Positions 1 to 64,000 of a DNA stretch of 64,000 nt are shown here, piece after piece. The translations under genes and the position numbers were made by a program. This DNA comes from Glycomyces luteolus (lineage in GTDB: Bacteria > Actinomycetota > Actinomycetes > Mycobacteriales > Micromonosporaceae). How positions within the stretch are numbered: the stretch's first letter is position 1; every line of letters starts with the position of its first letter. Where the stretch lies: contig NZ_JAPZVP010000016.1 of assembly GCF_027622875.1 (NCBI RefSeq), positions 1 through 64,000 of the forward strand, given 5' to 3'. Under the pieces are notes generated by a model that saw only the letters and a program-made list of their open reading frames with translations, made no database searches and had not been told where the DNA came from.

Positions 1-57
1 GTCACCGAAGCAATGCTCGGCATCGCACGCCTCCACAACCTCGCCCGCGCCGCCTGA
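1..57 (+). CDS. C-terminal end of an unidentified protein (partial)
   Basis: The first 57 bases read as an open frame of 18 residues ending in TGA (last residues HNLARAA). The gene starts outside the window. The bases that follow, up to about 135, include a stretch (CGGGACAGCCTTTAG) of the kind found at the ends of actinobacterial IS elements, so this may be the tail of a transposase. That identification is a guess: too little sequence is present to assign a family. Confidence 0.3.
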   Translation, partial: VTEAMLGIARLHNLARAA

Positions 58-544
58 ACGGCTCCAGACAGCCACGGCCAACACGACGATCAGCAACTCC
101 CAGAACCAATAACGGGACAGCCTTTAGGGTGAGCATGCGACAAAAGCACCCCGCCGCCTCATCCTCACTCAGAGCACATGCTGCGTTGCCCGGAAAGGCT
201 CAGTGCTGACTCAGGTCCAGCGCTGCGCTCATCGGCGGAATCGGGAAGTTCCAGCGAGCCTTGCGAGGCTCGTAATAAACGCGTCGCCACCATGGGTCAA
301 GCTCTTTGACCGGATCTTCGGTGACCGTTCCATCGTCTGCTACGGATACCGTCCAAATCGTCAACCCGTACTCGATTCCCTTGGCTATCTCGACTGAACC
401 ATCAGGTCGGAACGTTCGGCAGATGCCATGACGGAAGTCTGCGAGGTCCCAATCCTCAACCTTTGAAAGTCCAGTTGCTTTCCAGACTGTGCAACTAGAT
501 CCGTGCGGCCAACCGTTGACGAAGGCCTCCTCGTCATAGCACGA

Positions 545-1473
545 CAGCCGTAATCCGTTGTGGGCCTTGTGTTTTCGCTGGTAGTGCGATTGTCGCGCTC
601 GGGTTTGGTGGCGGCGTCGCCAGAGCGACGCGGCGAGGGCATCGGTGAGGGTGCGGGCTGGGTGGAGGGCTACCGCCAGGAGACGACGGACCTCGGGGAC
701 TGTGAGTCTTCCCAGCCCGCGTGGGCTTTTGGGTCCGAAGCGGCGGTGACGGCGAGGAAGGCGTGGCCGAGCATGGCCATGGTGATATGCCGGTACCAGC
801 CGTTCCACTTGCGGACCTGGTAATGGTCGAGCCCGCATTCGTTCTTCGCGGCCTGGAAGCACTCCTCGATCGCCCACCTGGCTCCAGCGACGCGGACGAT
901 CTCCTCGCGTTCGATCGAGTCGGGGTGGAAGCACAGGTAGTAGGCGATATCGGTGGGGTCTTCAATGGAACGGCGGGCCAGCAGGGTGCGGGCGAACCCG
1001 GCGGGAACGCCGCCGAAGTTCGGGACGGTCGCCCAGGCCCAGTCGTATTCGCGTTCCCCGCGTACTCCGGGCCCGGCCGAGACTCGGTGCCATGCCTCGT
1101 CCGGGGCTCGGGCGACGAGCGTGTCGACGCGGCGGTCGCCGTCGAGGTCGGCGACGGTCTGCTTGACCGGCACTTCGACCACATAGGGAATCCGGCGGGC
1201 CTCCAGGAACGCCCGGAACCTGCCGTCGCGGCCGTAGGCCGAGTCGGCTGCGACCCATCCGGCCTCGACCCCGGCGGCCAGGGCGCGGCCGATCATGGTC
1301 TCGGCCAGCCGCGGCTTGGTCAGCCGCTCGATCGGCGCCAGCAGCCCGGTCAGATACGCCCGGGCCCGCCACCGCACACTCGCCGTCCGGAACGCCCCCG
1401 CGACCAGCGCGAACACATCATCCAATCCCGACTTCCAAGCCGAGACGTCCTCCACCGCAATGTCATCCACCAC
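545..1473 (-). pseudogene. IS701-family transposase, internally deleted and frameshifted
   Basis: The reading begins MVDDIAVEDVSAWKSGLDDVF and continues through WRARAYLTGLLAPIER, the typical IS701 N-terminal region. It then jumps directly to ...LAETMIGRALAAGVEAGWVAADSAYG. The segment that normally carries the first catalytic Asp (VDETGFLKKG region) and the PKSW region is missing. The later part with AADSAYGRDGRFRAFLE and WAIEECFQAAKNECGLDHYQVR is present, with the DDE aspartate in AADSAYG and the glutamate in EECFQ. After about 770 the family sequence (LTVPEVRRLL...WRRRHQTRARQSHYQR) continues in another frame. The gene is therefore doubly inactive. Confidence 0.8.
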
Positions 1474-1499
1474 CGGATCATGATAAACACATTGCAGCG

Positions 1500-1521
1500 C
1501 AACGGATTACGGCTGTCGTGC
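1500..1521. repeat. Terminal inverted repeat of the IS (start-proximal end)
   Basis: This 22-base sequence is the exact reverse complement of 539-560. The pair defines the two ends of the element, and host immunity-gene sequence resumes at 1522. Confidence 0.85.
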
Positions 1522-1659
1522 TAGGTGTCCGGCCGCTCCTCGTCATCGAAACCGATGCCAGTGAACGGCTCACCCTCATACGTCCAGATCTCACCATGAT
1601 CGAAAACCAGATCCGCGAAGTCGATCCGCAGCCCCGTCGACTTGTATTCGTCCCTTGGA

Positions 1660-2154
1660 TCAATCATCAGGTAAGTGCTGGCTCAAATCCAGCGCCGCGT
1701 TGACCGGCGGGATTGGGAAGTTCCAGCGCTCCTTGCGCGGCACGTAGTAGGTGCTCCGCTTCCACGGGCTCATCTCTTTGACTGGATGTTCGGTGACCGT
1801 GCCATCAGGTGCAACGGACACTTCCCAGATCAACCAGCCGTATTCAACGCCTTCGGCGTGCTCAACCGAACCGTCCGGGCGGAACTTGCGGCGGATGCCA
1901 TGTAGGAAATCCGCCAGATGCCAGTCCTCCGTCTTCGTGATGCCTGTGTCCTTCCAGACTGTGCGGCTGAAGCCGTGCGGCCACCCGTTGACGAAGGCCT
2001 CCTCGTCATAGGTATCCGGTCGCTCCTCGTCATCGAAACCGATGCCAGTGAACGGCTCACCCTCATACGTCCAGATCTCACCATGATCGAAAACCAGATC
2101 CGCGAAGTCGATCCGCAAACCCGTCGACTTGTACCCATCCCTTGGATCTACCAT
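1660..2154 (-). CDS. YwqK-like MORN-repeat immunity protein
   Basis: A 164-residue cytosolic protein with MORN-like strands (GEIWTYEGEPFTGIGF; GWPHGFSRTVW; LHGIRRKFRPDGSVEHAEGVEYG). It starts at ATG 2154 and overlaps the end of the upstream toxin gene by 7 bp, the usual toxin-immunity layout. In Bacillus the deaminase-type LXG toxin YwqJ is neutralised by YwqK, a MORN-repeat protein; the same pairing is inferred here from the toxin's C-terminal deaminase domain and this gene's repeats. A second copy directly downstream has been broken by an IS. The pairing is strongly suggested by sequence and layout but not proven. Confidence 0.75.
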   Translation of the reverse strand: MVDPRDGYKSTGLRIDFADLVFDHGEIWTYEGEPFTGIGFDDEERPDTYDEEAFVNGWPHGFSRTVWKDTGITKTEDWHLADFLHGIRRKFRPDGSVEHAEGVEYGWLIWEVSVAPDGTVTEHPVKEMSPWKRSTYYVPRKERWNFPIPPVNAALDLSQHLPDD

Positions 2155-3209
2155 CCCCGACCCGACCCTTCAACGCCTTGAAGCACCTGCATGCAGTTGG
2201 AGCAGCACCGAACGAATCCTGTGTGGTTCGGTTTCTTGGCCGACTTGTAGTTGTCGACCATGAAATCGCCGAGATCGATGTTGGAGTTCTTCATATCGGG
2301 GTCCCTCGCCATCAGTGCCCGGTTCAGCGCGAGCACTTCGGCGTGTTCCCCTGGTTCGCCGTGATTGACCACGCCTCCCTGGTCGTAGTTCACGCGGTTC
2401 TGCTTGAGCTGGTCGATTCTCGATTGCAGAGCGGGGTGGAAATCGTTGTTCCTGGCGAAATCTTCGGCTTCAGGGTTCGTCCCGTAGTAAACCTTGCCTG
2501 TCTTCTTGTCCATGACAGCGCCGAGTACCGGCCCGCGTTCGGCATGGGTCAAGCCGAGGCCCATGAATCGCTCGTGCTCCGCTGCGAGCTGGTTCCGCAG
2601 GTCGCTGGCGAAGTCCAGGGATTCCTCCGTGGCCTGCAGCGGTGTCCTGTTCGGACGCGCCAGGCCGAACTTCGAGGTGAGCGGTCGCATGGAGTTGGTG
2701 ATCTGCTGGAGTCCCACACCAGTCGCGTTGTCCTGCACCGTGATCGCTGTCGACAGGCCGCGCAGAAAGGTCGAGAACGTTATCGCGATGGACTGGTACG
2801 CGGCGAGAAGCGCCGGAGCTCCTGGCCCGGCCGCGGAGATCTGCGCCTGGATCCTCGGGCCGATGAGGGCCATGGGCAGGGGCGTGACCGTGTAGCCGAT
2901 TCCTTTGGCGGTCCGGTCCAGCGACTCCATGGCTTGAACCATGGCGGTCATGGCCGCGCCGCCGGTCTGCAGTGCGATCGCGGCGGCGTCCATCTTGAGG
3001 CCGGTGGCCATGCAGTGCTGGGTGAGCTCGTCGGAGTCGTCGCTGAGGGAGTTGTAGTCGTCGCCCTGCCAGTCGCTTTTCAGGCCGTCGACGATGTTCT
3101 TGCGTCCGTCTTCGAAGTCGTCGAGCTTGCCCTGCGCGGACCTGACGTCGCCGGCGTAGTCGCCGAATTCGCCGGTCTTGCTGCTCAAGGATTGCTGGTA
3201 CGTCGGCAT
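2148..3209 (-). CDS. WXG-domain polymorphic toxin with YwqJ-like deaminase C-terminus
   Basis: A 353-residue protein. Residues 1 to about 170 form a helical export domain beginning MPTYQQ, with a WQGDDYN motif at 47-53 and a later block GIGYTVTPLP...IGP...SAAGPGAPALLAAYQ. This block is shared with the proteins at 7434-7955 and, more loosely, 16217-17113. Residues about 225-353 carry GPVLGAVMDKKTGKVYYG, then PGEHAEVLALN (H289-A-E291) and CCSNC (C336-x-x-C339). These are the Zn-binding HAE and CxxC signatures of the YwqJ-like nucleic-acid deaminase toxins. The gene follows a small helical partner (3216-3548) and overlaps its immunity gene. It probably acts in neighbouring competitor cells. Confidence 0.8.
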   Translation of the reverse strand: MPTYQQSLSSKTGEFGDYAGDVRSAQGKLDDFEDGRKNIVDGLKSDWQGDDYNSLSDDSDELTQHCMATGLKMDAAAIALQTGGAAMTAMVQAMESLDRTAKGIGYTVTPLPMALIGPRIQAQISAAGPGAPALLAAYQSIAITFSTFLRGLSTAITVQDNATGVGLQQITNSMRPLTSKFGLARPNRTPLQATEESLDFASDLRNQLAAEHERFMGLGLTHAERGPVLGAVMDKKTGKVYYGTNPEAEDFARNNDFHPALQSRIDQLKQNRVNYDQGGVVNHGEPGEHAEVLALNRALMARDPDMKNSNIDLGDFMVDNYKSAKKPNHTGFVRCCSNCMQVLQGVEGSGRGW

Positions 3210-3215
3210 CGGGGC

Positions 3216-3548
3216 CTATTTCCGGTACTTGGGGAGGTTCTGGAGGTCGGATTCGATGGTGCTGAGCTTGGACTCGGCGTCCTCGTCGGCTTCGGCCCAG
3301 GCCTTGCCCGAGTCGACGGTGTTCTTGCCTTCGTCCAGGGTCCGCTTGTCGAGGCGGTCGACCAGGGAGGTGAACTGCTCGGCGAAGTTCTTGGCGGCCA
3401 TGCCGGTACGGAATCCGGTGTTGGCGGAGCGGGTCCGGGTGGCGTCGAGCTCCAGCTGTTGGGGCGCGGGCCTGATCGACCTGCTGTACATGCGGAGCTG
3501 TTCGCCTGCTGCCTGGATCTTCACCGGATCAGCAACGATCTTCGCCAT
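3216..3548 (-). CDS. Small helical WXG100-like partner protein
   Basis: A 110-residue, all-helical protein without TM segments, ending 6 bp before the toxin gene. It starts at ATG 3548 with TTGGAGACCG just upstream. It resembles in size, layout (SANTGFRTGMAAKNFAEQF...) and position the proteins at 7111-7431 (SANRGFMTGEACEALAEDL) and 17118-17435 (AVSGFMSAAAAEHLADDI). Each of these precedes an MPT(F/Y)QQ-type WXG protein. The likely role is as a secretion partner or chaperone that pairs with the toxin's N-terminal domain. Function is inferred from gene context. Confidence 0.7.
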   Translation of the reverse strand: MAKIVADPVKIQAAGEQLRMYSRSIRPAPQQLELDATRTRSANTGFRTGMAAKNFAEQFTSLVDRLDKRTLDEGKNTVDSGKAWAEADEDAESKLSTIESDLQNLPKYRK

Positions 3549-3620
3549 CGGTCTCCAAATCGTCCTTAAGGGTTCGCGACGATTATACGAGTTTGGCTCC
3601 AGCCGCGGCTGGCCTCGAAG

Positions 3621-4220
3621 TCAGCTGGACGACGGGTAGGTCCTCTGCCACATTTGGCGCGCGGTGTTTGCCATTGCGGCCAGCGCAGCGAAATCCTCGG
3701 CAGTCGGAAGGCCGTTGATCTGTGCCATGGCGGCATCGCGCATGTGGGGCGGCAGGGTGTCCGCCGCTTCCCGCATGAAGGCGAGCTGTTCTTCATAGGT
3801 GCCTTCGACCGGGAACTCCCACCGCTTCGCGATGGCCGCGGCGGCCTTGGGCGAGCCGCCCGGCAGGTAGCGGTTCTCGTACGGGTCATCGGCATCGGCG
3901 ATGGGGAAGAGCGTCGAGCCGAGGTCCTCTTCAATGCTCACGACGAGTTCGACGAAGTCGATGGCGTCGGCTTCGGGCCGGAACGCAAGCCTGGACCTTC
4001 CGAACTTCGCGCCGGGGACCTCGGGTTCCAGGCGATCGATCCGGATGTTGTGGAAGCTGCGAAGGATGTCGACTGCGAACGGGTTGAGTGTGAAGCCTTC
4101 CGCCACAAGGCGGTCGATGGCTGCGGTCGGATCGACCTGCCAGTCCGGAGTCCATCCGGACATCTGAAGTGCGGCCCGCACATACTCGTTCGCCCATAGG
4201 GGTTCGAAGTTCATGGACAT
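3621..4220 (-). CDS. SUKH-3-like protein, candidate immunity protein
   Basis: A 199-residue soluble protein. The first 110 residues (SGWTPDWQVDPTAAIDRLVAEGF...AVDILRSFHNIRIDRLEP...RLAFRPEADAIDFVELVVSIEEDLGSTLFPIADAD) follow the pattern of the SUKH-3 fold: a W-x-pD start, an acidic middle and an LFPI stretch. SUKH proteins are common immunity proteins in polymorphic toxin loci. The C-terminal 80 residues are helical and not recognised. It lies upstream of the YwqJ-type operon on the same strand. No cognate toxin can be assigned. The start at 4220 (MSMNF) has a weak ribosome site; MNF at 4214 is possible. Confidence 0.5.
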   Translation of the reverse strand: MSMNFEPLWANEYVRAALQMSGWTPDWQVDPTAAIDRLVAEGFTLNPFAVDILRSFHNIRIDRLEPEVPGAKFGRSRLAFRPEADAIDFVELVVSIEEDLGSTLFPIADADDPYENRYLPGGSPKAAAAIAKRWEFPVEGTYEEQLAFMREAADTLPPHMRDAAMAQINGLPTAEDFAALAAMANTARQMWQRTYPSSS

Positions 4221-4337
4221 CTGCGACTAGACGCTTTCGTACATGACGGCGTGTCGCGCTTGCGGATGCGCGAAAAGCTGTGTCAGCCTGAACTCACGTG
4301 CGAATCGCACGCTATTCAAGCTCAACTGAATATGGCC

Positions 4338-4379
4338 GGTGGGCCGCCCCATTGCCGCAAAACAAGTCGGCGGCCCACC
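4338..4379 (+). promoter_or_regulatory. Conserved leader hairpin upstream of proline-rich gene
   Basis: An 11-bp perfect stem (GGTGGGCCGCC / GGCGGCCCACC) encloses a 20-nt loop containing GCCGCAAAACAAG, 28 bases before the ATG of the gene at 4407. The paralogous gene at 30698 has a hairpin of the same size with a different stem sequence but a similar loop (TCGCCAAACAAG). The stem bases differ but still pair, which suggests a selected RNA structure. There is no clear T-run, so it is not a plain terminator. Confidence 0.6.
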
Positions 4380-4406
4380 TTTCATCCAACGGAAGGAAGC
4401 CCTTCG

Positions 4407-5561
4407 ATGGCACAGTCCACCCTACGCGAAAACAGGCGTAGCGCAACTCATCAACTCGCGGCGCACCGCAACCAGGCGGGCATGATGGTCCTGGTCCAGC
4501 AGGCCTTCTACCGCCACGACACTCTCGGCCCCGGCGCACCCTTGCGCGAGATCACCGGAGTGAGTGACCAGGCCGGGTACTACGACTGGGCCGGGCGACG
4601 GCTCTTCCTCGCCGACGGCGAACCCGACCCGATGTGCCCGGGCGCCTACCGGTACCAGCACCACCCGGCCTGCTGCGACGAGGAAGCACCCGACTCCGAC
4701 CCGCGCTCCCCGCGGTATGAGCCGATGCACCTGCGCCACAAGCCAGGCGACACCTGGATCATCGACACCAACCGCCGCTACGACCCGTTCGACCCCGGAC
4801 CATACGGCTCCCACGGCTGGTACAAAGACGAACGCACCGGCCGCCACCGCCGAGACGAAACCCCCGACCCGCTCCCGGCGGAGGGCTGGGTCCTACCGGC
4901 AGACGCTTGGTTCCCCGGCGCCGCCGACTGGCCCGAACCCGAAACGGCGCAATCCAAAGCGCCGCAGGGCGAAGCAGTCGGCCGGTCCGACCGGCGAGGT
5001 GACGGCGACCGCGGAGGCGACAGCGATGGTGGCAGCATCGGTCGCGGCAGCGGTGGCGGCAGCGGCGCTCGCCCGCGCACGTCCAGCGACCGGGGCGGGT
5101 CGGACCGGACCCCGCCGTGGGGCCTGCGCGGCCGACCGGTCCCCTCCGAACCCGACGAACCCGAACCGCCCGCCGAGCCCGAACCGCGGTCGCGGCGTTC
5201 CCGGTTCTGGCCCGACGACGAAGAGAGCCCGCAGGCAGGACGCGGCCGCTACGGCTTCCCCGGCGACCGCGGCTGGACCAGCGGCGCCTGCGACACCCCG
5301 ACCGAACACGGCGACCGCCGCCGAGACCGCGACGATGACTGGGAAGCCGATCACCCCAAGGCGCACCGGTTCTCGAAACTCCGCGAAGACGCCTTCGACC
5401 GCTTCATGGCCAACTCCGCACAACTTCGAGCCGCCCACTTCGCGCCTCAGAAGCCCTACCTCCGCGTCGGCCCCCTCAGCGTTCGTCGGGTACGTCTTCG
5501 CCTCAGATGCCCATCTCGCGAATTCGTCGCTGAAGATCCTCGAGCTCGGTCTCCTCCTTGA
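4407..5561 (+). CDS. Proline-rich protein, 3'-truncated paralogue of 29799-30698
   Basis: The start is ATG 4407 (MAQSTLREN), preceded by GGAAGGAAG. Residues about 100-160 (SDPRSPRYEPMHLRHKPGDTWIIDTNRRYDPFDPGPYGS...ERTGRHRRDETPDP) match the protein at 29799-30698 (SDPRFPRYEPPHLRHRPGETWIIDRERPHVPLDPGSFGS...TRTGRHRRGELPDP). The low-complexity middle is rich in Gly, Arg and Pro. Similarity resumes at RFSKLREDAFDRFMANSAQLRAAH, then stops abruptly near 5445, where the paralogue continues for over 100 residues. The last 35 residues appear to be read from unrelated DNA. The protein is likely a recombination-truncated copy. Function is unknown. Confidence 0.55.
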   Translation: MAQSTLRENRRSATHQLAAHRNQAGMMVLVQQAFYRHDTLGPGAPLREITGVSDQAGYYDWAGRRLFLADGEPDPMCPGAYRYQHHPACCDEEAPDSDPRSPRYEPMHLRHKPGDTWIIDTNRRYDPFDPGPYGSHGWYKDERTGRHRRDETPDPLPAEGWVLPADAWFPGAADWPEPETAQSKAPQGEAVGRSDRRGDGDRGGDSDGGSIGRGSGGGSGARPRTSSDRGGSDRTPPWGLRGRPVPSEPDEPEPPAEPEPRSRRSRFWPDDEESPQAGRGRYGFPGDRGWTSGACDTPTEHGDRRRDRDDDWEADHPKAHRFSKLREDAFDRFMANSAQLRAAHFAPQKPYLRVGPLSVRRVRLRLRCPSREFVAEDPRARSPP

Positions 5562-5944
5562 TGAGGCTGATCTCTCGAACCAGCTCACCCTCACGGTTTT
5601 CCTCGGGCCCGCCCATGTCAGTCCACTCGACTCCCAGGCGGAGACCGAGTTCCGGATAGAAGTCGACGTTTACGACGGTGACCGGTTCATGGCCCCGAGC
5701 CCGCATCGCAGCCCGCACCTGCTCGACAGGCTCGTCTGGGAGTTGCGTCCTCCCAGAACACGGCGGCAAGGTTGTTGGCGATCTGAAGGTGGACGAGGGT
5801 GTCGTCCTCGTCGTATTCGAGCGTGAGCATGCTCGGCACATAGATGTCGACGAGCTTCCCGGGAGTATCGCGGGTAAAGGACTCGAACTCACCGAGCGAT
5901 TTCCGATGAGCACCAGGGGGTTCCCCGAAGCGCGCATGCATCAC
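5503..5944 (-). pseudogene. Frameshifted small acidic protein (immunity-gene remnant?)
   Basis: Two overlapping frames form one protein. MMHARFGEPPGAHRK...VPSMLTLEYDEDDTLVHLQIANNLAAVFWEDAT is read from 5944. From about 5745 the sense continues in another frame as PDEPVEQVRAAMRARGHEPVTVVNVDFYPELGLRLGVEWTDMGGPEENREGELVREISLIKEETELEDLQRRIREMGI. The full product would be about 145 residues, soluble and acidic, as many immunity proteins are, but no family is recognised. It lies tail-to-tail with the truncated gene at 4407-5561 and overlaps its last codons, another sign of rearrangement here. Confidence 0.55.
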
Positions 5945-7110
5945 AGCCTACGGAGTGTCTGGCGAATCTTGTCGGGGCGACGATGGTTCTTGATTGGGCT
6001 ACAACCGCTCAGCTACGGAACGGTGTGAGTGGTTCTTCCGACGTGCATCGCCGGGTCCGGGCCGGTCGGGCCGGGGCGCCGCCGCAGCCGCCATCGGGAC
6101 GCGGACACACAGCGCTCCGAGCACACGCGCGCCGCACCACCGATCCGGTCTTCCTCATAGCCCGGTCACCTCCCTTCCAAACTTCGCGCTCCATCGTTCG
6201 CCGAGCGCACTCGCGGCCTTCGGGCGTTCGCTCTCGCTCGCCAGGGCCGCTTGCACCCTGGCGTTCAATCCTCTTGGCGGGCAGCGCCCTGGTGGCCCGC
6301 TGCTGGCGGCTCCTGTCGGTGTCGTGGCCACCCCGATAGCGGGTGGGTCTCGTTCATGGCGTTGGCGGTCGGAGTGCACGCGGCTGCCGCCCCTGTCGGA
6401 CGGTCCTTGCCGCTGCGTTCACCACATGCGCCTGGTGATGCCCGGACTCTCGCTATGGCCGGCGTTGCATCCTGTGGACATGGTGTGCCTCGTTCAGAGC
6501 ACTCGCGGTCCGGTCAGGGTGATCCCGACCGGCCGTCTCCCACCCAATGACCCCAGGGGGTCGGTTCGCTGCGGGACCCGATAGCACCAAAAGGGGCGAG
6601 ACCCCCGGACCCGAATCATCGGGGCGGTGTGCTCGGAACCGTCAGGTCAGCCGGTCGGCCATAGGCTTGTCGCAGTCTGCTTGCACCTACTCGACTCCTG
6701 TACGGATTCCCAACCCTTGTGCGTACCTCAAGTATCCCCCGCCCCACCCGACCCCGCATCACCCACAGGTGTAGGAATCACTCACATAACCCGGCCGCGC
6801 CCGACACCCTTGCCCCCCAATCCAGCTGCGCCCCAAGCAAACCCGCCCGACGGCCCAACAGCCGTCCCCACCCCTCCACCCACCCCCTCGCCGCTGACCG
6901 GTTGAAGCCCAACCAGTCTGCCGGCTGCAAGCCGCCCGCGCTCCCCGCACGGCAAGACATCACCAGACACGCCCAAGCAGCGCTGGAAATTCGACAGGGT
7001 CTTCTGGGGCACCAGACCCATCGAGGCTTGGCGCGCATCTCAAGATAAGTGAGCGCTATTCGGATCTTGATATCCTGTGTTGAAACGCCCACCAGCGGCA
7101 GGAGCGGTCC
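5945..7110. other. 1.2-kb stretch without a convincing gene
   Basis: No frame here shows a plausible protein. Translations are mixed, with low-complexity Pro/Arg runs, and 6720-6900 is a C-rich run reading as proline in some frames. The segment lies between two toxin/immunity blocks and follows a truncated gene and a frameshifted gene, so it may be decayed accessory DNA. The promoter for the 7111-9037 genes presumably lies in the last 100 bases; GCAGGAGCGGTCC just before 7111 is its ribosome site. Confidence 0.5.
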
Positions 7111-7431
7111 ATGGGGTTTCGCGTGCAGGTCGAGAGCGGCCAGCTTCGCAGCGGCGCAGGCAAGATGCGGTCCTTCGCTTCGGATGCGAGCCGGATTCCG
7201 GACGCGGTGGAGCGCGATGCGAGGAGCGCGGACAGCGCCAACCGGGGGTTCATGACCGGCGAGGCGTGCGAGGCGTTGGCCGAGGACCTCAAGGCGGACA
7301 TGAAGGAGCTCAACGAGCATCTCAAGGACACCGCCAAGGGCCTCGAGGACGCCGCCCAGGACTGGGATGACGCGGACGAGCAGATGGCGTCCGGATTCGA
7401 CGAGATCGCCACCCGGTTGAGGGGGGCCTGA
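7111..7431 (+). CDS. Small helical WXG100-like partner protein
   Basis: A 106-residue all-helical protein (MGFRVQVESGQLRSGAGKMRSFASDAS...). It starts at ATG 7111 after AGGAG and ends 2 bp before the next gene. It shares the block SANRGFMTGEACEALAEDLKADMKELNEHLKDTAKGLEDAAQDWDDAD with the protein at 17118-17435 (SGFMSAAAAEHLADDIRADMDELDVHLVDTAEVLDDLAAHWDHAD). Both sit directly upstream of an MPTFQQ-type WXG gene. The likely role is as a co-secreted or chaperone partner. There is no signal peptide or TM segment, as expected for WXG-type secretion partners. Confidence 0.75.
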   Translation: MGFRVQVESGQLRSGAGKMRSFASDASRIPDAVERDARSADSANRGFMTGEACEALAEDLKADMKELNEHLKDTAKGLEDAAQDWDDADEQMASGFDEIATRLRGA

Positions 7432-7433
7432 TC

Positions 7434-7955
7434 ATGCCGACCTTTCAGCAGGCGCTCGACGCCGATCCCTCGAAGTTCATGACGTACGGGGCGACCTTGA
7501 TCCAGTCGGCGGGTTCGGTCACGGGCCTGGCGGCCAGGTACGGCCAGCAGGTCGCGGAGCTCGGTGGGAGCTGGCAGGGCGACGACTACAACGGCTTGCT
7601 CGAATGGGCGGCCCAGGTCGGGACGTTCACCGCCCAAGTCGATGCCGTGCTGCTCACTGCCGCAACCGCATTGGAGGCGTTGGGCGCTTCCATGACGATC
7701 AATGTCCAGACGCTGAAGTTCACCAAGCAGGCCGCGGAAGGCATCGGCTACAAGGTGCTCCCGACCCCGTTCGTGATCCTGGGGCCGAGCCAGTGGTCGC
7801 AGGTGTCCTCTGCGGGACCGGGCGCGCCGGCCGTCCTCGCCGCCTATCAGGCGGGCGCGGCGGCGTTCACCGCTGCGCTCACCGCGCAGTACGCGGCCAT
7901 CATCGCCCAGGACGTGGCCGCCAACACCGCGATCCGCGCAGCCATCGCCCTCTGA
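7434..7955 (+). CDS. MPTFQQ-type WXG export-domain protein
   Basis: A 173-residue helical protein with WQGDDYNGL (residues about 47-55) and GIGYKVLPTPFVILGPSQWSQVSSAGPGAPAVLAAYQ. It is nearly the same architecture as the first 170 residues of the YwqJ-type toxin at 2148-3209, but it ends in a stop where that protein continues into its toxin domain. A separate gene 15 bp downstream (7971-8471) encodes what looks like the missing toxin part. It is probably the delivery module of a split effector. Confidence 0.75.
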   Translation: MPTFQQALDADPSKFMTYGATLIQSAGSVTGLAARYGQQVAELGGSWQGDDYNGLLEWAAQVGTFTAQVDAVLLTAATALEALGASMTINVQTLKFTKQAAEGIGYKVLPTPFVILGPSQWSQVSSAGPGAPAVLAAYQAGAAAFTAALTAQYAAIIAQDVAANTAIRAAIAL

Positions 7956-7970
7956 TCCGAAGGACCCCTC

Positions 7971-8471
7971 ATGCCGAGAAACGCACTGCCCCGGATCGGG
8001 ACCAATCCTGCGGGGCAAGGACTTCCGATGACCGGCTACAAGCCTGACGGTCCCGTGGTGATCAAACCGCCGAAGGGCGACTTCACCAAGGCGGAGCGGC
8101 AGCAGGCCGAGGAGTACGTCGCGGCGGGGAACAAGGCGATTCGGGACGGGTTCATCTCGCCCACAGGTCGAGTGTCGACAACTTCGAACACGACTCTTGA
8201 ACGTCAGGCCCGTAACGAGGCTAAGAAGGAACGCGAACGCGCCAAGAACGATCCCAATTCGTCGAATTACACGGGAATCGTCGCGCACCTTCCCGACACG
8301 GGCTGGATGAACAAAGACACCAAAGGCGTTCCGATGGAATGGAGCGACCATACGAGGCGGCTCAATTCAAGTATCGCCGGCCAGAATCCCACCTATCCGG
8401 AGGGGTTCAAACCGAGCGAGTTCAAGATGCATCCCGACTGGTATACTCGAAGGGCCTCGGATGAGACCTGA
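7971..8471 (+). CDS. Candidate stand-alone toxin domain (Ntox15-like, HxxD)
   Basis: A 166-residue soluble, basic protein. Residues about 38-110 form a Lys/Arg-rich helical region (AERQQAEEYVAAGNKAIRDGF; ERQARNEAKKERERAKND). Then come AHLPDTGW (an HxxD motif, about residue 105) and RLNSSIAGQNP. HxxD followed by NSSIGxQ resembles the polymorphic toxin type 15 (Ntox15, Tde-type DNase) pattern, recalled from memory and not tested. It lies between an export-domain gene and an SMI1/KNR4 immunity gene, which fits a toxin. The split from the export domain is unusual. Confidence 0.5.
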   Translation: MPRNALPRIGTNPAGQGLPMTGYKPDGPVVIKPPKGDFTKAERQQAEEYVAAGNKAIRDGFISPTGRVSTTSNTTLERQARNEAKKERERAKNDPNSSNYTGIVAHLPDTGWMNKDTKGVPMEWSDHTRRLNSSIAGQNPTYPEGFKPSEFKMHPDWYTRRASDET

Positions 8472-8527
8472 AGTTTATCCGAAGCGGCTCAACCACTCTC
8501 ATCATGTTTTCAAACGAGGGGTTCGAC

Positions 8528-9037
8528 ATGTCTGAGCGCAATTCGTGGCCGGTGGTGCTGGGACTGACCATCACCGCCAAACGTGAGCTGCATCAGCGCG
8601 ACCCCGAAGACAGCGATGAGCAGACCATCCCGCGGCTCAAGCTTACCCCCGAGGCTCTCGAGGCGCTCGAGCGCGAGGTCGGCGAACCGTTCCCCTCGGA
8701 CTTCCACGACTTCCTCCTGCATGCCGACGGCTGGGAAGGCGTCTACTACGACCTCGACCTGTTCGGGAGTCGTGAACTGCGCGGCGGGGGCCGCTGGCCG
8801 ATCGCCAAAGAGCTGCTCGACATCTACACCGAAGAAGGCGTGATGGAAGCCCTGCGGCTCGATCCCAAAGGGGTCATGCCGGTTGCGGCGGGCGACGGCA
8901 CCGATCTGGTGCTGCTCATTCGCCCCGGTTGGGAGAACGCCGGTGAAGTCGTGTGGATCATCGGCGGTCAGCAGTACATTCGCGCCGAAGACTACAAAGC
9001 CTTCGTCGAATTCATCATGACGCAGCTCCAGTCCTGA
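8528..9037 (+). CDS. SMI1/KNR4 (SUKH-1) family immunity protein
   Basis: A 169-residue cytosolic protein. The start ATG 8528 (MSERNSW) is chosen because GAGGGG lies 8 bases upstream; an in-frame ATG at 8504 is less likely. The core LTPEALEALEREVGEPFPSDFHDFLLHADGWEGVYYDLDLFGSREL...GVMPVAAGDGTDLVLLI matches the SMI1/KNR4 fold: helix, a P-x-D/DF-x-x-FL turn, G-W, then L-F-x-P-like and late D-x strands. Lying directly after the candidate toxin 7971-8471, it is the likely cognate immunity protein. Confidence 0.75.
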   Translation: MSERNSWPVVLGLTITAKRELHQRDPEDSDEQTIPRLKLTPEALEALEREVGEPFPSDFHDFLLHADGWEGVYYDLDLFGSRELRGGGRWPIAKELLDIYTEEGVMEALRLDPKGVMPVAAGDGTDLVLLIRPGWENAGEVVWIIGGQQYIRAEDYKAFVEFIMTQLQS

Positions 9038-9152
9038 TCGGACGGATCAATCAGGAAGCGCTGGTCAGCGGTCATGATGCGCCTTTCTTACCGACGAAAC
9101 AGGTGCACTCTGCAGGTGGGCCGAGTATTCCAGAGCTGCCGGGGAGACCATG

Positions 9153-9695
9153 TCAGCAAATTCTCGAAAGCAGCTCACGCCACCCGTCCCGCTCTACGGG
9201 ATCAGGTGAGACAGCGAGGATGTCATCGATCAGCTCGGGGTATCCGGCGCCGAAAATGTAGCGATCGAAGAATCGCGTCGGTCCCTGGACCGTGCAGACA
9301 GGTTCCGGCTCCTCGTCTTCATCCCACATCTCCGGCGTTTCGAGATCGGTCGCGTCCCAGATCGAGACCTCCAGCGATCCCACCTCGACAGAAACGATGT
9401 AGCTGAAGGCGATGAGGCCGAGACTGACCTCGGTGGGTGGATCCGCCTCACGGTGGCCCTTGACTTGCCTGTCGTAGGAATAGAACTCGAGAAGGTCGGT
9501 CCGGAGTCCGTCGAACAGGCCGCCCAACGACTTGAGTTCGCTGGGGTACCAACGCAAGGTGCCCCCCTCACGCGGGTCACCCACTTCGTGTCCCCAGCTC
9601 AGTCGATCCCGGGGGTCCAGATGGTCGCGGCACCATCGGATGCGTTCTGCCAGTTCCAAATCAATCCGCCACCCTGATGATTGAGCTTCTTTCAT
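9153..9695 (-). CDS. Hypothetical acidic protein, possible orphan immunity
   Basis: A 180-residue soluble acidic protein (MKEAQSSGWRIDLELAERIRWCRDHLDPRDRLSWGHEVGD...). It has no TM or signal segment, and no family is recognised. It contains TVQGPTRFFDRYIFGAGYPELIDDILAVSPDPVERDGWRELL near the C-terminus. It is convergent with the SMI1/KNR4 gene and sits at the edge of the toxin block. Immunity function is only suggested by size, charge and location. Confidence 0.5.
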   Translation of the reverse strand: MKEAQSSGWRIDLELAERIRWCRDHLDPRDRLSWGHEVGDPREGGTLRWYPSELKSLGGLFDGLRTDLLEFYSYDRQVKGHREADPPTEVSLGLIAFSYIVSVEVGSLEVSIWDATDLETPEMWDEDEEPEPVCTVQGPTRFFDRYIFGAGYPELIDDILAVSPDPVERDGWRELLSRIC

Positions 9696-9953
9696 CGGGA
9701 TTCACGATCGATGGGCGGCGATGTGATCCTGCCTGGTGAGCCGGGCTCGGTTGCGGCCCCGAAGAAGACGATGCTCCTGGTCAAACGGTGCTGAAACCTG
9801 TTGTGTCCCAAAGGAGCCTCGTTGCACTATCCTGGCACGGTCGCCCTCTCCCGCGCAAACCTCGAGCTCACCGCCCGCCTCATCACCCGGCACCGCCTCG
9901 CCGTCGGCTCGTGGTGGCGCAAGCAGGTCAGGGGGAAGGTTGTGCGGCCGCGG

Positions 9954-10292
9954 TCAGGCGTAGAGATCGTCGCCTTCCGCCATGCGGGTCATGTCGGTGG
10001 CGGTCTGCTGGTCCGCCGTGCCGCCGGTGTCGATGGCGGTCTGGAGGCCGGCGATGAGGCCGTGGAGGGTGCCGCGCAGGTATTGGAGGTTGCGCCAGGT
10101 GGTGGCGTGGAAGTCGGCGTATTCGACGGTGGCGTTCTCGGCCGCGCCGGGGGCGGTGCCGAAGGCGGGGGCCTTCTTCAGGTCGCCGTCGCTGAGAGTC
10201 GGGATGATCTCGTTCTCGAGCTCCTCGAGGAGCCCGGCGAGGAACTGCCGGTAGCGCTCGAGTGCGGCCGGGTCGAAAGCGCGCATGGCCAT
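9954..10292 (-). CDS. ESX-like small helical protein (partner of DDDPYA protein)
   Basis: A 112-residue all-helical protein starting ATG 10292 after GAAGGAACCCC. It is paralogous in size, order and content to 56663-56995; for instance YADFHATTWRNLQYLRGTLHGLIAGLQTAIDTG here and YREFHRQTWTNLQDLRADLNGIIATLDGVAE there. In this copy the gene lies downstream of the large WXG protein, separated by 15 bp; in the other copy it lies upstream. It likely forms a helical pair with the large protein and has no membrane segment. Confidence 0.7.
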   Translation of the reverse strand: MAMRAFDPAALERYRQFLAGLLEELENEIIPTLSDGDLKKAPAFGTAPGAAENATVEYADFHATTWRNLQYLRGTLHGLIAGLQTAIDTGGTADQQTATDMTRMAEGDDLYA

Positions 10293-10307
10293 GCTGGGGT
10301 TCCTTCT

Positions 10308-11885
10308 CTACGCGTAGGGGTCGTCGTCTTCATTGACGAAGCCCCACATGTTCTCGTCCTCGACCAGGTCGACGTCGGCTTCGCGTTCCTTGTCGTCCAT
10401 GTTCGGCCCGCGCCCGGCTCCGGCACCGCCTCCGCCGCTCATCATCGCGGTGGACGCGCGCGAGCCGGGGGCGGCAGCCGCCGCACCGCCTGCCGCGGCT
10501 CCAAGGGCCGCACCGCCGAGAGACCCGCCCATGGAAGGTGTGGAAGCCGAAGGGGCCGTGGTGGATCCGGTGCCGAAGCCGCCTCCTCCACCGAAGCCTC
10601 CCCCGGTCGCGGCGCTCGCGCCGCCGCTCGCCAGGCCGCCGCTCGGGTCCTCGTCGTCTTCCGCGGGCTCGTCGGGGTTTTCGGGCGCGGGCGGGGGCAC
10701 TTCGCCGACGGGCGGTTCGAGGGAGGGGTCTTCGCTGGCCATGGGCTGCGCGGTGCCGCTGGGCTGCTCCATGGGCGGCGGTTCGAGGTTCATGTACGCG
10801 GGGTCGGCGGAGGGCGGGTACTCCTTGTCGCTGCGCACCGTGCGCACGGAGCGGTCCTCGGCGTCGGTGTCGGTGCTGCGCTGGCCGATGTCCTCATTGG
10901 ATTCGGCTTGGCGGGCGTCGTACGCGCCCCAACTCTGGTCGACGAGGGTCCCGTAGTGCTCCATCGCATCCGCGACTGCGAGCTCCTTGGCCTCCTCGAC
11001 CGTGAGGCCCTTGGCGGGGTCGAGGCCGTCGCGTTCGATGTTGACGGGGCTGGCGTAGTAGTCGATGTAGTGGAGGATGCGATCGTCGATGTAATCGATG
11101 ATCTCGGTGGCGAGGTCCGGTTCGGCCCCGCCGAGGGCGAGCACGTGCTCGGCGTCCTGGCAGGTGTATTCGATGCAGTCGCCGTGCCACCAGGCGGGCC
11201 GGACGTGCACGGACACCCAGCTGTGCCAGTCGCCGTCGATCCAGAACTGCGGTGCGGGGTACGGGATCTCGCCGGATCCGCCGCCTTGGATCGCGTAGAG
11301 CGCCTCCTCAGTGGACTGAAGGCTGGCGACGGTGGCGTCCACGTCGTCGACGAGGTCCTCAACGAGTTCGCGCGTCTGCGAGCAGGCGGCCTCGAAGGCC
11401 TCGAAGTCGGTGCCGGACCAGCCTTCGGCGAGGTCGTTCAGATTGGACTTGATCTGCTCGGACCAGTCGGAGAGCTTCCCGGACACCTGCTCGGACCAGG
11501 CGTTGCGGAGCCTCTCGAGCGAGTGCGCGTCGGCGCGTTCGGGCCGCACGGCGCCGACGGCGGCGCGGAAGTCGGCCTCTGTCGGGAACGCCATCCCGGC
11601 TTCCTTGGGGCGCAGGCGGTACAGCTGGCCTTCGACGGGCACCGGGGAGACGAGCTGCTGCCAGTCCTGTTCGGCCGGGTGCTCGGTCGGGTTGCCGCAG
11701 TTGGGGTTCGAGCAGGCCGGGCGGTCGGGAGGGGGCGGAGGCGGCTGGACGACCGTGTCGCCCGTGGGCGGCGGCGGAGGGGGCGGAGCGGCCCCGCCGA
11801 CGTCCCCGAACGCGGGAGCGCCCATGGCCGGTGCGGCGGCGTCGAGTCCGGGGTAGGACTCGATCGAGTTGTCGCTCATCGTCAT
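10308..11885 (-). CDS. Large WXG protein with Gly/Pro-rich region and DDDPYA tail
   Basis: About 525 residues from ATG 11885 (MTMSDN; MSDN at 11879 is the alternative). The order is a proline-rich N-terminus, a CSNPNCGNPTEHPAEQDWQQLVS block, a helical domain with LAEGWSGTDFEAFEAACSQTREL (WXG), a Cys-containing segment with CIEYTCQDAEH, a Pro/Gly/Ala-rich linker, and the acidic tail ENMWGFVNEDDDPYA. The protein at 54846-56657 has the same order (C-x3-C-x-N-TENPAE, LSEHWQGDDFDAF, EIWGIRAIDDDPYA). The conserved tail may be an export or recognition signal. Surface or secreted function is inferred. Confidence 0.7.
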   Translation of the reverse strand: MTMSDNSIESYPGLDAAAPAMGAPAFGDVGGAAPPPPPPPTGDTVVQPPPPPPDRPACSNPNCGNPTEHPAEQDWQQLVSPVPVEGQLYRLRPKEAGMAFPTEADFRAAVGAVRPERADAHSLERLRNAWSEQVSGKLSDWSEQIKSNLNDLAEGWSGTDFEAFEAACSQTRELVEDLVDDVDATVASLQSTEEALYAIQGGGSGEIPYPAPQFWIDGDWHSWVSVHVRPAWWHGDCIEYTCQDAEHVLALGGAEPDLATEIIDYIDDRILHYIDYYASPVNIERDGLDPAKGLTVEEAKELAVADAMEHYGTLVDQSWGAYDARQAESNEDIGQRSTDTDAEDRSVRTVRSDKEYPPSADPAYMNLEPPPMEQPSGTAQPMASEDPSLEPPVGEVPPPAPENPDEPAEDDEDPSGGLASGGASAATGGGFGGGGGFGTGSTTAPSASTPSMGGSLGGAALGAAAGGAAAAAPGSRASTAMMSGGGGAGAGRGPNMDDKEREADVDLVEDENMWGFVNEDDDPYA

Positions 11886-11966
11886 GCACCTCGCGGCTTC
11901 AGGGTGACCGGTTGCGTTCACGGTAGCAACCGGACGCCACCGATGGAACCTCCCGAATGGCCGTAT

Positions 11967-13307
11967 TCACTGCTTGGGAGGAATGTCGTCCCGCGTCTCC
12001 CAGTAGCGTCCGGTCACCGCGCGGCGCAGCCCGCCGCGCACGTCGGCCCGCGGGGCGGCCGGTGCCTCGCGGTCGGTTTGCGGTCCGAGCCGATCGATGC
12101 GGCAGTGCCACAGGTGCAGGACGGGACGCAGCGGGTCGGGCACCGCCGTCACAGTGGCCACCAGGTCGATGCGTGCGACCTGACCCGCCTCGAGGTTGAC
12201 CGTGGCGGCGGCAGTGTGCGGCGGATGCTCCTCGCCCTCCACCGGAAGCGGCGGGCCCGGGGTCCGCACTTCGAGCCGGTGCGCCCCGGGCGGGACCTCC
12301 AGCCACATGCGGGTCCAGTAGGCCCCCAAGGGAACCCCGTCGACCAGGATCTCCGGCGGAGGCACGGTGTAGCGGTGCCGGATCGGCACGAGCTCGCCGA
12401 CCGCGTCGAGCGACTTGCGCTGCGCGCCGTTGATGCGTTGTTGGCCTTCTGGCAGTTGCAGTGCCAGTTCATCCGAGGCGAGGTCCGCCTTGAGAAAGCG
12501 CGCATCGATGAGGATGCCGGCGCCGGTGCCGAGCTCCGGAAGCGGTCCGTCCTCGTCGAGTACGGCGGTACCGCGGAGCAGGAGCGGCGGTTCTGGGCCA
12601 AGCCGGTTGCACCGCAGAAAGGTCCAGAAGACCCTGATTCCCCACACCGCGAAACCCGCCGCAGTGAGGCTCCACCAAGCCACCATTGCGGCCTCAAGCG
12701 GCAACCCGACGAGCGTGAGTGTCAGCGCGACGACGCCGACGGCGACGGCGCCCAGCAGCGACGCTGAGAACCCCAGCCGCTGGCGCGCATGCGCGGGCAA
12801 GTACTGGAAGTAGTTCAGTCGGCCGCGCGGGCCGATCGTGTACCCGTGAATGTCGCGGAGGCCATAGGGCACTTCGGTATCGCCGTAGGCCCGGTGGCTC
12901 TCGCCGAGCATCCCGATGTAGTCGATCTTCGCCGTGCCGCCTGCGGTGACGTCGACTGCGCGCCAGGCACGTGAATGCTGGCTCTGGACCTCCACTAGGT
13001 GCCGCCCCGCCGCCAGTGGAATGCGAATCCGCCCCCAACCGGTCGCCACCGGTTCACCGTCGACGAGTGCGACCGGCACCAGGCTCGACCGCAGGAATCC
13101 GTCACTCGCAACCGGGTCGCCCGACTGCTCCCGATCGAGAGCGATCTGCAGCCGCTTCGCAGGGTCGGTGATCAGCCAGCGCCCCTCGCACCAGCCCACC
13201 CGAAGATCGAGTGTCCCGCCGTTCGGAGCGGGTCGGCGGTCCCCGATCGGAGTGATGCCCCAGCCCTTCCGCGGGGCACGATAGATCGGGCTGAACGAGG
13301 CGATCAT
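11967..13307 (-). CDS. Membrane protein with two PEGA-like domains
   Basis: A 446-residue protein starting at ATG 13307, overlapping the preceding gene by 4 bp (ATGA). Residues about 60-125 (VALVDGEPVATGWGRIRIPLAAGRHLVEVQSQHSRAWRAVDVTAGGTAKIDYIG) and about 340-420 (EILVDGVPLGAYWTRMWLEVPPGAHRLEVR...VNLEAGQVARIDL) each have the VDGxx...LxxGxHxVEV pattern of PEGA-type beta domains. Between them lie two TM helices (about 180-230). It is part of the minus-strand WXG gene series and may be a membrane scaffold for it. Function is unknown. Confidence 0.65.
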   Translation of the reverse strand: MIASFSPIYRAPRKGWGITPIGDRRPAPNGGTLDLRVGWCEGRWLITDPAKRLQIALDREQSGDPVASDGFLRSSLVPVALVDGEPVATGWGRIRIPLAAGRHLVEVQSQHSRAWRAVDVTAGGTAKIDYIGMLGESHRAYGDTEVPYGLRDIHGYTIGPRGRLNYFQYLPAHARQRLGFSASLLGAVAVGVVALTLTLVGLPLEAAMVAWWSLTAAGFAVWGIRVFWTFLRCNRLGPEPPLLLRGTAVLDEDGPLPELGTGAGILIDARFLKADLASDELALQLPEGQQRINGAQRKSLDAVGELVPIRHRYTVPPPEILVDGVPLGAYWTRMWLEVPPGAHRLEVRTPGPPLPVEGEEHPPHTAAATVNLEAGQVARIDLVATVTAVPDPLRPVLHLWHCRIDRLGPQTDREAPAAPRADVRGGLRRAVTGRYWETRDDIPPKQ

Positions 13308-14275
13308 GACCAGTCCAGGTCTTCGGGGTTCGTCATGGATTCCGGCGCCCGGTCCTCCCACAGCCAGTTCAGCGCCGAGTCCGGGATGCCGAGGGCTGGA
13401 CCTCCGGCCTCGAAGCCGCCCGCCAAGCCTTCGTCTTCGCCCTTGTACGTCGGGAACACTGTCGAAGCCGCCTGCACCGCATGTCGACCCCAGACCTTCC
13501 AGCTCTCCATCGCCCCGGTCGCGTGCCGCCCGCCCGCGGTCATCGCGGCCGCGTTGATGCCGTACACGAGCAGGCCTTCGACCATGTTGGTGAGACCCGC
13601 CCCGGCGATGTCGAGCGGCGAGACCGGGTTGCCCTGGGACTTCTGGAACGCGAACGTGAAGATCGACATCGCCCCGGTGATCGCCGCGCACCCGGTCGAG
13701 ATCGAGATCAGCGTCGCCTCGAAGCTCTTCGCCGTCGCCAGCAGCGCGGCGGCGGTGACGTTCGCGCTCGCCATGATCGCCGGGGCCCCGATCGCGCTGA
13801 CCACCCCGGCCAGCGCGGCCGCGTACGCGCCGAAGTACACGACCATGATCGCGGTGGCGGCGGTGAGGAAAAGCCAGAAGACGGTGAGCATCACGGCGAA
13901 CGCGAGGAGCTGCGCCCCGACGAGGTAGGCGTTGACGGCGAGCTGGGTGAGCTGGGCCTTGACGTCCCCGGAGGCGGCTTTGAACGCTTCGGCGTCCTCG
14001 CCCGACCAGTTCTCGTCGTCGACCTTGTCGACCTCGGACTGGAGGGCTTCGACGGCTTCGAGGTTCTTCTCGGCCAGGGCGATCCAGGCCCCGGCGCCTT
14101 TCATGATGTCGCCGGGGTTGCACTGGTTGAGGTAGACGACGGTGGCGAGCGCCTGCGTGGAGAGCCCGAAGGCGATGGCGGGCATGGCGATGCCGATGGC
14201 GCAGCTCTTGATGACGGCGTTGTATTCGCCGGCCATCGCCTCCCCGGCCTCCATGATGCTCTGCCCCGTGGACAT
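13304..14275 (-). CDS. WXG-domain protein fused to membrane helices
   Basis: 323 residues from ATG 14275, chosen because GGATAGGAGCGG lies just upstream; longer in-frame extensions are probably not used. Residues 1-110 hold ENWSGEDAEAFKAASGDVKAQLTQ, a WXG-type helical hairpin. Then come several hydrophobic helices (LLAFAVMLTVFWLFLTAATAIMVVYFGAYAAALAGVVSAIG; later NMVEGLLVYGINAAAMTAGG) and a soluble C-terminus ending NPEDLDWS. WXG proteins are normally soluble, so the fusion is unusual. It is coupled with the PEGA-like membrane protein downstream. Confidence 0.65.
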   Translation of the reverse strand: MSTGQSIMEAGEAMAGEYNAVIKSCAIGIAMPAIAFGLSTQALATVVYLNQCNPGDIMKGAGAWIALAEKNLEAVEALQSEVDKVDDENWSGEDAEAFKAASGDVKAQLTQLAVNAYLVGAQLLAFAVMLTVFWLFLTAATAIMVVYFGAYAAALAGVVSAIGAPAIMASANVTAAALLATAKSFEATLISISTGCAAITGAMSIFTFAFQKSQGNPVSPLDIAGAGLTNMVEGLLVYGINAAAMTAGGRHATGAMESWKVWGRHAVQAASTVFPTYKGEDEGLAGGFEAGGPALGIPDSALNWLWEDRAPESMTNPEDLDWS

Positions 14276-14286
14276 CTCGACCGCTC

Positions 14287-14592
14287 CTATCCGTTCGCGC
14301 CGAACGCGGTGGCGCAGGCTTCGTCGGTGTCGTCCATATCCTGCGCGCACGCGTCAAGTGCCGCGTTGACCTCGCGGAAGCATTCGGCGGCTCCGGCCAT
14401 GGATTCGGCGACGGTGGAGGTGGCGATGGAGTAGGCGGCGGCCAGGGGGAGGGTGACGGTGGTGTAGAGGCCGCGATCGATCTCGCTCATGACCTGGAGG
14501 TACTGGTCGGTGCTCTCCAGGATCGGGACCACGTTGGCCTCGATGTCGGCGCCGAGCTGACGGAGGAATTCGCTGTCGAAGACGCGGGTCAT
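14287..14592 (-). CDS. Small helical ESX-like protein
   Basis: A 101-residue helical protein (MTRVFDSEFLRQLGADIEANVVPIL...AAECFREVNAALDACAQDMDDTDEACATAFG). It overlaps the end of the upstream gene by 4 bp and ends 12 bp before the membrane-anchored WXG gene. It has no WXG motif. Size, helical content and the late D-x-x-D motif match the small partner proteins elsewhere in the island. It is likely a partner of the downstream WXG-membrane protein, inferred from position only. Confidence 0.6.
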   Translation of the reverse strand: MTRVFDSEFLRQLGADIEANVVPILESTDQYLQVMSEIDRGLYTTVTLPLAAAYSIATSTVAESMAGAAECFREVNAALDACAQDMDDTDEACATAFGANG

Positions 14593-15344
14593 CGGGGTCC
14601 TGCCTTTCGCTGGATGCTGTCGCTGAGCTGCTGGATGCGATCCGCCATGTCGTTCGCGGCGCGGGTGGCGCGGTCGGCGGCGGCGGGGGCCTGCTCGGTC
14701 TTGTCGGCGAGGTCGGCGGGGAGTGCGGCGCGGGCGCGCTGCTCGGCGGTGCGGCGCAGTTCGTCGCGGGCGCGGGCGATGAGGTCGGTGAGGGCCTGGC
14801 CGAGTCCGTCGGGGCCGCGCTGGCGGGCATTCGGGGCGATCCAGACGGCGGCGACGGCGCGTTCGGCGCTGGAGGTGACGGCGAGGTCCCCTTCGTCGCT
14901 GTGGAGCTTGACGTCGAGGTTGTCGCGGTCGGGTCTGGCGCGGGCGGATTGGGCGGCGCGCATGGTCTTGAGGACGCCGTCGAGGTGTCCGGCGAGGGCG
15001 CGGTCGTGTTCGGGGTCGCGGCTGAGGGTGCCGCCGGGCCCGACCGGGCTGGTGAAACCGTCGATGCCGAGCCGGCCGCGCATCATGGCGGCGAAGGCCT
15101 CGTAGCCGCCGGCGGCGGTGGCCTGCTGGAGTTCGCCGATCGCCTTGATGCCGTTGGCGACGGCCGCGTCGGCTTCGGCGCCGGGGCGGGGCAGCTGCGC
15201 GGCGAGTTCGGTGACGAGGCGGGCGATGGTGCTGGGGGGCTGGCGGAATCCGGCGGCCGTGACCGCGACGATGATCTTGTCGTCGTCGAGGCGCAGCGTC
15301 ACATATTCATCGATGTCGGTGAAAATCTGGCCGGGATCGGTCAC
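14589..15344 (-). CDS. YbaB-like domain protein
   Basis: 251 residues starting at GTG 15344. The segment NLDVKLHSDEGDLAVTSSAERAVAAVWIAPNARQRGPDGLGQALTDLIARARDELRRT follows the YbaB/EbfC-type pattern of beta strands, an L-x-x-x-L helix and a long Arg-rich helix. In actinobacteria such domains often occur in ESX-associated genes. The N-terminal part (DEYVTLRLDDDKIIVAVTAAGFRQPPSTIARLVTELAAQL) looks like a second divergent copy. The C-terminus is helical. Function is not known; YbaB proteins can bind DNA. Confidence 0.5.
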   Translation of the reverse strand: MTDPGQIFTDIDEYVTLRLDDDKIIVAVTAAGFRQPPSTIARLVTELAAQLPRPGAEADAAVANGIKAIGELQQATAAGGYEAFAAMMRGRLGIDGFTSPVGPGGTLSRDPEHDRALAGHLDGVLKTMRAAQSARARPDRDNLDVKLHSDEGDLAVTSSAERAVAAVWIAPNARQRGPDGLGQALTDLIARARDELRRTAEQRARAALPADLADKTEQAPAAADRATRAANDMADRIQQLSDSIQRKAGPR

Positions 15345-15448
15345 TGTGGCGGCTCACTTCGGTGGACGTCACCATGACAATACCGAACAAACTCGTGTGG
15401 AGCCTACCCCTGCGCGGGCCGTTCGGGCAGCTCACCGGCGCGCGGGTG

Positions 15449-16156
15449 TTATCCCAACCGGGCGTAGTAGACGGCGCCGATGTCGCCGACGACGGCGGCC
15501 GCTTCGGATTGCGCTCGGCGCAGGGCGGCGGTGAGTTGTTCGGCGAGGGTGTGCCGGTCGGTGAGGTTGAGGACGTTGTTCTGGAGGAACACGACGTCGG
15601 TGAGTCGCCCGCGGAGGTTGACGGCGAGTTTGCTCAGCCCGTCCTCGGTGCTCGCCTCGAAGCGCTCGTGTTCGCGGGCGGCGACGGCGGATTCGATGTC
15701 GGCGAGGACCTGTTCGGCGGGTGTCGAGCCGCCGCCGGTCGCGCCGGCTCGGGTGGCGTACGCGCCCTGGTTCTCGGCGCGGGCGTCTTCGGCGTCGGCC
15801 CAGGCCAGGCCGATCGCGTCGGCGAGGCCGTGGTTGCCGAGGCGCACGGCGTCGACGCTGAATTCGAGTTCGCGCAGTTCCCCGGCGGCGTCGATGACGA
15901 CCTTGGTGGTCTGGTCGGGGTCGTACCCGGTGTGGCGGGCCTGCTGGAATTCGGCGAGCATCGCCATGGCCTGGGCGGCTTCGCGCTGCGCGGCTTCGAC
16001 GGCTTCGCGGCTGGGCGGGTCGGCGAGCACGCGCTGCGCGTTCTCCCAGTTCTCGTCGCGCGGGAGCTTCTCGAGCACGGCCCGGGCGTCCTCGATCCGC
16101 TGCTCGTAGTCCTCGGACACGTCGAACGTGAACGGTTTGGGGTCATCGGGGTTCAT
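15449..16156 (-). CDS. YbaB-like two-domain protein
   Basis: 235 residues from ATG 16156. Two repeats match the YbaB-like fold: TTKVVIDAAGELRELEFSVDAVRLGNHGLADAIGLAWADAEDAR (about 85-128) and TEDGLSKLAVNLRGRLTDVVFLQNNVLNLTDRHTLAEQLTAALRRAQSEAA (about 170-222). The N-terminal 70 residues are helical. It lies between the MPTFQQ gene at 16217 and the other YbaB-like gene, on the same strand. A role in regulating or scaffolding the WXG genes is a guess. Confidence 0.55.
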   Translation of the reverse strand: MNPDDPKPFTFDVSEDYEQRIEDARAVLEKLPRDENWENAQRVLADPPSREAVEAAQREAAQAMAMLAEFQQARHTGYDPDQTTKVVIDAAGELRELEFSVDAVRLGNHGLADAIGLAWADAEDARAENQGAYATRAGATGGGSTPAEQVLADIESAVAAREHERFEASTEDGLSKLAVNLRGRLTDVVFLQNNVLNLTDRHTLAEQLTAALRRAQSEAAAVVGDIGAVYYARLG

Positions 16157-16216
16157 GGCCGCTCCAAACGCATGCGGTACAGGGGCGGTCTCGATCCTAC
16201 CGCCGGACGGCCCGGC

Positions 16217-17113
16217 TCAGGGCCTGGTGAGGTCGGAGCGGACGCTGAGGACCTCCAGTGTGTACGGGTTGTCGTCGGGGTCGGTCTCCTCGGCGGTGAT
16301 GCCCGCTCGCAGGAGCGCGGTGCGCATGCGGGACATGGCTTCCTCGAAGCGCTCGGCGAGGCTTTCGGGTTCGGCGAGCACGGTCTCGTAGCCCGGGATC
16401 ATCCAGGTCGCGAAGACGCCGCTGCCGCCGTCGTCGATGGTGTCCATTTCGACGTGGGCACCGCCGTGGTCGCGGTTCTCGGGCCGGTTCCACAGCGGGA
16501 TGCCCGCCGCTTCGAGTGCGCCGCAGGTGAGCTCGTAACGGCGTTCGAGTGCGTGGCGCCGTTCGGGGCCGACCTGGCGGGTCTGGTCGCCTTGGGGTTC
16601 GTCGAGGCTGAGGGCGGTCCGTACGGCGGCGTTCGCGATCGCGTCCTCGGCGACGACCTCGGTGTAGAGGGCGGCCAGCGCGTGCTCGTACGCGGCGGCC
16701 CCGGTCAGGTAGGCGCGCAGGAGGTGCGGTCCGCCGGCGGTGAGGCGCGCGATCTGGTTGGGGCCGAGGCGAACGGCCGGTGCGGGCGTCACCCGGTACC
16801 CGGCGTGTTCGGCGTCGTGTTTGAGCGCCTTCATGGCGTCGACGGCGCGGGCCATGCGGTCGCCGCCGGTCTCCATAGTGTGGGCGCAGGCGCTCCAGGC
16901 GTGGTCGCTGCGTCTGAGGTAGGCGGTCACCTGCTCGGCCCGGTCGATGAGCGCGAGGTAGTCCGCGCCGTGCCAGGGCGGGGAGAGTTCGAGGACGGTG
17001 CGGCCGTAGTCGAGGCCGAGTTGCCGTACTTCGGCGACGGCTTCGCGGGTGGCCTCGCCGAGGGCGCGGAGTTGGCGCGGGTCGGCGTCGAGGCACTGCT
17101 GGAAGGTGGGCAC
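16217..17113 (-). CDS. MPTFQQ-type WXG protein with own C-terminal domain
   Basis: 298 residues starting at GTG 17113 (MPTFQQCLDADPRQL). PPWHGADYLAL (about residue 46) is the WXG turn, and HAGYRVTPAPAVRLGPNQIARLTAGGPHLLRAYL corresponds to the GIGYxVxPxP...LGP...SAGPGAPxxLAAY block of 2148-3209 and 7434-7955. From about residue 185 a different domain follows (RRHALERRYELTCGALEAAGIPLWNRPENRDHGGAHVEMDTIDDGGSGVFATWMIPG...), not recognised. No immunity-like gene sits next to it, so the C-terminus may be structural rather than toxic. Confidence 0.65.
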   Translation of the reverse strand: MPTFQQCLDADPRQLRALGEATREAVAEVRQLGLDYGRTVLELSPPWHGADYLALIDRAEQVTAYLRRSDHAWSACAHTMETGGDRMARAVDAMKALKHDAEHAGYRVTPAPAVRLGPNQIARLTAGGPHLLRAYLTGAAAYEHALAALYTEVVAEDAIANAAVRTALSLDEPQGDQTRQVGPERRHALERRYELTCGALEAAGIPLWNRPENRDHGGAHVEMDTIDDGGSGVFATWMIPGYETVLAEPESLAERFEEAMSRMRTALLRAGITAEETDPDDNPYTLEVLSVRSDLTRP

Positions 17114-17117
17114 GGGT

Positions 17118-17435
17118 TCAGTCGCCGGGTCTGCCGTGGAGGGAGGCCGCGATCCGCTCGAAGTCGGCGGCGGTGGCGGCGTCGGCGTGGTCCCAGTGCG
17201 CGGCGAGGTCGTCGAGCACTTCGGCGGTGTCGACGAGGTGGACGTCGAGTTCGTCCATGTCCGCGCGGATGTCGTCGGCGAGGTGTTCGGCGGCCGCGGC
17301 GCTCATGAAGCCGGAGACGGCCCGCTCGGCGCCGGTGGTGTCGATCGGCAGGTGTGCGGCGCGGGAGGCGTACTCCCGCATCGCGTTCGAGGCGCCGCGG
17401 ATGGCGCGCGACTGGGCTTGGACTCGGCCGAACAT
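17118..17435 (-). CDS. Small helical WXG100-like partner protein
   Basis: 105 residues from ATG 17435 (MFGRVQAQSRAIRGASNAMREYASRAAHLP). It shares SGFMSAAAAEHLADDIRADMDELDVHLVDTAEVLDDLAAHWDHADAAT with the 7111-7431 protein and ends 4 bp before the MPTFQQ gene. With 3216-3548 and 7111-7431 it makes three copies of the same two-gene arrangement in this window. Confidence 0.7.
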   Translation of the reverse strand: MFGRVQAQSRAIRGASNAMREYASRAAHLPIDTTGAERAVSGFMSAAAAEHLADDIRADMDELDVHLVDTAEVLDDLAAHWDHADAATAADFERIAASLHGRPGD

Positions 17436-17481
17436 GGCGCCTCCTGCGGGATTCGGTTCCCCGACGGTAGCGCCGCGGCGG

Positions 17482-18294
17482 TCACTGCTCGGCTTCGGCT
17501 TCAGTCCTGCCGTTCTCGCCGTTCTCCAAGGGCCACACGGTGGCTTCGACGGAGCCGACGAGTTCGAGGGGCCCGACGAGGGAGGCGGTGCGGGCGACGG
17601 TGAAGTCGTCGAGGGCGAGGAGGCTGATGCCGCCGCGGCTCTGGGCGACGGCGGCGTAGTAGGCGCCGGTGCCGCGGTCCTGGAAGACCCAGCCGGGCCG
17701 GGTGTCGGTGGGGATGGTCGGGACCTTGGAGCGGGCGCCGGGGAGGCTGCCGGTGGCGGCGGTGTCGGGTGCGTAGGGCGCGCCCGAGTACTGCTGCGGG
17801 TGGCGCGGTTCGGGCGCGGTCGGGTAGTCCTGCGGCTCGGGTTCCATGGGGGTCTCCGTGTAGTCCGGCATCTGGTAGCGGGTCGGGTCGCCCGACACCG
17901 GGATCGGCGGCGGGTTCACCGGTTGGTCGGGCACGTTGATGAGCGTGCGCATTTCGACCTTCCCCGCAACGTAGCTCACCAGCCACAGTCCGAGGGCGAG
18001 GGCGGCGAGATCGACGCCGACGGCGAGGAGGACGCGCAGGTTGGCGTTGAGCCCGGTGCCGAACTGCGCCAAGGAGAACAGACCCGCTGCTAGGGCGAAG
18101 ACGACGAGGCCGGCGAGGGCGCCGGTCATGACGGCGGGGCGGCCGAGGCGGGGGACGGGGGCGGAGGGCCACTTCTCGGAGGCGCGGACGCCGCCGAGGG
18201 CGGTGGCGGCGAGGGCGGCGACGGCGAGACCGGCGACGGCGAAGGCGATCGCCGCGGCGGTGAGCCGCCCGGCGATGTCGTCGATGTAGTCCAT
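17482..18294 (-). CDS. Three-TM membrane protein with Pro/Tyr-rich soluble tail
   Basis: 270 residues from ATG 18294. Three N-terminal hydrophobic helices are visible (AAAIAFAVAGLAVAALAATAL; AVMTGALAGLVVFALAAGLFSLAQF; VLLAVGVDLAALALGLWLVSYVAG). A Pro-rich linker (PPPIPVSGDPTRYQMPDYTETPMEPEPQDYPTAPEPRHPQQ) follows, then a small soluble domain GWVFQDRGTGAYYAAVAQSRGGISLLALDDFTV. It is the first gene of the minus-strand WXG series, divergent from the T4SS-like operon. It may be a membrane partner; no family recognised. Confidence 0.6.
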   Translation of the reverse strand: MDYIDDIAGRLTAAAIAFAVAGLAVAALAATALGGVRASEKWPSAPVPRLGRPAVMTGALAGLVVFALAAGLFSLAQFGTGLNANLRVLLAVGVDLAALALGLWLVSYVAGKVEMRTLINVPDQPVNPPPIPVSGDPTRYQMPDYTETPMEPEPQDYPTAPEPRHPQQYSGAPYAPDTAATGSLPGARSKVPTIPTDTRPGWVFQDRGTGAYYAAVAQSRGGISLLALDDFTVARTASLVGPLELVGSVEATVWPLENGENGRTEAEAEQ

Positions 18295-18678
18295 GGTGGT
18301 CTCCGCGAGGTAGGTGCTCGGCCTGGTGGCCGGCGGTGTGGGCTGGATGGAGCTGTGTCGGACCGTGCTGAGTCGTCGGGCTCTATTGTGCGGCGCCGGG
18401 CCGCTTCCGAGCGTAGGACACCGGCCTCCCTGAGTTTAGTGTCGGATTGCCGACACGGAGTGATCGCGCCCATCGGATTGCCTTCCGGCGCTGAATCAAG
18501 TTCACTGTCTCGTGGCAACGCTTGCAGTCGCTCTTCGCCCCGGCGAACGTGCGTTCTGTCAGCACTGCGGCATATGATGAGGGGCAGACCCCCGATGGGT
18601 TGGGAGACAAGAAACATGAGTGAAGTTTGCGTTACGTGAGACTGTAGTGACTGCTGTGACGGAAGGATGGGACTGACG
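18295..18678. promoter_or_regulatory. Divergent promoter region between WXG series and T4SS-like operon
   Basis: This is a 384-bp non-coding stretch between the divergent genes 17482-18294 and 18679. It holds an inverted repeat GTGTCGG-ATTG-CCGACAC at 18439-18456, a possible operator. The rest is moderately AT-richer than the genes, as expected for a promoter region. No confident -35/-10 pair was assigned. Confidence 0.45.
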
Positions 18679-18957
18679 ATGATGAGAGAGACACTCTGGA
18701 CGGTGGCCGCGCACGCCCAGGCCGGCGCCGAGATCAATACGCAGGGGATCATCGGGTTCTTCCTGTCGAAGATCGCCCCGATCCTCCTGGCGATCCTCGG
18801 GCTCATCTTCATCGCGCGTTCCAACAAGGGCGAGGTCAGCCGCGTGCTCACCTCCTCGACCATCGCGATCATCGGCATCGCGTTCATCGCCGGAGCCGTG
18901 GTCCTGGTGGCCGTCGGCAGCGGTCTGGTCGACGTCCTCTTCAGCTCCGAGGACTAG
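18679..18957 (+). CDS. VirB2-like pilin-type small membrane protein
   Basis: About 92 residues. The start is ambiguous among ATG 18667, 18679 and 18682; GGAAGG at 18661 fits 18679 best. After a short N-terminus and AHAQAGAEIN come two hydrophobic helices (GIIGFFLSKIAPILLAILGLIFIA; TIAIIGIAFIAGAVVLVAVGSGLVDVLF) joined by a short basic loop RSNKGEVSR. This is the VirB2/TrbC plan. It is the first gene before the VirB3- and VirB4-like genes, the usual VirB2-3-4 order. It may form the pilus or a membrane subunit. Confidence 0.55.
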   Translation: MMRETLWTVAAHAQAGAEINTQGIIGFFLSKIAPILLAILGLIFIARSNKGEVSRVLTSSTIAIIGIAFIAGAVVLVAVGSGLVDVLFSSED

Positions 18958-19005
18958 AGCGACGCACCCCAATTGCCCTGAGTTAAGGCCGGACGGAGGA
19001 CGCCC

Positions 19006-19395
19006 ATGCGCTTGCGCACCGATGACGACATCTACCGTGCCCGGCTGCTGTACCTCGGCCCTCCCGGCTACACCCTCCCCGTCCACCTCCCCTACGGGCA
19101 GTACGGGGCCTTCGCCGCACTGCTGGCCCTGTTCATGCTGCTCCGCTGGGCGTTCACCGGCGACGTGGACCTCTTCCCCGCCATCGAGATCTCCCTCGCC
19201 CTCGTGGCCACTTCGCTGATCTTCCGCTACGTCGACGCCGACCGCCCCGCCACGACCGTGGTCCGCACACTGCTCACCGACTGGAAGCACACGCGAGACG
19301 CCGGGGACGAGAAGCGGATACCCGCGTTCACGACCCGTTCGATCCGCTTGCGGCCCACACTCGTGGACCCTGTCCGAACTGAGGAGCGCTTATGA
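19006..19395 (+). CDS. VirB3/PrgI-like membrane protein
   Basis: 129 residues from ATG 19006. Its two hydrophobic stretches (QYGAFAALLALFMLLRWAF; AIEISLALVATSLIFRYVD) are separated by a short acidic loop, followed by a cytosolic basic tail. The short N-terminal region, two helices and position immediately before the VirB4-like ATPase (4-bp overlap) match VirB3/PrgI proteins, which anchor VirB4 to the membrane. Sequence identity to any named family is weak. Confidence 0.55.
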   Translation: MRLRTDDDIYRARLLYLGPPGYTLPVHLPYGQYGAFAALLALFMLLRWAFTGDVDLFPAIEISLALVATSLIFRYVDADRPATTVVRTLLTDWKHTRDAGDEKRIPAFTTRSIRLRPTLVDPVRTEERL

Positions 19396-22300
19396 GCGGC
19401 GAGGATCGCCGACAGCCCGTCGCCAAGTTCTCCGCACCCCGGCCGCCCGCGCCCGTGCGCGACCGGGAGCGGCAGTCAGGCGACCTCGGCGACGACGCAA
19501 CCGCTCTGGCCGACGCGGTCTTCCGGGCGGAGCCCGTCAAGCGGCAGAGCGCCGAGCCCGCCAACGGGCACACCGCGGAGCCGGCGCAGGCGCACCGCAC
19601 GGCAAGCCCGCCCCTGCAGAGCCCCACCCAGCCGAGCCCGGCCGCCACGCCCTCCCCAGTCGACCCCGTCCGACACGCGTCGCCACCTGCGTCGATGACA
19701 CCGCCGTCGGCGAGTCGTCCACAGGGTTATCCCCAGGGTTATCCACAGAATCAGGGGAGTTATCCACAGGGGTATCCACAGCGTTACCCACAGGCGCCTA
19801 CCAGCGGAAATCCACAGGGTTATCCACAACACAACGGTAGTTATCCACAGCCGGGGCAGAGTTATCCACAGGCTGTTGACCAGCGGCGCGGGAATGTTTC
19901 CACAGGTCGTACAGCAGCTGAACAAAAGGGTGCACAAAGGGTGCCGGGCCAGGACCTCGTCCCGGTCAAGCAGGCCCGCGCCGAGGCCGCGGTGCTCGAC
20001 ACCACCGACCAGAAGCCGACCCGCGTCAAGCCGCTCCCCAGGGACAAGGAGAAGCAGCCGCTCCGCGAGCTCAGCCTCACCGAGATCGCCGGGCACGCCA
20101 CGTTCACGCCCGCCTCGGTCACCGCCTGGTACAAGCTGCCCGGGGTCCGCTGGTCCTTCCGGCCCGACCTCGAGCGCGAGGCGCTCATCGTCGCCATCGC
20201 CGAGCAGTTCGCCGGCCTTGCTGGCATGCGCGTCCACCTGCGCCGCACCACCCGCCCGTTCCCGGCCGACCAGTGGGCCCGCACTGTGGACCGCTACACC
20301 GCGCGCCCGCTGCGCACCGTCCCCGGCGGCACCAGCTGGGCCGACCACCTCGTGGCCGCCCAGCGCCACCTGCAGTCCCTCTCGCACGCCGAAGGCGAGA
20401 CGTTCCTCGGCATCACCTTCAGCCGCCGCGGCACCCTCGACCAGCTGGGCGAGAAGGTCGGCCGCATGTTCGGCCGCGGCACCAAGCTCTCCGAGCGCGA
20501 GAAGATCGAGAAGCGAAGCCTCCAGTTCGACGAAGTCCTCGGCTCCTTCGGCGTGCGCGCCCGCCGCGCCACCACCGCCGAGCTCGAATGGCTCGTCTAC
20601 CGCTCGGTCGCGCTCGGCATGTCGCCGCCGCGCCTGCTCTCGGGCTCGAACGGCGAGTGGGAGTCCGGCGACGTCCTGGCCCTCACCGAGTCGATCGAGC
20701 GCTACCGCAGCCCCTACGGCTCAACGGTGAAGCTCGTCAACCGCCTCACCGGCGAGGAGAAGCACACCGCGGTCCTCACCGTCGGCCGCATGGAGGAGCT
20801 CGAGATCCCCCAGCGCCACGAGCCGTGGCTGCACTTCCACGAGCGCTGCCCGTGGCCCGTCGAGATCTCCAGCCGCATCGACATCCTCGGCCCCGGCGAG
20901 GCCTTCCGCGACCTCGACCACCGCCTGCGCCTCATCCGCTCCCAGCAGCGCGACTACGACGAGCACGCGATGGACGCACCGCCGGAGCTCCAGCGCCTCG
21001 CCGAACGCGCCCTCGGCGTGGGCGACGAGATGACCACGGGCCTGCCCATCGACGCCGCGCGCGCCCACGGCTGGCACCGCATCGCGGTCACCGCCGACAC
21101 GAAGGAAGAGTGCCTGGAGCGCGCCCGCACGCTGATGCAGATGTACCAGCGGGACATGCGCATCAGCCTCCAGCACCCGAAGAACCAGGACTGGCTGGCC
21201 CGCGAGTTCATCCCGGGCGAGCCGGTCGCGCAGACCGGGTACGTGCGCCGCATGCCGGTGAAGCTCTTCGCCGCGGCCCTGCCGCAGGCGGCGTCCACAG
21301 TGGGCGACCAGCGGGGCGACCTCATCGGCCGCACCGCGGGCACCTGCCGCCGCCCGGTCTTCCTCGACATGCACTTCGCCACCGAGGTCCGCGAGAAGTC
21401 GGGCCTCTCGGTCTTCGTCGCCGAACCCGGCGGCGGCAAGTCCACGCTCATGGGAGCGATCGGCTACCTCGCGGCCCGCCGCGGCGTCCAGGTCACGCTC
21501 CTCGACCCTTCGGGCCCGCTCGCACGGCTGTGCGAGATGCCCGAGCTCAAGCCGTTCTCGCGGGTCCTCAACCTCACCGGCTCGGAGTACGGGACGCTCG
21601 CGCCGTACGCGCTCATCCCCTCCCCGAAGCGCGAGCACTACGAGGACTCCCCCGACGGCCAGCGCGAGTACGACATCGCGATCTCCAACGCCCGCAGCGA
21701 AAGGCGCATGCTCGTCCAGGACATCTGCGCGATGCTCCTGCCGCCGCAGATCCAGCGCGAGGCGAGCACGGCCCGGCTCCTGCGCCACGCGGCCCGGCAC
21801 GTGCCGGCCGAAGAGGACTCGACGATCGAGGACATCGTCGAGTCCCTCCAGGACGCCGAGGACCACGTCACCGGCGACGGCGCCGAACTCGCCGCGCTCC
21901 TGCTCGACACCGCGGAGATGCCGCTCGCGAAGCTGTTCTTCGGCAGCCCCGACAAGGGCGTGCTCGAGGACGACACCGCGCTCACCGTCATCACCATGTC
22001 CGGCCTGCGCCTGCCCGACCTCGGCATCGAGCGCGAGTACTGGAGCGCTGAAGAGGCCCTGGCCCTGCCGATGCTGCACACCGCGCACCGCCTGGCCGTG
22101 CGCCGCGCCTACGGCGGGGACATGCACCGCCGCAAGCTCGTCGGCCTCGACGAGGCGCACTTCATGGAGGGCTGGAAGTCCGGCCGCTCGTTCCTAGTGC
22201 GCCTGGCCCGCGACTCCCGCAAATGGAACCTCGCGGCGCTGGTGGCGAGCCAGAACCCGAAGGACATCCTCGGGCTCGACGTGCAGAACCTGGTCTCCAC

Positions 22301-22559
22301 GGTCTTCGTCGGCCGCATCGCCGAGGACCGCGAGGTGGCCGAGGAAGCGCTGAAGCTGCTGCGCGTACCCACGGGCGTCGGCTACGAGAGCGTCCTCGCC
22401 TCGCTCTCCGAAGTGGACGCTGCGGAGACCCAGAAGCTCCCCTACCGCGAGTTCGTGATGCGCGACGTCGACGGACGCGTCCAACGCATCCGCGCCGACT
22501 TCAGCTGGGTCCGCAATCTGCTCGAGTACCTGAACACCACGCCCGGGGAGGCAAAGTGA
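19392..22559 (+). CDS. VirB4-like secretion ATPase with Pro/Gln-rich N-terminus
   Basis: 1055 residues from ATG 19392. Residues 1-200 are disordered and include YPQ repeats at about 113-158, encoded by the DnaA-box cluster described separately. The VirB4-type N-domain follows. The ATPase core has Walker A EPGGGKST at about residues 678-685 and Walker B KLVGLDEAHF at about 914-923, then an arginine-rich LVRLARDSRKWNLAALVASQNP segment with a conserved Q. These match the VirB4/TraC family that powers type IV secretion. The usual VirB4 length is about 800 residues; the extra length is the N-terminal linker. It overlaps the genes on both sides. Confidence 0.8.
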   Translation: MSGEDRRQPVAKFSAPRPPAPVRDRERQSGDLGDDATALADAVFRAEPVKRQSAEPANGHTAEPAQAHRTASPPLQSPTQPSPAATPSPVDPVRHASPPASMTPPSASRPQGYPQGYPQNQGSYPQGYPQRYPQAPTSGNPQGYPQHNGSYPQPGQSYPQAVDQRRGNVSTGRTAAEQKGAQRVPGQDLVPVKQARAEAAVLDTTDQKPTRVKPLPRDKEKQPLRELSLTEIAGHATFTPASVTAWYKLPGVRWSFRPDLEREALIVAIAEQFAGLAGMRVHLRRTTRPFPADQWARTVDRYTARPLRTVPGGTSWADHLVAAQRHLQSLSHAEGETFLGITFSRRGTLDQLGEKVGRMFGRGTKLSEREKIEKRSLQFDEVLGSFGVRARRATTAELEWLVYRSVALGMSPPRLLSGSNGEWESGDVLALTESIERYRSPYGSTVKLVNRLTGEEKHTAVLTVGRMEELEIPQRHEPWLHFHERCPWPVEISSRIDILGPGEAFRDLDHRLRLIRSQQRDYDEHAMDAPPELQRLAERALGVGDEMTTGLPIDAARAHGWHRIAVTADTKEECLERARTLMQMYQRDMRISLQHPKNQDWLAREFIPGEPVAQTGYVRRMPVKLFAAALPQAASTVGDQRGDLIGRTAGTCRRPVFLDMHFATEVREKSGLSVFVAEPGGGKSTLMGAIGYLAARRGVQVTLLDPSGPLARLCEMPELKPFSRVLNLTGSEYGTLAPYALIPSPKREHYEDSPDGQREYDIAISNARSERRMLVQDICAMLLPPQIQREASTARLLRHAARHVPAEEDSTIEDIVESLQDAEDHVTGDGAELAALLLDTAEMPLAKLFFGSPDKGVLEDDTALTVITMSGLRLPDLGIEREYWSAEEALALPMLHTAHRLAVRRAYGGDMHRRKLVGLDEAHFMEGWKSGRSFLVRLARDSRKWNLAALVASQNPKDILGLDVQNLVSTVFVGRIAEDREVAEEALKLLRVPTGVGYESVLASLSEVDAAETQKLPYREFVMRDVDGRVQRIRADFSWVRNLLEYLNTTPGEAK
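19715..19870 (+). repeat. DnaA-box cluster inside the VirB4-like coding sequence
   Basis: Five exact TTATCCACA boxes occur at 19739, 19760, 19820, 19841 and 19862, all in the same orientation and spaced 21, 60, 21 and 21 bp. One-mismatch boxes lie at 19715 (TCGTCCACA), 19727 (TTATCCCCA), 19772 (GTATCCACA) and 19784 (TTACCCACA). They are read as Tyr-Pro-Gln with TAT CCA CAG, codons that a high-GC genome normally avoids in favour of TAC CCG CAG. This suggests selection on the DNA sequence as well as on the protein. Confidence 0.75.
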
Positions 22560-24484
22560 CCGACCCCTCCGCCGATCACGACCTTGCCCCTCCCACATCC
22601 GCACACCGACCATCCAGCCTCGCGAAACGCGCGGCCGGACGACTCGGCCGCGTGCTGCTCGCCCTGGCGGCGGCAGTCGGCGCCCTGGTCTTCACACCGG
22701 GAATGGCTGGAGCGCAAGGCGATGCGGAGGGGTGCACCGATTACGAGTGGCACACCTACTGGTCCCAGTGCATCGACGAACTGCCCAGGGGACAAGAACT
22801 CCAGTGCGAGGCCGCACCTCAACCGGCCTCGCCCGACTCCGGCATGGCGGGTTGGTTCGCCGAGCCGAGCAGACTCGACAAGAGCGAGGGCATCGGTACT
22901 TACAGCGCCTACGGCTACGCCGGGTACCAACTCCCGATGTACGGCTCGCAGGAGATGGCCATCGGCGGCGGCTGCATGGACGCGGTCACGATCCCCAACG
23001 GCGCAGACACCGCGAACGCTTTGGCGAACATGGAATTCAACCTGTCGGTCGCCACTGTCGGCGCCGCGAACTCGATGCGCCAGGCCGCGTGGGAGCCCGA
23101 CAACATGTGGGGCTGGTCCAATGACTTCATGGAGCAGGGCACAGAGATCCTGTACCGCCAGATCTTCACCGTGTTCGGCGCCGTCACCATCGGCGTTATC
23201 GGTATCTACCTGCTTTGGCGATCTCGGCAAGCCGACATGAACAACGCGGTCACGACCGTGGCCTGGGCCGTACTCATCCTCGTGCTCGTCACCGCCGTAG
23301 TGCGCTGGCCTGTCAAGGCCGCCGAGTACACCGACCAGGCACTGACCATCGGCATGAACCTCAGCACCGTGCTCATCAACGATGACAAGGTCCAGGGCTG
23401 CATCCGCGAAGACGGCATGACCCAAGACCGCTATGACGAGCTCAAGGAGCTCAACGGCGAAGACTTCTGCATCGACACTCGATCAGCCGCCGTGGTCGCC
23501 TCCGACACAGTCTCCGGTCAGGTGCTTTACCAGAACTGGCTGCGGACGATGCTCGGCCAGAGCGAAGAGGTCACCTTCCAGGAGCGCGACGGCGAGGTCG
23601 TGGAAGACGCCGAGGGCAACCCGGTCGTCACCGATTCCAACGCTGCATATAAGTACGGCCCTGCTCTCTTTGCAGCTCAGGCGTTCTCATGGCAGGAAGA
23701 CGCCGAAGCCGACGATCCTGGCACCCGAAACGACCTCATCGAGGAGAAGCAGGAGATCTGGCGAAACCTGGTCGCCCAGATTCAGACGGAAGACCCTGAG
23801 GCGTACGCGAACATCAGCGGCCAGCGCGCCTGGGAGCGTACCGGCACCGGATTCCTCGCCCTCCTGACCGCGATCTTCTTCTCGCTCTTCGATCTCACGG
23901 CATCGATTCTGATCATCCTCGGCTTCATGATCGTTCGCTTCGCGATCGTCGCCTTGCCGATCATCGGCACGATCGCGCTCCTTCGGCCGGCTGGCGGCCC
24001 ATTCAAACGCCTGGTCAACACGGTGCTCGGGGCGATCATCAACGTCGCTATCTTCTCGCTCGCCGCAGTGATCTACATCTGGGCTTCGAGCCGCATCCTG
24101 GGCACCACCATGCCCGTCTGGCTACAGGTCGTCCTTATTGGACTATTGGGTATCGCCGCCTGGCTGCTCCTAAGGCCCGGGCGACGCATCGCCGGGCTCG
24201 CTGCAGGCGGCGGCGTGGCCGACTCCTTCCTCGGCAGACGCACAGGCGAGGCCGAACGGGAAGCCGAACGCGAGCGAGAACGGGTCTCGCGGCGCCGCGA
24301 CGACGCGCGACCGGAAGAGGTTGCCGACAGCGTCCGCACTCCGCGCGGCACTGACACCCTGCCCGAGCAGAAGACGGGAGCCGACCAACCGGCCGGCACC
24401 GGCGGCCCCAGCGCGACGAGTGCGTCTGGCGGGGGCGGCGGCTCCGGCGGTGGAGAGGTCTACCGGCCTTCGAGAAAAGAGTGA
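22556..24484 (+). CDS. VirB6/TrbL-like polytopic membrane protein
   Basis: 642 residues. The start is GTG 22556, overlapping the stop of the ATPase gene (GTGA), with GGGGAGG just upstream. A signal-type N-terminus (GRVLLALAAAVGALVFTPGMAGAQG) is followed by a Cys-containing extracellular region (GCTDYEWHTYWSQCIDELP). Several TM helices follow (IFTVFGAVTIGVIGIYLLW; VAWAVLILVLVTAVVRWPV; LLTAIFFSLFDLTASILIILGFMIVRFAIVALPIIGTIALL; VLGAIINVAIFSLAAVIYIWASSRI; WLQVVLIGLLGIAAWLLL). The C-terminus is charged and Gly-rich. VirB6-like proteins form the inner-membrane channel of T4SSs; position and topology support this. Confidence 0.65.
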   Translation: MTDPSADHDLAPPTSAHRPSSLAKRAAGRLGRVLLALAAAVGALVFTPGMAGAQGDAEGCTDYEWHTYWSQCIDELPRGQELQCEAAPQPASPDSGMAGWFAEPSRLDKSEGIGTYSAYGYAGYQLPMYGSQEMAIGGGCMDAVTIPNGADTANALANMEFNLSVATVGAANSMRQAAWEPDNMWGWSNDFMEQGTEILYRQIFTVFGAVTIGVIGIYLLWRSRQADMNNAVTTVAWAVLILVLVTAVVRWPVKAAEYTDQALTIGMNLSTVLINDDKVQGCIREDGMTQDRYDELKELNGEDFCIDTRSAAVVASDTVSGQVLYQNWLRTMLGQSEEVTFQERDGEVVEDAEGNPVVTDSNAAYKYGPALFAAQAFSWQEDAEADDPGTRNDLIEEKQEIWRNLVAQIQTEDPEAYANISGQRAWERTGTGFLALLTAIFFSLFDLTASILIILGFMIVRFAIVALPIIGTIALLRPAGGPFKRLVNTVLGAIINVAIFSLAAVIYIWASSRILGTTMPVWLQVVLIGLLGIAAWLLLRPGRRIAGLAAGGGVADSFLGRRTGEAEREAERERERVSRRRDDARPEEVADSVRTPRGTDTLPEQKTGADQPAGTGGPSATSASGGGGGSGGGEVYRPSRKE

Positions 24485-24487
24485 CCG

Positions 24488-25027
24488 ATGAACCGAGCCC
24501 TCCGGATCATCTTCTCCCGCTATGGGATCGTCGTCATCATCCTGGTACTCGTACTCGGGGTGATCGCACTGGCCACGGAACGCCAGCAGACGCCACTCGA
24601 CGGCGGCGTTTCCAACAGTGGCAGCTCGACCTCTGAAGCGAGTTCAGAAGCTTTCACCGAAGACGACGGCCTCGCGACCGAGAACTGCGAAGGCGACGAC
24701 TGCTATCCCGACGTGGAACTCCCGCAGGAAGCGGTGGACCGCTCGGTCGAATTCGCCGAGGTCTGGCTCAACCCGAACGGGCACAATGCCGACAGCTGGT
24801 ACGACTCGCTCCTTCCCTTCATCACCGACGAGCAGGCCGAGCTGTTGCAGGGTGTCGACCCCATCTCGGTACCCGCCACGGCGATCACCGGTGACCCTGT
24901 CCCCGAGGGCGCGAAGGTCGGCATCCCGATGGATACGGGCACGCTGACGCTCACCATGACTGAGGGCTCCAACAACCTGACCGGGACCGGCTGGCTCGTC
25001 TCGGCGATCGACTGGGAGCAGTCATGA
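24488..25027 (+). CDS. VirB8-like single-pass membrane protein
   Basis: 179 residues from ATG 24488, 3 bp after the VirB6-like gene. One N-terminal TM helix (GIVVIILVLVLGVIALATE) is followed by a Ser-rich spacer with CEGDDC. The extracellular domain (QEAVDRSVEFAEVWLNPNGHNADSWYDSLLPFITDEQAELL...) looks like the NTF2-type fold of VirB8/TcpC proteins, beginning with an AVEFAxxW-type helix. The stop overlaps the next start (ATGA). The role is inferred from operon and shape. Confidence 0.55.
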   Translation: MNRALRIIFSRYGIVVIILVLVLGVIALATERQQTPLDGGVSNSGSSTSEASSEAFTEDDGLATENCEGDDCYPDVELPQEAVDRSVEFAEVWLNPNGHNADSWYDSLLPFITDEQAELLQGVDPISVPATAITGDPVPEGAKVGIPMDTGTLTLTMTEGSNNLTGTGWLVSAIDWEQS

Positions 25028-26205
25028 GCGCGTCTTTTGTGAACTCGAGTGGCGAAGACGAGACCACTACGAAAGAACGCTCCGCAGATCCCAAGCCCCC
25101 GAGGATCCCCAAGAAGCTCCGACCCCTCATGTGGACGCTCACGGTGCTCAGCGTGTGCTGCCTCGGCGCGGTCTTCTCGGTCGTGCAACTGCTCTCTGAG
25201 CAGTCGAACGGCGAAGACGGCAGCGTGACCCTCGCGGGTTGCGGTACGAACTCCACAGTCGACCCGAACGCCGAGTTCCCCGCCATCGACCCGTACAGCT
25301 CCGAGCAGATCAAGAACGCCGCGATCATCATCTCGGTCGGGCAGGACCTCGAGATTCCGGCCCGAGGCTGGATCATCGCCGTCGCGACCGCGATGCAGGA
25401 ATCCCGGCTGACGAACCTCGGCCACCTCGGCGACCAGAACGACCACGACTCCCTCGGTCTGTTCCAGCAGCGGCCCTCATCCGGTTGGGGCACACCGGAA
25501 CAGGTTACCGATCCGGTCTACTCCTCGACGAAGTTCTACGAGAAGCTCCAGACCATCGACAACTGGGAGACGCTCCCGCTCACCGTGGCGGCCCAACGAG
25601 TCCAGATTTCCGCCTTCCCCGATGCGTACGCCAAGCACGAGCCGAAGGCCACGGAGATCGTCAACACGCTGACCGGCGGCGGTGGTCGCGTGGCCGCTGT
25701 CGACACCCAGCTCGGCAACTGCAATCCATCAGGAGAACTCTCCGCCTCAGGTTGGATGATTCCAGTTGAGGGGCCGCTCAACTCGGGTTTCCGTACTTCA
25801 GAGCGCCCGACCCACAACGGGGTCGACATCGGCGCTCCGCGCGACGCCCCGATCGTCGCCGCAGCGGCGGGAACCGTGATCACCTCCGAGTGCAACGCGA
25901 GCCTGTACGGTGCGCCGTACTCCTGCAACCAGGACGGTTCTCCGGAAGTGGCCGGGTGCGGCTGGTACGTCAACATCGTGCACGCCGGCGACTACCTTAC
26001 CCGGTACTGCCACATGGGAGACGCTCCGCTGGTGAAGGAGGGTGACGTGGTCCAGGCCGGTCAGCTCCTCGGCTATGTCGGCTCTTCGGGCCGGTCGAGC
26101 GGCCCGCACCTGCACTTCGAGACGCACCTCAACGCCGACCGCAGCCCTGCGGGCGCGGTGGACCCGGTCGACTTCATGAACCAGATGGGCGCCCCACTGG
26201 ACTGA
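25024..26205 (+). CDS. Cell-wall hydrolase: lytic transglycosylase-like plus M23 peptidase
   Basis: 393 residues from ATG 25024. The cytosolic N-terminus is followed by one TM helix (PLMWTLTVLSVCCLGAVFSVVQLL, about 37-60). A lysozyme-like domain follows (GWIIAVATAMQESRLTNLGHLGDQNDHDSLGLFQQRPSSGWGT, about 115-165; E in QESRL is the likely acid). A LytM/M23 peptidase domain ends the protein, with HNGVDIGAP (H264, D268) and PHLHFE, the zinc ligands of the family. Such two-domain enzymes serve as the VirB1-type wall openers of Gram-positive T4SSs. It is the last gene of the operon. Confidence 0.8.
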   Translation: MSASFVNSSGEDETTTKERSADPKPPRIPKKLRPLMWTLTVLSVCCLGAVFSVVQLLSEQSNGEDGSVTLAGCGTNSTVDPNAEFPAIDPYSSEQIKNAAIIISVGQDLEIPARGWIIAVATAMQESRLTNLGHLGDQNDHDSLGLFQQRPSSGWGTPEQVTDPVYSSTKFYEKLQTIDNWETLPLTVAAQRVQISAFPDAYAKHEPKATEIVNTLTGGGGRVAAVDTQLGNCNPSGELSASGWMIPVEGPLNSGFRTSERPTHNGVDIGAPRDAPIVAAAAGTVITSECNASLYGAPYSCNQDGSPEVAGCGWYVNIVHAGDYLTRYCHMGDAPLVKEGDVVQAGQLLGYVGSSGRSSGPHLHFETHLNADRSPAGAVDPVDFMNQMGAPLD

Positions 26206-26577
26206 TGGCGTTGCCGTTCAGGCGGCGCCCGGGTGGTGGCATTGCCGCCCCCACGCGCGGTGCGCCGACCCGCCCGGCGCGCCGCTTGCTGCTGTCAATC
26301 CAGAACAGATCGTGATTGACAGCGCATTCAGACCCGTTAACGTTGCGTCAATCCAATTCGCTCAATCGCCTGTGGCTGGTGACTGCAGCACCGGAAATCC
26401 CTCCAGCACAATACGATCCCTCCGACATCTCCCGATCGCTCATCCCTCGACACCGCCCGGCTGCCTTGTTACTTCAAGTCGGGACTCGACCATGCACACT
26501 CCTCGGCACGCACTCCGAATCTCCCGTCTCCTGGACTTTCGGCGTGTCCCGAGTCCTCGAATAGACAGGAGGATTCA
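26206..26577. other. 372-bp intergenic region with a 10-bp inverted repeat
   Basis: No gene is seen. A GCTGTCAATC / GATTGACAGC inverted repeat lies at 26291-26300 and 26314-26323 with a 13-nt spacer. It could be an operator or the T4SS operon's terminator, though no T-run follows. AGGAGG near 26566 serves the next gene. Confidence 0.45.
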
Positions 26578-27231
26578 TTGCTCACTGCCTTTGCAGACAA
26601 GACCGCAGCCAGAATCGTCGGCATTTGCACCGTGGTGCTCGTCGTCCTGACGGCTTCCGCCGGGATCGCCTGGGCCGCTTACACGGACAACATGTATCCG
26701 ACCCAGTACGCCAACGGCGGCTGCATCTCGGAAGAACCCAACGCCCGCCAAGCCACCTGCCGCACCGACAACGCCACCCTCACCTACTACATGGACAGCG
26801 GTGGCGACTTCGAACTCGAGACACCAGACAAGGACGACGTTCGAGCGACGATGTCCAACGACTACAACCCCACCGATCTGAGCGTCTCGTACGATTCCAC
26901 GCCCTCGTTCTCTGGGAGCGCCGAGACCGACATCATCTACCAGGAGGGCTCCGCCGACATTCCCTCCAGCGTCGACGGCATGACCTGGTGCAACAACGCG
27001 TCGAACTTGGACGAGTGCGACCAGCAGTTCGTTCGCATCCGAGGAGCCGGCTACTACTCCCGCGGCCTCGCCTGCCACGAGACCGGTCACGCGGTCGGGT
27101 TGGTCCACGGCAGCGTCTCATCGCCGATCAAGAGCAACACCGATTCACGACTCGGCTGCATGGTGACCCCGGTCGGCACCAACACCTCGCTCGGCGACAA
27201 CAACATCGAGAACATCAACAACACGTACTGA
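26578..27231 (+). CDS. Secreted metzincin-type metalloprotease
   Basis: 217 residues starting at TTG 26578, with AGGAGG at the right distance; the next Met would remove the signal peptide. The N-terminal signal is ARIVGICTVVLVVLTASAGIAWAAY. Near the C-terminus LACHETGHAVGLVHG (about 164-178) carries HExGHxxGLxH, the matrixin/metzincin zinc motif. Paired Cys residues (CISEEPNARQATC; CNNASNLDEC) suggest an extracellular fold. It follows the T4SS-like operon and may process wall or secreted proteins. The substrate is unknown. Confidence 0.7.
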   Translation: MLTAFADKTAARIVGICTVVLVVLTASAGIAWAAYTDNMYPTQYANGGCISEEPNARQATCRTDNATLTYYMDSGGDFELETPDKDDVRATMSNDYNPTDLSVSYDSTPSFSGSAETDIIYQEGSADIPSSVDGMTWCNNASNLDECDQQFVRIRGAGYYSRGLACHETGHAVGLVHGSVSSPIKSNTDSRLGCMVTPVGTNTSLGDNNIENINNTY

Positions 27232-27241
27232 GGAGACGACA

Positions 27242-28009
27242 ATGAAGCGACTACCCCTGATCGTCTCCATCGTGACGGTACTGACCACCGCAGGAGTCAT
27301 CGGCCTCGCAATCGCAGGTATCGACACTCCTGAGCCGCTCTCGCCTTCGCAGCCCTTGCCCGAAGTCGTCATGGTCGAAGGCGTCGACCATCTGCCGAGT
27401 GAGACCGCCGCCGACTGGGTCACCTATGCCGATCATGTTGTCGTGGTCAACGCGGTGTCGGAGATATCCGTCCCGCCGACGCAGATCGAGCTCGATCGCG
27501 GCGAGGGCCTCATCGGCCGCATTGTGACGCTGGAGATCAGCGAGATTCTCTGGTCGCGCGAGGGTGCACCCGTCGCCCCACCGGATACGTGGGATTACTC
27601 CGCGATCGGCGCGCAGTTCACGGAGGGCAACACCGCCGAGCCGTACGAGATGGCCCTGCACGAGCGTCCGCGAGTCGAGGTCGGCCACAGCTACGTCATG
27701 GCGATCCGATGGGAACCCGAGCGTTGCGAGGACGGGGAATCCGAGCCCGCGCAGTGGCGCGGTCTCGGTGAGGGCTCCGAGATTCCCTACGACGACGCCG
27801 CGCTCGGCAACGGCGAACTCGAAGGTGAGATCCAGAGCCCACAGCAGTTCGGCGCTGCGGCCGAGGAGGACGTGACCGTCGGCGGCCTGGAGGAGCAGGT
27901 TGCGGGGCAGAGCGCCGACGCGCTGGTCGCCGAGCTCGAATCAGCCGTTCCGGCCGCCGCGCCCGAAGTCGCGGTGGACACCTTCTCGACGACGTCCGAC
28001 TGTGCTTGA
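27242..28009 (+). CDS. Secreted or membrane-anchored hypothetical protein
   Basis: 255 residues from ATG 27242, 10 bp after the protease, so probably co-transcribed. The N-terminal signal-like helix is LPLIVSIVTVLTTAGVIGLAIAGI. The body contains VVVVNAVSEISVPP...RIVTLEISEILWSREG, a beta-rich stretch, and an acidic C-terminal half ending in DCA. No family recognised. Confidence 0.6.
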   Translation: MKRLPLIVSIVTVLTTAGVIGLAIAGIDTPEPLSPSQPLPEVVMVEGVDHLPSETAADWVTYADHVVVVNAVSEISVPPTQIELDRGEGLIGRIVTLEISEILWSREGAPVAPPDTWDYSAIGAQFTEGNTAEPYEMALHERPRVEVGHSYVMAIRWEPERCEDGESEPAQWRGLGEGSEIPYDDAALGNGELEGEIQSPQQFGAAAEEDVTVGGLEEQVAGQSADALVAELESAVPAAAPEVAVDTFSTTSDCA

Positions 28010-28158
28010 GCCGCAAGGAAGACGCTTCGAATCGGGCGGCCGGAGATTGCGGTCTTCGGGCGCCCTAAATACGGAACTGCCGGAGGAAATCCCGACGGGC
28101 TCCGAACGTTCCGCCTCGTTCGCGCGTCATAGATATCGACAGTGGGGAGGAAGCCGCC

Positions 28159-28689
28159 ATGCCGCGACAGCGCAGCACCAAAGCTCAGCGAGGCGCTTCG
28201 CTCCTCACCGACCAGCAGGAGGTGGAGCGGGTCCGGGCAGTCCTCGCGCTGGGCGGCGTGCCCTGGGACGACCTGGATGACGCACTCCAGGAGGTCCGCC
28301 TCAAACTGCTCCAGTCGAGGTCGAAGCCGGCTCTCGAGACGATCCGGAGCCCTGGAGCCTGGGCCTCGGTCATCGCTTCGAGGGTGGCGGCGGACTGGCA
28401 CCGCTCCAGGAAGCGCGACATCGGACTGCGTGAACGACTTGCAGCAAGATGGACTGCAAGGCCGCCCGAGCATCCGCAGGAGGACCGAGACCTCGCGCTG
28501 GCGGTAGCGGAGCGGCTGGAGCTTCTGACCGATCTCCAGCGGCAGGTGGTGGCCTTGCGCTTCTATGTCGATCTGCCGGTCAGGGACATTGCTCTAGTGC
28601 TGGAAATCCCGGAAGGCACGGTGAAGAGCCGACTGAACTCGGCCGTGGCCGCGCTGCGGAGCCGAATGAAAGTGGAGGAAATCCGATGA
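28159..28689 (+). CDS. ECF-type RNA polymerase sigma factor
   Basis: 176 residues from ATG 28159 after GGGAGGAAG. Region 2 (WDDLDDALQEVRLKLLQ...GAWASVIASRVAADWHRSRKRD) and region 4 (LELLTDLQRQVVALRFYVDLPVRDIALVLEIPEGTVKSRLNSAVAALRSRM) are complete. This is a minimal sigma-70 family protein. The stop overlaps the start of the next gene (ATGA), which encodes a TM protein in the position of an anti-sigma factor. It may control the nearby secretion genes, but no promoter match is shown. Confidence 0.8.
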   Translation: MPRQRSTKAQRGASLLTDQQEVERVRAVLALGGVPWDDLDDALQEVRLKLLQSRSKPALETIRSPGAWASVIASRVAADWHRSRKRDIGLRERLAARWTARPPEHPQEDRDLALAVAERLELLTDLQRQVVALRFYVDLPVRDIALVLEIPEGTVKSRLNSAVAALRSRMKVEEIR

Positions 28690-29291
28690 CGGAGAAGGAA
28701 CCCGAACCGGAAGACGAGGACCTGCGGAGGGCGGTGAACCTGATCGGGAAAGAGGCCGGCACGGCGCCTCGTAAACGGCTCTCCGGTGGTGTGATCGCCG
28801 GGCTGCTACTCGGGGCTGTGCTGGTCACCTTTGGTGCGCTCATTCTCTTCACGGCTGATTTCGGTGGGGATGAGCGGCAGCCGTTTGTTCAGAGTTTGAG
28901 CGAAGCCGAGAACATTGCCTGTTCCGAGTTCATTGCGGTCGGGGAGGTTGTCTCGACGGCGCCCTCCGATGTCGCTGACCGAATCGTCGTGACCTTCGCA
29001 GTCGAGGTTCCGCTCAAGCCTGCTGCATCGCAGGCCACGGTGAAGCTCGATGTACTGGATCCTGGACTGTCTGATCCGCAAAGCGATCTCCGAGCCGGTG
29101 ATCGGGTGCTGCTGGAGGTGCCGCAGCGAGAGGACTTCCCCCCGGCCGTCTATCGAGGGTCCTACCTTGATTCCAGGGTCGCGGAAATCGAGCGGTATCT
29201 CGACGAGGCCTCCGATACCGAGTGCCCTCCCTACTTCCAGGAAGGCGGAGAAACTGTCGAGATGGAGGAGAATTCGAACGACGGTGCCTGA
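28686..29291 (+). CDS. Single-TM protein coupled to the sigma factor (putative anti-sigma)
   Basis: 201 residues from ATG 28686, overlapping the sigma gene. The acidic cytosolic N-terminus (EPEPEDEDLRRAVNLIGKEAG) is followed by one TM helix (GVIAGLLLGAVLVTFGALILF) and an extracytoplasmic beta-rich domain with Cys residues. This is the plan of membrane anti-sigma factors, although the N-terminal domain is short and has no zinc motif. Coupling to the sigma gene is the main support. Confidence 0.5.
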   Translation: MTEKEPEPEDEDLRRAVNLIGKEAGTAPRKRLSGGVIAGLLLGAVLVTFGALILFTADFGGDERQPFVQSLSEAENIACSEFIAVGEVVSTAPSDVADRIVVTFAVEVPLKPAASQATVKLDVLDPGLSDPQSDLRAGDRVLLEVPQREDFPPAVYRGSYLDSRVAEIERYLDEASDTECPPYFQEGGETVEMEENSNDGA

Positions 29292-29475
29292 GGTGACCGA
29301 CCCCTGCTGCCGGGGGCTTGCGGGGACATTCGACCAAGCTGTTTCTATTCGAGATCGAGGTCCTGGACTTGTTGAACCGCACGGACCGAGGTAATCAGGA
29401 CTAACGAAACTTGGATAATGAAAGGGTCGGCGCACTGCCCCACCGCGGTGCGCCGACCTGCCTCTGGTTTCCCGC

Positions 29476-29802
29476 TCAAGCTTCGCAGCCGCGCGAGATG
29501 GACTTCCATACCGACACAGCCTCGGCGATGATTCTCTCGGCGTGCTTTTCCGCCCACTCGACTTCCAATGGGGCGCAGACGCGCAGGCACGGTTTAGCGG
29601 TGCCGAGCCGGATCACCGAGCCGAGCGCTTCGGTCCGCTGCTCCCAGGCCCGGGCCATCGTGATGCGAAAGCGAGCTTGGGCAGGAAAGGCTTGGAAGTA
29701 GAGCCGCCGTCCGCCGATCACCGCCGCGAAATGGAGGCCGTCGCGCTCCTCAGCGGCCACCTTGCGCTGGGCCGCATCGATACGAGAGGTACTGGTGTTC
29801 AC
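29476..29802 (-). CDS. Hypothetical small protein coupled to proline-rich protein
   Basis: 108 residues from ATG 29802, overlapping the end of the 29799-30698 gene by 4 bp (ATGA). It is soluble and mixed, with no recognised family (LHFAAVIGGRRLYFQAFPAQARFRITMARAWEQRTEALGSVIRLG). The truncated paralogue at 4407 has lost this downstream partner. Confidence 0.55.
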   Translation of the reverse strand: MNTSTSRIDAAQRKVAAEERDGLHFAAVIGGRRLYFQAFPAQARFRITMARAWEQRTEALGSVIRLGTAKPCLRVCAPLEVEWAEKHAERIIAEAVSVWKSISRGCEA

Positions 29803-30698
29803 AGTGCCACCGCCTCTCGGAGGGCCTGGCGCTCATCGAAATGTCGTTCCCAGTTGCCCAGGTACGGGCTGATCGGGTTGGTCCGGTGCGGCCCTTGGAA
29901 AGGCGTTCCGGCGAACAGCGGTCGAGCTGGGTTTTGGGCCTGCACGGCCATGGTGCGGAGAGGGACTGTCGGACCTTCGATCGCAGCCTTGTCTTCCGCC
30001 GAAGCGATGCCGAGCACGCGGAAGAGCAGGGCGCGCAGCGTCACCCAGAATCGCATCCAGCGGTCGCCGAAGGTGGTCGTGGCGATCAGGTGCGCTTGGT
30101 GCAGCTCTTGGGAACCGGCGATGAACCGCGTCCAGGCATCCTCGCGGAGCTTGCCGAAGTCGTAGCGGTCCTCGTGGTCGTCCTCCCAGAAGCGTCGTCG
30201 CGGACGCTCCGGCGGCTCAGGCGGTTCGCTGCCGCCTTGACCGGGCGACGGGCGACGCTCATCGGCCCCTTCGGAGGTGGGGCCGGGTGTCGGTCGGATG
30301 CCGCGCTCGGATCGAGGCTGGTTCGGCTCGGTCCGGCGCGGCGGATCGGGCAGCTCTCCTCGACGGTGCCTGCCGGTACGGGTGTCGGGACGCCACTCCG
30401 GCGATCCGAAAGAGCCGGGGTCGAGAGGAACGTGCGGGCGCTCGCGGTCGATGATCCACGTTTCGCCGGGCCGGTGCCGCAGATGCGGCGGTTCATAGCG
30501 CGGGAAACGGGGGTCTGATTCGGGGAGCGTGGGATCGGAGGGCTCGGGGTCGTAGCGAAATGCGCCCGGAGCATTCGGATCGACAGCGGCATAAACCACC
30601 TGCTCAAAGAACGTGGGAACACCCGGACGGCGGTTTTGATTCACCCCGGAATGGCTGTTTGCGGGCAGCCCGAAATCGAGTATGGTCGTAGTTGCCAA
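29799..30698 (-). CDS. Proline-rich protein with conserved RYEPxHLRH motif (full-length copy)
   Basis: 299 residues. TTG 30698 is preferred as start because GAGGAG lies 9 bases upstream; an in-frame ATG at 30758 would sit inside the leader hairpin. Residues about 60-125 contain SDPRFPRYEPPHLRHRPGETWIID and TRTGRHRRGELPDP, shared with 4407-5561. A Pro-rich middle follows, then DFGKLREDAWTRFIAGSQELHQAHL and a C-terminal region (GDRWMRFWVTLRALLFRVLG) absent from the other copy. The sequence gives no clear enzyme motif. The location next to the secretion island suggests an accessory role only. Confidence 0.6.
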   Translation of the reverse strand: MATTTILDFGLPANSHSGVNQNRRPGVPTFFEQVVYAAVDPNAPGAFRYDPEPSDPTLPESDPRFPRYEPPHLRHRPGETWIIDRERPHVPLDPGSFGSPEWRPDTRTGRHRRGELPDPPRRTEPNQPRSERGIRPTPGPTSEGADERRPSPGQGGSEPPEPPERPRRRFWEDDHEDRYDFGKLREDAWTRFIAGSQELHQAHLIATTTFGDRWMRFWVTLRALLFRVLGIASAEDKAAIEGPTVPLRTMAVQAQNPARPLFAGTPFQGPHRTNPISPYLGNWERHFDERQALREAVAL

Positions 30699-30723
30699 GG
30701 GAGCTTGCTCCTCTGGTTTAGGG

Positions 30724-30766
30724 GCCGCCCGGTGGATCTTGTTTGGCGACGGAGCCACCGGGCGGC
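30724..30766 (-). promoter_or_regulatory. Conserved leader hairpin, second instance
   Basis: A 12-bp perfect stem (GCCGCCCGGTGG / CCACCGGGCGGC) has a 19-nt loop that in gene sense contains TCGCCAAACAAG. It lies 26 bases upstream of the TTG start at 30698. The stem sequence differs from that at 4338-4379 but pairs equally well, and the loop motif is shared. This supports a functional RNA element in the leader of both paralogues. Confidence 0.6.
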
Positions 30767-30933
30767 AGGATCTTTCACTGCCATGTTCAGTTAGCTACGC
30801 GCCTTCGCACAACCGAGTAATTCGATGGTGCGGCAGAGGCGCGCTGACCAAATGGTCAGCGAACATCGCGCGATTGTCAACCGCCAGTTGCGGCGTGTCG
30901 TGAAGTCTTAAGTGGATTCTGTTCACTAGACAT

Positions 30934-31905
30934 TCAGATCAATCCATCTCCACCCGTGAGCGAAGCTACGCAATCATCCTGCACGCCAACGGCAAAGACG
31001 AACGATTCCTGATTGAGACCGGCGTCAAGCGTGATCTCGACATCGTATGTCGTGACGGACGTCTCTGAGGATTCCGCAGGGTTGACCGCGGCAAGGAAGG
31101 CTGTGGTCTCACCGTTTGTTGCAGCCCATTCCGTGATAGCCGCATCGATTTCCTGAGGCGTTGTGCTTGCGTAGGAGTCACACTGGAGAGCGGCAGCCGT
31201 TGTAGGCTCGCGGTCGACCACTGTCGCCCGCATGAAATCGGTAGCCAGAGCTTTGGGATCGACAGCCTCGCCGGTGCTGTCATCAGAGCTGGGTTCTTCG
31301 CTCTCGACACGCACTGCGTTCGAAACGCAATAGCCCCCGTCTCTCTCCTGAACTGTGACAACGAAATCTTCGTAGCTTGGTCTGGCGTCGGAGACATAGG
31401 AAACCGTCGCTGCAACGGTCGTCCCATCCGTCCCAGCCACCGGTTCGCCGGTCGTAAGATCAATTCGGGTGATGCCGCCCATCTCATCGTCGTACGACTG
31501 ACGGATGGCGTCCAGATCTGAAGGGGTCACCTCAGGCGAAGCATCGTCGCAAAGTGCGGCCTCGGCTCGATCCAGATCCAAGTCTGATCCCCACCGCAGA
31601 TAGCGATTTGCCGCCTGCTTTGCACTGGAGGCGGCTTCGTCACGAGGATCTTGGTTCTCGGGGTTGCCACTGGCCGCGAATCCTGGGGCTACCCAGGCTC
31701 CCAACATCAGGGCGACGGCCCAGGCTCCGGCCATGGCGCCGACTCGTCCCCACTTCCTTGGGGGGTCGGCGAACTCAGCTGTCTCGGCATCGTTGACCGC
31801 GACAACGCGGTACTGCTTGCCGTCCGCGCTGCGGACGGTGGATCCGCGGCTAGCACGGCGCGGACCGCGAGCACTGCGAACGACACGCCGGAACAACCTA
31901 CCCAT
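30934..31905 (-). CDS. Membrane-anchored protein with duplicated extracellular domain
   Basis: 323 residues from ATG 31905. A basic cytosolic N-terminus (RRVVRSARGPRRASRGS) is followed by one TM helix (VGAMAGAWAVALMLGAWVAPGF). Two related outer domains follow (EAASSAKQAANRYLRWGSDLDLDRAEAALCDDASPEVTP... and DPKALATDFMRATVVDREPTTAAALQCDSYASTTPQE...), each starting with an amphipathic helix and a Cys, like NTF2/lumazine-type repeats. The function is not known. Confidence 0.6.
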   Translation of the reverse strand: MGRLFRRVVRSARGPRRASRGSTVRSADGKQYRVVAVNDAETAEFADPPRKWGRVGAMAGAWAVALMLGAWVAPGFAASGNPENQDPRDEAASSAKQAANRYLRWGSDLDLDRAEAALCDDASPEVTPSDLDAIRQSYDDEMGGITRIDLTTGEPVAGTDGTTVAATVSYVSDARPSYEDFVVTVQERDGGYCVSNAVRVESEEPSSDDSTGEAVDPKALATDFMRATVVDREPTTAAALQCDSYASTTPQEIDAAITEWAATNGETTAFLAAVNPAESSETSVTTYDVEITLDAGLNQESFVFAVGVQDDCVASLTGGDGLI

Positions 31906-31963
31906 GACCACACCCTATTGGACCGGGCCCACCGAGCTCAACCAGAAGCCCGATCGCGAACCC

Positions 31964-32635
31964 TCATTCTCGGCGAACGTCGCATCTGGGCCCCCACCAG
32001 GGGGCGGTCTGGAGCCAGATCGAAAGGGCGACCGTCGCCACCGATGGCATCAGCCAGAGGAGGCCGGTCGCTGTCACGGGGATCGTTCCGATGCCGAACA
32101 GGATGCCGAGCCAGGCGAAGGGAACCGCCGCGGTGACGGCCGGAATCAGCCGGAGGTACCAGCGCCGACTGCGTCCGCAGATCGCCAGCGGAATGCCCGC
32201 GACCAGGCTGTAAGCGATCGCCGTAATGATTCAGGCGAGGGGCCAGAAGAGCGGGCCGGCAAACTCGTTGTAGACGACTACGACGCCTACGAAGGTCGCG
32301 ATGACGACCGTGCCGAATATCGCGGGCCACACGACCAGGCTCGCGACCAAGTGGAGCCAGAGGCGGACCAAACGCGCCTTGCGGCGCGGGTCGTGGGGGC
32401 GCGGGTACTGGTAGGGGAGGGGTGGGTACTGCGCGGGAGTTTCGCTGGGGTGGCGTTGTGCTGTGGTCTTGATGCTGTCGTTTCCTCGGTAGCGTTGGAG
32501 TGCTGGCCGTTCCGTGAGGGCCAGGGGGGCGTAGACGGCGAGCGGGGCTCTGCGGCGGTGGTGCCGCTTGAGGGTGGCGGCCACGTCTCTTGTCCTGGTT
32601 TCAGAACAGCCGAGAATGAACCTGAACGCGTTCAA
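31964..32635 (-). pseudogene. Membrane protein interrupted by an in-frame TGA
   Basis: The frame read from 32635 contains a Pro-rich N-terminus and two hydrophobic stretches (LHLVASLVVWPAIFGTVVIATFVGVVVVYN), then meets TGA at 32231-32233 after PLFWPLA. In the same frame it continues directly as IITAIAYSLVAGIPLAICG...AVTAAVPFAWLGILFGIGTIPVTATGLLWLMPSVATVALSIWLQTAPWWG and ends at 31964, a normal four-TM continuation. A nonsense mutation is the simplest explanation. Sequencing error cannot be excluded. Confidence 0.5.
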
Positions 32636-32733
32636 CTCATGTTCCCAAGCCTAGCACTTTGGACAAGTCAGGTACAGCTCTATTCGCCCTCGATGCCGAG
32701 CGCGGTCGGACGCCCGCCGACCGGATCCCCTGG

Positions 32734-32775
32734 GGCCGCCTGGCGTGCCCCGGGGGCCGCCTGGCGTGCCCCGGG
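32734..32775. repeat. 21-bp tandem repeat, two copies
   Basis: Two exact 21-bp units in tandem (GGCCGCCTGGCGTGCCCCGG plus one G) lie in the non-coding region before the 32895 gene. They may be a simple duplication, and no function is apparent. Confidence 0.6.
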
Positions 32776-32894
32776 GGCCCGGTCCGTCACACGTCGGCAC
32801 GTACGGGTGAGCGGCGGCAACCGGGCCGGGTCCTACGACGTGTAGTCATGGCCTATCACGCCGGTAGGCCCCTCTCCTTCGACAAGGAACCCCC

Positions 32895-34283
32895 TTGAAC
32901 AGCAATTCCTCGGCGTCCGGGCGACGCTGGCATCCGGACCCGGCGCGAGTGATGCGGCTGCCCGCTCACAAGCCCGCCGCGAGTATCGAGCCGCACCGAG
33001 TGCGCTGCGGCGTTTGCGGAACCGAGCTGCGGACACTGCATCTCGCGGACCGGTGCACCTTCTGCGATGCACCGTTCGCCGTCGATCCGAGCGAGACCGA
33101 GCTGATCGGTCCGCACGGGGTGGTCCCGTTCGGGATCAGCGAGTCTGATGTAGACGTCGCGTTCCGCGCCTGGGCGAAGGAGCAGCTGCTCGCGCGCGGC
33201 GACTTCAAACGTGAAGTGCAGGTCTCCGAGAAGCGCTCGGTGTACCTGCCTTACTGGGTCGGGTGGACGAACTTGTACTCGAACTATCACGGTCGTCGCG
33301 GGCACCGCGTCACCCGGATGCGGTACAGCCCGCGGAAGGGCCATTACAAGGTCAAAGAGACCGACTGGTCCGAGGTCAGTGGTCAGGTGGAGCACGGGCG
33401 CGAGGCGTTCAGCCTCCCGGCGTTCGTACCCTTGGAGGTGATCGACGGGATCACCGAGCAGCGGATCGGCGAGGTGCAGAAGGGCTGGGAGTTCGAATCG
33501 GCGTTGCCGTTCGAGGCCGGTCTGCTCACCGGCCACCAGGCCTTGCGGTATTCGGTCGAGCCCGAGGCGGCTTTGGCCAGGGCGCACGAGGCGCGGGGGA
33601 AGCAGGTCGTCAAGGACATCAAGCGGGACATCGGCGGCGACGTCGCGCATGTCAGCGGCTCGGACACCGGGGATGTCGCAGTCAAGTGCAGGCTGGTGCT
33701 CGTGCCCGCCTGGATCGTGGAATGGGGCTTCGCGGGGAAGTCCGGCAGCGTGATCCTGAACGGCCAGAACGGCAAGGGCGCGGGAAAGTACGTGCAGAGC
33801 GCGGGCAGGACGGTCGCGCTCGTCGGGTCTATCGGCGCGGTGGTGGCGTTGTGCTGCGGGATCGGCTTCTTCGCGAGCGACCCGGACGATGCCGAGGATC
33901 CCGGCAGGGGCGGCAGCGAGACCGCCTCAGCGGCGAGTGTCGAGACGCCGAGCCCGACGCCAACTGTCTCGGAGGCGGTGTCGAGCGAGCCGGAGCTGAC
34001 CGTGTCGGCCGAGTCGTCCACCAGCGCTGAGGAAGCCGCGTCGACCGGTGAGGAAGACGGCGATGGAAACGGCGATGGCGGGTCGGGCGACGGCGACCCG
34101 GATCCCGAACCGGAGCCGACGGCCGAGGAGCCGGACCCGACGACGGAGGCCGAGGAGGAGGAGTCTGTGTACTACGAGAACTGCGATGCCGCCCGCGCTG
34201 CGGGGGCTGACCCGATCTACGCTGGTGAGCCCGGTTATGCGAGCCACCTGGACCGGGACGGCGACGGGGTCGGCTGCGAGTAG
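32895..34283 (+). CDS. Zinc-ribbon, single-TM protein with C-terminal excalibur domain
   Basis: 462 residues starting at TTG 32895 (AAGGAACCCCC upstream). A zinc-ribbon (CGVCGTELRTLHLADRCTFCD, about 38-58) is followed by a soluble region with VYLPYWVGWTNLYSNYHG and IDGITEQRIGEV. A TM helix (ALVGSIGAVVALCCGIGFFA, about 312-331), a long Ser/Glu/Pro-rich linker, and an excalibur domain (NCDAARAAGADPIYAGEPGYASHLDRDGDGVGCE) close the chain. Excalibur is a Ca-binding extracellular module. The cytosolic ribbon and outer module suggest a membrane sensor or scaffold. Confidence 0.75.
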   Translation: MNSNSSASGRRWHPDPARVMRLPAHKPAASIEPHRVRCGVCGTELRTLHLADRCTFCDAPFAVDPSETELIGPHGVVPFGISESDVDVAFRAWAKEQLLARGDFKREVQVSEKRSVYLPYWVGWTNLYSNYHGRRGHRVTRMRYSPRKGHYKVKETDWSEVSGQVEHGREAFSLPAFVPLEVIDGITEQRIGEVQKGWEFESALPFEAGLLTGHQALRYSVEPEAALARAHEARGKQVVKDIKRDIGGDVAHVSGSDTGDVAVKCRLVLVPAWIVEWGFAGKSGSVILNGQNGKGAGKYVQSAGRTVALVGSIGAVVALCCGIGFFASDPDDAEDPGRGGSETASAASVETPSPTPTVSEAVSSEPELTVSAESSTSAEEAASTGEEDGDGNGDGGSGDGDPDPEPEPTAEEPDPTTEAEEEESVYYENCDAARAAGADPIYAGEPGYASHLDRDGDGVGCE

Positions 34284-34491
34284 CGGCGGTTCGGTCGGGC
34301 GCGGCGAACAGCGGCGCCCCCGGGCCCCATTGCAGCCGAGGGCGTCAAAAGGTCGGTCTCATTGCGGCCCTTGCGATAGCAGGCCCCCCGGATTTGCGTT
34401 CACCTCCGGCTCGATCGCACCGTCCGCCACGCCCGCAGTGCGGCAGCGGCGGCGGCCTGCCCAGCAGGCACGGTCGCCCTACCCTGGGCCG

Positions 34492-36837
34492 ATGAGCAGC
34501 CCCTCAGAGTCGGAGACCGGCGTCGCGGTGCCGGTGGCGCGCAAAGGGTCGGTCGGTGACGCGTTCGATGAGCCGATGGAGGCCAGGGCCGCGGACGTGC
34601 ACCTGCGCATCGAGGCGCGGTTGCGCGAGGAGTGCGGTGTGGACACGCGGGCGGTGCGGGACTGCTTCGTGTGGAACGGGCTCCAGTCCGAGATCGGGGC
34701 CGAGGGCGGGCCCGAGTTCGAGGAGACGTACCTGGCGCTGGCCGGGGCGGAGTTCGCGGCGCAGGCGGCGCGGACGCGGCACGGATTCGACCGGGCGCTG
34801 CTGTGCCTGTGGGTGCACCACAGTTCGGTGCGGGCTTGGAACCACACGTACCGGGTGGACCTGCTCACGAGGTGCATGATCCGGTTCGCCGAGACGGTGC
34901 GGGAGCTGTGGAGGCTCGATGCCGAGCCTGACGAGCCGGTGGAGCTGGCGCTGCGCCTGTGCGGTCTCGTGCGGGCCGAGATCCTGCTCGAGGACCGGCT
35001 CAAGACCGGGTCGCGGCCGCGCTATGAGGCGGCGCTGCAGGGGCTCCTGAAGGAGTACGCCGAGATCCTGGAGGAGACCGAAGGGCTCACCGATCCTGTC
35101 AGCGGGTACGTGCGGGACGAGGTGTGCATCCGCAACGAGTACCACTCGGTGCTGCGCCGCGCGAACGAGGCGCTGGTCGTCGCGTCCGGCGGTCAGGCGC
35201 CGAAGTACGAGATGCGCAAAGACCTGCAGCGCTTGGCGAACGAATGGCAGTTCTCCTCGGTCGAGCTGAGCAAGCTCAACGCCCACCGGCAGGCCCTGGA
35301 GCGTCTGCTGGCGGTCCTGGGCCGCGCGCCGTTCAAGGACTCGCGGCGGTGGATGCGGGTCGACGAGGGCCGGATCGTGTATCTGTTCCCGTTCGGGGTG
35401 ACCGGCCTGGACTACGAGGGGATCACGGCCCGGCTGCGGCAGTCGTTCGAGCGGCGGTCGGACTCGGACCTGGTGCGCCCCACCGCGATCCACGACCACT
35501 TCACCTACCACGCCGACATCTGGGAGCCGCGCCTCGAGAACGACAAGCGGTTCGACGGCATGGAGATGTCGCTGCCGAAGGTGCGGCTGCACGTCGACGA
35601 CGAGACCACTGAGGAGCTTGCCGCGTCGGTCCGCTTCTCCCCCATGGGCGTGCACTGCCTGCGCCTCGAACGGACCCTCACCGACGTGTACCCCGGTGAA
35701 CTGCACGCCGCGATGTTCCGGGCCGCGCGCGAGCATGGCGCCATCGAGGTGCGCTGCGGCGACTCGGACCGGACCTGGGACCGCTTGGCGCGTTTCGCCC
35801 GCGACCTCCTGCTCAAGCAGCTGCCCGCCCAGCTCGCGCCGGACGAGGAGACCGAACGGAAGCGGCGCAGCCACCTCCCGCCCGTTGATATCCATAGAGG
35901 ACGATCTCATGTGCTGGTACGAGTACTGCGGGCGAGCGAGCGCAAGCACGAGTACGGTCCGCACGTGGGCAACGGCGGCAGCGAAATGGTGCAGGACGGC
36001 CGCCGCCTGCTCACGCTCGTCGGCTCCTCCGTGCTCCTGCACGCCGCGCCGGACGCGAAGGAGTCGCTGTGGGACTGGGTGCGGCTCGCCGACGACCACA
36101 GCCGGCAGATCTGGAACCAGCGCAACCAGGGCGACCTGCTGATCTCCACCGAGAACACCACCGTGATCGCCGCGCTCGACGCCCCGAACTTCATCTCCGG
36201 CGACCTGGAGGCCGTCGCCGAGTTCACCGCCTGCCTCAACGGCACGCTCGCCGCCTGGAACCACCAGCTCGACACGTACCGGGCCAGCGTCACGGAGTCC
36301 ATAGCCGCTTACAACACGCCCGGCGCCGACCGGTCCGCGCAACTCGAAGCGATCAAGGCCTCCCGCACCCGCATGCTCGGCTTCGAGAGCGAGACCCGGC
36401 AGGTGATCTCGCTGCTGCACTCGCGCTCGCTGCTGCGCTCCCCGTCGAACGCGGCCGCGCTGCGGCGGCTCCTCGACGTCAGCGGCGTGGACGAGCAGCT
36501 CGAGACGTTCGAGGCCGGGCTGGGCGAGGTGATGGCCGACCAGTCCGAGGCGACCCTCCAGCGGTGGGAGGGCGACCGGCAGCAGCGCATCCGCGACTCC
36601 CTCACCGCGGCGGTCTCGGCGCTCAGCGTGTGCGCCGCGATCAGCATCTGGCAGGCCGCGGGCCTGTGGACGCCGCTCGGCTGGAGCGCGGTGACGGCGG
36701 TCGTGGCGGTCTGGGCGGTCGTCTACGTGCTGCGCCGTTGGGTCTCCTACTACGGCGTGCGGGCGACCGCGCTGCGGATCGCCAGGGCACCGGTGATGCT
36801 CCTGCGTCGGTTGCGCGGGCGCCGACAGTCTGCGTGA
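34492..36837 (+). CDS. Large protein with two C-terminal TM helices, unknown family
   Basis: 781 residues from ATG 34492, probably leaderless: TACCCT at 34480-34485 fits a -10 box ending 6 bases before the start. The long soluble part is helical at first (EARAADVHLRIEARLREECGV...LEEDRLKTGSRPRYEAALQGLLKEYAEILEE), then mixed (IVYLFPFGVTGLDYEGI...VRLHVDDETTEELAASVRFSPMGVHCLRLERTL). A long helical stalk then leads to two TM helices (AVSALSVCAAISIWQAAGLW; WSAVTAVVAVWAVVYVLRRW). The plan resembles CorA-type channels (large N-domain, stalk, two TMs), but there is no GMN motif. No function assigned. Confidence 0.6.
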   Translation: MSSPSESETGVAVPVARKGSVGDAFDEPMEARAADVHLRIEARLREECGVDTRAVRDCFVWNGLQSEIGAEGGPEFEETYLALAGAEFAAQAARTRHGFDRALLCLWVHHSSVRAWNHTYRVDLLTRCMIRFAETVRELWRLDAEPDEPVELALRLCGLVRAEILLEDRLKTGSRPRYEAALQGLLKEYAEILEETEGLTDPVSGYVRDEVCIRNEYHSVLRRANEALVVASGGQAPKYEMRKDLQRLANEWQFSSVELSKLNAHRQALERLLAVLGRAPFKDSRRWMRVDEGRIVYLFPFGVTGLDYEGITARLRQSFERRSDSDLVRPTAIHDHFTYHADIWEPRLENDKRFDGMEMSLPKVRLHVDDETTEELAASVRFSPMGVHCLRLERTLTDVYPGELHAAMFRAAREHGAIEVRCGDSDRTWDRLARFARDLLLKQLPAQLAPDEETERKRRSHLPPVDIHRGRSHVLVRVLRASERKHEYGPHVGNGGSEMVQDGRRLLTLVGSSVLLHAAPDAKESLWDWVRLADDHSRQIWNQRNQGDLLISTENTTVIAALDAPNFISGDLEAVAEFTACLNGTLAAWNHQLDTYRASVTESIAAYNTPGADRSAQLEAIKASRTRMLGFESETRQVISLLHSRSLLRSPSNAAALRRLLDVSGVDEQLETFEAGLGEVMADQSEATLQRWEGDRQQRIRDSLTAAVSALSVCAAISIWQAAGLWTPLGWSAVTAVVAVWAVVYVLRRWVSYYGVRATALRIARAPVMLLRRLRGRRQSA

Positions 36838-36896
36838 GTGGCCTCCTGAACTGCCGTTCCTTGGAATACTGGGGCTCTCGGTGAGGGGGACTCGGG

Positions 36897-37592
36897 ATGA
36901 AGTACCGGATCGTGGAGCAGACGCGGCCGGGCGGGCTGCTCGCGCAGGTGTACCGGGAGGTGCTGGCGCCGGCGTTTCCTCCCGAGGAGATCGAGAGCGA
37001 ATCGAGCGTCGCCGAGACGCTGGAGGCCGGGCTGGGGAGCCTGCTCGTGGCCGTCGACGAATCGGGCAAACCGGCCGGTGCCGCGTTCGGGCGCTGGTGG
37101 GAAGCGTCGCGGGTGCAAATGCTGGTCAATCTGGCCGTGGGCCCGGGCACGCGCGGGCACGGCCTCGGCGGGCGGCTGCTGCAGGACGCGGTGGACGTCT
37201 GGCGGGAACGCTACGACCCGTGCCTGATCGTCGCCGAGATCGAATCCCCTGACGCGCGCATGGTGCACGAAGCCTACGGCGACCCGCGCCGCCGCCTGGG
37301 CTTCTACGAGTCCGCCGGCGCGCGGGTGCTCGACCTGCCGTACTTCCAGCCCGGCATCGGCGGTGTCTCGCGCCGGGTCAACGGCATGCTGCTGCTGGCG
37401 ATCCACGCGGACCCCTCGTTCACGCCCGATCGTCCGGACCGCTTGTCCGGCAAGCCGTTGCGCTCGTTCATGACCGATTACCTGCTTGCCGCCGAGGGCC
37501 AGGCGCCGAGCGACTGGGACGCCAAGGCCCTGTTCAAGGCGATCGACCGCGAGGGCGGCGTCCCGATGGGGCGGTGGGGAACGAGCGCTTAG
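36897..37592 (+). CDS. GNAT-family N-acetyltransferase
   Basis: 231 residues from ATG 36897 after GAGGGGGACTC. The acetyl-CoA binding motif A is visible as LAVGPGTRGHGLGGRLLQDAVDVW (R-x-x-G-x-G), preceded by a LLVAVDESGKPAGAAFGRWW strand pair and followed by PDARMVHEAYGDPRRRLGFYESAGARVL, the typical GFYxxxGA end. The C-terminal 70 residues are an extension. The substrate is unknown. Confidence 0.75.
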   Translation: MKYRIVEQTRPGGLLAQVYREVLAPAFPPEEIESESSVAETLEAGLGSLLVAVDESGKPAGAAFGRWWEASRVQMLVNLAVGPGTRGHGLGGRLLQDAVDVWRERYDPCLIVAEIESPDARMVHEAYGDPRRRLGFYESAGARVLDLPYFQPGIGGVSRRVNGMLLLAIHADPSFTPDRPDRLSGKPLRSFMTDYLLAAEGQAPSDWDAKALFKAIDREGGVPMGRWGTSA

Positions 37593-37694
37593 CCGCGCCC
37601 GCCGACGCGGCGGGGGTTTCGGCGCCCGCATCGGTGCACTACAGTCGCTCCCAGTGCGCCGAGCCACACTCCCGCGAGCGAACCCGAACTTGGA

Positions 37695-37928
37695 ATGATC
37701 GAGCAAACCGCCACCCCCGCCCCAACCGCCAGGACCGCAGACGGCAGCGCCGCAGCCTGCGCCGCGCGGGCCTTCGGCGGCGACTCCGCAAGCGCGGGAG
37801 AGCGTCTGACCTACATGCGGGTCTTCGGCGGGAGCGCGGACGCGGCCGAGTGCGCGGCCGAAACGCAGGTCGTCGGCGGCCGCGCGGCGGCCGCTCGATC
37901 CCGCTTCGGGCGAGGGGCGCGGCCGTGA
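37695..37928 (+). CDS. Small Ala-rich hypothetical ORF
   Basis: A 77-residue Ala/Gly-rich frame whose stop overlaps the GTG start of the next gene. No ribosome site or motif is evident, though the overlap would allow coupling. It may be a chance open frame in very GC-rich DNA. Confidence 0.25.
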   Translation: MIEQTATPAPTARTADGSAAACAARAFGGDSASAGERLTYMRVFGGSADAAECAAETQVVGGRAAAARSRFGRGARP

Positions 37929-38653
37929 TCCCCGCTTGCGTCTCGGCGGCACTCACGGCTTTCGTGTCGGCGTTCTTCCCGATCACTCCGGTCGAGCCGT
38001 ACCTGGTGGCGCTGGCCGCCGCCACCGGCTACAGCCCGATCGCGCTCGGCGTCGCAGCCGCGGTTGGCCAGACGATCGGCAAGACGACGCTGTTCCTCGG
38101 CGCGCGCGGAGCGATCCGCTCGGCCCGGTTGCGTGGATGGATCGAGGCCGCCAAACGGCGGCGCGAGCATCGGCGAGCCGACCGCTGCGCAAGGGCCGCA
38201 ACCGGTCAGGCGGTGGTCGGCGACAGCACCGGGCCGAATCCGTCCGCCGCACGCACCGGCGCGGAGGCTGCGGCCGGGGAGGTCCGGACTGCCGCTGCGG
38301 CCGCCGAGTGCGAAGCCCGCCTCAGTTCGTCCGCCGCGCACATCGACTCGGCGGAGACCGGGGAAGCTCGGACGGACACCGCTGCCGCCGCCACTGTGCG
38401 CGAAAGCCGCCGCGGTCCGTTCGCGCCCGTCGTCGCGACCGGGCGGCGGCTCCTCACCCTCCTCGACCGGCCCTCGCTGGCCGTCCCGATCCTGCTCCTC
38501 AGCGCCACGACGGGTTTCCCGCCGCTGATGGCCACGAGCATCTACGCCGCGGGGACCCGGATCAATCTGCCGCTGTTCGTCGCCGCGTGCCTCGTCGGCC
38601 GCTCGATTCGCTTCATCGCCATCGCCTATGCGCCGCAACTGGTCTTGGGCTGA
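37925..38653 (+). CDS. VTT/YqaA-like membrane protein with Ala-rich insert
   Basis: 242 residues from GTG 37925. Residues 1-55 (SAFFPITPVEPYLVALAAATGYSPIALGVAAAVGQTIGKTTLFLGARGA) and the last 70 (FPPLMATSIYAAGTRINLPLFVAACLVGRSIRFIAIAYAPQL) match the halves of VTT-domain (SNARE-associated) membrane proteins: a reentrant loop with P-x-E-x-Y, G-x-x-x-G helices and the GR-x-x-RF end. The roughly 100-residue Ala/Arg/Glu-rich insert between the halves is unusual. Confidence 0.55.
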   Translation: MIPACVSAALTAFVSAFFPITPVEPYLVALAAATGYSPIALGVAAAVGQTIGKTTLFLGARGAIRSARLRGWIEAAKRRREHRRADRCARAATGQAVVGDSTGPNPSAARTGAEAAAGEVRTAAAAAECEARLSSSAAHIDSAETGEARTDTAAAATVRESRRGPFAPVVATGRRLLTLLDRPSLAVPILLLSATTGFPPLMATSIYAAGTRINLPLFVAACLVGRSIRFIAIAYAPQLVLG

Positions 38654-38660
38654 GCCGACC

Positions 38661-40049
38661 GTGCCGTTCGGTTTCCCGGTCCCCGACCGCCGTGTCACCG
38701 TCACCGACGGGCTCGGCGTCGTCGACTTCGACGCCGCCCCTGACCGAGTCACGCTGAAACTCGCGGGCGACCCGATCGCCCGCGACGAGCACGACGGCGG
38801 CGGCTCCATCATGTGGCTCGCGAGTCGCCTTGCGCCGCAACCCGATGACGATCCGCTGCACCGGCCCGAGGCGTGGGTGGAGCCGGAGGAGTGGGACGTG
38901 CTGCGCCAGTGGGTGCGCCACGTCGAACCCGGAGACGACCCGACCGGGCCGCTGCGCCCGCTGCTGGATCTGCTCGCGCCCGGCCGGTACGGGATCGGGC
39001 TCGGCACGATCCCGAACGTCCACGTGCGGGCGGTGAAACCCGGGAAGCAGTCCACTTGGTACGCCGACAGCGACCTCCCCTTCTTCGGGCACACCGTCAT
39101 CCCGACGCACCACTGGCCGCCCCCTGACAAGACAGCCGTCGCCGCGTACCGGCAGCGGATGGTCGACGAGCGGGCGCAGCCGGCGCTCATCCTGGTCACC
39201 CACCCGGAGTCGGAGGCGTACTACCTGCTGGACGGGCACCACAAGCTCGCCGCTTACCGTGCGCTCGAACGCGACCCGGTGTGCGTGGTGATCGAGGCCG
39301 ACACCGCCAGCCGCACCTATCTCTCCTATCTGGACGAACCTTCGGAGGAATACCGGATCGAGGAGAACGAGTCCGGCACGGGCGTGCTCCACGTCGCGGG
39401 CCGGGACGGTGCGAGCGCGCTGCGGATCGGCGGCAAGCCGTGGCTCGTCGAGGGCTACACGGGCTCGGGGACGGCCGACCGCCTGGCCGTGCTCTCGGGC
39501 GACCCGTGGGTGCGCCGGAAGATACGGCGGCTGCGGGTCGCGCTCCGCGATCCCGTGCGGGCCTCGGCGAGCGAGATGACGCGGGCGCTGTGGAGCCTGC
39601 TCTCGCCGGGCCGCTACGGCATCCGCCGCTGGGTGCCGGGCACGTACTACGTAGAGGCGTTGCAGCCCAACCGGTTCAAGAGCTGGTACATCGGCGTCAC
39701 CACCCCGGACCTCGGCGCCGTGCTCCTGCCGACCGACCAGTGGCCGCCGCCGGACGCCGCCGCCGTGGCCGACTACCGCCGCATGATCGGGCGCGGCGAG
39801 CGACCCCTCGTCGTGACCCTCCGCGCGGGCCCGCCCGAGGACGAGGACGACGCCGTCGCGTTCGTCGTCGACGGCCACCACAAACTCGCGGCCTACCAGC
39901 GCCTGGGCGTGCCGCCGCACTGCCTCGACATCGCCAGGATCTCCGACGAGACCGCGTGCGCGCCCGCCGATCTCGACGCCGCGACCGGCGCCGACCCGGA
40001 GCTGCGCGACTGCACCGCGAGCCTGCGCGCCCACCTCGCGCGCGGGTAG
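38661..40049 (+). CDS. Tandem DGHHKLAAY (ParB-like fold) protein
   Basis: About 462 residues. The start is GTG 38661 or an in-frame ATG at 38628 overlapping the upstream gene. Two homologous halves each contain LLxPGRYGI...PTxxWPPPDxxAVAxYR...DGHHKLAAYxxL (YYLLDGHHKLAAYRAL and AFVVDGHHKLAAYQRL). DGHHK/R-x-AA is the active-site-like motif of ParB/sulfiredoxin-fold and DUF1015-type proteins. A third copy is the convergent gene 40059-40868. The biochemical role is unknown. Confidence 0.6.
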   Translation: MPFGFPVPDRRVTVTDGLGVVDFDAAPDRVTLKLAGDPIARDEHDGGGSIMWLASRLAPQPDDDPLHRPEAWVEPEEWDVLRQWVRHVEPGDDPTGPLRPLLDLLAPGRYGIGLGTIPNVHVRAVKPGKQSTWYADSDLPFFGHTVIPTHHWPPPDKTAVAAYRQRMVDERAQPALILVTHPESEAYYLLDGHHKLAAYRALERDPVCVVIEADTASRTYLSYLDEPSEEYRIEENESGTGVLHVAGRDGASALRIGGKPWLVEGYTGSGTADRLAVLSGDPWVRRKIRRLRVALRDPVRASASEMTRALWSLLSPGRYGIRRWVPGTYYVEALQPNRFKSWYIGVTTPDLGAVLLPTDQWPPPDAAAVADYRRMIGRGERPLVVTLRAGPPEDEDDAVAFVVDGHHKLAAYQRLGVPPHCLDIARISDETACAPADLDAATGADPELRDCTASLRAHLARG

Positions 40050-40058
40050 CCCGGCGCG

Positions 40059-40868
40059 TCAGCGGTGGCGGTCCTCCAGGTAGCGCATCAGGTTCGCGGC
40101 GGACTGCTCGAGCTTCTCGTCGCCCGCGATGACGTCGCGGAGGTCGCCGGGCTCGCAGGGCTTGCGGTCGGCGAGGCGGGCGATGTCGAGGAAATGCGGG
40201 GCGATCCCGGTGCGGCGGTATGCGGCCAGCTTGTGGTGGCCGTCGATGAGGAACGACGCGCAGTCCTGCTCGTCGCCGGGCGGCTCCGAGCGGAGGAGGA
40301 CCGCGAGCGGGCGGTCGCCGTCCTCGATGGCGTCCACGTAGCCGGCGAGGGTCGCCTCGTCGCGGGGCGGCCACGCGTCAGTGGGGATGACGGCGGTGCC
40401 CTCGGTGCCGATGGGCTCGTACGGGTACCACCAGGCGGTGCCGTTGTCGCCGAACGGTTCGACGTGGACGTTCGCGTCCCGCCAGATGCGGACCCCGTAG
40501 TGGCCGGGCTGCAGCAGCCGGAGGATCGGGCGCGCGAGCTCGACCGGGTCGGTGTCGCGGTCGGCGTAGCGCAGCTGGCCGCGCAGGTCGCGGAGGGATT
40601 CTCGGAAGGCCGCGTCGCGGGTGCGGATCGCGAAGCGGTCGATCGAGCCGGAGCCGGTGTAGCCCTCGACTATGAGCGGCCGCCAGCCGACGCGAAGGGC
40701 GCTGGCGCCGTCGTGGCCGCCCACGGAGAGGGTGCCGTCGCCGTCCCGCACGTCGAGCACCTGGTATCCGAGGGATTCGGCCAATCGCGTGATCATCTGC
40801 TCCTCCGTCCAACCGTCGACTGCCCGCGGCGCTTCCAAGTCGCCGAAAGACAGCGACGAACCCGTCAT
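40059..40868 (-). CDS. Single DGHHKLAAY (ParB-like fold) protein
   Basis: About 269 residues. ATG 40868 (MTGSSLSFGD) is used here; GTG 40880 after GGTGGGGGGAC is also possible. It is a single-unit paralogue of the tandem protein at 38661-40049: DGASALRVGWRPLIVEGYTGSGSIDRFAI matches DGASALRIGGKPWLVEGYTGSGTADRLAV, and SFLIDGHHKLAAYRRTGIAPHFLDIAR matches the second half there. The two genes converge 10 bp apart, suggesting local duplication with inversion. Confidence 0.6.
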   Translation of the reverse strand: MTGSSLSFGDLEAPRAVDGWTEEQMITRLAESLGYQVLDVRDGDGTLSVGGHDGASALRVGWRPLIVEGYTGSGSIDRFAIRTRDAAFRESLRDLRGQLRYADRDTDPVELARPILRLLQPGHYGVRIWRDANVHVEPFGDNGTAWWYPYEPIGTEGTAVIPTDAWPPRDEATLAGYVDAIEDGDRPLAVLLRSEPPGDEQDCASFLIDGHHKLAAYRRTGIAPHFLDIARLADRKPCEPGDLRDVIAGDEKLEQSAANLMRYLEDRHR

Positions 40869-41239
40869 TTCGGGCGCCACGGGGCGTCCCCCCACCCTAG
40901 TACCCCGCTGCGACGCGCACGAACATCACCGCGATGGGCTTCGCAGTCGCGCACGCGCGCATGGCGGTCGTTTTTGCGGGGTACCCCGATCGGCACGGTT
41001 GCAACTACAATGAGCGACACGACCCCTCATCGCCCCTGGAGGGCAGACCATGACGGTCCCGCCGCCCCACGCCAAATCCGGTGACCGTGCCGTCCCCGGG
41101 CACAAGCTTCGACTTCAGCTTCGACTGCACGGGGATCGTGCCGCCCGTCCTCGTCATGTGCTTCCTGCCCACCGCCCGGTCGCAATGGTGATGCGACCGC
41201 TGATACCCCTGGTCAACGCCATACGTTAGGAGTACGCCC
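40869..41239. other. Intergenic region with no gene recognised
   Basis: No frame looks coding. The only notable element is the start signal of the next gene, TTAGGAGTACGCCC just before 41240. Promoters for both divergent genes must lie here but were not assigned. Confidence 0.4.
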
Positions 41240-41752
41240 ATGAGCTATCCCCCTCCTCCCCCTCCGCCTCCCGGCCCGCCGCTCGGGTCCGTCCCCGAGA
41301 CCATGCCCGGTTCCACGAAGGGCGCCGTGGTGCTCCTGTGGATCCTGTTCGGCTTCGGCATCTGCGGCGGCGCCCTCTCGGTCTTCGGGTACGCGGCGCT
41401 CGCGGCCCTGGAAGACTCCGGGGACGTCATGATCCCGTCGGCGTTCATGCCGTTCCTGGTCGCCTCGATCATCCAGATCATCATCTGGACGGTCCTGCGC
41501 GCCGTCTTCGCGGTGCGGATCGCCAAGCGCAGCGCCGGTGCCCGCAAGGGCGCGATCATCCTCGAGGCCGTGGGCCTGGGCCTGTCGCTCCTGTCGTGGA
41601 TCTTCACCCCGGAGGTGGAGGTCACCGGTGCGGCCGACGCGGGCAGCACCGCCGCGAGCGGCCTGATCGGCGCGATCATCGGTATCGCCTTGGCCGCCAT
41701 CATCATCGGCCTGCTGTCCACTGCGGACTCCAAGCGCTGGTGCAACGAGTAG
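41240..41752 (+). CDS. Small membrane protein with proline N-terminus
   Basis: 170 residues from ATG 41240 after AGGAG. A short N-terminal Pro-run (SYPPPPPPPPGPP) is followed by four hydrophobic helices (AVVLLWILFGFGICGGALSVFGYAAL; FLVASIIQIIIWTVLRAVFAVRI; IILEAVGLGLSLLSWIF; ASGLIGAIIGIALAAIIIGLL). Such proteins are common in actinobacteria, and no function is known. A strong hairpin terminator follows. Confidence 0.65.
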   Translation: MSYPPPPPPPPGPPLGSVPETMPGSTKGAVVLLWILFGFGICGGALSVFGYAALAALEDSGDVMIPSAFMPFLVASIIQIIIWTVLRAVFAVRIAKRSAGARKGAIILEAVGLGLSLLSWIFTPEVEVTGAADAGSTAASGLIGAIIGIALAAIIIGLLSTADSKRWCNE

Positions 41753-41763
41753 TGCTTGCTGCG

Positions 41764-41806
41764 GCGCGGCCGTCGGACGGGCCTCCGTCCGGCGGCCGCG
41801 CTGTTT
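41764..41806 (+). terminator. Rho-independent terminator after 41240-41752
   Basis: A 17-bp stem with one wobble (GCGCGGCCG-T-CGGACGG / CCGTCCG-G-CGGCCGCGC) and a GCCT loop is followed by TGTTT. It lies 12 bases after the stop codon. Confidence 0.75.
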
Positions 41807-41866
41807 AACGCGTTGCCCGGGTGGCGCGAGGGTCCTATGGTGAAGCCCGAAAGTGAGGGTTGCTCC

Positions 41867-42601
41867 GTGCCCAAGTTGAACCAGATCATCGCGATCGAGA
41901 AGAGCGTCAAGGCGAAGGCCGCGCGTGCGCTCGGCGACGCCGGGCGCGAGCTCGCGAAGGCGCCGCTGCTGTCCGGCATCTCCCGGACCTACCAGCCGAA
42001 GGACGAGGAGGGCGAGCAGCTGCCGCCCGAGTCGACGAAGGTGCAGCGCCGCGTCGAGGAGCAGCTGCGCGAGGTCTCCGAGGCGATGACGCGCCTGTTC
42101 GACGTCACGGCCACCAAGGACCGCACCAACGCCCTCGCCACCGCTGACATCACCGTGGACGGCGAGGTGCTCGTCGCCGACGTCCCCGTCACCTATCTCC
42201 TGTTCCTGGAGAAGCAGCTCGGCGAACTGCAGGCGTTCGTGAAGACGCTGCCCGTACTGGACGCGGGCGAGTCCTGGACGTACAACGACGCGTCCGACGC
42301 GTTCGCGACCGACCCGGTGAAGACGGTGCGCACCAAGAAGATCCCGCGCAACCACGTCAAGGCAGAGGCCACCGAGGAGCACCCGGCCCAAGTCGAGGTG
42401 TACTACGAGGACATCCCGGTCGGCTACTGGACCACCGTGAAGTTCTCGGGCGCGGCCCCCGCCAAGCGGGTCGCGCAGCTCTCCGAGCGGCTCGAGAAGC
42501 TCCAGATCGCCGTCAAGTTCGCCCGGGAGGAGGCCAACGGGACCGAAGTCGTCGACGAGAAGATCGGCGCCAAGGTCTTCGGCTACCTGCTCGGCGAATA
42601 G
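41867..42601 (+). CDS. Conserved hypothetical protein (VPKLNQIIAIEK family)
   Basis: 244 residues from GTG 41867 after GTGAGGG. The N-terminal VPKLNQIIAIEKSVKAKA and the block GESWTYNDASDAFATDPVKTVRTKKIPRNHVKAEATEEHPAQVEVYYEDIPVGYWTTVKFSG are familiar from soluble proteins conserved across actinobacteria. No catalytic motif is clear. Monocistronic, with terminators on both sides. Confidence 0.65.
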   Translation: MPKLNQIIAIEKSVKAKAARALGDAGRELAKAPLLSGISRTYQPKDEEGEQLPPESTKVQRRVEEQLREVSEAMTRLFDVTATKDRTNALATADITVDGEVLVADVPVTYLLFLEKQLGELQAFVKTLPVLDAGESWTYNDASDAFATDPVKTVRTKKIPRNHVKAEATEEHPAQVEVYYEDIPVGYWTTVKFSGAAPAKRVAQLSERLEKLQIAVKFAREEANGTEVVDEKIGAKVFGYLLGE

Positions 42602-42612
42602 GCACAGAGACC

Positions 42613-42633
42613 CCCCTGTTTGAGCGACAGGGG
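42613..42633 (+). terminator. Hairpin after 41867-42601
   Basis: A 7-bp stem (CCCCTGT / ACAGGGG) with a 7-nt loop lies 12 bases after the stop. No T-run follows, so it may be a weak terminator. Confidence 0.45.
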
Positions 42634-42698
42634 TGGCGCGAATTGCGCCGAAACACGCTGAAATTGAAGTTCAGTCCGAGTAATACGCGGGAACTCTT

Positions 42699-42736
42699 GA
42701 GGGTATGAGCCCTCTTTTGGCTTTAGCCGCCAAAAG
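42699..42736 (+). promoter_or_regulatory. Two overlapping hairpins upstream of the tRNA-like halves
   Basis: The first hairpin GAGGG-TATGAG-CCCTC (42699-42714) runs into TTTT. The second, CTTTTGGC-TTTAGCC-GCCAAAAG (42714-42736), uses that T-run as its stem. The two could exclude each other, as a terminator/antiterminator would. They lie about 100 bases before the tRNA 3' half. Confidence 0.4.
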
Positions 42737-42838
42737 CCCATCGGCACACGTTCTCCGCCAAAACTGAGACTCTCGCTCCAACTTCAGCATTCGCCACGCC
42801 GCACGATCAGCGAGTAGTTCCTCTGGGACATCGGTGTT

Positions 42839-42866
42839 GGAGGTTCGAATCCTTCCCGCCGCACCA
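42839..42866 (+). tRNA. tRNA-like 3' half (T-arm, acceptor strand, CCA)
   Basis: GGAGG-TTCGAAT-CCTTC forms a T-arm. The next bases CCGCCGC-A-CCA form the 3' acceptor strand, discriminator A and encoded CCA. The bases upstream do not supply a matching 5' acceptor strand at the expected distance (about 42791). The matching strand GCGGCGG lies just downstream at 42870. This is a tRNA half, not an ordinary complete tRNA. Confidence 0.6.
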
Positions 42867-42869
42867 CAT

Positions 42870-42895
42870 GCGGCGGTAGCTCAATGGCAGAGCGC
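42870..42895 (+). tRNA. tRNA-like 5' half (acceptor strand and D-arm)
   Basis: GCGGCGG-TA-GCTC-AATGGCA-GAGC reads as the 5' acceptor strand, the two linking bases and a good D-arm. The acceptor strand pairs perfectly (7 bp) with CCGCCGC in the 3' half located just upstream. After the D-arm no normal anticodon stem-loop or T-arm is found. The order is thus 3' half, CAT, 5' half. Confidence 0.5.
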
Positions 42896-42955
42896 GATGC
42901 TAGCAGCAGACTCAACGGCTACCGCGGATCGCAGCGGCTCACTATGTGGCACATG

Positions 42956-42989
42956 GCGGCCCGGGATGGAGGTCAACCACCCGGGCCGC
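42956..42989 (+). terminator. Strong hairpin after the tRNA-like halves
   Basis: A 10-bp perfect stem (GCGGCCCGGG / CCCGGGCCGC) encloses a 14-nt loop. There is no T-run. It may end the tRNA-like transcript. Confidence 0.45.
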
Positions 42990-43049
42990 ACCTATGCCCT
43001 GCGTGGCGGCGGCGCATAATGGCCGCCATGAGCGACAACCGAAAGGGCG

Positions 43050-43466
43050 ATGCCGCGTAAGCCGCCCGCGCGAGTACGCGCACAGCAGCGCCGCATCGTC
43101 CCGCCCGCGACGCCCCGGCCGATCCCCCGCATCCCCGGCGCCTCAAGCGCCCTGCAAGGCGCGACCGCGCGCCTCGAACACGACGATCCCCGTTTCAGCC
43201 CAGGCGATGTCGCCTCGGCGTTCCACGTCTGGCACCGGGCGGTCAGCGGCCCGGCCCGACGCGCTCGAGACCACGCGCGGCACGCCGACTGCGAGCTCTG
43301 CAACCCGCCGAGCCGCGACGTCCTCGAACTGGCGCTCCATCTCCTGCCGCGACGCTCCGCCCAGGAGCTGCGGCGGCTCGTCGCACCACTCGACGAGCGC
43401 TTCATGCGGCTGACGATCCCCTTGCCGGGCAAGCCACCCGGACCGTGGTGGACCCTGCGCGCCTAG
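43050..43466 (+). CDS. Hypothetical protein with CELC motif
   Basis: 138 residues from ATG 43050. A basic, Pro-rich N-terminus is followed by FSPGDVASAFHVWHRAVSGPARRARDHARHADCELCNPPSRDVLELALHLLPRRSAQELRRLVAPLDERFMRLTIPLP. The HADCELC segment suggests metal binding. I know similar proteins only as uncharacterised actinobacterial ones. Confidence 0.55.
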   Translation: MPRKPPARVRAQQRRIVPPATPRPIPRIPGASSALQGATARLEHDDPRFSPGDVASAFHVWHRAVSGPARRARDHARHADCELCNPPSRDVLELALHLLPRRSAQELRRLVAPLDERFMRLTIPLPGKPPGPWWTLRA

Positions 43467-43609
43467 CGGCGGGGGTACCCGCACTCGTGATCCGCCCCGG
43501 CGCCCCGACCGCCAGGGCAGGCCCGACAAACCCGGTAGGGCTGCCCCTACCAGCGAAATGCCTGCTCGCAGGGTCGTTGCGGCGGCCCGCGCGGACGAAG
43601 ATCATATCC

Positions 43610-44320
43610 ATGAACAAGATCTTCAAGCAGCTCGGCGCCGACAGTGCGTACCTGCTCTCCTCGCTTCCGATCGCCCTTCCCGCGTTCGTCATCACCGTCA
43701 CCGGCTTCGCCGCCGGCCTCGGAACCGCCGTCGTCTGGATCGGCATCCCGATCCTCGCCGCCACCCTCTTCGCCATGCGCGGCCTCGCCGCCGCCGGTCG
43801 CAGCCAGCTCGGCGCCGTCCTGCGCCAGCCGATCAACCGGCCGCACTACAAGCGCGCCCCCGAGGGCGCCTCAGCGGTGCGCCGCTACCTGACCCCGCTC
43901 ACCGACGGCCAGTCGTGGCTGAACCTGCTGTGGGGCCTGGTCAACTTCCCGCTCGCCGTCGCCGGGTTCTGCGTGGCCCTGAGCTGGTGGATCGCGACCG
44001 TCGCGACCCTCGCCTACCCCCTGTACGCCTGGATCATCCACCGCTCGGTCGGCGAAGGCGACGGCCTCGATTACGCGACGCGCTGGCTCGGCTGGGGCGA
44101 CTCGTACGCGGCCCTCTCCCTCCTCACCGTCCTCGGCGGCCTGGTCATGGCCCTGCTGCTGCCGCTGGTGCTGCGAGGCTTCGCGATCACCCAAGCCGCG
44201 CTCGGCCGCGGCCTGCTCGCCTCGCTCACCGAATCCGACGCGCCGTACACCGGCCCGACCCGCACCGCCTCGCTCGACGCCGAGGTCACCCGCGTCCAGG
44301 AGCGGCTCTCCGCCGCCTAG
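43610..44320 (+). CDS. Sensor-domain membrane protein
   Basis: 236 residues from ATG 43610. The first 200 residues (YLLSSLPIALPAFVITVTGFAAGLGTAVVWIGIPILAATLFAMRGLAAAGR... NLLWGLVNFPLAVAGFCVALSWWIATVATLAYPLYAWII... LLTVLGGLVMALLLPLVLRGFA) match the putative Sensor domain that precedes histidine kinases in Streptomyces. Here no kinase follows; the chain ends in a short helical tail (TASLDAEVTRVQERLSAA). The terminator at 44341 shows it is the last gene. Confidence 0.7.
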   Translation: MNKIFKQLGADSAYLLSSLPIALPAFVITVTGFAAGLGTAVVWIGIPILAATLFAMRGLAAAGRSQLGAVLRQPINRPHYKRAPEGASAVRRYLTPLTDGQSWLNLLWGLVNFPLAVAGFCVALSWWIATVATLAYPLYAWIIHRSVGEGDGLDYATRWLGWGDSYAALSLLTVLGGLVMALLLPLVLRGFAITQAALGRGLLASLTESDAPYTGPTRTASLDAEVTRVQERLSAA

Positions 44321-44340
44321 CGACCCGAACCAGGGAACCC

Positions 44341-44373
44341 CGACCGGGCGGCCACGCGCCGCCCGGTCGTTTT
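44341..44373 (+). terminator. Rho-independent terminator
   Basis: A 12-bp perfect stem (CGACCGGGCGGC / GCCGCCCGGTCG) with a CACGC loop is followed by TTTT, 20 bases after the stop of the Sensor gene. Confidence 0.85.
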
Positions 44374-44413
44374 CGCGCCGAGAACGGTTTTCACCGGTGC
44401 TAGGTTGGGGCGC

Positions 44414-45286
44414 ATGGCATCGCATCACGGACACAAGCACGGTGACCACTCCGCCGCGTTCGACTTCGCCGAAGCCGCACCCCGCTTCAAGGAGCGGGCC
44501 GCCGCCGAAGCCGCCAAGTACCGGCGCCTCGCCGAACGTCTCACTGCCCCCGGCGACCGCGTCGTGGCCGACATCGGGTGCGGGGCCGCCTCGATGGCGT
44601 TCGCCCTCGCCGAAGTCCTCCCCGACGCGCAGGTGGCGGCGGTCGACGCCGAACCGGCGATGCTCGACCTGGTGCGCGAACGCGCCGCCGAGACCGGCGC
44701 CGCGGTACGGGCCGCCCAGGCGTCCGTGGACGACGCGGACGCGCTCGCCGCGGCCGTCGGAGGCCCCGCCGACCTCCTTTGGGCCGGGCACGTCATCCAC
44801 CACGCGGCCGATCCGCAAGCGGCCCTGGACAACCTGGCCGGACTGCTCGCCCCCGGCGGGCGGCTCGCGATCGGCGAGGGCGGCACCGCTCCCCAGTACC
44901 TCCCTTGGCATGTGGGCGTGGGCGACCCGGGCCTGGAGCTGCGCCTCATCGAAGCCGGGTCGCGGCGCCTCCAAGGAGAGACGCACGAGCACGGATCCAC
45001 GCCGCTCGCCTACGGCTGGAACCTCGCCCTGGAACGCGCGGGACTGACCGAGGTGCGCGAGGTCAACGAACTCGACGCGACCCCGGCCCCGCTCGAAGGC
45101 GCGCAGCTGCGGCACGCACTGGAGTCATTGCGCACCAGGGCCGACTGGTTCGAGCACTACCTCAGCGAGGACGACAAGGCCGCCTGGTCGAGGCTCCTCG
45201 ACGACAACGGCCCGGACTGGCTCGGCAACCGCCGCGACCTCCGCCACCTGTCGATCGACACCTACTTCATCGCCGTCAGAGCCTGA
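44414..45286 (+). CDS. SAM-dependent methyltransferase, class I
   Basis: 290 residues from ATG 44414. TAGGTT at 44401-44406 suggests a leaderless promoter. Motif I is VVADIGCGAASMAFALAEVLPDAQVAAVDAEPAML (about 45-80). DLLWAGHVIHHAADPQAALDNLAGLLAPGGRLAIGEGG gives motifs II-III of the class I fold. A His-rich N-terminus (ASHHGHKHGDHS) is unusual and might bind metal. The acceptor molecule is unknown. Confidence 0.75.
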   Translation: MASHHGHKHGDHSAAFDFAEAAPRFKERAAAEAAKYRRLAERLTAPGDRVVADIGCGAASMAFALAEVLPDAQVAAVDAEPAMLDLVRERAAETGAAVRAAQASVDDADALAAAVGGPADLLWAGHVIHHAADPQAALDNLAGLLAPGGRLAIGEGGTAPQYLPWHVGVGDPGLELRLIEAGSRRLQGETHEHGSTPLAYGWNLALERAGLTEVREVNELDATPAPLEGAQLRHALESLRTRADWFEHYLSEDDKAAWSRLLDDNGPDWLGNRRDLRHLSIDTYFIAVRA

Positions 45287-45313
45287 GCGCCCGCGGCACC
45301 GGGGATCCCGCGC

Positions 45314-46552
45314 TCACTCGTTCCCGGAGTCGACCTCCAACTGGAAGAGCCGCTCGAGCGCGGCCCGCGCGTACACCTCCTCCAGATGGTCGGCGCGCGC
45401 GAAATCGCTGAGCAGGTCGTAACCGTCGCGGAGGCCGAGCCGCCCGAGCCGGTACGCCGCCTCGATACGCCCGAACCAGTGGAAGCAGTCGTCAGAGGCC
45501 AGCACCGAGTAGGCCTCGACCCCGACATCGGGACTGATGGAGTACATCGCCTCGGCCGCATCGATACCCAGGTGAAAGTCCATAACGGACTCGACGCCCT
45601 TCACGATCCGCCACAACGCGTGCTCCGCGTCGATGACGCTGCCCTCGGCGAGCTGCTCCGCGCAGATGATCCGCAGCCGCACCGAGATGTGCGGGGCGTT
45701 CGCCAAGTGCCGCAACGCCATCGACGCGGCCGAGGCGTGCACGTTGCGCAGCGCGTGGGCGGCGCTGTGGCGCACGTACTCGCTCACCGTCTCGTCGGTG
45801 ACCAGCTGCATCAGCGCGATCCCGGCGGGGCCGGCGGCGCAGTCGACCAGGGCGCTGGCCGCGTCGAGCCGGTATTTGGCGTCCACTGTCGAGTCGGAGG
45901 CGATGGCTTCGAGTGCGCGGGCCGCGTCCTCGACGCTGAAGCGGCCCATGTGCTCGGCGACCTCGAGTCGCACCTCTACATCCACATTGGACGATTGGGC
46001 TACGGGTGAAAGGCGCATGGCCATGTCCCGGCCGCCGAGGTCGATGAGGTCCTGGATGAGCTGGATGCGCAGTTCGGCGTCGATCGCCTCGTTCTTGATG
46101 GAGCCCACGAGATTGCTCATGGCGCGGTCGCGACGCTGATGCGGCACGGACACGACGGCCATGCCAATCGACGGCTCGCGAGCTTCGCCGAAAGGTCCTA
46201 CCGATGGCTCGCGGGCGTCGCCGAAGGCGGCGAGCGGCTCGTCGACGGGTGACCGGTAAACGTCGCTGATCGCGGCCTCGTAGGCGCCGATCTCGGCCTC
46301 CTCTTTCGCCCCACCGGTGGCGTCCCAGAAGCTCGTGCGCACGCTCGCGGGTTCCGGGTCGGGCTCGTCGCGCATGCGGGCGAGCTGGCGGCGGCGCTGC
46401 CAGCAGCCGGTTGCCCAGGTGGCGGCCAGCGCGGGGTAGAGGAGGCCGTAGCCCCAGATGCGGCTCACGCCGAAGAGCTCGACCACCGGGACGGGGGCGA
46501 GCGCGACGGAGAAGCGGAGGGTCCAAAGCTGCATTGCACTGGCGTTCGCCAT
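45314..46552 (-). CDS. Membrane-anchored HEAT-like repeat protein
   Basis: 412 residues from ATG 46552 (GAGGTTCGAC upstream). An N-terminal hydrophobic segment (LRFSVALAPVPVVELFGVSRIWGYGLLYPALAATWATG) may form two TM helices. From residue 130 there are helical pairs about 33 residues long (RIQLIQDLIDLGGRDMAMRLSPVAQ; RLEVAEHMGRFSVEDAARALEAIAS; RLDAASALVDCAAGPAGIALMQLVT; RHSAAHALRNVHASAASMALRHLAN), the HEAT/Armadillo-like pattern used for protein binding. Confidence 0.65.
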   Translation of the reverse strand: MANASAMQLWTLRFSVALAPVPVVELFGVSRIWGYGLLYPALAATWATGCWQRRRQLARMRDEPDPEPASVRTSFWDATGGAKEEAEIGAYEAAISDVYRSPVDEPLAAFGDAREPSVGPFGEAREPSIGMAVVSVPHQRRDRAMSNLVGSIKNEAIDAELRIQLIQDLIDLGGRDMAMRLSPVAQSSNVDVEVRLEVAEHMGRFSVEDAARALEAIASDSTVDAKYRLDAASALVDCAAGPAGIALMQLVTDETVSEYVRHSAAHALRNVHASAASMALRHLANAPHISVRLRIICAEQLAEGSVIDAEHALWRIVKGVESVMDFHLGIDAAEAMYSISPDVGVEAYSVLASDDCFHWFGRIEAAYRLGRLGLRDGYDLLSDFARADHLEEVYARAALERLFQLEVDSGNE

Positions 46553-46932
46553 ACGTCGAACCTCGGTTGAAGCGTTGTCGGCGGGACTGCTCGGTGCGGC
46601 TCCGCCGACGACCGCGGCAGCGTACTGCCTCGGGCGCCGCGCGCGGCCTCGACGTGGGATCGGCTGCGCTACCAGGCCGCATGCGGGGTGCCGGGGCATA
46701 AATCGTAGTTCCGCAGGAGGGCTCGGCGTCGCACAGGGTGTGCGACCGTCCACCCGGGCGGGACGGCGCGAACGGTTCGTCCCGCTACGGCCCCTTGGGC
46801 TTTGACAGACGTTGCGACCTGGGGATTTCCGGGGTCCACGGGGTCGGCGGTTGCCTGTACGATCGAGGTCACCCCGGTGAAGCCCAATCACCGCGACCGA
46901 TTGCCCCCGAGCAGACGAGGCGTGTAGAAGCG

Positions 46933-47808
46933 ATGACGTATCCGCCCCCCGGCGGTGGGAACCCGCAGTATCAGTTGCAGCCCGAGCCGCAGCAGCCCAG
47001 CGACCCGTATTCGCAGGGCTACAACAGCACGCCTCCGCCCGGCAACTACCACCAGCAGCCGCCGCCCCAGCAGTACACGCAGCCCTCGAACCCGCAGTAC
47101 TCGCAGCCGGGCCAGCCGATGATGCCGCCGCAGGTCGGCGTGCAGCCCGGCTACCCTTCGGTGCCCGGTTCGGTGCTGCCGCCGCCGATCCCGCCCGCGA
47201 AGCAGGGCGGCAACCTCGGGGTGATCCTCGGCGTGATCGTCGCCTTGGTCGTGGTCCTCGGTGTCGCCGCCGTGCTGATCATCCCGGGGATGCTCGACGA
47301 CGGCGATTCGCAGGCGGGCGGCGGCGACGCCTCGGCGAGCGCGGAGCCCTCCAAAGAGGAGGAGACGTCCGAGGCGGAGCCGAGCGACGAGGCGACCGAG
47401 GAGGCCACGCCGGACGCGGGCGGCGGCTTCGACGTGTGGGGCACGCCGGTCAGCTCCGACGACTTCGACCCGGCCACCCCTGAGGGGGCCGCGATCGCGT
47501 ACCAGGTCGCGCAGAACACCGGTGACGACGACGCCATGCGGGCGCTGGTGAGCGCGGAGGCGACCTCCGCGATGATCAGCGACCTTGAATGGGAGATCGA
47601 GGACACGACCGAGCCCTACCCGTATCCGTACTGGGGCATGGCGTACGAGGCCGCTGACGGCACGATGCGCGCCTGGTCGGGTTGGTCCTTGGACGACACG
47701 GCCCCGACCTCCGAAGACGAGATCATCGGCGGCTACACGTACACGGTGATCGAGGAAGGCGGGACCTGGAAGCTGTACGACGTGGCTTACGGTCTCGTCA
47801 CCGAGTAG
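46933..47808 (+). CDS. Proline/glutamine-rich single-TM protein with outer domain
   Basis: 291 residues from ATG 46933 (GTAGAAGCG upstream). The cytosolic Pro/Gln/Tyr-rich N-terminus (about 1-85) is followed by one TM helix (LGVILGVIVALVVVLGVAAVLIIPGML), an acidic Ser/Glu linker and a C-terminal domain (ATPEGAAIAYQVAQNTGDDDAMRALVSAEAT...TYTVIEEGGTWKLYDV) resembling NTF2-type outer domains. Its YPQ-like codons use C/G third bases, unlike the DnaA-box region of 19392-22559. Confidence 0.65.
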   Translation: MTYPPPGGGNPQYQLQPEPQQPSDPYSQGYNSTPPPGNYHQQPPPQQYTQPSNPQYSQPGQPMMPPQVGVQPGYPSVPGSVLPPPIPPAKQGGNLGVILGVIVALVVVLGVAAVLIIPGMLDDGDSQAGGGDASASAEPSKEEETSEAEPSDEATEEATPDAGGGFDVWGTPVSSDDFDPATPEGAAIAYQVAQNTGDDDAMRALVSAEATSAMISDLEWEIEDTTEPYPYPYWGMAYEAADGTMRAWSGWSLDDTAPTSEDEIIGGYTYTVIEEGGTWKLYDVAYGLVTE

Positions 47809-47826
47809 CGACCGCGGACGACCTTC

Positions 47827-47853
47827 GGCGCGGGGGGGCCGCCCCCCGCGCCT
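47827..47853 (+). terminator. Hairpin terminator after 46933-47808
   Basis: The GC-only inverted repeat GGCGCGGGGGG / CCCCCCGCGCC with a short loop is followed by TTCGCTT, about 20 bases after the stop. Confidence 0.65.
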
Positions 47854-47880
47854 TCGCTTATGAGGCAACACACCCGAACG

Positions 47881-47933
47881 ATATCCACAGGCCCCGACCA
47901 GCCGCCCTGTCCCACCTGGTCGAGTTATCCACA
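47881..47933 (+). promoter_or_regulatory. DnaA-box pair in a promoter region
   Basis: A perfect TTATCCACA lies at 47925-47933 and a one-mismatch ATATCCACA at 47881-47889, in the same orientation. They are in the non-coding stretch between the terminator and the gene at 47985. They may be DnaA sites acting on that promoter. Confidence 0.4.
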
Positions 47934-47984
47934 GGCGGAAAAGAAGTTGTTGACGCTCCGAAGCGGGTCGGCGACAGTTGGTAC

Positions 47985-48839
47985 ATGACGCAGATACCGA
48001 TGTACCGCACAGCAACCGCCATGATGAACCGGCCGCTCGACACGCCACTGGGCGACGCGGGCGAAGCGCCCCAGGACCTCCTCTTGCGCTTCGAGGCCGC
48101 CTTCGAAGCCGACTTCAGCCTGGTGGCCACGGGCCGCACCGCGGCCTGGATCCACGGCTTCGATGTCCTGCCGCCGGGGGTCGACCAACGCGAGTGGCCG
48201 GTCGAGAGCTCGCCTGATCCGCCGCTGGCGGACATCACGGTGGTCGACGGCCTGCCGGTGACCCGCCTGGCCCGCACCCTCGTCGACTGCGCGGCCGACC
48301 TGCCGCGACTGGAGGCGGTGGCCGCCGCGGACCAGTTCCTGCGCGCCGGGATCGACGCGGGGAGCCTGGCCGCCGCGCTCGAGCCGGTGCACGGCGAGCG
48401 GCTCAGGCGGGCGAACGCGACGCTGCTCGCGGCCGATCCGCGGTCGGAGTCGCCGATGGAGTCCTGGACGCGCTGCCTGGTCAGCGACGCCGGCCTCCCT
48501 GCGCCGGTGCCGCAGCTGCGGGTGCACACGCTGAACGGGCGCTCCAAGTTCCTCGACCTCGGTTGGGGGGCCTGGCAGGTCGGGGTCGAGTACGACGCCC
48601 TGGGCACGCGTATCGGCCCGGCGGCCGAGACCGCCGACCGGCGCCGCCACCAGGTGCTGCGCAACCTCGGCTGGGAGATCCTGGTCCTCACCGCCTCCGA
48701 TGTGATGGAGCACCCCAGACCTTGGCTGGTCCGGCTCCGCGAGATGCTCCTCGACCGCGGCTGGGACCCGGACCCGAATCAACTGCGGGACATCAACGAG
48801 CGCATCGAGGCGGTGAACATGGCAGTGGGCCGAGGCTGA
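47985..48839 (+). CDS. AbiEi-like / DUF559-type protein
   Basis: 284 residues from ATG 47985. The N-half (TGRTAAWIHGFDVLPPGVDQREWPVESSPDPPLADITVVDGLPVTRLARTLVDCAADLPRLEAVAAADQFLRAGID) matches the region found in actinobacterial AbiEi-family antitoxin-like proteins. The C-half (SPMESWTRCLVSDAGLPAPVPQLRVHTLNGRSKFLDLGWGAWQVGVEYDALG...RRRHQVLRNLGWEILVLTASDV) matches the DUF559-type Vsr-like nuclease fold (LDLGW...VEYD, then RR...GW). No partner toxin gene is adjacent. Confidence 0.65.
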   Translation: MTQIPMYRTATAMMNRPLDTPLGDAGEAPQDLLLRFEAAFEADFSLVATGRTAAWIHGFDVLPPGVDQREWPVESSPDPPLADITVVDGLPVTRLARTLVDCAADLPRLEAVAAADQFLRAGIDAGSLAAALEPVHGERLRRANATLLAADPRSESPMESWTRCLVSDAGLPAPVPQLRVHTLNGRSKFLDLGWGAWQVGVEYDALGTRIGPAAETADRRRHQVLRNLGWEILVLTASDVMEHPRPWLVRLREMLLDRGWDPDPNQLRDINERIEAVNMAVGRG

Positions 48840-48909
48840 CCGCGAGACCGGTGGGAGGGAAGGCGCCTCCCGCCCACCGGCCGAGCGAGCCCGGCCCCAC
48901 GGGCGGGTG

Positions 48910-48978
48910 GAGGCGAATCGAGGGGTGGGCAGGGGAGGGTGGGGGTGGGGGCGGGGGGGGGAGGCCCCCCGAGGGGTT
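48910..48978 (+). other. G-run tract with G-quadruplex potential
   Basis: The + strand has a string of G-runs of 3 to 9 bases separated by single other bases, between 48920 and 48975, in non-coding DNA. It can form several alternative G-quadruplexes. The rest of the 48840-49164 gap shows no gene. Confidence 0.55.
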
Positions 48979-49164
48979 TGAAGCCGGTCCGTCCCCGCCG
49001 CGCGATTCCTGCGATCGAAGCCTTCTCACCTCAGCGGGGAAGGGGAGACCGCCGAGGGGAACTCGCGGTCTCCACCGGTCCCACGGATTGCAATCGCGGA
49101 CCGGGCTCGGGGCGGGGTCGGGCTAGGATCGGTGCGAGCATCGTTCGATTCGGCAGGAGCGGCA

Positions 49165-49602
49165 GTGGCGGAAGGGTCCTTCACCGGGTTCGCGCGCCCC
49201 GCCGTACCCACCCCGCAGGAGATCCGCGACTGGGCGCTCGACCCCTACTCGACCGCGCCCGAAGGCCGCCAGTGGGACCTCACCCTCGCCACCGACGAAC
49301 TCGTCGACACCTGGCTCGAGCTCGCCGCCGACCCGACCTGCCCGAAGCGCTCCTTCGCGCTCCACGTGCTCTACATCTACGCCGGCGACGCCGTGCGCAC
49401 CAACTTCCGGGTCCACGCGCGCAAACGCGTCGACCGCCTCCTCGAGAGAGCGGCCGCTTCGCGCGACCAGTACGTTGAACTCTGGGCCGCCAACACCAAG
49501 GCGCTCATCCGACAGCCGGACCTGTTCGACTACCACGAATGGTGCAACGGCGGGCTGGTGCGCGGGCCGCGGCGGCTCAACCCCGGTCCTTCGAGAAAGT
49601 AA
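49165..49602 (+). CDS. Hypothetical helical protein
   Basis: 145 residues from GTG 49165, chosen for AGGAGCGGCA directly upstream; an upstream in-frame ATG at 49132 is less likely. Soluble (PTPQEIRDWALDPYSTAPEGRQWDLTLATDELVDTWLELAADPTCPKRSFALHVLYIYAGDAVRTNF...). No family recognised with confidence. It lies 33 bp before the DUF1707 gene, so probably co-transcribed. Confidence 0.6.
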   Translation: MAEGSFTGFARPAVPTPQEIRDWALDPYSTAPEGRQWDLTLATDELVDTWLELAADPTCPKRSFALHVLYIYAGDAVRTNFRVHARKRVDRLLERAAASRDQYVELWAANTKALIRQPDLFDYHEWCNGGLVRGPRRLNPGPSRK

Positions 49603-49635
49603 GAGCCCGATGACGATGAAGCCTGCGAGCCACCG

Positions 49636-50226
49636 ATGACGCATGACCCGAACATGCGCGTCTCCAACGCGGAGCGCGAGGCGATCATCGCCAAGCTCCA
49701 CGCCGCCACCGAGGAGGGCCGACTCGACCTCGACGAGTTCGCCGACCGCTCCCGCCAGGCCTATGAGGCCCGCACCTACGGCGAGGTCGAGCGCCTCCTC
49801 GCCGACCTCCCCGACGCCGGCGGCACCCTCGCCGTCCCCGCCGCCAAGCGGCCGCTCCCCCAAGGCCCCGCCGAGCTGCGGCTCAAGCCCACCGGCTCCT
49901 CCGTGGTCCGCGACGGCGACTGGGTCGTCCCGCCGAAGATCTTCGTCAACGCCACCGGTTCTTCGATAAAGCTCGACTGCCGCCACGCGGTGATCCAGAC
50001 CGACACCGTCGACCTCGACGTGAAGCTCCTCGGCTCCTCACTCACCGTCGTGCTGCCCCAAGGCGCCTATGCCGTGGACGAGAACACCGAAGTCTTCGGC
50101 AGCTCCATGCGCAACCGCGCCACCTACAAGGGAGGCACGGCAATCCGCTTCTCGGTCGCGGGCAAGGCGACGGGCAGTTCCGTGACTTTCCGCCACGAAC
50201 GCCGATTCCTCTGGTGGCGCTGGTGA
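49636..50226 (+). CDS. DUF1707 protein
   Basis: 196 residues from ATG 49636. The first 60 residues (MRVSNAEREAIIAKLHAATEEGRLDLDEFADRSRQAYEARTYGEVERLLADLP) are a clear DUF1707 domain. The rest (IFVNATGSSIKLDCRHAVIQTDTVDLDVKLLGSSLTVVLPQGAYAVDENTEVFGSSMRNRATYKGGTAIRFSVAGKATGSSVTFRH) is a beta-repeat region with recurrent GSS turns, like the cell-wall-active antibiotic response fold. No TM helix, so it acts in the cytosol or at the membrane surface. Confidence 0.8.
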   Translation: MTHDPNMRVSNAEREAIIAKLHAATEEGRLDLDEFADRSRQAYEARTYGEVERLLADLPDAGGTLAVPAAKRPLPQGPAELRLKPTGSSVVRDGDWVVPPKIFVNATGSSIKLDCRHAVIQTDTVDLDVKLLGSSLTVVLPQGAYAVDENTEVFGSSMRNRATYKGGTAIRFSVAGKATGSSVTFRHERRFLWWRW

Positions 50227-50455
50227 TCGACGCTTCCGCCGACCACGGCATTCACTGAATATTCCATTGCCGGAACGTCCTTTGTAACGGGCGCATAACA
50301 GTCATGCCGGATTCCGGCATTCTCCTCATATGAGGGTTTACAGCGAACCAACCTCGCAATAGGCTCGCTTTCGTGCGCCGCGGCGCGGCCCAGTTCGCGG
50401 TCCGCACCGGAGCACTCACCCACGGCGCACGTCCCCCTTGAGAGGAGCTCATCGC

Positions 50456-53400
50456 ATGGGATCTCCGTCCCTCCGTAGGCAAGGGAGCGCATCGAAGCGC
50501 GCCCGGGCCAGAACCAGAGCCGTCTTGGCGGCCGCGGCCGTCCCATTGGTGGCCGTCGCGCTCACCACCGCCGCCGCCCCGGTCTCGGCCGAGCCCCCCA
50601 CGCTCCCTGAGGTCACACCCGAATACCTCAAAGAGGCTGCGGCGCTGCCGATCGACTACAAGGACGGCAACTACATCGTCCAACTCGCCTCCGACCCGAT
50701 CGCCACCTACGAGGCCACCGCGCCCGCCGAGGGCGAGACGATCGACTTCGAGGCCTCCGCCGTCGAGGAGTACCGCGAGACCCTCGCCGAAGAGCGCGAA
50801 GCGGTCATCGCCGAGTACGGCGTGGACGCGATCGCCGAATACGACACCGTCCTCAACGGCTTCGCCGCGAACCTCACCGCCGCCGAAGCCGAGGAACTCG
50901 CCGCCAGCGACGACGTCGCCGCGGTCGTCCCCGAGACGATCTACCAGCCGACCGGCGCCGTCGACACTGCCGGCTTCCTCGGACTCTCAGGGGACAACGG
51001 CTCCTGGGACGAGGAGTTCAGCGGCCCGAAGGACGCTGGCGAAGGCGTCATCGTCGGTGTCCTCGACACCGGCATCTGGCCCGAGAACCCGGCCCTCGCC
51101 CCGCTCCCCGAGCCGCGCCCCGACCAGGCGATCATCGACGAGAAGTGGAACGGCGAGTGCGTCACCGGCGTCGACGAGGACCCGGCCAACAACGTCGAGT
51201 GCAACAACAAGCTCATCGGCGCCCGCTACTTCGACACCTGGGGCTACGCCGAGGACGGCTTCGCCTCCCCCCGCGACCAGGACGGCCACGGCACCCACAC
51301 CGCCACGACCGCCGCGGGCAACTACAAGACCAAGGTCGAGATCGACGGTGAGAAGATCGGCACCGTCTCGGGTATGGCCCCGGCCGCCCGCGTCGCCGCT
51401 TACAAGGTCTGCTGGGAAGGCTGCCCCGGCGCCGACCTGGTCGCCGGTATCGAAGCGGCCGTGAACGACGGCGTCGACGTCATCAACTTCTCGATCGGCT
51501 CCACCGGCACGCCGCAGTTCGTCGACTCGGTGTCGATCGCGTTCTTCAACGCGGCCGCCGCCGGCGTCTTCGTGGCCGCCAGCGCCGGCAACGACGGACC
51601 GACCTCTACTGTGGACCACCAGGAGCCGTGGGTGACCACCGTGGGAGCTTCCACGCACGACCAGACGTTCCGCACCGAGGTCGATTTCGGCCGCGAGGAG
51701 ATCGAGGCGGCCGCCCTGGTCGGCGAGGCGAAGTGGTACGTGAAGAACGCGGTCGACGCGGCGTACGACGGGGCCGACCCGGCAGCGGCGGCGACCTGCA
51801 ACGAAGGCACGCTCGACCCGGCCAAGACCGAGGGCTTCGCGATCATCTGCGTGCGAGGCAACACCTTCACGGCCAACGCGGGCCAGGTGGCCGCCGCGGG
51901 CGGCGTGGCGATGATCGTGCGCGACCAGAACGAGCGGGGCCCGGCCAATGTGGTGACCTCGCAGGCGGTTCCTGTGGTGCACGTGAGCTATGAGGACGGC
52001 CTGGCGCTGTCCGAGTGGGTCGACTCGAAGTCGAACCCGCGCATCGAGGTCGAGACCTCGGAGCTGGACTACGTGAACGCGCCGAGCATGGCGGCGTTCT
52101 CGTCGAACGGTCCGGCACTGGCGGCGGAGCAGAACCTGCTGAAGCCGGACATCACGGCTCCGGGCGTGGAGATCCTGGCGGGTATCACGCCGTTCAACCA
52201 CGCGGGCAACGACTTCGCGAACCTGCAGGGCACGTCGATGTCGAGCCCGCACATCGCGGGTCTGGCGGCGCTGCTGAAGTCGGCGAACCCGGAGTGGTCG
52301 CCGATGGCGGTCAAGTCGGCGATCATGACGACGGCGTACCAGACGGACCAGAACGGCGACCCGATCCAGCGCGGCGGCGCGGACGCGACGCCGTTCGACT
52401 ACGGTGCCGGGCATGTCGACGCGCAGTCGATGTTCGACCCGGGCCTGGTGTACGAGTCGAACCCGACCGAGTGGATCCAGTACATCTGCGGGACGCCTGA
52501 GGCGTCGAAGGTGCAGTCGTACTGCGATGCGCTGGGTGCGATGGACCCGTCGCAGCTGAACTACCCGTCGATCACGGTGGCGGAGCTGACCGGCTCGTAC
52601 CAGGTGACGCGCACGGTGACGAACGTGTCGGAGAAGAAGAGCACGTACAAGGCGAAGATCACGGCTCCGGCGGGCTTCGAGGTGTCTTCGGACGTCACGT
52701 CGTTCACGTTGAAGCCGGGCGAGTCGGCGACGTACACGCTCACGATCTCGCGCACGGACGCGGCGTTCGACGAGTGGGCGTTCGGCGATGTCACGTGGGT
52801 GGAGAAGAAGGGCACCAAGACGGTGCACGAGGTCCGTTCGCCGATCGTGGTGAAGCCGGTCCAGCTGGCGGCCTCGGATGAGGTGTCGTACACGGGCGCT
52901 TCGGGTTCGGCGACGCTCACGGGCACGTCGGGCTTCGAGGGGACGCTCGGCGCTTCGGTGTCGGGTCTGGTCGCCTCCGAGGTGAAGACGGCGACGCTGA
53001 CCGACCCGGATTCCTCGACGTTCCCCTCTGATGCGCCGGTGGAGAACTCGCATGCGGTGTCGTACGAGTTCACGACGCCGGAGGATGCGGCGCTGGTGCG
53101 GTTCTCGACGTTCGACGAGGACCACCCGGCGGGCACGGACCTCGACCTGTTCGTGTACACGAAGGATGCTGAAGGCGCGCTGACGCTCGTCGGCAGTTCG
53201 GCTTCGGGCGGTTCGAACGAGACCGTGTCGCTGCCGGGCGGCTACACGTTCGTGGTGTTCGTGGACGAGTGGGCCGGGCCTTCGCCGCTGGAGGCGAAGC
53301 TGCACGCGTGGGTCGTTCCGGGCGCTGACGAGGGCAACCTCGCGGTGGATCCGGCCGAGCAGTCGGTCGCGATGGGCGACGAGTACTCGGTGGGTCTGAC

Positions 53401-53500
53401 GTGGTCGGGTCTGGCCGAGGGGCAGCGGTTCCTCGGTTCGGTGGACTACGCGGCGGACGGTTCGAAGATCGATGCGACGATCGTGGGCATCACCACCTGA
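50456..53500 (+). CDS. Secreted subtilisin-family (S8) protease
   Basis: 1014 residues from ATG 50456 (GAGAGGAGC upstream). The order is: signal peptide (AVLAAAAVPLVAVALTTAAAPVSA), an I9-type propeptide (YIVQLASDPIATYEA...VLNGFAANLTAAEAEELAASDDVAAVVPE), and a catalytic domain with D204 (VLDTGIWP), H278 (DGHGTHTATTAAG) and S594 (GTSMSSPHIAG). A PA-type insert lies between H and S. The C-terminal FnIII-like regions (LTGSYQVTRTVTNVSEKKSTYKAKITAPAGFEV...) resemble cucumisin-type subtilases. It is probably a nutritional or processing protease. Confidence 0.9.
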   Translation: MGSPSLRRQGSASKRARARTRAVLAAAAVPLVAVALTTAAAPVSAEPPTLPEVTPEYLKEAAALPIDYKDGNYIVQLASDPIATYEATAPAEGETIDFEASAVEEYRETLAEEREAVIAEYGVDAIAEYDTVLNGFAANLTAAEAEELAASDDVAAVVPETIYQPTGAVDTAGFLGLSGDNGSWDEEFSGPKDAGEGVIVGVLDTGIWPENPALAPLPEPRPDQAIIDEKWNGECVTGVDEDPANNVECNNKLIGARYFDTWGYAEDGFASPRDQDGHGTHTATTAAGNYKTKVEIDGEKIGTVSGMAPAARVAAYKVCWEGCPGADLVAGIEAAVNDGVDVINFSIGSTGTPQFVDSVSIAFFNAAAAGVFVAASAGNDGPTSTVDHQEPWVTTVGASTHDQTFRTEVDFGREEIEAAALVGEAKWYVKNAVDAAYDGADPAAAATCNEGTLDPAKTEGFAIICVRGNTFTANAGQVAAAGGVAMIVRDQNERGPANVVTSQAVPVVHVSYEDGLALSEWVDSKSNPRIEVETSELDYVNAPSMAAFSSNGPALAAEQNLLKPDITAPGVEILAGITPFNHAGNDFANLQGTSMSSPHIAGLAALLKSANPEWSPMAVKSAIMTTAYQTDQNGDPIQRGGADATPFDYGAGHVDAQSMFDPGLVYESNPTEWIQYICGTPEASKVQSYCDALGAMDPSQLNYPSITVAELTGSYQVTRTVTNVSEKKSTYKAKITAPAGFEVSSDVTSFTLKPGESATYTLTISRTDAAFDEWAFGDVTWVEKKGTKTVHEVRSPIVVKPVQLAASDEVSYTGASGSATLTGTSGFEGTLGASVSGLVASEVKTATLTDPDSSTFPSDAPVENSHAVSYEFTTPEDAALVRFSTFDEDHPAGTDLDLFVYTKDAEGALTLVGSSASGGSNETVSLPGGYTFVVFVDEWAGPSPLEAKLHAWVVPGADEGNLAVDPAEQSVAMGDEYSVGLTWSGLAEGQRFLGSVDYAADGSKIDATIVGITT

Positions 53501-53692
53501 TCGTTATGAGCCGCAAGGCTCGTTGAGTTGAGCAGCGCCCGCCGGGGCGGCTGGGACCAAGAGGTTCCGGTCGATTCCGGCGGGCGCTGTGGTTTGCGGG
53601 AGGCGTTTCGCCGGGAGTCATTGACCCCGCCTCATGTTCCCGTTAACATTGAGTCGTTTCAATCCATCGATTCACGGACAAGGCGGTCTTCC

Positions 53693-54751
53693 ATGCAACG
53701 GAAGCGCACGACCCTCATAGCGGCGACCGGCGCGATCGGCCTCGCCGCCGCCGCGCTCGCGATCATCGCGCCGACCGCGCTCGCCGAGCCCGGCAACGGC
53801 AACGCCCACGGACACGACCGGCAGAACTGCGACGTCAAGGCGCCCGGCACGATCGGAGGCGACCTCGGCGCGCACGACCCGGGCCTGTTCGCACCCTGCA
53901 CCGACGGCGAGCCCTGGTACGTCTTCGCCACCGGCTGGGGCCCCCTCGGCGACGGCAACGTCACCATCCGCTCCTCCACCGACGACGGCGCCACCTGGAA
54001 CTACGTGGACACCGTGTGGGACGCGAAGCCGCAGTGGCTCAAGGACGCCGTCCCGGGCGTGGACAACATCTGGGCTCCCGAGATCTACTTCGACGAGGAC
54101 CAGGACCGGTACTACCTGTACTACTCGGCCTCGACCTTCGGCAAGCAGCGCTCGGTCATCGGCCTCGCCACCAACGCCACCCTCGACCCGGCCGACGACG
54201 ACTACGAATGGGTCGACGAAGGCCAGGTCTGGGAGTCGAACCCCGGCGACCCGTACAACGCGATCGACCCGACCATCCTCGAGGCCGACGGCAAGCACTA
54301 CATGGCCTACGGCTCGTGGTGGCAGGGCATCTACATGCTCGAACTCGACTGGCCCTCAGGCAAGGTCGCGAGCGGTTCCACCCCGTCACACATCGCCGGT
54401 CGCGGCGGCGCCGGCATCGAGGCGCCGGTGCTGACCGAGCACGACGGCTACTACTACCTCTTCACGTCGTGGGACATCTGCTGCGCGGGCGCCGACTCGA
54501 CCTACAACATCCGCGTCGGCCGCTCGACCTCCCCGACCGGCCCGTTCGTCGACGCGAACGGCGTCGCCCTCACCGACGGCGGCGGCACCCTCGTCCTCGG
54601 CGCCCACGGCGACTACGTGGCCACCGGCGGGCAGTCGATCTCCAACGGCCTCATGGCCTACCACTCGTACCACGAGGACGGCCACTTCGACCTCGGCGTC
54701 GAGAAGATCGAATGGAACGCGCAGGGCTGGCCGGTCTTGGACGGCCGCTAG
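53693..54751 (+). CDS. Secreted GH43 endo-arabinanase
   Basis: 352 residues from ATG 53693. The signal peptide is LIAATGAIGLAAAALAIIAPTALA. GH43 arabinanase motifs are HDPGLF (catalytic-base region, near residue 60), DNIWAPEIYFDEDQDRYYLYYSASTFG, AIDPTILEADGKHYMAYGSWWQGIYMLELD, and GRGGAGIEAPVLTEHDGYYYLFTSWDICCAG (E of GIEAP is the likely acid). The last DFDLGV...IEWNAQGWPVL segment is typical of the family end. It cleaves alpha-1,5-arabinan outside the cell. GAGTCGTTTCAATCC upstream is a possible regulator site, not assigned. Confidence 0.85.
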   Translation: MQRKRTTLIAATGAIGLAAAALAIIAPTALAEPGNGNAHGHDRQNCDVKAPGTIGGDLGAHDPGLFAPCTDGEPWYVFATGWGPLGDGNVTIRSSTDDGATWNYVDTVWDAKPQWLKDAVPGVDNIWAPEIYFDEDQDRYYLYYSASTFGKQRSVIGLATNATLDPADDDYEWVDEGQVWESNPGDPYNAIDPTILEADGKHYMAYGSWWQGIYMLELDWPSGKVASGSTPSHIAGRGGAGIEAPVLTEHDGYYYLFTSWDICCAGADSTYNIRVGRSTSPTGPFVDANGVALTDGGGTLVLGAHGDYVATGGQSISNGLMAYHSYHEDGHFDLGVEKIEWNAQGWPVLDGR

Positions 54752-54796
54752 ACGCACTGGCCGCAGCTCGGCCCGCCCGGATCGGACCGCAGCTGC

Positions 54797-54836
54797 AAGC
54801 GGGGCCGCGATCGAATGGATCGCGGCCCCGCTTTTC
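54797..54836. terminator. Bidirectional terminator between convergent genes
   Basis: A 16-bp stem (AAGCGGGGCCGCGATC / GATCGCGGCCCCGCTT) with a GAATG loop and T's on the plus-strand side lies between the GH43 gene and the convergent gene ending at 54846. Confidence 0.8.
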
Positions 54837-54845
54837 GCTTGCCGC

Positions 54846-56657
54846 CTATGCGTAAGGGTCGTCGTCGATGGCGCGGATGCCCCAGATCTCCTCGTCCTCT
54901 TCCAGCCAGTCGCGGTGCTCGCCCTCGGCCTGCTGGTCGCCGCCCATGCCGCGACCACCGCCGCCACCGCCCATGCCGCCCATCATCCCGCCCATGCCGC
55001 GGCCTCCGCCCGTGCCGGCGCCCGAACCACCGCCGCCCTCCATCGTGGAGGACGCCGGGCCGACCGGGAACGAGCCGCCGCTGCCGAGTGTCGCGCCGCC
55101 GCTGGCGAGACCACCGCTCACGCCGCCGGGCGGCACCAGACCGCCACCGCCGCCACCGCCGCCGCCTTCCGGCGAAGGCGGCTCGCTGCCCGGCTGGAAC
55201 CCGCCCGAGCCCGCGTCAAGACCCCCGTACGAGTCCCCGAGCATGTCGGAGGCCTCCCGGAAGTTCGACGTGTTCGACGGCTTCGCCTCCGGTGTGAACG
55301 TCCCCGCCGACTCCTCGGCGTTCTCCCACCGGTTGACGACGTCCTCGTTCGCGATCCGCGACCGCGACTCGTAGTCATCCATGCCGTCGACCATGTCGTC
55401 GCTGATCGCGTTGTTCGCGTCGGCCTGCGCCCACGTCCGCGCCTGGTCCTCGGTGACCGGCGGCTTCTCGTTCTTGAATTTGTTCATGTAGTACTCGGTC
55501 TGCGCCTCGACGTAGTTCCGGGTTTCGCGGAGGTAGTCGCTGTCGAAACCGCCGAGTTCCAGCAGTGATCCGAGGAGCCCGCCGGAGTGCCCGCAGCCGT
55601 CCGTGACATCGCACGACCCGTTGCGGAACGGCGGCCGCACATGCACGAACGGGTCGGTGAACATCCTCTCCATGTCCGAGATCCAGTACAGCGGCGCGGG
55701 ATACGGCAGCTCCCCGGAGGAGCCGCCCTGAAGCCCGTAGAACTCGTCGGCCTTCTGCTCGAGCAGGCCCACCGCGCCTGAGGAGAGGTCGCCGATGTCG
55801 TCACAGATCGACGCGCAGTTGCCCATCACGACCTCGACCTGCTCGGCGAAAGCGTCGAAGTCGTCGCCCTGCCAGTGCTCGGAGAGCGTCCGCAGGCCCG
55901 CCTTGAGGATCGGGGCGATCCCTGTGGTCGGGTCGGTGTCGAAGCCGTCCTTGAACGTCTGCCAGTGCGAACTGATCGCCCTGAGCGCGTAGTTGTCCGG
56001 GTTGTCGGGGCGCACTTGGGACACCAGCGACTGGATGGCGTCCTGACTGGGCGCGGCCGTGCCGGTGGTGACGACGGTGAGGTTGTTGACCTGCCCTACC
56101 TCGGGAATCGCGGAGACCAGTTTGATCCAGGCGGTCTCGGCGGGGTTCTCGGTGTTCTGGCAGGTCGCGTGCGGGCAGGGGGCGCCGGAGAGGAACAGGG
56201 CTTCGGCGTCCATGCGCTGGTACTCGAAGTCGGCGGAGTTGTCGGGCGCTGCGCCGTCCCACTCCTCGCGCTCGTAGTGCGGCTTGCCCGACTTGTCGTC
56301 CTCCTCCTCTTCCTCCTCCTGGTCGTCGTCCTCTTCCTCTTCCTCTGATGTTTCGTCGTCTTCGTCGTCGTCCTCATCGGAGTCGTCGGAGTCGTCCTCG
56401 CCCTCCTCGGAGTCGTCCTCGTCCTGGTCCTCGTCGTCTTCTGGCTGTGTTTCTTCGTCCGCGTCGGGGTCCTGCTCGTCGTCGGACTCGTCGGGATCGA
56501 CCGGGGCGTCGTCGGGTTCGTCCGGTGCCTCGGCCGAGCCCTCGTCCGGGTCGGTCTGCAGGGCGCGATCGGGGTCGAGTTCGTCGTCGTAGTTGGGTTC
56601 CTCGCCGAGGTCGGGGTCCTGCGGCTGGTTCTGTTGCTGCTGCTGGGTGTCGGACAT
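54846..56657 (-). CDS. Large acidic WXG protein with DDDPYA tail
   Basis: 603 residues from ATG 56657. The Gln/acidic N-terminus includes a nearly unbroken Asp/Glu stretch of about 70 residues. CPHATCQNTENPAETAWIKLVS then matches CSNPNCGNPTEHPAEQDWQQLVS of 10308-11885. A helical domain with LSEHWQGDDFDAFAEQVEVVMGNC carries the WXG turn. After GELPYPAPLYWISD and a Gly/Pro-rich part the chain ends EEIWGIRAIDDDPYA. It pairs with 56663-56995. No toxin or immunity gene adjoins, so a structural or surface role is as likely as an effector role. Confidence 0.7.
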   Translation of the reverse strand: MSDTQQQQQNQPQDPDLGEEPNYDDELDPDRALQTDPDEGSAEAPDEPDDAPVDPDESDDEQDPDADEETQPEDDEDQDEDDSEEGEDDSDDSDEDDDEDDETSEEEEEDDDQEEEEEEDDKSGKPHYEREEWDGAAPDNSADFEYQRMDAEALFLSGAPCPHATCQNTENPAETAWIKLVSAIPEVGQVNNLTVVTTGTAAPSQDAIQSLVSQVRPDNPDNYALRAISSHWQTFKDGFDTDPTTGIAPILKAGLRTLSEHWQGDDFDAFAEQVEVVMGNCASICDDIGDLSSGAVGLLEQKADEFYGLQGGSSGELPYPAPLYWISDMERMFTDPFVHVRPPFRNGSCDVTDGCGHSGGLLGSLLELGGFDSDYLRETRNYVEAQTEYYMNKFKNEKPPVTEDQARTWAQADANNAISDDMVDGMDDYESRSRIANEDVVNRWENAEESAGTFTPEAKPSNTSNFREASDMLGDSYGGLDAGSGGFQPGSEPPSPEGGGGGGGGGLVPPGGVSGGLASGGATLGSGGSFPVGPASSTMEGGGGSGAGTGGGRGMGGMMGGMGGGGGGRGMGGDQQAEGEHRDWLEEDEEIWGIRAIDDDPYA

Positions 56658-56662
56658 GTCGG

Positions 56663-56995
56663 TCAGCTCCCGCCGCGGGAGAGGTGGACGGCGGAGGTCT
56701 CGTCGTCCTCGACCGCGCGTTCGGCGACGCCGTCGAGAGTGGCGATGATGCCGTTCAAGTCGGCCCGCAGGTCCTGGAGGTTCGTCCAGGTCTGGCGGTG
56801 GAACTCGCGATAGGCCTCGCGCGCGGTCAGCGCGCTGTCGAGGAGCCCGAACCCGGGTTCGACGCCGAGGTCGTTCCCGTTGCGCAGCTGATCGATGAGG
56901 GTTTCCAGGTAGTCCAAGCGGCCCTGCGCGATCTCGCGGAACACCGCGAGGGCTTCGGGGTCGACGGAGCGATCGGACACGGGGTCACACTCCAA
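56663..56995 (-). CDS. ESX-like small helical protein
   Basis: 110 residues from ATG 56995, ending 5 bp before the large WXG gene. It is helical without a TM segment; YREFHRQTWTNLQDLRADLNGIIATLDGVAE matches 9954-10292. It is the first gene of the two-gene operon on the minus strand. The partner role is inferred from the duplicated arrangement. Confidence 0.7.
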   Translation of the reverse strand: MECDPVSDRSVDPEALAVFREIAQGRLDYLETLIDQLRNGNDLGVEPGFGLLDSALTAREAYREFHRQTWTNLQDLRADLNGIIATLDGVAERAVEDDETSAVHLSRGGS

Positions 56996-57165
56996 GAGGG
57001 AAGGTTAGGTCCAAAGCGAACTCAATTCTAACCACCGTGAGCAATACCATGGGTACTCAGAGTTGCGGCTTTTGTCCCGATAGGACCTTTCTCGGACCCC
57101 ATTAGGAATGGTAAGTTTTCCTTATTCGATCGTATTTTTTTATCGAATTCTCGGGACTGCAATTC

Positions 57166-57179
57166 ACTGGTGCACCAGT
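57166..57179. promoter_or_regulatory. 14-bp perfect palindrome upstream of the DDDPYA operon
   Basis: ACTGGTGCACCAGT is a perfect palindrome in an AT-rich non-coding stretch, 171 bases upstream of the ESX-like gene's start on the minus strand. It is the size of a dimeric repressor site. Confidence 0.5.
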
Positions 57180-57220
57180 TGGCGCATGAGCAACTCTGTC
57201 AACTTCGGACACAACGAAAT

Positions 57221-57247
57221 GAGCGGGTCCGCATCGCGGACCCGCTC
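57221..57247 (-). terminator. Terminator of glnR
   Basis: A 12-bp stem (GAGCGGGTCCGC / GCGGACCCGCTC) with an ATC loop; on the minus strand it is followed by ATTTCGTT, 34 bases after the glnR stop. Confidence 0.7.
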
Positions 57248-57280
57248 AGGACTTCACTCGCAAAGTGGGAAGAACCCGTA

Positions 57281-58003
57281 TCAGGCGTCGACCCGTGCGG
57301 GGGTCGGCTCCGACTCGCGCAGGTTCTCCGGCGGCGGGGCCACGAACTTGTAGCCGACCTGCCGCACCGTGCCGATCATCGACTCGTACTCGCTGCCGAG
57401 CTTGGCGCGCAGGCGCCGCACGTGGACGTCGACCGTGCGGGTGCCGCCGAAGTAGTCGTAGCCCCACACCTCCCGCAGCAGCTGCTCGCGGGTGAAGACG
57501 CGGCCCGGGTGCTGGGCGAGGAAGCGCAGCAGCTCGAACTCCTTGTACGTGAGGTCGAGCGGCGTGCCCTTGAGCTTGGCGGCATACGTGTCGGGGTCGA
57601 CCGTGAGGTCCCCGGCGCGGATCACGGCCGGGCCCGCGGCAGTCGCCGCGTTCGGCTTGCCCGTGGCCAGGCGCAGCCGCGCCTCGACCTCGGCCGGGCC
57701 GGAGGAGGCGAGCAGGAAGTCGTCGACACCCCAGTCGGCCTGGAGCGCGGCGAGGCCCGCCTCGGTGACGATGGCGTACAGCGGCACGGTCAGGCCGGTG
57801 GCCTGGAGGACGCGGCAGGTGGCTCGGGCGTCAGCAAGATCCGACCTGGCATCGACCATCACCGCATCGGGGCTCGGGCCGCTCAGCAGCGCCCGGACGT
57901 CCCGGCCGGCGTAGCGCGCGCGGTGGGGCAGGAGTTCCAGCGAGGGCAGGATCGACTCGGGGGACTCCGGAACAGGGTTGGAAGTGAGGATAAGGATTTC
58001 CAC
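57281..58003 (-). CDS. glnR: GlnR, nitrogen-response OmpR-type regulator
   Basis: 240 residues. The start is GTG 58003 (VEILILTSN), placed by GGAGGACTGCT and by the known GlnR N-terminus. The atypical receiver ([33 protein letters not shown]... [25 protein letters not shown]) and the winged-helix domain ([71 protein letters not shown]) match GlnR of mycobacteria and Streptomyces nearly throughout. It controls nitrogen assimilation genes. Confidence 0.9.
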
Positions 58004-58461
58004 AGCAGTCCTCCGCTGGTTGATGAGCACACGCGACTATCGCTCTTCCCGGCGTCGGCGGCGGGCGGGCTTACATGCGGTAGGTGGAGTCCTGGACAAG
58101 TGTAAACGGTCACCAGTGAAAAGACCAGCGTCACCGCCGTGAAACCTCACCATGCGGGATGCGCCGGCGGTAGGTCGCCGACAAGTCGCGTTCACCGCGC
58201 CGACACGAAGCGGTCACGGCCCCGCCCTACAGTGTTGGCCCGCAGCCGGATCCCGACGGCCACCCGAACGGGCCGCCCGGCGCGGCCGACGACAGCCGCG
58301 CCCGGAGTCCACATGTCGGGACGACGCGCCGGGTGCGACGATCCGGCACCGCCCCCGGCCCACCGGACCGGGCGTCACCCGACGTACCGCACGACCGTCC
58401 GCAAGGGTGACTCATGGCGAAGGTCGCGAGCCCTGATTTCCTGCTGCCGTAGGCTGTGGAC

Positions 58462-59538
58462 GTGTCGTACAGCCGACCCGACGAGACCTGGGGCCACGAG
58501 CCACCCGAGGCGCCCGGCAACACCGAGGGCGCCGCCTGGGGCGACGCCTACGCGGGCGCCGCCGACGCCAGCGCCGCCAGCGAACACGGCCCCGGACCGG
58601 ACGCCCCGTCCGGCGGCACCGAGCGCCGCCGCGCCGCCGCCCGCTCCGGCGAGACCGGCGCGGGGAACACCGGCGCCTACCGGACCACCGGCGCCGACGG
58701 CAAAGAGGACCACACCCTCCCTCCGCCCAGCCCCACCCTCCTGCACCGCCTCCCCGCCATCGCGGTCACCATCGTCATCAGCGCCGGACTCGTCCTCGGC
58801 GCCCAGATGGAACGCCCCGTCTACGCCGCCGGGATCGCCGTCCTCCAGCTCGCCACCGTGGGCCTCGTGACCTGGGTGCGCAAGATCGACGGCGCCTGGG
58901 TCCCCCTCGCCATCGCCTCGGCCCTGGCCGTCGCCGCCGACGCGGCCGCCGTCGCATGGTCGCCCGTGTCGCTCGTGCCGATCACCGTGCTCCTCGCGCT
59001 CGCGTTCGGCGCGGCCGTCGCCGCCCAGCTCGTGCGCCGCACCCACACCGGCGTCACCGAGAACCTCGGATTCACGATGATGCTGGGCGTCGCCGTAAGC
59101 GGCTATGCCTGCTACATCGCGCTCTCGCGGCTCGGCTCCGCCCCGCCCGCGATGTACTCGGCCGTGGTCGCCGCCGGGACCGCGATCCTCGCCGCTCGGG
59201 CCGTCGACCTCGTCATGCCCGACCCGCGCATCAACCGGCAGGTGACGCGCGGCGCGTTCGGGATCGTCATCGGCACCATGTGCGGCACCGCCTCCGCCGC
59301 GTACGCCGGGCTCGTCATCGAAGGGCCCGAGCCCTCCCACGCCGCGGTCGGGGGGCTCCTCATCGCGCTCACCGCCGTCCTCGCGGACCTCGCGTGCGGG
59401 TACATGTCCGCCTCGCGGCGCATCGACGGATCGGGCACGGCCCCGAACCCGGTGGTCAGCGCCGCCGGGCCGCTCCTCGCGTTCGCCATCACCGGCCCCG
59501 TCGTGTACTTGTTGTCCGCCTATTACATGATCGACTGA
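58462..59538 (+). CDS. Polytopic membrane protein with disordered N-terminus
   Basis: 358 residues. GTG 58462 is preferred because TAGGCT at 58450-58455 fits a leaderless -10 element; GTG 58456 is the alternative. The first 90 residues are polar (Gly/Ala/Glu), followed by about nine hydrophobic helices (LPAIAVTIVISAGLVLGAQM; AAGIAVLQLATVGLVTWV; PITVLLALAFGAAVAAQLV; LGFTMMLGVAVSGYACYIAL...). Conserved in actinobacteria as far as I recall, role unknown. Confidence 0.65.
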   Translation: MSYSRPDETWGHEPPEAPGNTEGAAWGDAYAGAADASAASEHGPGPDAPSGGTERRRAAARSGETGAGNTGAYRTTGADGKEDHTLPPPSPTLLHRLPAIAVTIVISAGLVLGAQMERPVYAAGIAVLQLATVGLVTWVRKIDGAWVPLAIASALAVAADAAAVAWSPVSLVPITVLLALAFGAAVAAQLVRRTHTGVTENLGFTMMLGVAVSGYACYIALSRLGSAPPAMYSAVVAAGTAILAARAVDLVMPDPRINRQVTRGAFGIVIGTMCGTASAAYAGLVIEGPEPSHAAVGGLLIALTAVLADLACGYMSASRRIDGSGTAPNPVVSAAGPLLAFAITGPVVYLLSAYYMID

Positions 59539-59601
59539 CACGTACAGTCGACCATCCTCGGCGAACCGCGCCGTCCCCAAAGCAGCACAGGAGCCACCCT
59601 G

Positions 59602-60324
59602 GTGAAGATCCTCCGCCGCCTCCTCATCATCCTCGTCATCCTCGTCGCGGTCGTCGCCCTCGGCGACCGGGTCGCGAACGCGCTGGTCGAACGCCGCATC
59701 GCGGACGAGGTGGCGACCACCGCCGCCGACCACGGCGCCTACTCCGACCAGGAGCCCGACGTGAAGGTCCACGGCTGGCCGTTCCTCACCCAGGCCTGGA
59801 CCGGCGACTTCGAGCAGATCGACATCACGCTCAGGGACGTCGGCTCGAACGGGCTCATCTTCCCGACGCTGGAGCTCGTGGCGCACGACGTCGACGCCGA
59901 CTGGCGCGAGCTCACGAACGGCGGCGACGCCGTCGCGAGCACCCTCGACGTGAGCGGCTCGGTCTCCGTGGACTCGATCGAGGCGATCATGGCCGAGCAG
60001 ACCGGATACGACCTGCAGATCAACGAGGACGGCACGGCCTCGCTGATCGGTTCCCAGGAGCTCATGGGCGTCGAAGTCGAGATCGAGGCCACCGGCCAGT
60101 TCGAGTTCGGCGAGAACGCGCTCACGTTCAGGCCCGACGCGGTCGAATCCCTCACCGAGGGCCTGCCGCCACAGGTGCAGCCGATGGTCGACCAGGCCGC
60201 CTCCGAGTTCGAGACCACGGTGGGGCTGCCCGAACTGCCATATGGGATCCAGCTGACCGAAGTCGCGTTCGACGGGGACCTCGTCACGGTCTCAGGCACC
60301 GCCCAGGACGTCGTCCTCACCTGA
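59602..60324 (+). CDS. LmeA-like (DUF2993) phospholipid-binding protein
   Basis: 240 residues from GTG 59602. The N-terminal membrane or signal helix (RLLIILVILVAVVALGDRVANALVE) is followed by RRIADEVATTAADHGAYSDQEPDVKVHGWPFLTQAWTGDFEQIDITLRDVGSNGL, the LmeA/DUF2993 pattern (V-x-V-x-G-F/W-P-F-L-T-Q). Mycobacterial LmeA acts in lipomannan elongation in the periplasm. Confidence 0.75.
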   Translation: MKILRRLLIILVILVAVVALGDRVANALVERRIADEVATTAADHGAYSDQEPDVKVHGWPFLTQAWTGDFEQIDITLRDVGSNGLIFPTLELVAHDVDADWRELTNGGDAVASTLDVSGSVSVDSIEAIMAEQTGYDLQINEDGTASLIGSQELMGVEVEIEATGQFEFGENALTFRPDAVESLTEGLPPQVQPMVDQAASEFETTVGLPELPYGIQLTEVAFDGDLVTVSGTAQDVVLT

Positions 60325-60339
60325 TCCACCTGCGTTTTC

Positions 60340-60372
60340 GGTGCCCGTCCGCTCACCTTGCGGGCGGGCACC
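60340..60372 (+). terminator. Hairpin after the LmeA-like gene
   Basis: A 13-bp stem with one wobble (GGTGCCCGTCCGC / GCGGGCGGGCACC) and a 7-nt loop lies 16 bases after the stop. There is no T-run. Confidence 0.6.
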
Positions 60373-60467
60373 CGGCGCCACCGCCAAGTAGCTCTGGGTC
60401 TTCGTCACAGTCCGCATCGCGAGAACGGGTATGGATTCGGCCCGGGAAGTCTGCTAGCGTTCCAGCC

Positions 60468-60545
60468 ATGCGCAAGCCGATGCTCACCAAGCGGCGCGCG
60501 ATCGACTACTGCATGATCGCGACCACGCTCTGTCGAATGCCCTAG
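60468..60545 (+). CDS. Cys-containing leader peptide upstream of sseA
   Basis: A 25-residue ORF, MRKPMLTKRRAIDYCMIATTLCRMP, ending in TAG. TAGCGT at 60455-60460 makes it a leaderless transcript. Short LTKRRAxDLxRxxxxLCR peptides precede sulfur-metabolism genes in actinobacteria and act as cysteine-sensing attenuators. This one precedes a sulfurtransferase gene by 293 bases, so it probably links Cys supply to its expression. Confidence 0.65.
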   Translation: MRKPMLTKRRAIDYCMIATTLCRMP

Positions 60546-60838
60546 GCGACTCGCCCGGCCCGGAGAGGCCCGACGGCGGTCGCCGCATTGCGGCCCAGCG
60601 TGCGCGAACTTCAGAGCAAGGCTTGCGACTCACTCAAACCCAACTCCCGCTTGCGAAAAGCGGACCTCCTCGGGTGTGACGTCACATCGGCTTGAATCCA
60701 GGACCATCTGTCCAGGACGAACCCTGCTCAGCTGCGAATCGCAGCGTTCCGCCCCCGCTTCGCGACACGGTCTGGGCACGCTCTCGAACTCGGAAACTCG
60801 AAACTCAAGTCTCATTTACGTTCAGGAGAGAACAAGCC

Positions 60839-61690
60839 ATGGCTCGTGAAGACGTGCTGGTCACCGCCGATTGGGCGGAAGAGAACCTCGACACCCCCGG
60901 AGTCGTGTTCGTCGAGGTCGACGAAGACGCCTCCGCCTACGACTACGGCCACATCAAGGGCGCGGTGAAGATCGACTGGAAGGACGACCTCCAGGACCCG
61001 ATCCGCCGCGACTTCGTCAACCAGGAGCAGTTCTCGCAGCTCCTGTCCGAGCGCGGGATCTCGAACGACGACACCGTCGTCCTCTACGGCGGCAACAACA
61101 ACTGGTTCGCCGCCTACGCGTACTGGTACTTCAAGCTGTACGGCCACGAGGACGTCAAGCTCCTCGACGGCGGCCGCAAGAAGTGGGAGCTCGACGCCCG
61201 CGACGTGACCGCCGAGATCGTCAAGCGCGAAGCCACCAACTACGTCGCCAAGCCCCTCAACTGGGACCTGCGCGCCAAGCGCGACGAGGTCGAGGCCGCC
61301 ATCGGCGTCAAGAACCTCATCGACGTGCGCTCCCCCGACGAGTACGCCGGCCGCCTCCTGGCCCCGGCCCACCTCCCGCAGGAGCAGTCGCAGCGCGCCG
61401 GCCACATCCCGACCGCGCTCAGCGTGCCGTGGAGCAAGGCCGCCAACGAGGACGGGACCTTCAAGTCCGAGGCCGAACTGCGCGAGCTCTACGTCGGCGA
61501 GGCCGGCTTGGACGAAGGCAAGTCGACGATCGCGTACTGCCGCATCGGCGAGCGCTCCAGCCACACCTGGTTCGCGCTCCGCGAGCTCCTCGGCTACGAG
61601 GACGTGAAGAACTACGACGGCTCCTGGACCGAGTACGGCTCGCTGGTCGGCGTGCCGATCGCCCTCGGCGACGAGCCCGGCACCAAGTAA
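60839..61690 (+). CDS. sseA: Thiosulfate sulfurtransferase (rhodanese) SseA
   Basis: 283 residues from ATG 60839 (CAGGAGAGAAC upstream). Two rhodanese domains are present: VLVTADWAEENLDTPGVVFVEVDED...GHIKGAVKIDW in the inactive N-half, and NLIDVRSPDEYAGRL...RAGHIPTALSVPWS with the active loop CRIGERSSH (C234) in the C-half. It transfers sulfur from thiosulfate to an acceptor thiol. The DUF1416 gene follows, the common actinobacterial pairing, and the leader peptide precedes. Confidence 0.9.
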   Translation: MAREDVLVTADWAEENLDTPGVVFVEVDEDASAYDYGHIKGAVKIDWKDDLQDPIRRDFVNQEQFSQLLSERGISNDDTVVLYGGNNNWFAAYAYWYFKLYGHEDVKLLDGGRKKWELDARDVTAEIVKREATNYVAKPLNWDLRAKRDEVEAAIGVKNLIDVRSPDEYAGRLLAPAHLPQEQSQRAGHIPTALSVPWSKAANEDGTFKSEAELRELYVGEAGLDEGKSTIAYCRIGERSSHTWFALRELLGYEDVKNYDGSWTEYGSLVGVPIALGDEPGTK

Positions 61691-61721
61691 CCCACCGGCG
61701 ACGGTACTGAAAGGAACAACC

Positions 61722-62033
61722 ATGTCTGACAGCTGCGCTGCACCCGACCAGGACGCGGCCCTGCCGGCGTCGGTCGACATCGAGAAGGAGACCGTGCTCA
61801 CGGGCACCGTCGTGAACGACGAGGGCGAACTCGTGCAGGGCGCGTACGTGCGCCTGCTCGACGGCTCCGGCGAGTTCACGGCCGAGGTCGTGACCGGTGA
61901 GGGCGGGCAGTTCCGCTTCTTCGCCGCCCCCGGCAAGTGGACGCTCCGCGCGCTCTCGCGCTACGGCGACGCCACCGGCGAGGTCGAGGCCGACCGCGGT
62001 CTCAACGAGACCAAGCTCGCCGTGAGCCGCTAG
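61722..62033 (+). CDS. DUF1416 protein
   Basis: 103 residues from ATG 61722 (GAAAGGAAC upstream). ETVLTGTVVNDEGELVQGAYVRLLDGSGEFTAEVVTGEGGQFRFFAAPGKWTLRALSRYG is a carboxypeptidase-regulatory-like beta sandwich, the DUF1416 signature. It lies 31 bp after sseA and is probably co-transcribed with it in sulfur metabolism. The exact function is not known. Confidence 0.85.
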   Translation: MSDSCAAPDQDAALPASVDIEKETVLTGTVVNDEGELVQGAYVRLLDGSGEFTAEVVTGEGGQFRFFAAPGKWTLRALSRYGDATGEVEADRGLNETKLAVSR

Positions 62034-62037
62034 TCGA

Positions 62038-62715
62038 TCACGAACACCGAGACCGACCGGGGCGATTCAGCTCGTAACCCAGTCTGAAGGGCGGGGCCGC
62101 TTTCGCGGCCCCGCCTTTTGCCTTGCCGCCGAACGGCAACGGGCCCGGCCGCCCAGGGGGCCGGGGCCGGGGGGGGGGCGGGGGGGGGGAGCGGACCTGG
62201 TAGGAGCTGGCCCGGTTGGCCCAGCCGCCGGCGGCGGTGTTGAGGTTGGCGAGGTTGTCGATCCAGGTGGAGGACGTCCCGGTGGCGTCGGCGCTGTCGA
62301 AGAGCTTGACGTCGCACGAGCGATAGGTGTGCGCGGAGCTGGCCTTGTTGACGAAGCTCCCCATTCTGGTGATGGTGAACTCGACCGGTGAGTATCCGGC
62401 CGAGCAGGTGTAGGAGCCCGGCGCGGTCAGTGTGTGGGTGCCGTTGGCGGTCCCGTAGTTGGTGTCGTTGTACAGCCGCACCAGGACGCTGTCAGCCTGG
62501 AGGCCGTCCGAGTTCGCGGCGAGGGCCGCCTCCGGGGAGTCGGCGCAGGTGAGCTCCTCGCTGACGATGTCGTAGGCGCAGTGGTCGCCGGTGGTATCGG
62601 CCTGCGCGGTCGAGGGGGCGAGCGCCAGCGAGCCCGCCGCGAACGCCACCGAGAGTGCCACGGCGGCCTTCACGCGCCTGCCGAGCGGGGTGTCTTGCCA
62701 TGTGCGATCAGCCAT
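62038..62715 (-). CDS. Secreted crystallin-fold inhibitor-like protein with readthrough tail
   Basis: 225 residues from ATG 62715. The signal peptide is VKAAVALSVAFAAGSLALAPSTAQA. Two Cys pairs and a beta/gamma-crystallin-type region follow (DSVLVRLYNDTNYGTANGTHTLTAPGSYTC...ASSAHTYRSCDVKLFDSADATGTSSTWIDNLANLNTAAGGWANRASSYQV), as in peptidase-inhibitor I36 proteins. The paralogue 62822-63358 ends right after SFQVS. Here the stop is missing and the frame runs on through a C-rich tract and the terminator of the convergent gene, adding about 55 residues rich in Pro, Gly and Arg. The tail is probably a defect. Confidence 0.65.
   Translation of the reverse strand: MADRTWQDTPLGRRVKAAVALSVAFAAGSLALAPSTAQADTTGDHCAYDIVSEELTCADSPEAALAANSDGLQADSVLVRLYNDTNYGTANGTHTLTAPGSYTCSAGYSPVEFTITRMGSFVNKASSAHTYRSCDVKLFDSADATGTSSTWIDNLANLNTAAGGWANRASSYQVRSPPPPPPRPRPPGRPGPLPFGGKAKGGAAKAAPPFRLGYELNRPGRSRCS
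62089..62120 (+). terminator. Terminator of the sseA-DUF1416 operon
   Basis: An 11-bp stem (GGCGGGGCCGC / GCGGCCCCGCC) with a TTTC loop and TTTT lies 56 bases after the DUF1416 stop. The convergent inhibitor-like gene now reads through it. Confidence 0.8.
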
Positions 62716-62754
62716 GCCCGGAACCGTAGGCGCCGAAGCGGATACAAGAGCCGG

Positions 62755-62776
62755 TTCAGGTCGCATACGCGGCGTA
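62755..62776. promoter_or_regulatory. Palindromic upstream site, copy 1
   Basis: TCGCATACGCGGCGTA, with the inverted repeat TACGC-G-GCGTA, lies 40 bases upstream of the ATG at 62715 (minus strand). The same 22-base block with one difference lies at 63397-63418 before the paralogous gene. Sharing between two promoters suggests an operator or a common promoter core. Confidence 0.6.
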
Positions 62777-62821
62777 CACGCGGGTCCGGCCGCGAGCGCG
62801 GCCGGACCCTGTCGGAATCGG

Positions 62822-63358
62822 TCAGCTGACTTGGAAGGAGCCGGCTCGGTTGGCCCAGCCGCCGGCGGCGGTGTTGAGGTTGGCGAGGTTGTCGATCCAG
62901 GTGGAGGACGTCCCGGTGGCGTCGGAGTTGTCGAAGAGCTTGACGTCGCACGAGTGGTAGGTGTGCGCGGAGCTGGCGCGGTTGCTCCAGCCGGCGGATC
63001 CGAGGTTGACGACGGTGAACTCGATCGGCGAGTACGCGGCCGAGCAGGTGTAGGAGCCGTCGACGGTCAGTGTGAAGGTGCCGTTGGAGGTGCCGTAGTT
63101 GGCGTCGTCGTAGAGGCGCACCAGGGTGGTGGTCGCCTGGATGCCGGCGTCGGCCGCGAGGGCCGCTTCCTGGGTGTCGGAGCAGGAGAGTTCGTCGCGG
63201 GTGAGGTTGTAGACGCAGTGGTCGCCGGTGGTCTCGGCCTGCGCGGTCGCGGGGGCGAGGAGCAGTGTGCCGGCGGCGGCCGCGAAGGAGAGCGCCACGG
63301 CGGCCATGGCGCGCTTGCGGTCAGTGTTGGCGAGGTGTTTCATGTTGCGTTTGGCCAT
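62822..63358 (-). CDS. Secreted crystallin-fold inhibitor-like protein (intact)
   Basis: 178 residues from ATG 63358. The signal peptide is MAAVALSFAAAAGTLLLAPATAQA. The mature part has CVYNLTRDELSC, VRLYDDANYGTSNGTFTLTVDGSYTC and SCDVKLFDNSDATGTSSTWIDNLANLNTAAGGWANRAGSFQVS, a beta/gamma-crystallin/I36-type fold with two Cys pairs. It is the intact paralogue of 62038-62715. Divergent from the SARP gene, with the palindrome between them. The role could be protease inhibition. Confidence 0.7.
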   Translation of the reverse strand: MAKRNMKHLANTDRKRAMAAVALSFAAAAGTLLLAPATAQAETTGDHCVYNLTRDELSCSDTQEAALAADAGIQATTTLVRLYDDANYGTSNGTFTLTVDGSYTCSAAYSPIEFTVVNLGSAGWSNRASSAHTYHSCDVKLFDNSDATGTSSTWIDNLANLNTAAGGWANRAGSFQVS

Positions 63359-63396
63359 ATCCGAACCGTATGTGACACAGTGGATATGAAAGCAAC

Positions 63397-63419
63397 TTCA
63401 GATCGCATACGCGGCGTAT
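63397..63419. promoter_or_regulatory. Palindromic upstream site, copy 2
   Basis: ATACGC-G-GCGTAT, a perfect 13-base inverted repeat at 63407-63419, sits in a 22-base block nearly identical to that at 62755. It lies between the inhibitor-like gene (start 63358, minus) and the SARP gene (start 63484, plus), so it could serve both. Confidence 0.65.
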
Positions 63420-63483
63420 AGGAGGAAGCGACGCCTCGTCGCAAGCGCTTGCGGGCGTATGCCGCCGGTCGAAGGAGTCCCAC

Positions 63484-64000
63484 ATGGAGTTCCGGATGCT
63501 CGGACCACTCGAGGTGCTGGTCGAAGGGGTTCCCGTCCATCTGGGCGGCAGCCGCCAGCAGACAGTGCTCGGGGTGCTGCTCGCGAACGCGGGCCGTCCG
63601 CTGCCGCGGCAGCGGCTGGGCAGTCTGGTGTGGAACGATCCTCCGCCCTCAGCGGGGCCGAATCTGCGTACGTATCTGCGGCGCTTGCGTTCGGCGTTGA
63701 CCGATCCGTTGTCACTCGAGTCGCGGGTGGAGGTGGACCGGCGGCAGGTGACGTTGCGGACTGAGCCGGGGGAGCTCGATCTGGAGGTCTTCGACGGCTG
63801 GTGCCGCACGGCGGACCGGGCGAGGGAGGCGGGCGATGCGGCGAGGGCGGTCGACCTGTACGAGCGGGCGTTGCGGCTGTGGCGCGGGAGTCCGCTGGAG
63901 GGCATCGACGTCGACAACCCGCTGTACGCCACCGCCGTCGAGCTCACGGAGCGGCGCTATGCGGTGGAGTCGCGGCGGTGGGAGCTGCTGGTGGAGTCCG
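63484..64000 (+). CDS. SARP/AfsR-type transcriptional regulator (partial)
   Basis: The first 172 residues of a gene running off the window, from ATG 63484 (GAAGGAGTCCC upstream). The winged-helix domain (EFRMLGPLEVLVEGVPVHLGGSRQQTVLGVLLANAGRPLPRQRLGSLVWNDPPPSAGPNLRTYLRRLRSAL) is followed by the start of the BTAD domain (ELDLEVFDGWCRTADRAREAGDAARAVDLYERALRLWRGSPLEGIDVDNPLYATAVELTERRYAVESRRWELLVES). Members activate secondary metabolism or neighbouring genes. Its nearest possible target is the adjacent inhibitor-like gene with the palindrome. Confidence 0.8.
   Translation, partial: MEFRMLGPLEVLVEGVPVHLGGSRQQTVLGVLLANAGRPLPRQRLGSLVWNDPPPSAGPNLRTYLRRLRSALTDPLSLESRVEVDRRQVTLRTEPGELDLEVFDGWCRTADRAREAGDAARAVDLYERALRLWRGSPLEGIDVDNPLYATAVELTERRYAVESRRWELLVES

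Follow-up and report, generated by a model that had tools for sequence, protein, structure and literature searches.

The array and its host gene

The window, i.e., the whole stretch of 64,000 nucleotides that was analysed, has its closest relative within Glycomyces (97% identity) and carries on its forward strand a gene for an ATPase that is here termed VirB4-like. This is a loose label: the protein exceeds the Pfam AAA_10 cut-off (78.3 bits versus 27.5), whereas its match to NCBIfam TcpF is weak and remains below the cut-off (79.6 bits versus 1100), and a PDB sequence search with the ATPase returned no match. The gene stands among genes that overlap one another, and its start is placed upstream of the array by a 4-bp overlap with the preceding gene; a later gene encodes an M23 peptidase. 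The array of DnaA boxes lies approximately 320–510 bp inside the host gene, and its elements are as follows:

19006..19395, + strand: upstream gene (open reading frame), overlapping the start of the host gene by 4 bp
19392..22559, + strand: host gene (open reading frame), VirB4-like ATPase of 1055 aa, with the array in its P/Q/S-rich N-terminal linker
19715..19904, + strand: whole array of DnaA boxes (five perfect, three one-mismatch, three two-mismatch), each on the + strand
19715..19723, + strand: two-mismatch box TCGTCCACA
19727..19735, + strand: one-mismatch box TTATCCCCA
19739..19747, + strand: perfect box 1, read YPQ; GTTATCCACA invariant in 17/17 aligned sequences
19760..19768, + strand: perfect box 2, 21 bp downstream of box 1 and read YPQ; unchanged in 17/17
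19772..19780, + strand: one-mismatch box GTATCCACA
19784..19792, + strand: one-mismatch box TTACCCACA
19808..19816, + strand: two-mismatch box AAATCCACA; AAT CCA CAG kept in 16–17 of 17 sequences per codon
19820..19828, + strand: perfect box 3, with the codons TAT CCA CAA; conservation weakest among the five (Tyr in 14/17)
19841..19849, + strand: perfect box 4, read YPQ; invariant in 17/17
19862..19870, + strand: perfect box 5, 21 bp downstream of box 4 and read YPQ; unchanged in 17/17
19896..19904, + strand: two-mismatch box GTTTCCACA in another frame, read Val-Ser-Thr; kept in 14–15 of 17 sequences per codon

The five perfect copies of TTATCCACA occupy 132 bp in one orientation, exactly where the initial annotation had located them, while a sixth copy stands elsewhere in the window at 47925; the expectation from shuffled sequence is 0.06 copies per window. 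The same annotation counted four one-mismatch boxes, a figure that has to be replaced by three one-mismatch and three two-mismatch boxes, and its reading of every perfect box as TAT CCA CAG is right for four of them, the third ending in CAA. Two of the weaker boxes are preceded by ACCAGCGG (19800–19816 and 19882–19904), with ACC AGC invariant in 17/17 sequences at the first copy.

Codon usage within the array

The codons of the boxes run against the bias of the host, as had been claimed from the window. In an alignment of the window with 16 Glycomyces loci (L030–L045), the proportion of codons ending in G or C (GC3) is 0.106 for the boxes (51 of 483), 0.642 for the other codons of the array region (504 of 785) and 0.956 for the remainder of the gene (15854 of 16592). 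Outside the array region, the 17 pooled sequences use TAT for only 2% of 302 Tyr codons and CCA for 3.6% of 1180 Pro codons, whereas every Tyr codon of the five perfect boxes is TAT (in 17, 17, 14, 17, and 17 sequences, respectively). With these outside-region frequencies, and assuming independence, five TAT together with five CCA codons have a probability of about 10^-15.7. Moreover, the third position never varies in 17 of the 20 codons of the five boxes, whereas this is so for 34 of 76 codons in the region and for 299 of 979 in other parts. A profile of synonymous change in 25-codon steps displays no clear dip at the array, and resampling of Y, P, and Q columns gave 397 of 100,000 draws with synonymous change at or below that observed, a weaker result than codon identity since Y and Q columns hardly vary anywhere.

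Two simpler accounts of the anomaly were considered and rejected. A mere AT-rich island is at odds with the GC3 of 0.642 between the boxes against 0.106 in box codons, and a rare-codon signal with the same value retained by the intervening codons. Just past the array (approximately 19923–19937), Gln residues 178 and 182 are encoded by CAA wherever Gln is kept (14 and 13 sequences), a codon that makes up 2.8% elsewhere; constraint may reach beyond the boxes.

Conservation in Glycomyces and sister genera

A search of 22 Glycomyces genomes with the protein core only, i.e., with no array peptide in the query, recovered the host gene in 21, the remaining genome giving no match. The array was present in all 20 genomes where it was readable, with four to six boxes and 21-bp first and last pairs. 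Box spacings are 21, 60, 21, 21 in 14 of these genomes and 21, 81, 21 in four, while 21, 24, 36, 21, 21 and 21, 24, 57, 21 occur in one genome each. The corresponding gene start in sister genera contains 5, 5, 7, 5, 5, 3, and 6 perfect boxes (L164 to L170) at other spacings, the last of these loci lying on a separate contig that we infer to be the start of the host gene. In L166, from a related genus, two of the seven boxes are reversed and are read as His-Pro-Val-Asp-Asn. The 17 aligned sequences, the 20 genomes, and the sister-genus loci overlap and are not independent, and the pairs L047/L168 and L048/L167 each seem to represent a single contig.

A first locus search, covering the best 80 of 252 matches and using six query peptides of which one came from the array, provides the complementary comparison. 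Its 61 orthologous loci classed as box-free contain six YPQ in all, none of them coded as a box (TAC CCC CAG in three cases, and TAC CCG CAG, TAC CCG CAA, and TAT CCG CAG in one each), the absence of boxes applying to the loci other than the 13 with less than 600 bp before the match. Among the 61, L051 has one TTGTCCACA, and L050 seems to continue the gene that starts at L170, whose six boxes are on another contig.

Therefore, given the reversed boxes read PVDN, the box read VST, and the 61 box-free loci with almost no YPQ, the peptide repeat follows the boxes. Selection on YPQ at the protein level was rejected on the same three observations. As judged by sequence, the array is a real and conserved set of DnaA boxes in coding DNA and no repeat artefact, and the view that evolution has preserved DNA sites rather than the encoded protein repeat is well supported. 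This agrees with the initial annotation, which had suggested selection on the DNA: codons contradict the bias in all 20 readable Glycomyces genomes, and boxes persist where strand and peptide change. It had also named an outcome that would have made the boxes a by-product of repeat expansion, namely relatives encoding the same YPQ repeats as TAC CCG CAG; instead, box-free orthologues hold almost no YPQ.

Boxes, oriC, and DnaA in the same genome

The genome of this strain (5.74 Mb, 49 contigs) contains 28 copies of TTATCCACA (16 + 12) compared with 5 of a reversed control pattern, an excess that is paralleled by 22 copies of TTGTCCACA against 5 for its control. The oriC region lies beside dnaA, on a contig other than that of the array, and comprises perfect and variant boxes in like orientation at steps of 11–12 or 20 bp. 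The perfect boxes of oriC are identical to the TTATCCACA boxes of the array, and GTTTCCACA, the 9-mer of the box at 19896, is found there as well. The DnaA protein of the strain contains near its end the sequence GRDHTTV, which we take to be the box-reading signature of DnaA. A 40-bp GC scan found no AT-rich unwinding element beside the array boxes like that of oriC: the lowest value at the array is 0.425 (within the boxes) versus 0.30 in the AT-rich tract at oriC.

Other box-containing sites were also observed. In the genome of this strain, six boxes (four TTGTCCACA and two TTATCCACA) lie within 75 bp upstream of a gene that by eye resembles dnaB (G000:C15:46379-46453, L020), and G046 has a triple box in a similar place (L139). 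Single TTATCCACA sites share a promoter-like context, AGTTATCCACAGGC(G/A)GAAA(A)CTT..TGTTG (window 47881–47960; L001, L016, L018, L019, L023, L026, L027), and the copy in the window precedes an open reading frame resembling, by eye, DUF559/AbiEi-type genes.

Position relative to dnaA and a second host gene

The array lies near dnaA (186–502 kb) in all six relatives where this can be measured. The distance from the box-bearing gene amounts to 248 kb in G013 (7.0% of the chromosome), 259 kb in G004 (4.6%), 186 kb in G014 (4.7%), and 502 kb in G046 (7.3%), as well as 231 and 208 kb on contigs shared with dnaA in G011 and G083. For the strain of the window, where the array and dnaA are on different contigs, nearness to oriC is what we infer. 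Besides the cluster of its VirB4-like gene, G004 has two more clusters of three boxes, at 292 and 115 kb from dnaA (G004:C1:2724582 and 2901416).

Across 101 genomes of the family, 29 hold three TTATCCACA at short spacing. With clusters at oriC set aside (one each in the groups of G014 and G097), all 14 rows of placeable clusters are within 13.2% of the chromosome from dnaA; outside these rows, clusters on contigs shared with dnaA gave four distances that are shorter and one that is longer (G008, 781 kb, approximately 14.5% of a rounded genome size). Many triple clusters are unplaced, being on a contig other than that of dnaA (G000, G006, G039, G040, G049, G061, G069, G077, G066:C61, and G097:C75), and G054, G073, and G089 were left out of the placement. 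The corresponding figure of 9e-5 is a rough guide, which treats seven host loci as independent and uniformly placed, uses seven rounded chromosome lengths, and leaves out G008. Not all multi-box loci of the family are origin-proximal: in the four genomes with complete lists, single boxes are widespread and two-box loci occur 1.7 Mb from dnaA (G084 and G067). Four genomes of one genus (G047, G067, G084, and G098) have common multi-box loci at approximately 130, 290, 600, and 910 kb from dnaA, and the second of these precedes a gene that looks clpC-like by eye, as inspected in G047 and G084.

In other genera, the VirB4 gene was present in all 11 genomes searched and free of boxes in all 11, at 228–288 kb from dnaA in eight of the nine measured and at 554 kb in G037. 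Three genomes of two other genera (G009, G080, and G039) carry a cluster in the N-terminal tail of a Peptidase_S13 (D-Ala-D-Ala carboxypeptidase) gene, the Pfam assignment having been run on the G080 and G009 copies, and this cluster is again read YPQ, through TTATCCACAG. It is located 26.9 kb (G009), 25.7 kb (G080), and 47 kb (G039) from the box-free VirB4 gene. Of the four Peptidase_S13 loci in the genus of G080, the analysis covered three, the fourth (G094) beginning at a contig end; the G061 gene contains two perfect and three one-mismatch boxes. The best Peptidase_S13 homologue in the genome of the window (37% identity) has no boxes. In six other genomes, intergenic clusters lie beside a ThiF-like gene (by eye), at 0.78 to 1.11 Mb. 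Tentatively, and with slightly less than even confidence, the array may be maintained by its place near oriC and not by its gene: lineages would write it into an intergenic space of the neighbourhood or into the disordered tail of a neighbouring protein able to take such codons, be it the D-Ala-D-Ala carboxypeptidase or the VirB4-like ATPase, and the YPQ repeats of these tails would then be a by-product of DnaA control.

Possible roles of the array

Three of the conceivable explanations have little to recommend them. It is very improbable, and was already disfavoured, that the boxes simply result from a rare-codon stretch or from a YPQ repeat of the protein and that the DNA has no role: all five perfect boxes share one frame and spell YPQ, and aligned Q columns within boxes vary slightly more than elsewhere, but reversed boxes read PVDN, one box reads VST, the codons between boxes retain a GC3 of 0.642, and 61 orthologues lack both the boxes and almost all YPQ. 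An origin, or origin remnant, of an integrated element is hardly credible. The steps between boxes resemble those of oriC and the gene lies in a secretion-type operon, and the initial annotation had named an origin-like site among the possible roles. This idea is not supported: the gene occurs in 21 of 22 Glycomyces genomes and in every one of the 11 genomes searched in other genera (for eight of nine at a similar distance from dnaA), and the lowest 40-bp GC is 0.425, in the boxes themselves, against 0.30 in the AT-rich tract of oriC. Recognition of TTATCCACA by another DNA-binding protein would suit the promoter-like context shared by further sites in the genome, yet it too is improbable, given a 9-mer identical to the oriC boxes beside dnaA that is also a listed DnaA box of several bacteria (PMC4285127).

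Two further alternatives assume that DnaA itself binds the array, and both are unlikely, though less so than the preceding three. DnaA bound within the coding region might regulate the secretion operon, or stand in it as a roadblock, and tie its expression to the cell cycle. The location of the array some 320–510 bp into a gene of an overlapping set, and its persistence in this same gene across Glycomyces and sister genera, would suit such control; the same gene is, however, box-free in 11 of 11 genomes of other genera, where a like array is found in a different gene nearby, and box spacing and number differ between genera. Alternatively, the array might alter the nucleotide state of DnaA beyond merely holding it, through ATP hydrolysis as at datA or reactivation as at DARS. 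Its box number resembles the two consensus and four one-misfit boxes given for datA in a passage of PMC5835720, and the conserved 21-bp pairs suggest an ordered complex, but an exact complex would not obviously allow the differences in box order between genera, datA requires IHF according to PMC5295017, and datA is a non-coding locus whereas this array lies within an open reading frame.

We consider it moderately probable that the array is an origin-proximal DnaA titration site in coding DNA that restrains initiation. Among the three roles proposed in the initial annotation (titration, replication-timed operon control, and an element origin), titration appears to be the best-fitting, since the array is origin-proximal in the six measurable relatives. 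Binding of DnaA to the array and an effect of titration on initiation are both predicted by this reading. The N-terminal linker of the ATPase would tolerate many residues, so that boxes could be accommodated there, mostly as Tyr-Pro-Gln codons, and DnaA would bind these head-to-tail boxes. As the host gene would be copied soon after initiation, the boxes would double early and sequester free DnaA, which would help keep oriC from firing too early or more than once. Against the titration reading stand the two-box loci 1.7 Mb from dnaA in G084 and G067, and the constancy of the host gene in Glycomyces and sister genera, which would equally suit a function in the operon. Moreover, although TTATCCACA is listed as the DnaA box of four other bacteria, the high-affinity box of M. 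tuberculosis and S. coelicolor is TTGTCCACA and not TTATCCACA (PMC4285127), which likewise counts against titration. The array offers a clean test of DnaA titration in actinobacteria, since its boxes can be removed by synonymous recoding with the protein unchanged. If the titration reading is true, the protein repeat would owe its existence to what is bound by its DNA, and caution would be needed when reading disordered tails in genomes.

Comparison with known DnaA-box clusters

The array groups several DnaA boxes outside oriC and is close to oriC by its distance from dnaA in six relatives; it is thus a variant of the origin-proximal DnaA-box clusters, which restrain initiation elsewhere according to passages of PMC4585315 and PMC5295017. 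The nearest parallel is the S. coelicolor cluster (Smulczyk-Krawczyszyn et al. 2006, cited in PMC4585315), likewise a group of clustered boxes outside but near oriC in an actinobacterium, which is said in that source to repress untimely initiation; the Glycomyces array differs in lying in coding sequence and in being mostly spelled as a peptide repeat. The DBC of B. subtilis (Okumura et al. 2012, cited in PMC5295017 and PMC4585315) similarly comprises several origin-proximal clusters. Removal of six of them causes early initiation, with a strong phenotype only when all six are gone, and PMC5295017 calls their role not significant compared with E. coli. Unlike the DBC, the Glycomyces array is in-gene and conserved at the codon level. 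As in E. coli datA, which is described as having a fairly constant distance from oriC (PMC4585315), several DnaA boxes are combined, but datA is non-coding and IHF-dependent in the accounts of PMC12371093 and PMC5295017, whereas the Glycomyces array is inside its host open reading frame. Finally, boxes accumulate towards oriC in E. coli and Salmonella, an arrangement whose early duplication is regarded as favourable for titration in passages of PMC12371093; there, many scattered boxes are enriched, while the Glycomyces array is dense and conserved. Within the open-access literature, the novelty would lie in an array that is spelled out as a peptide repeat and that different genes of a single neighbourhood apparently host.
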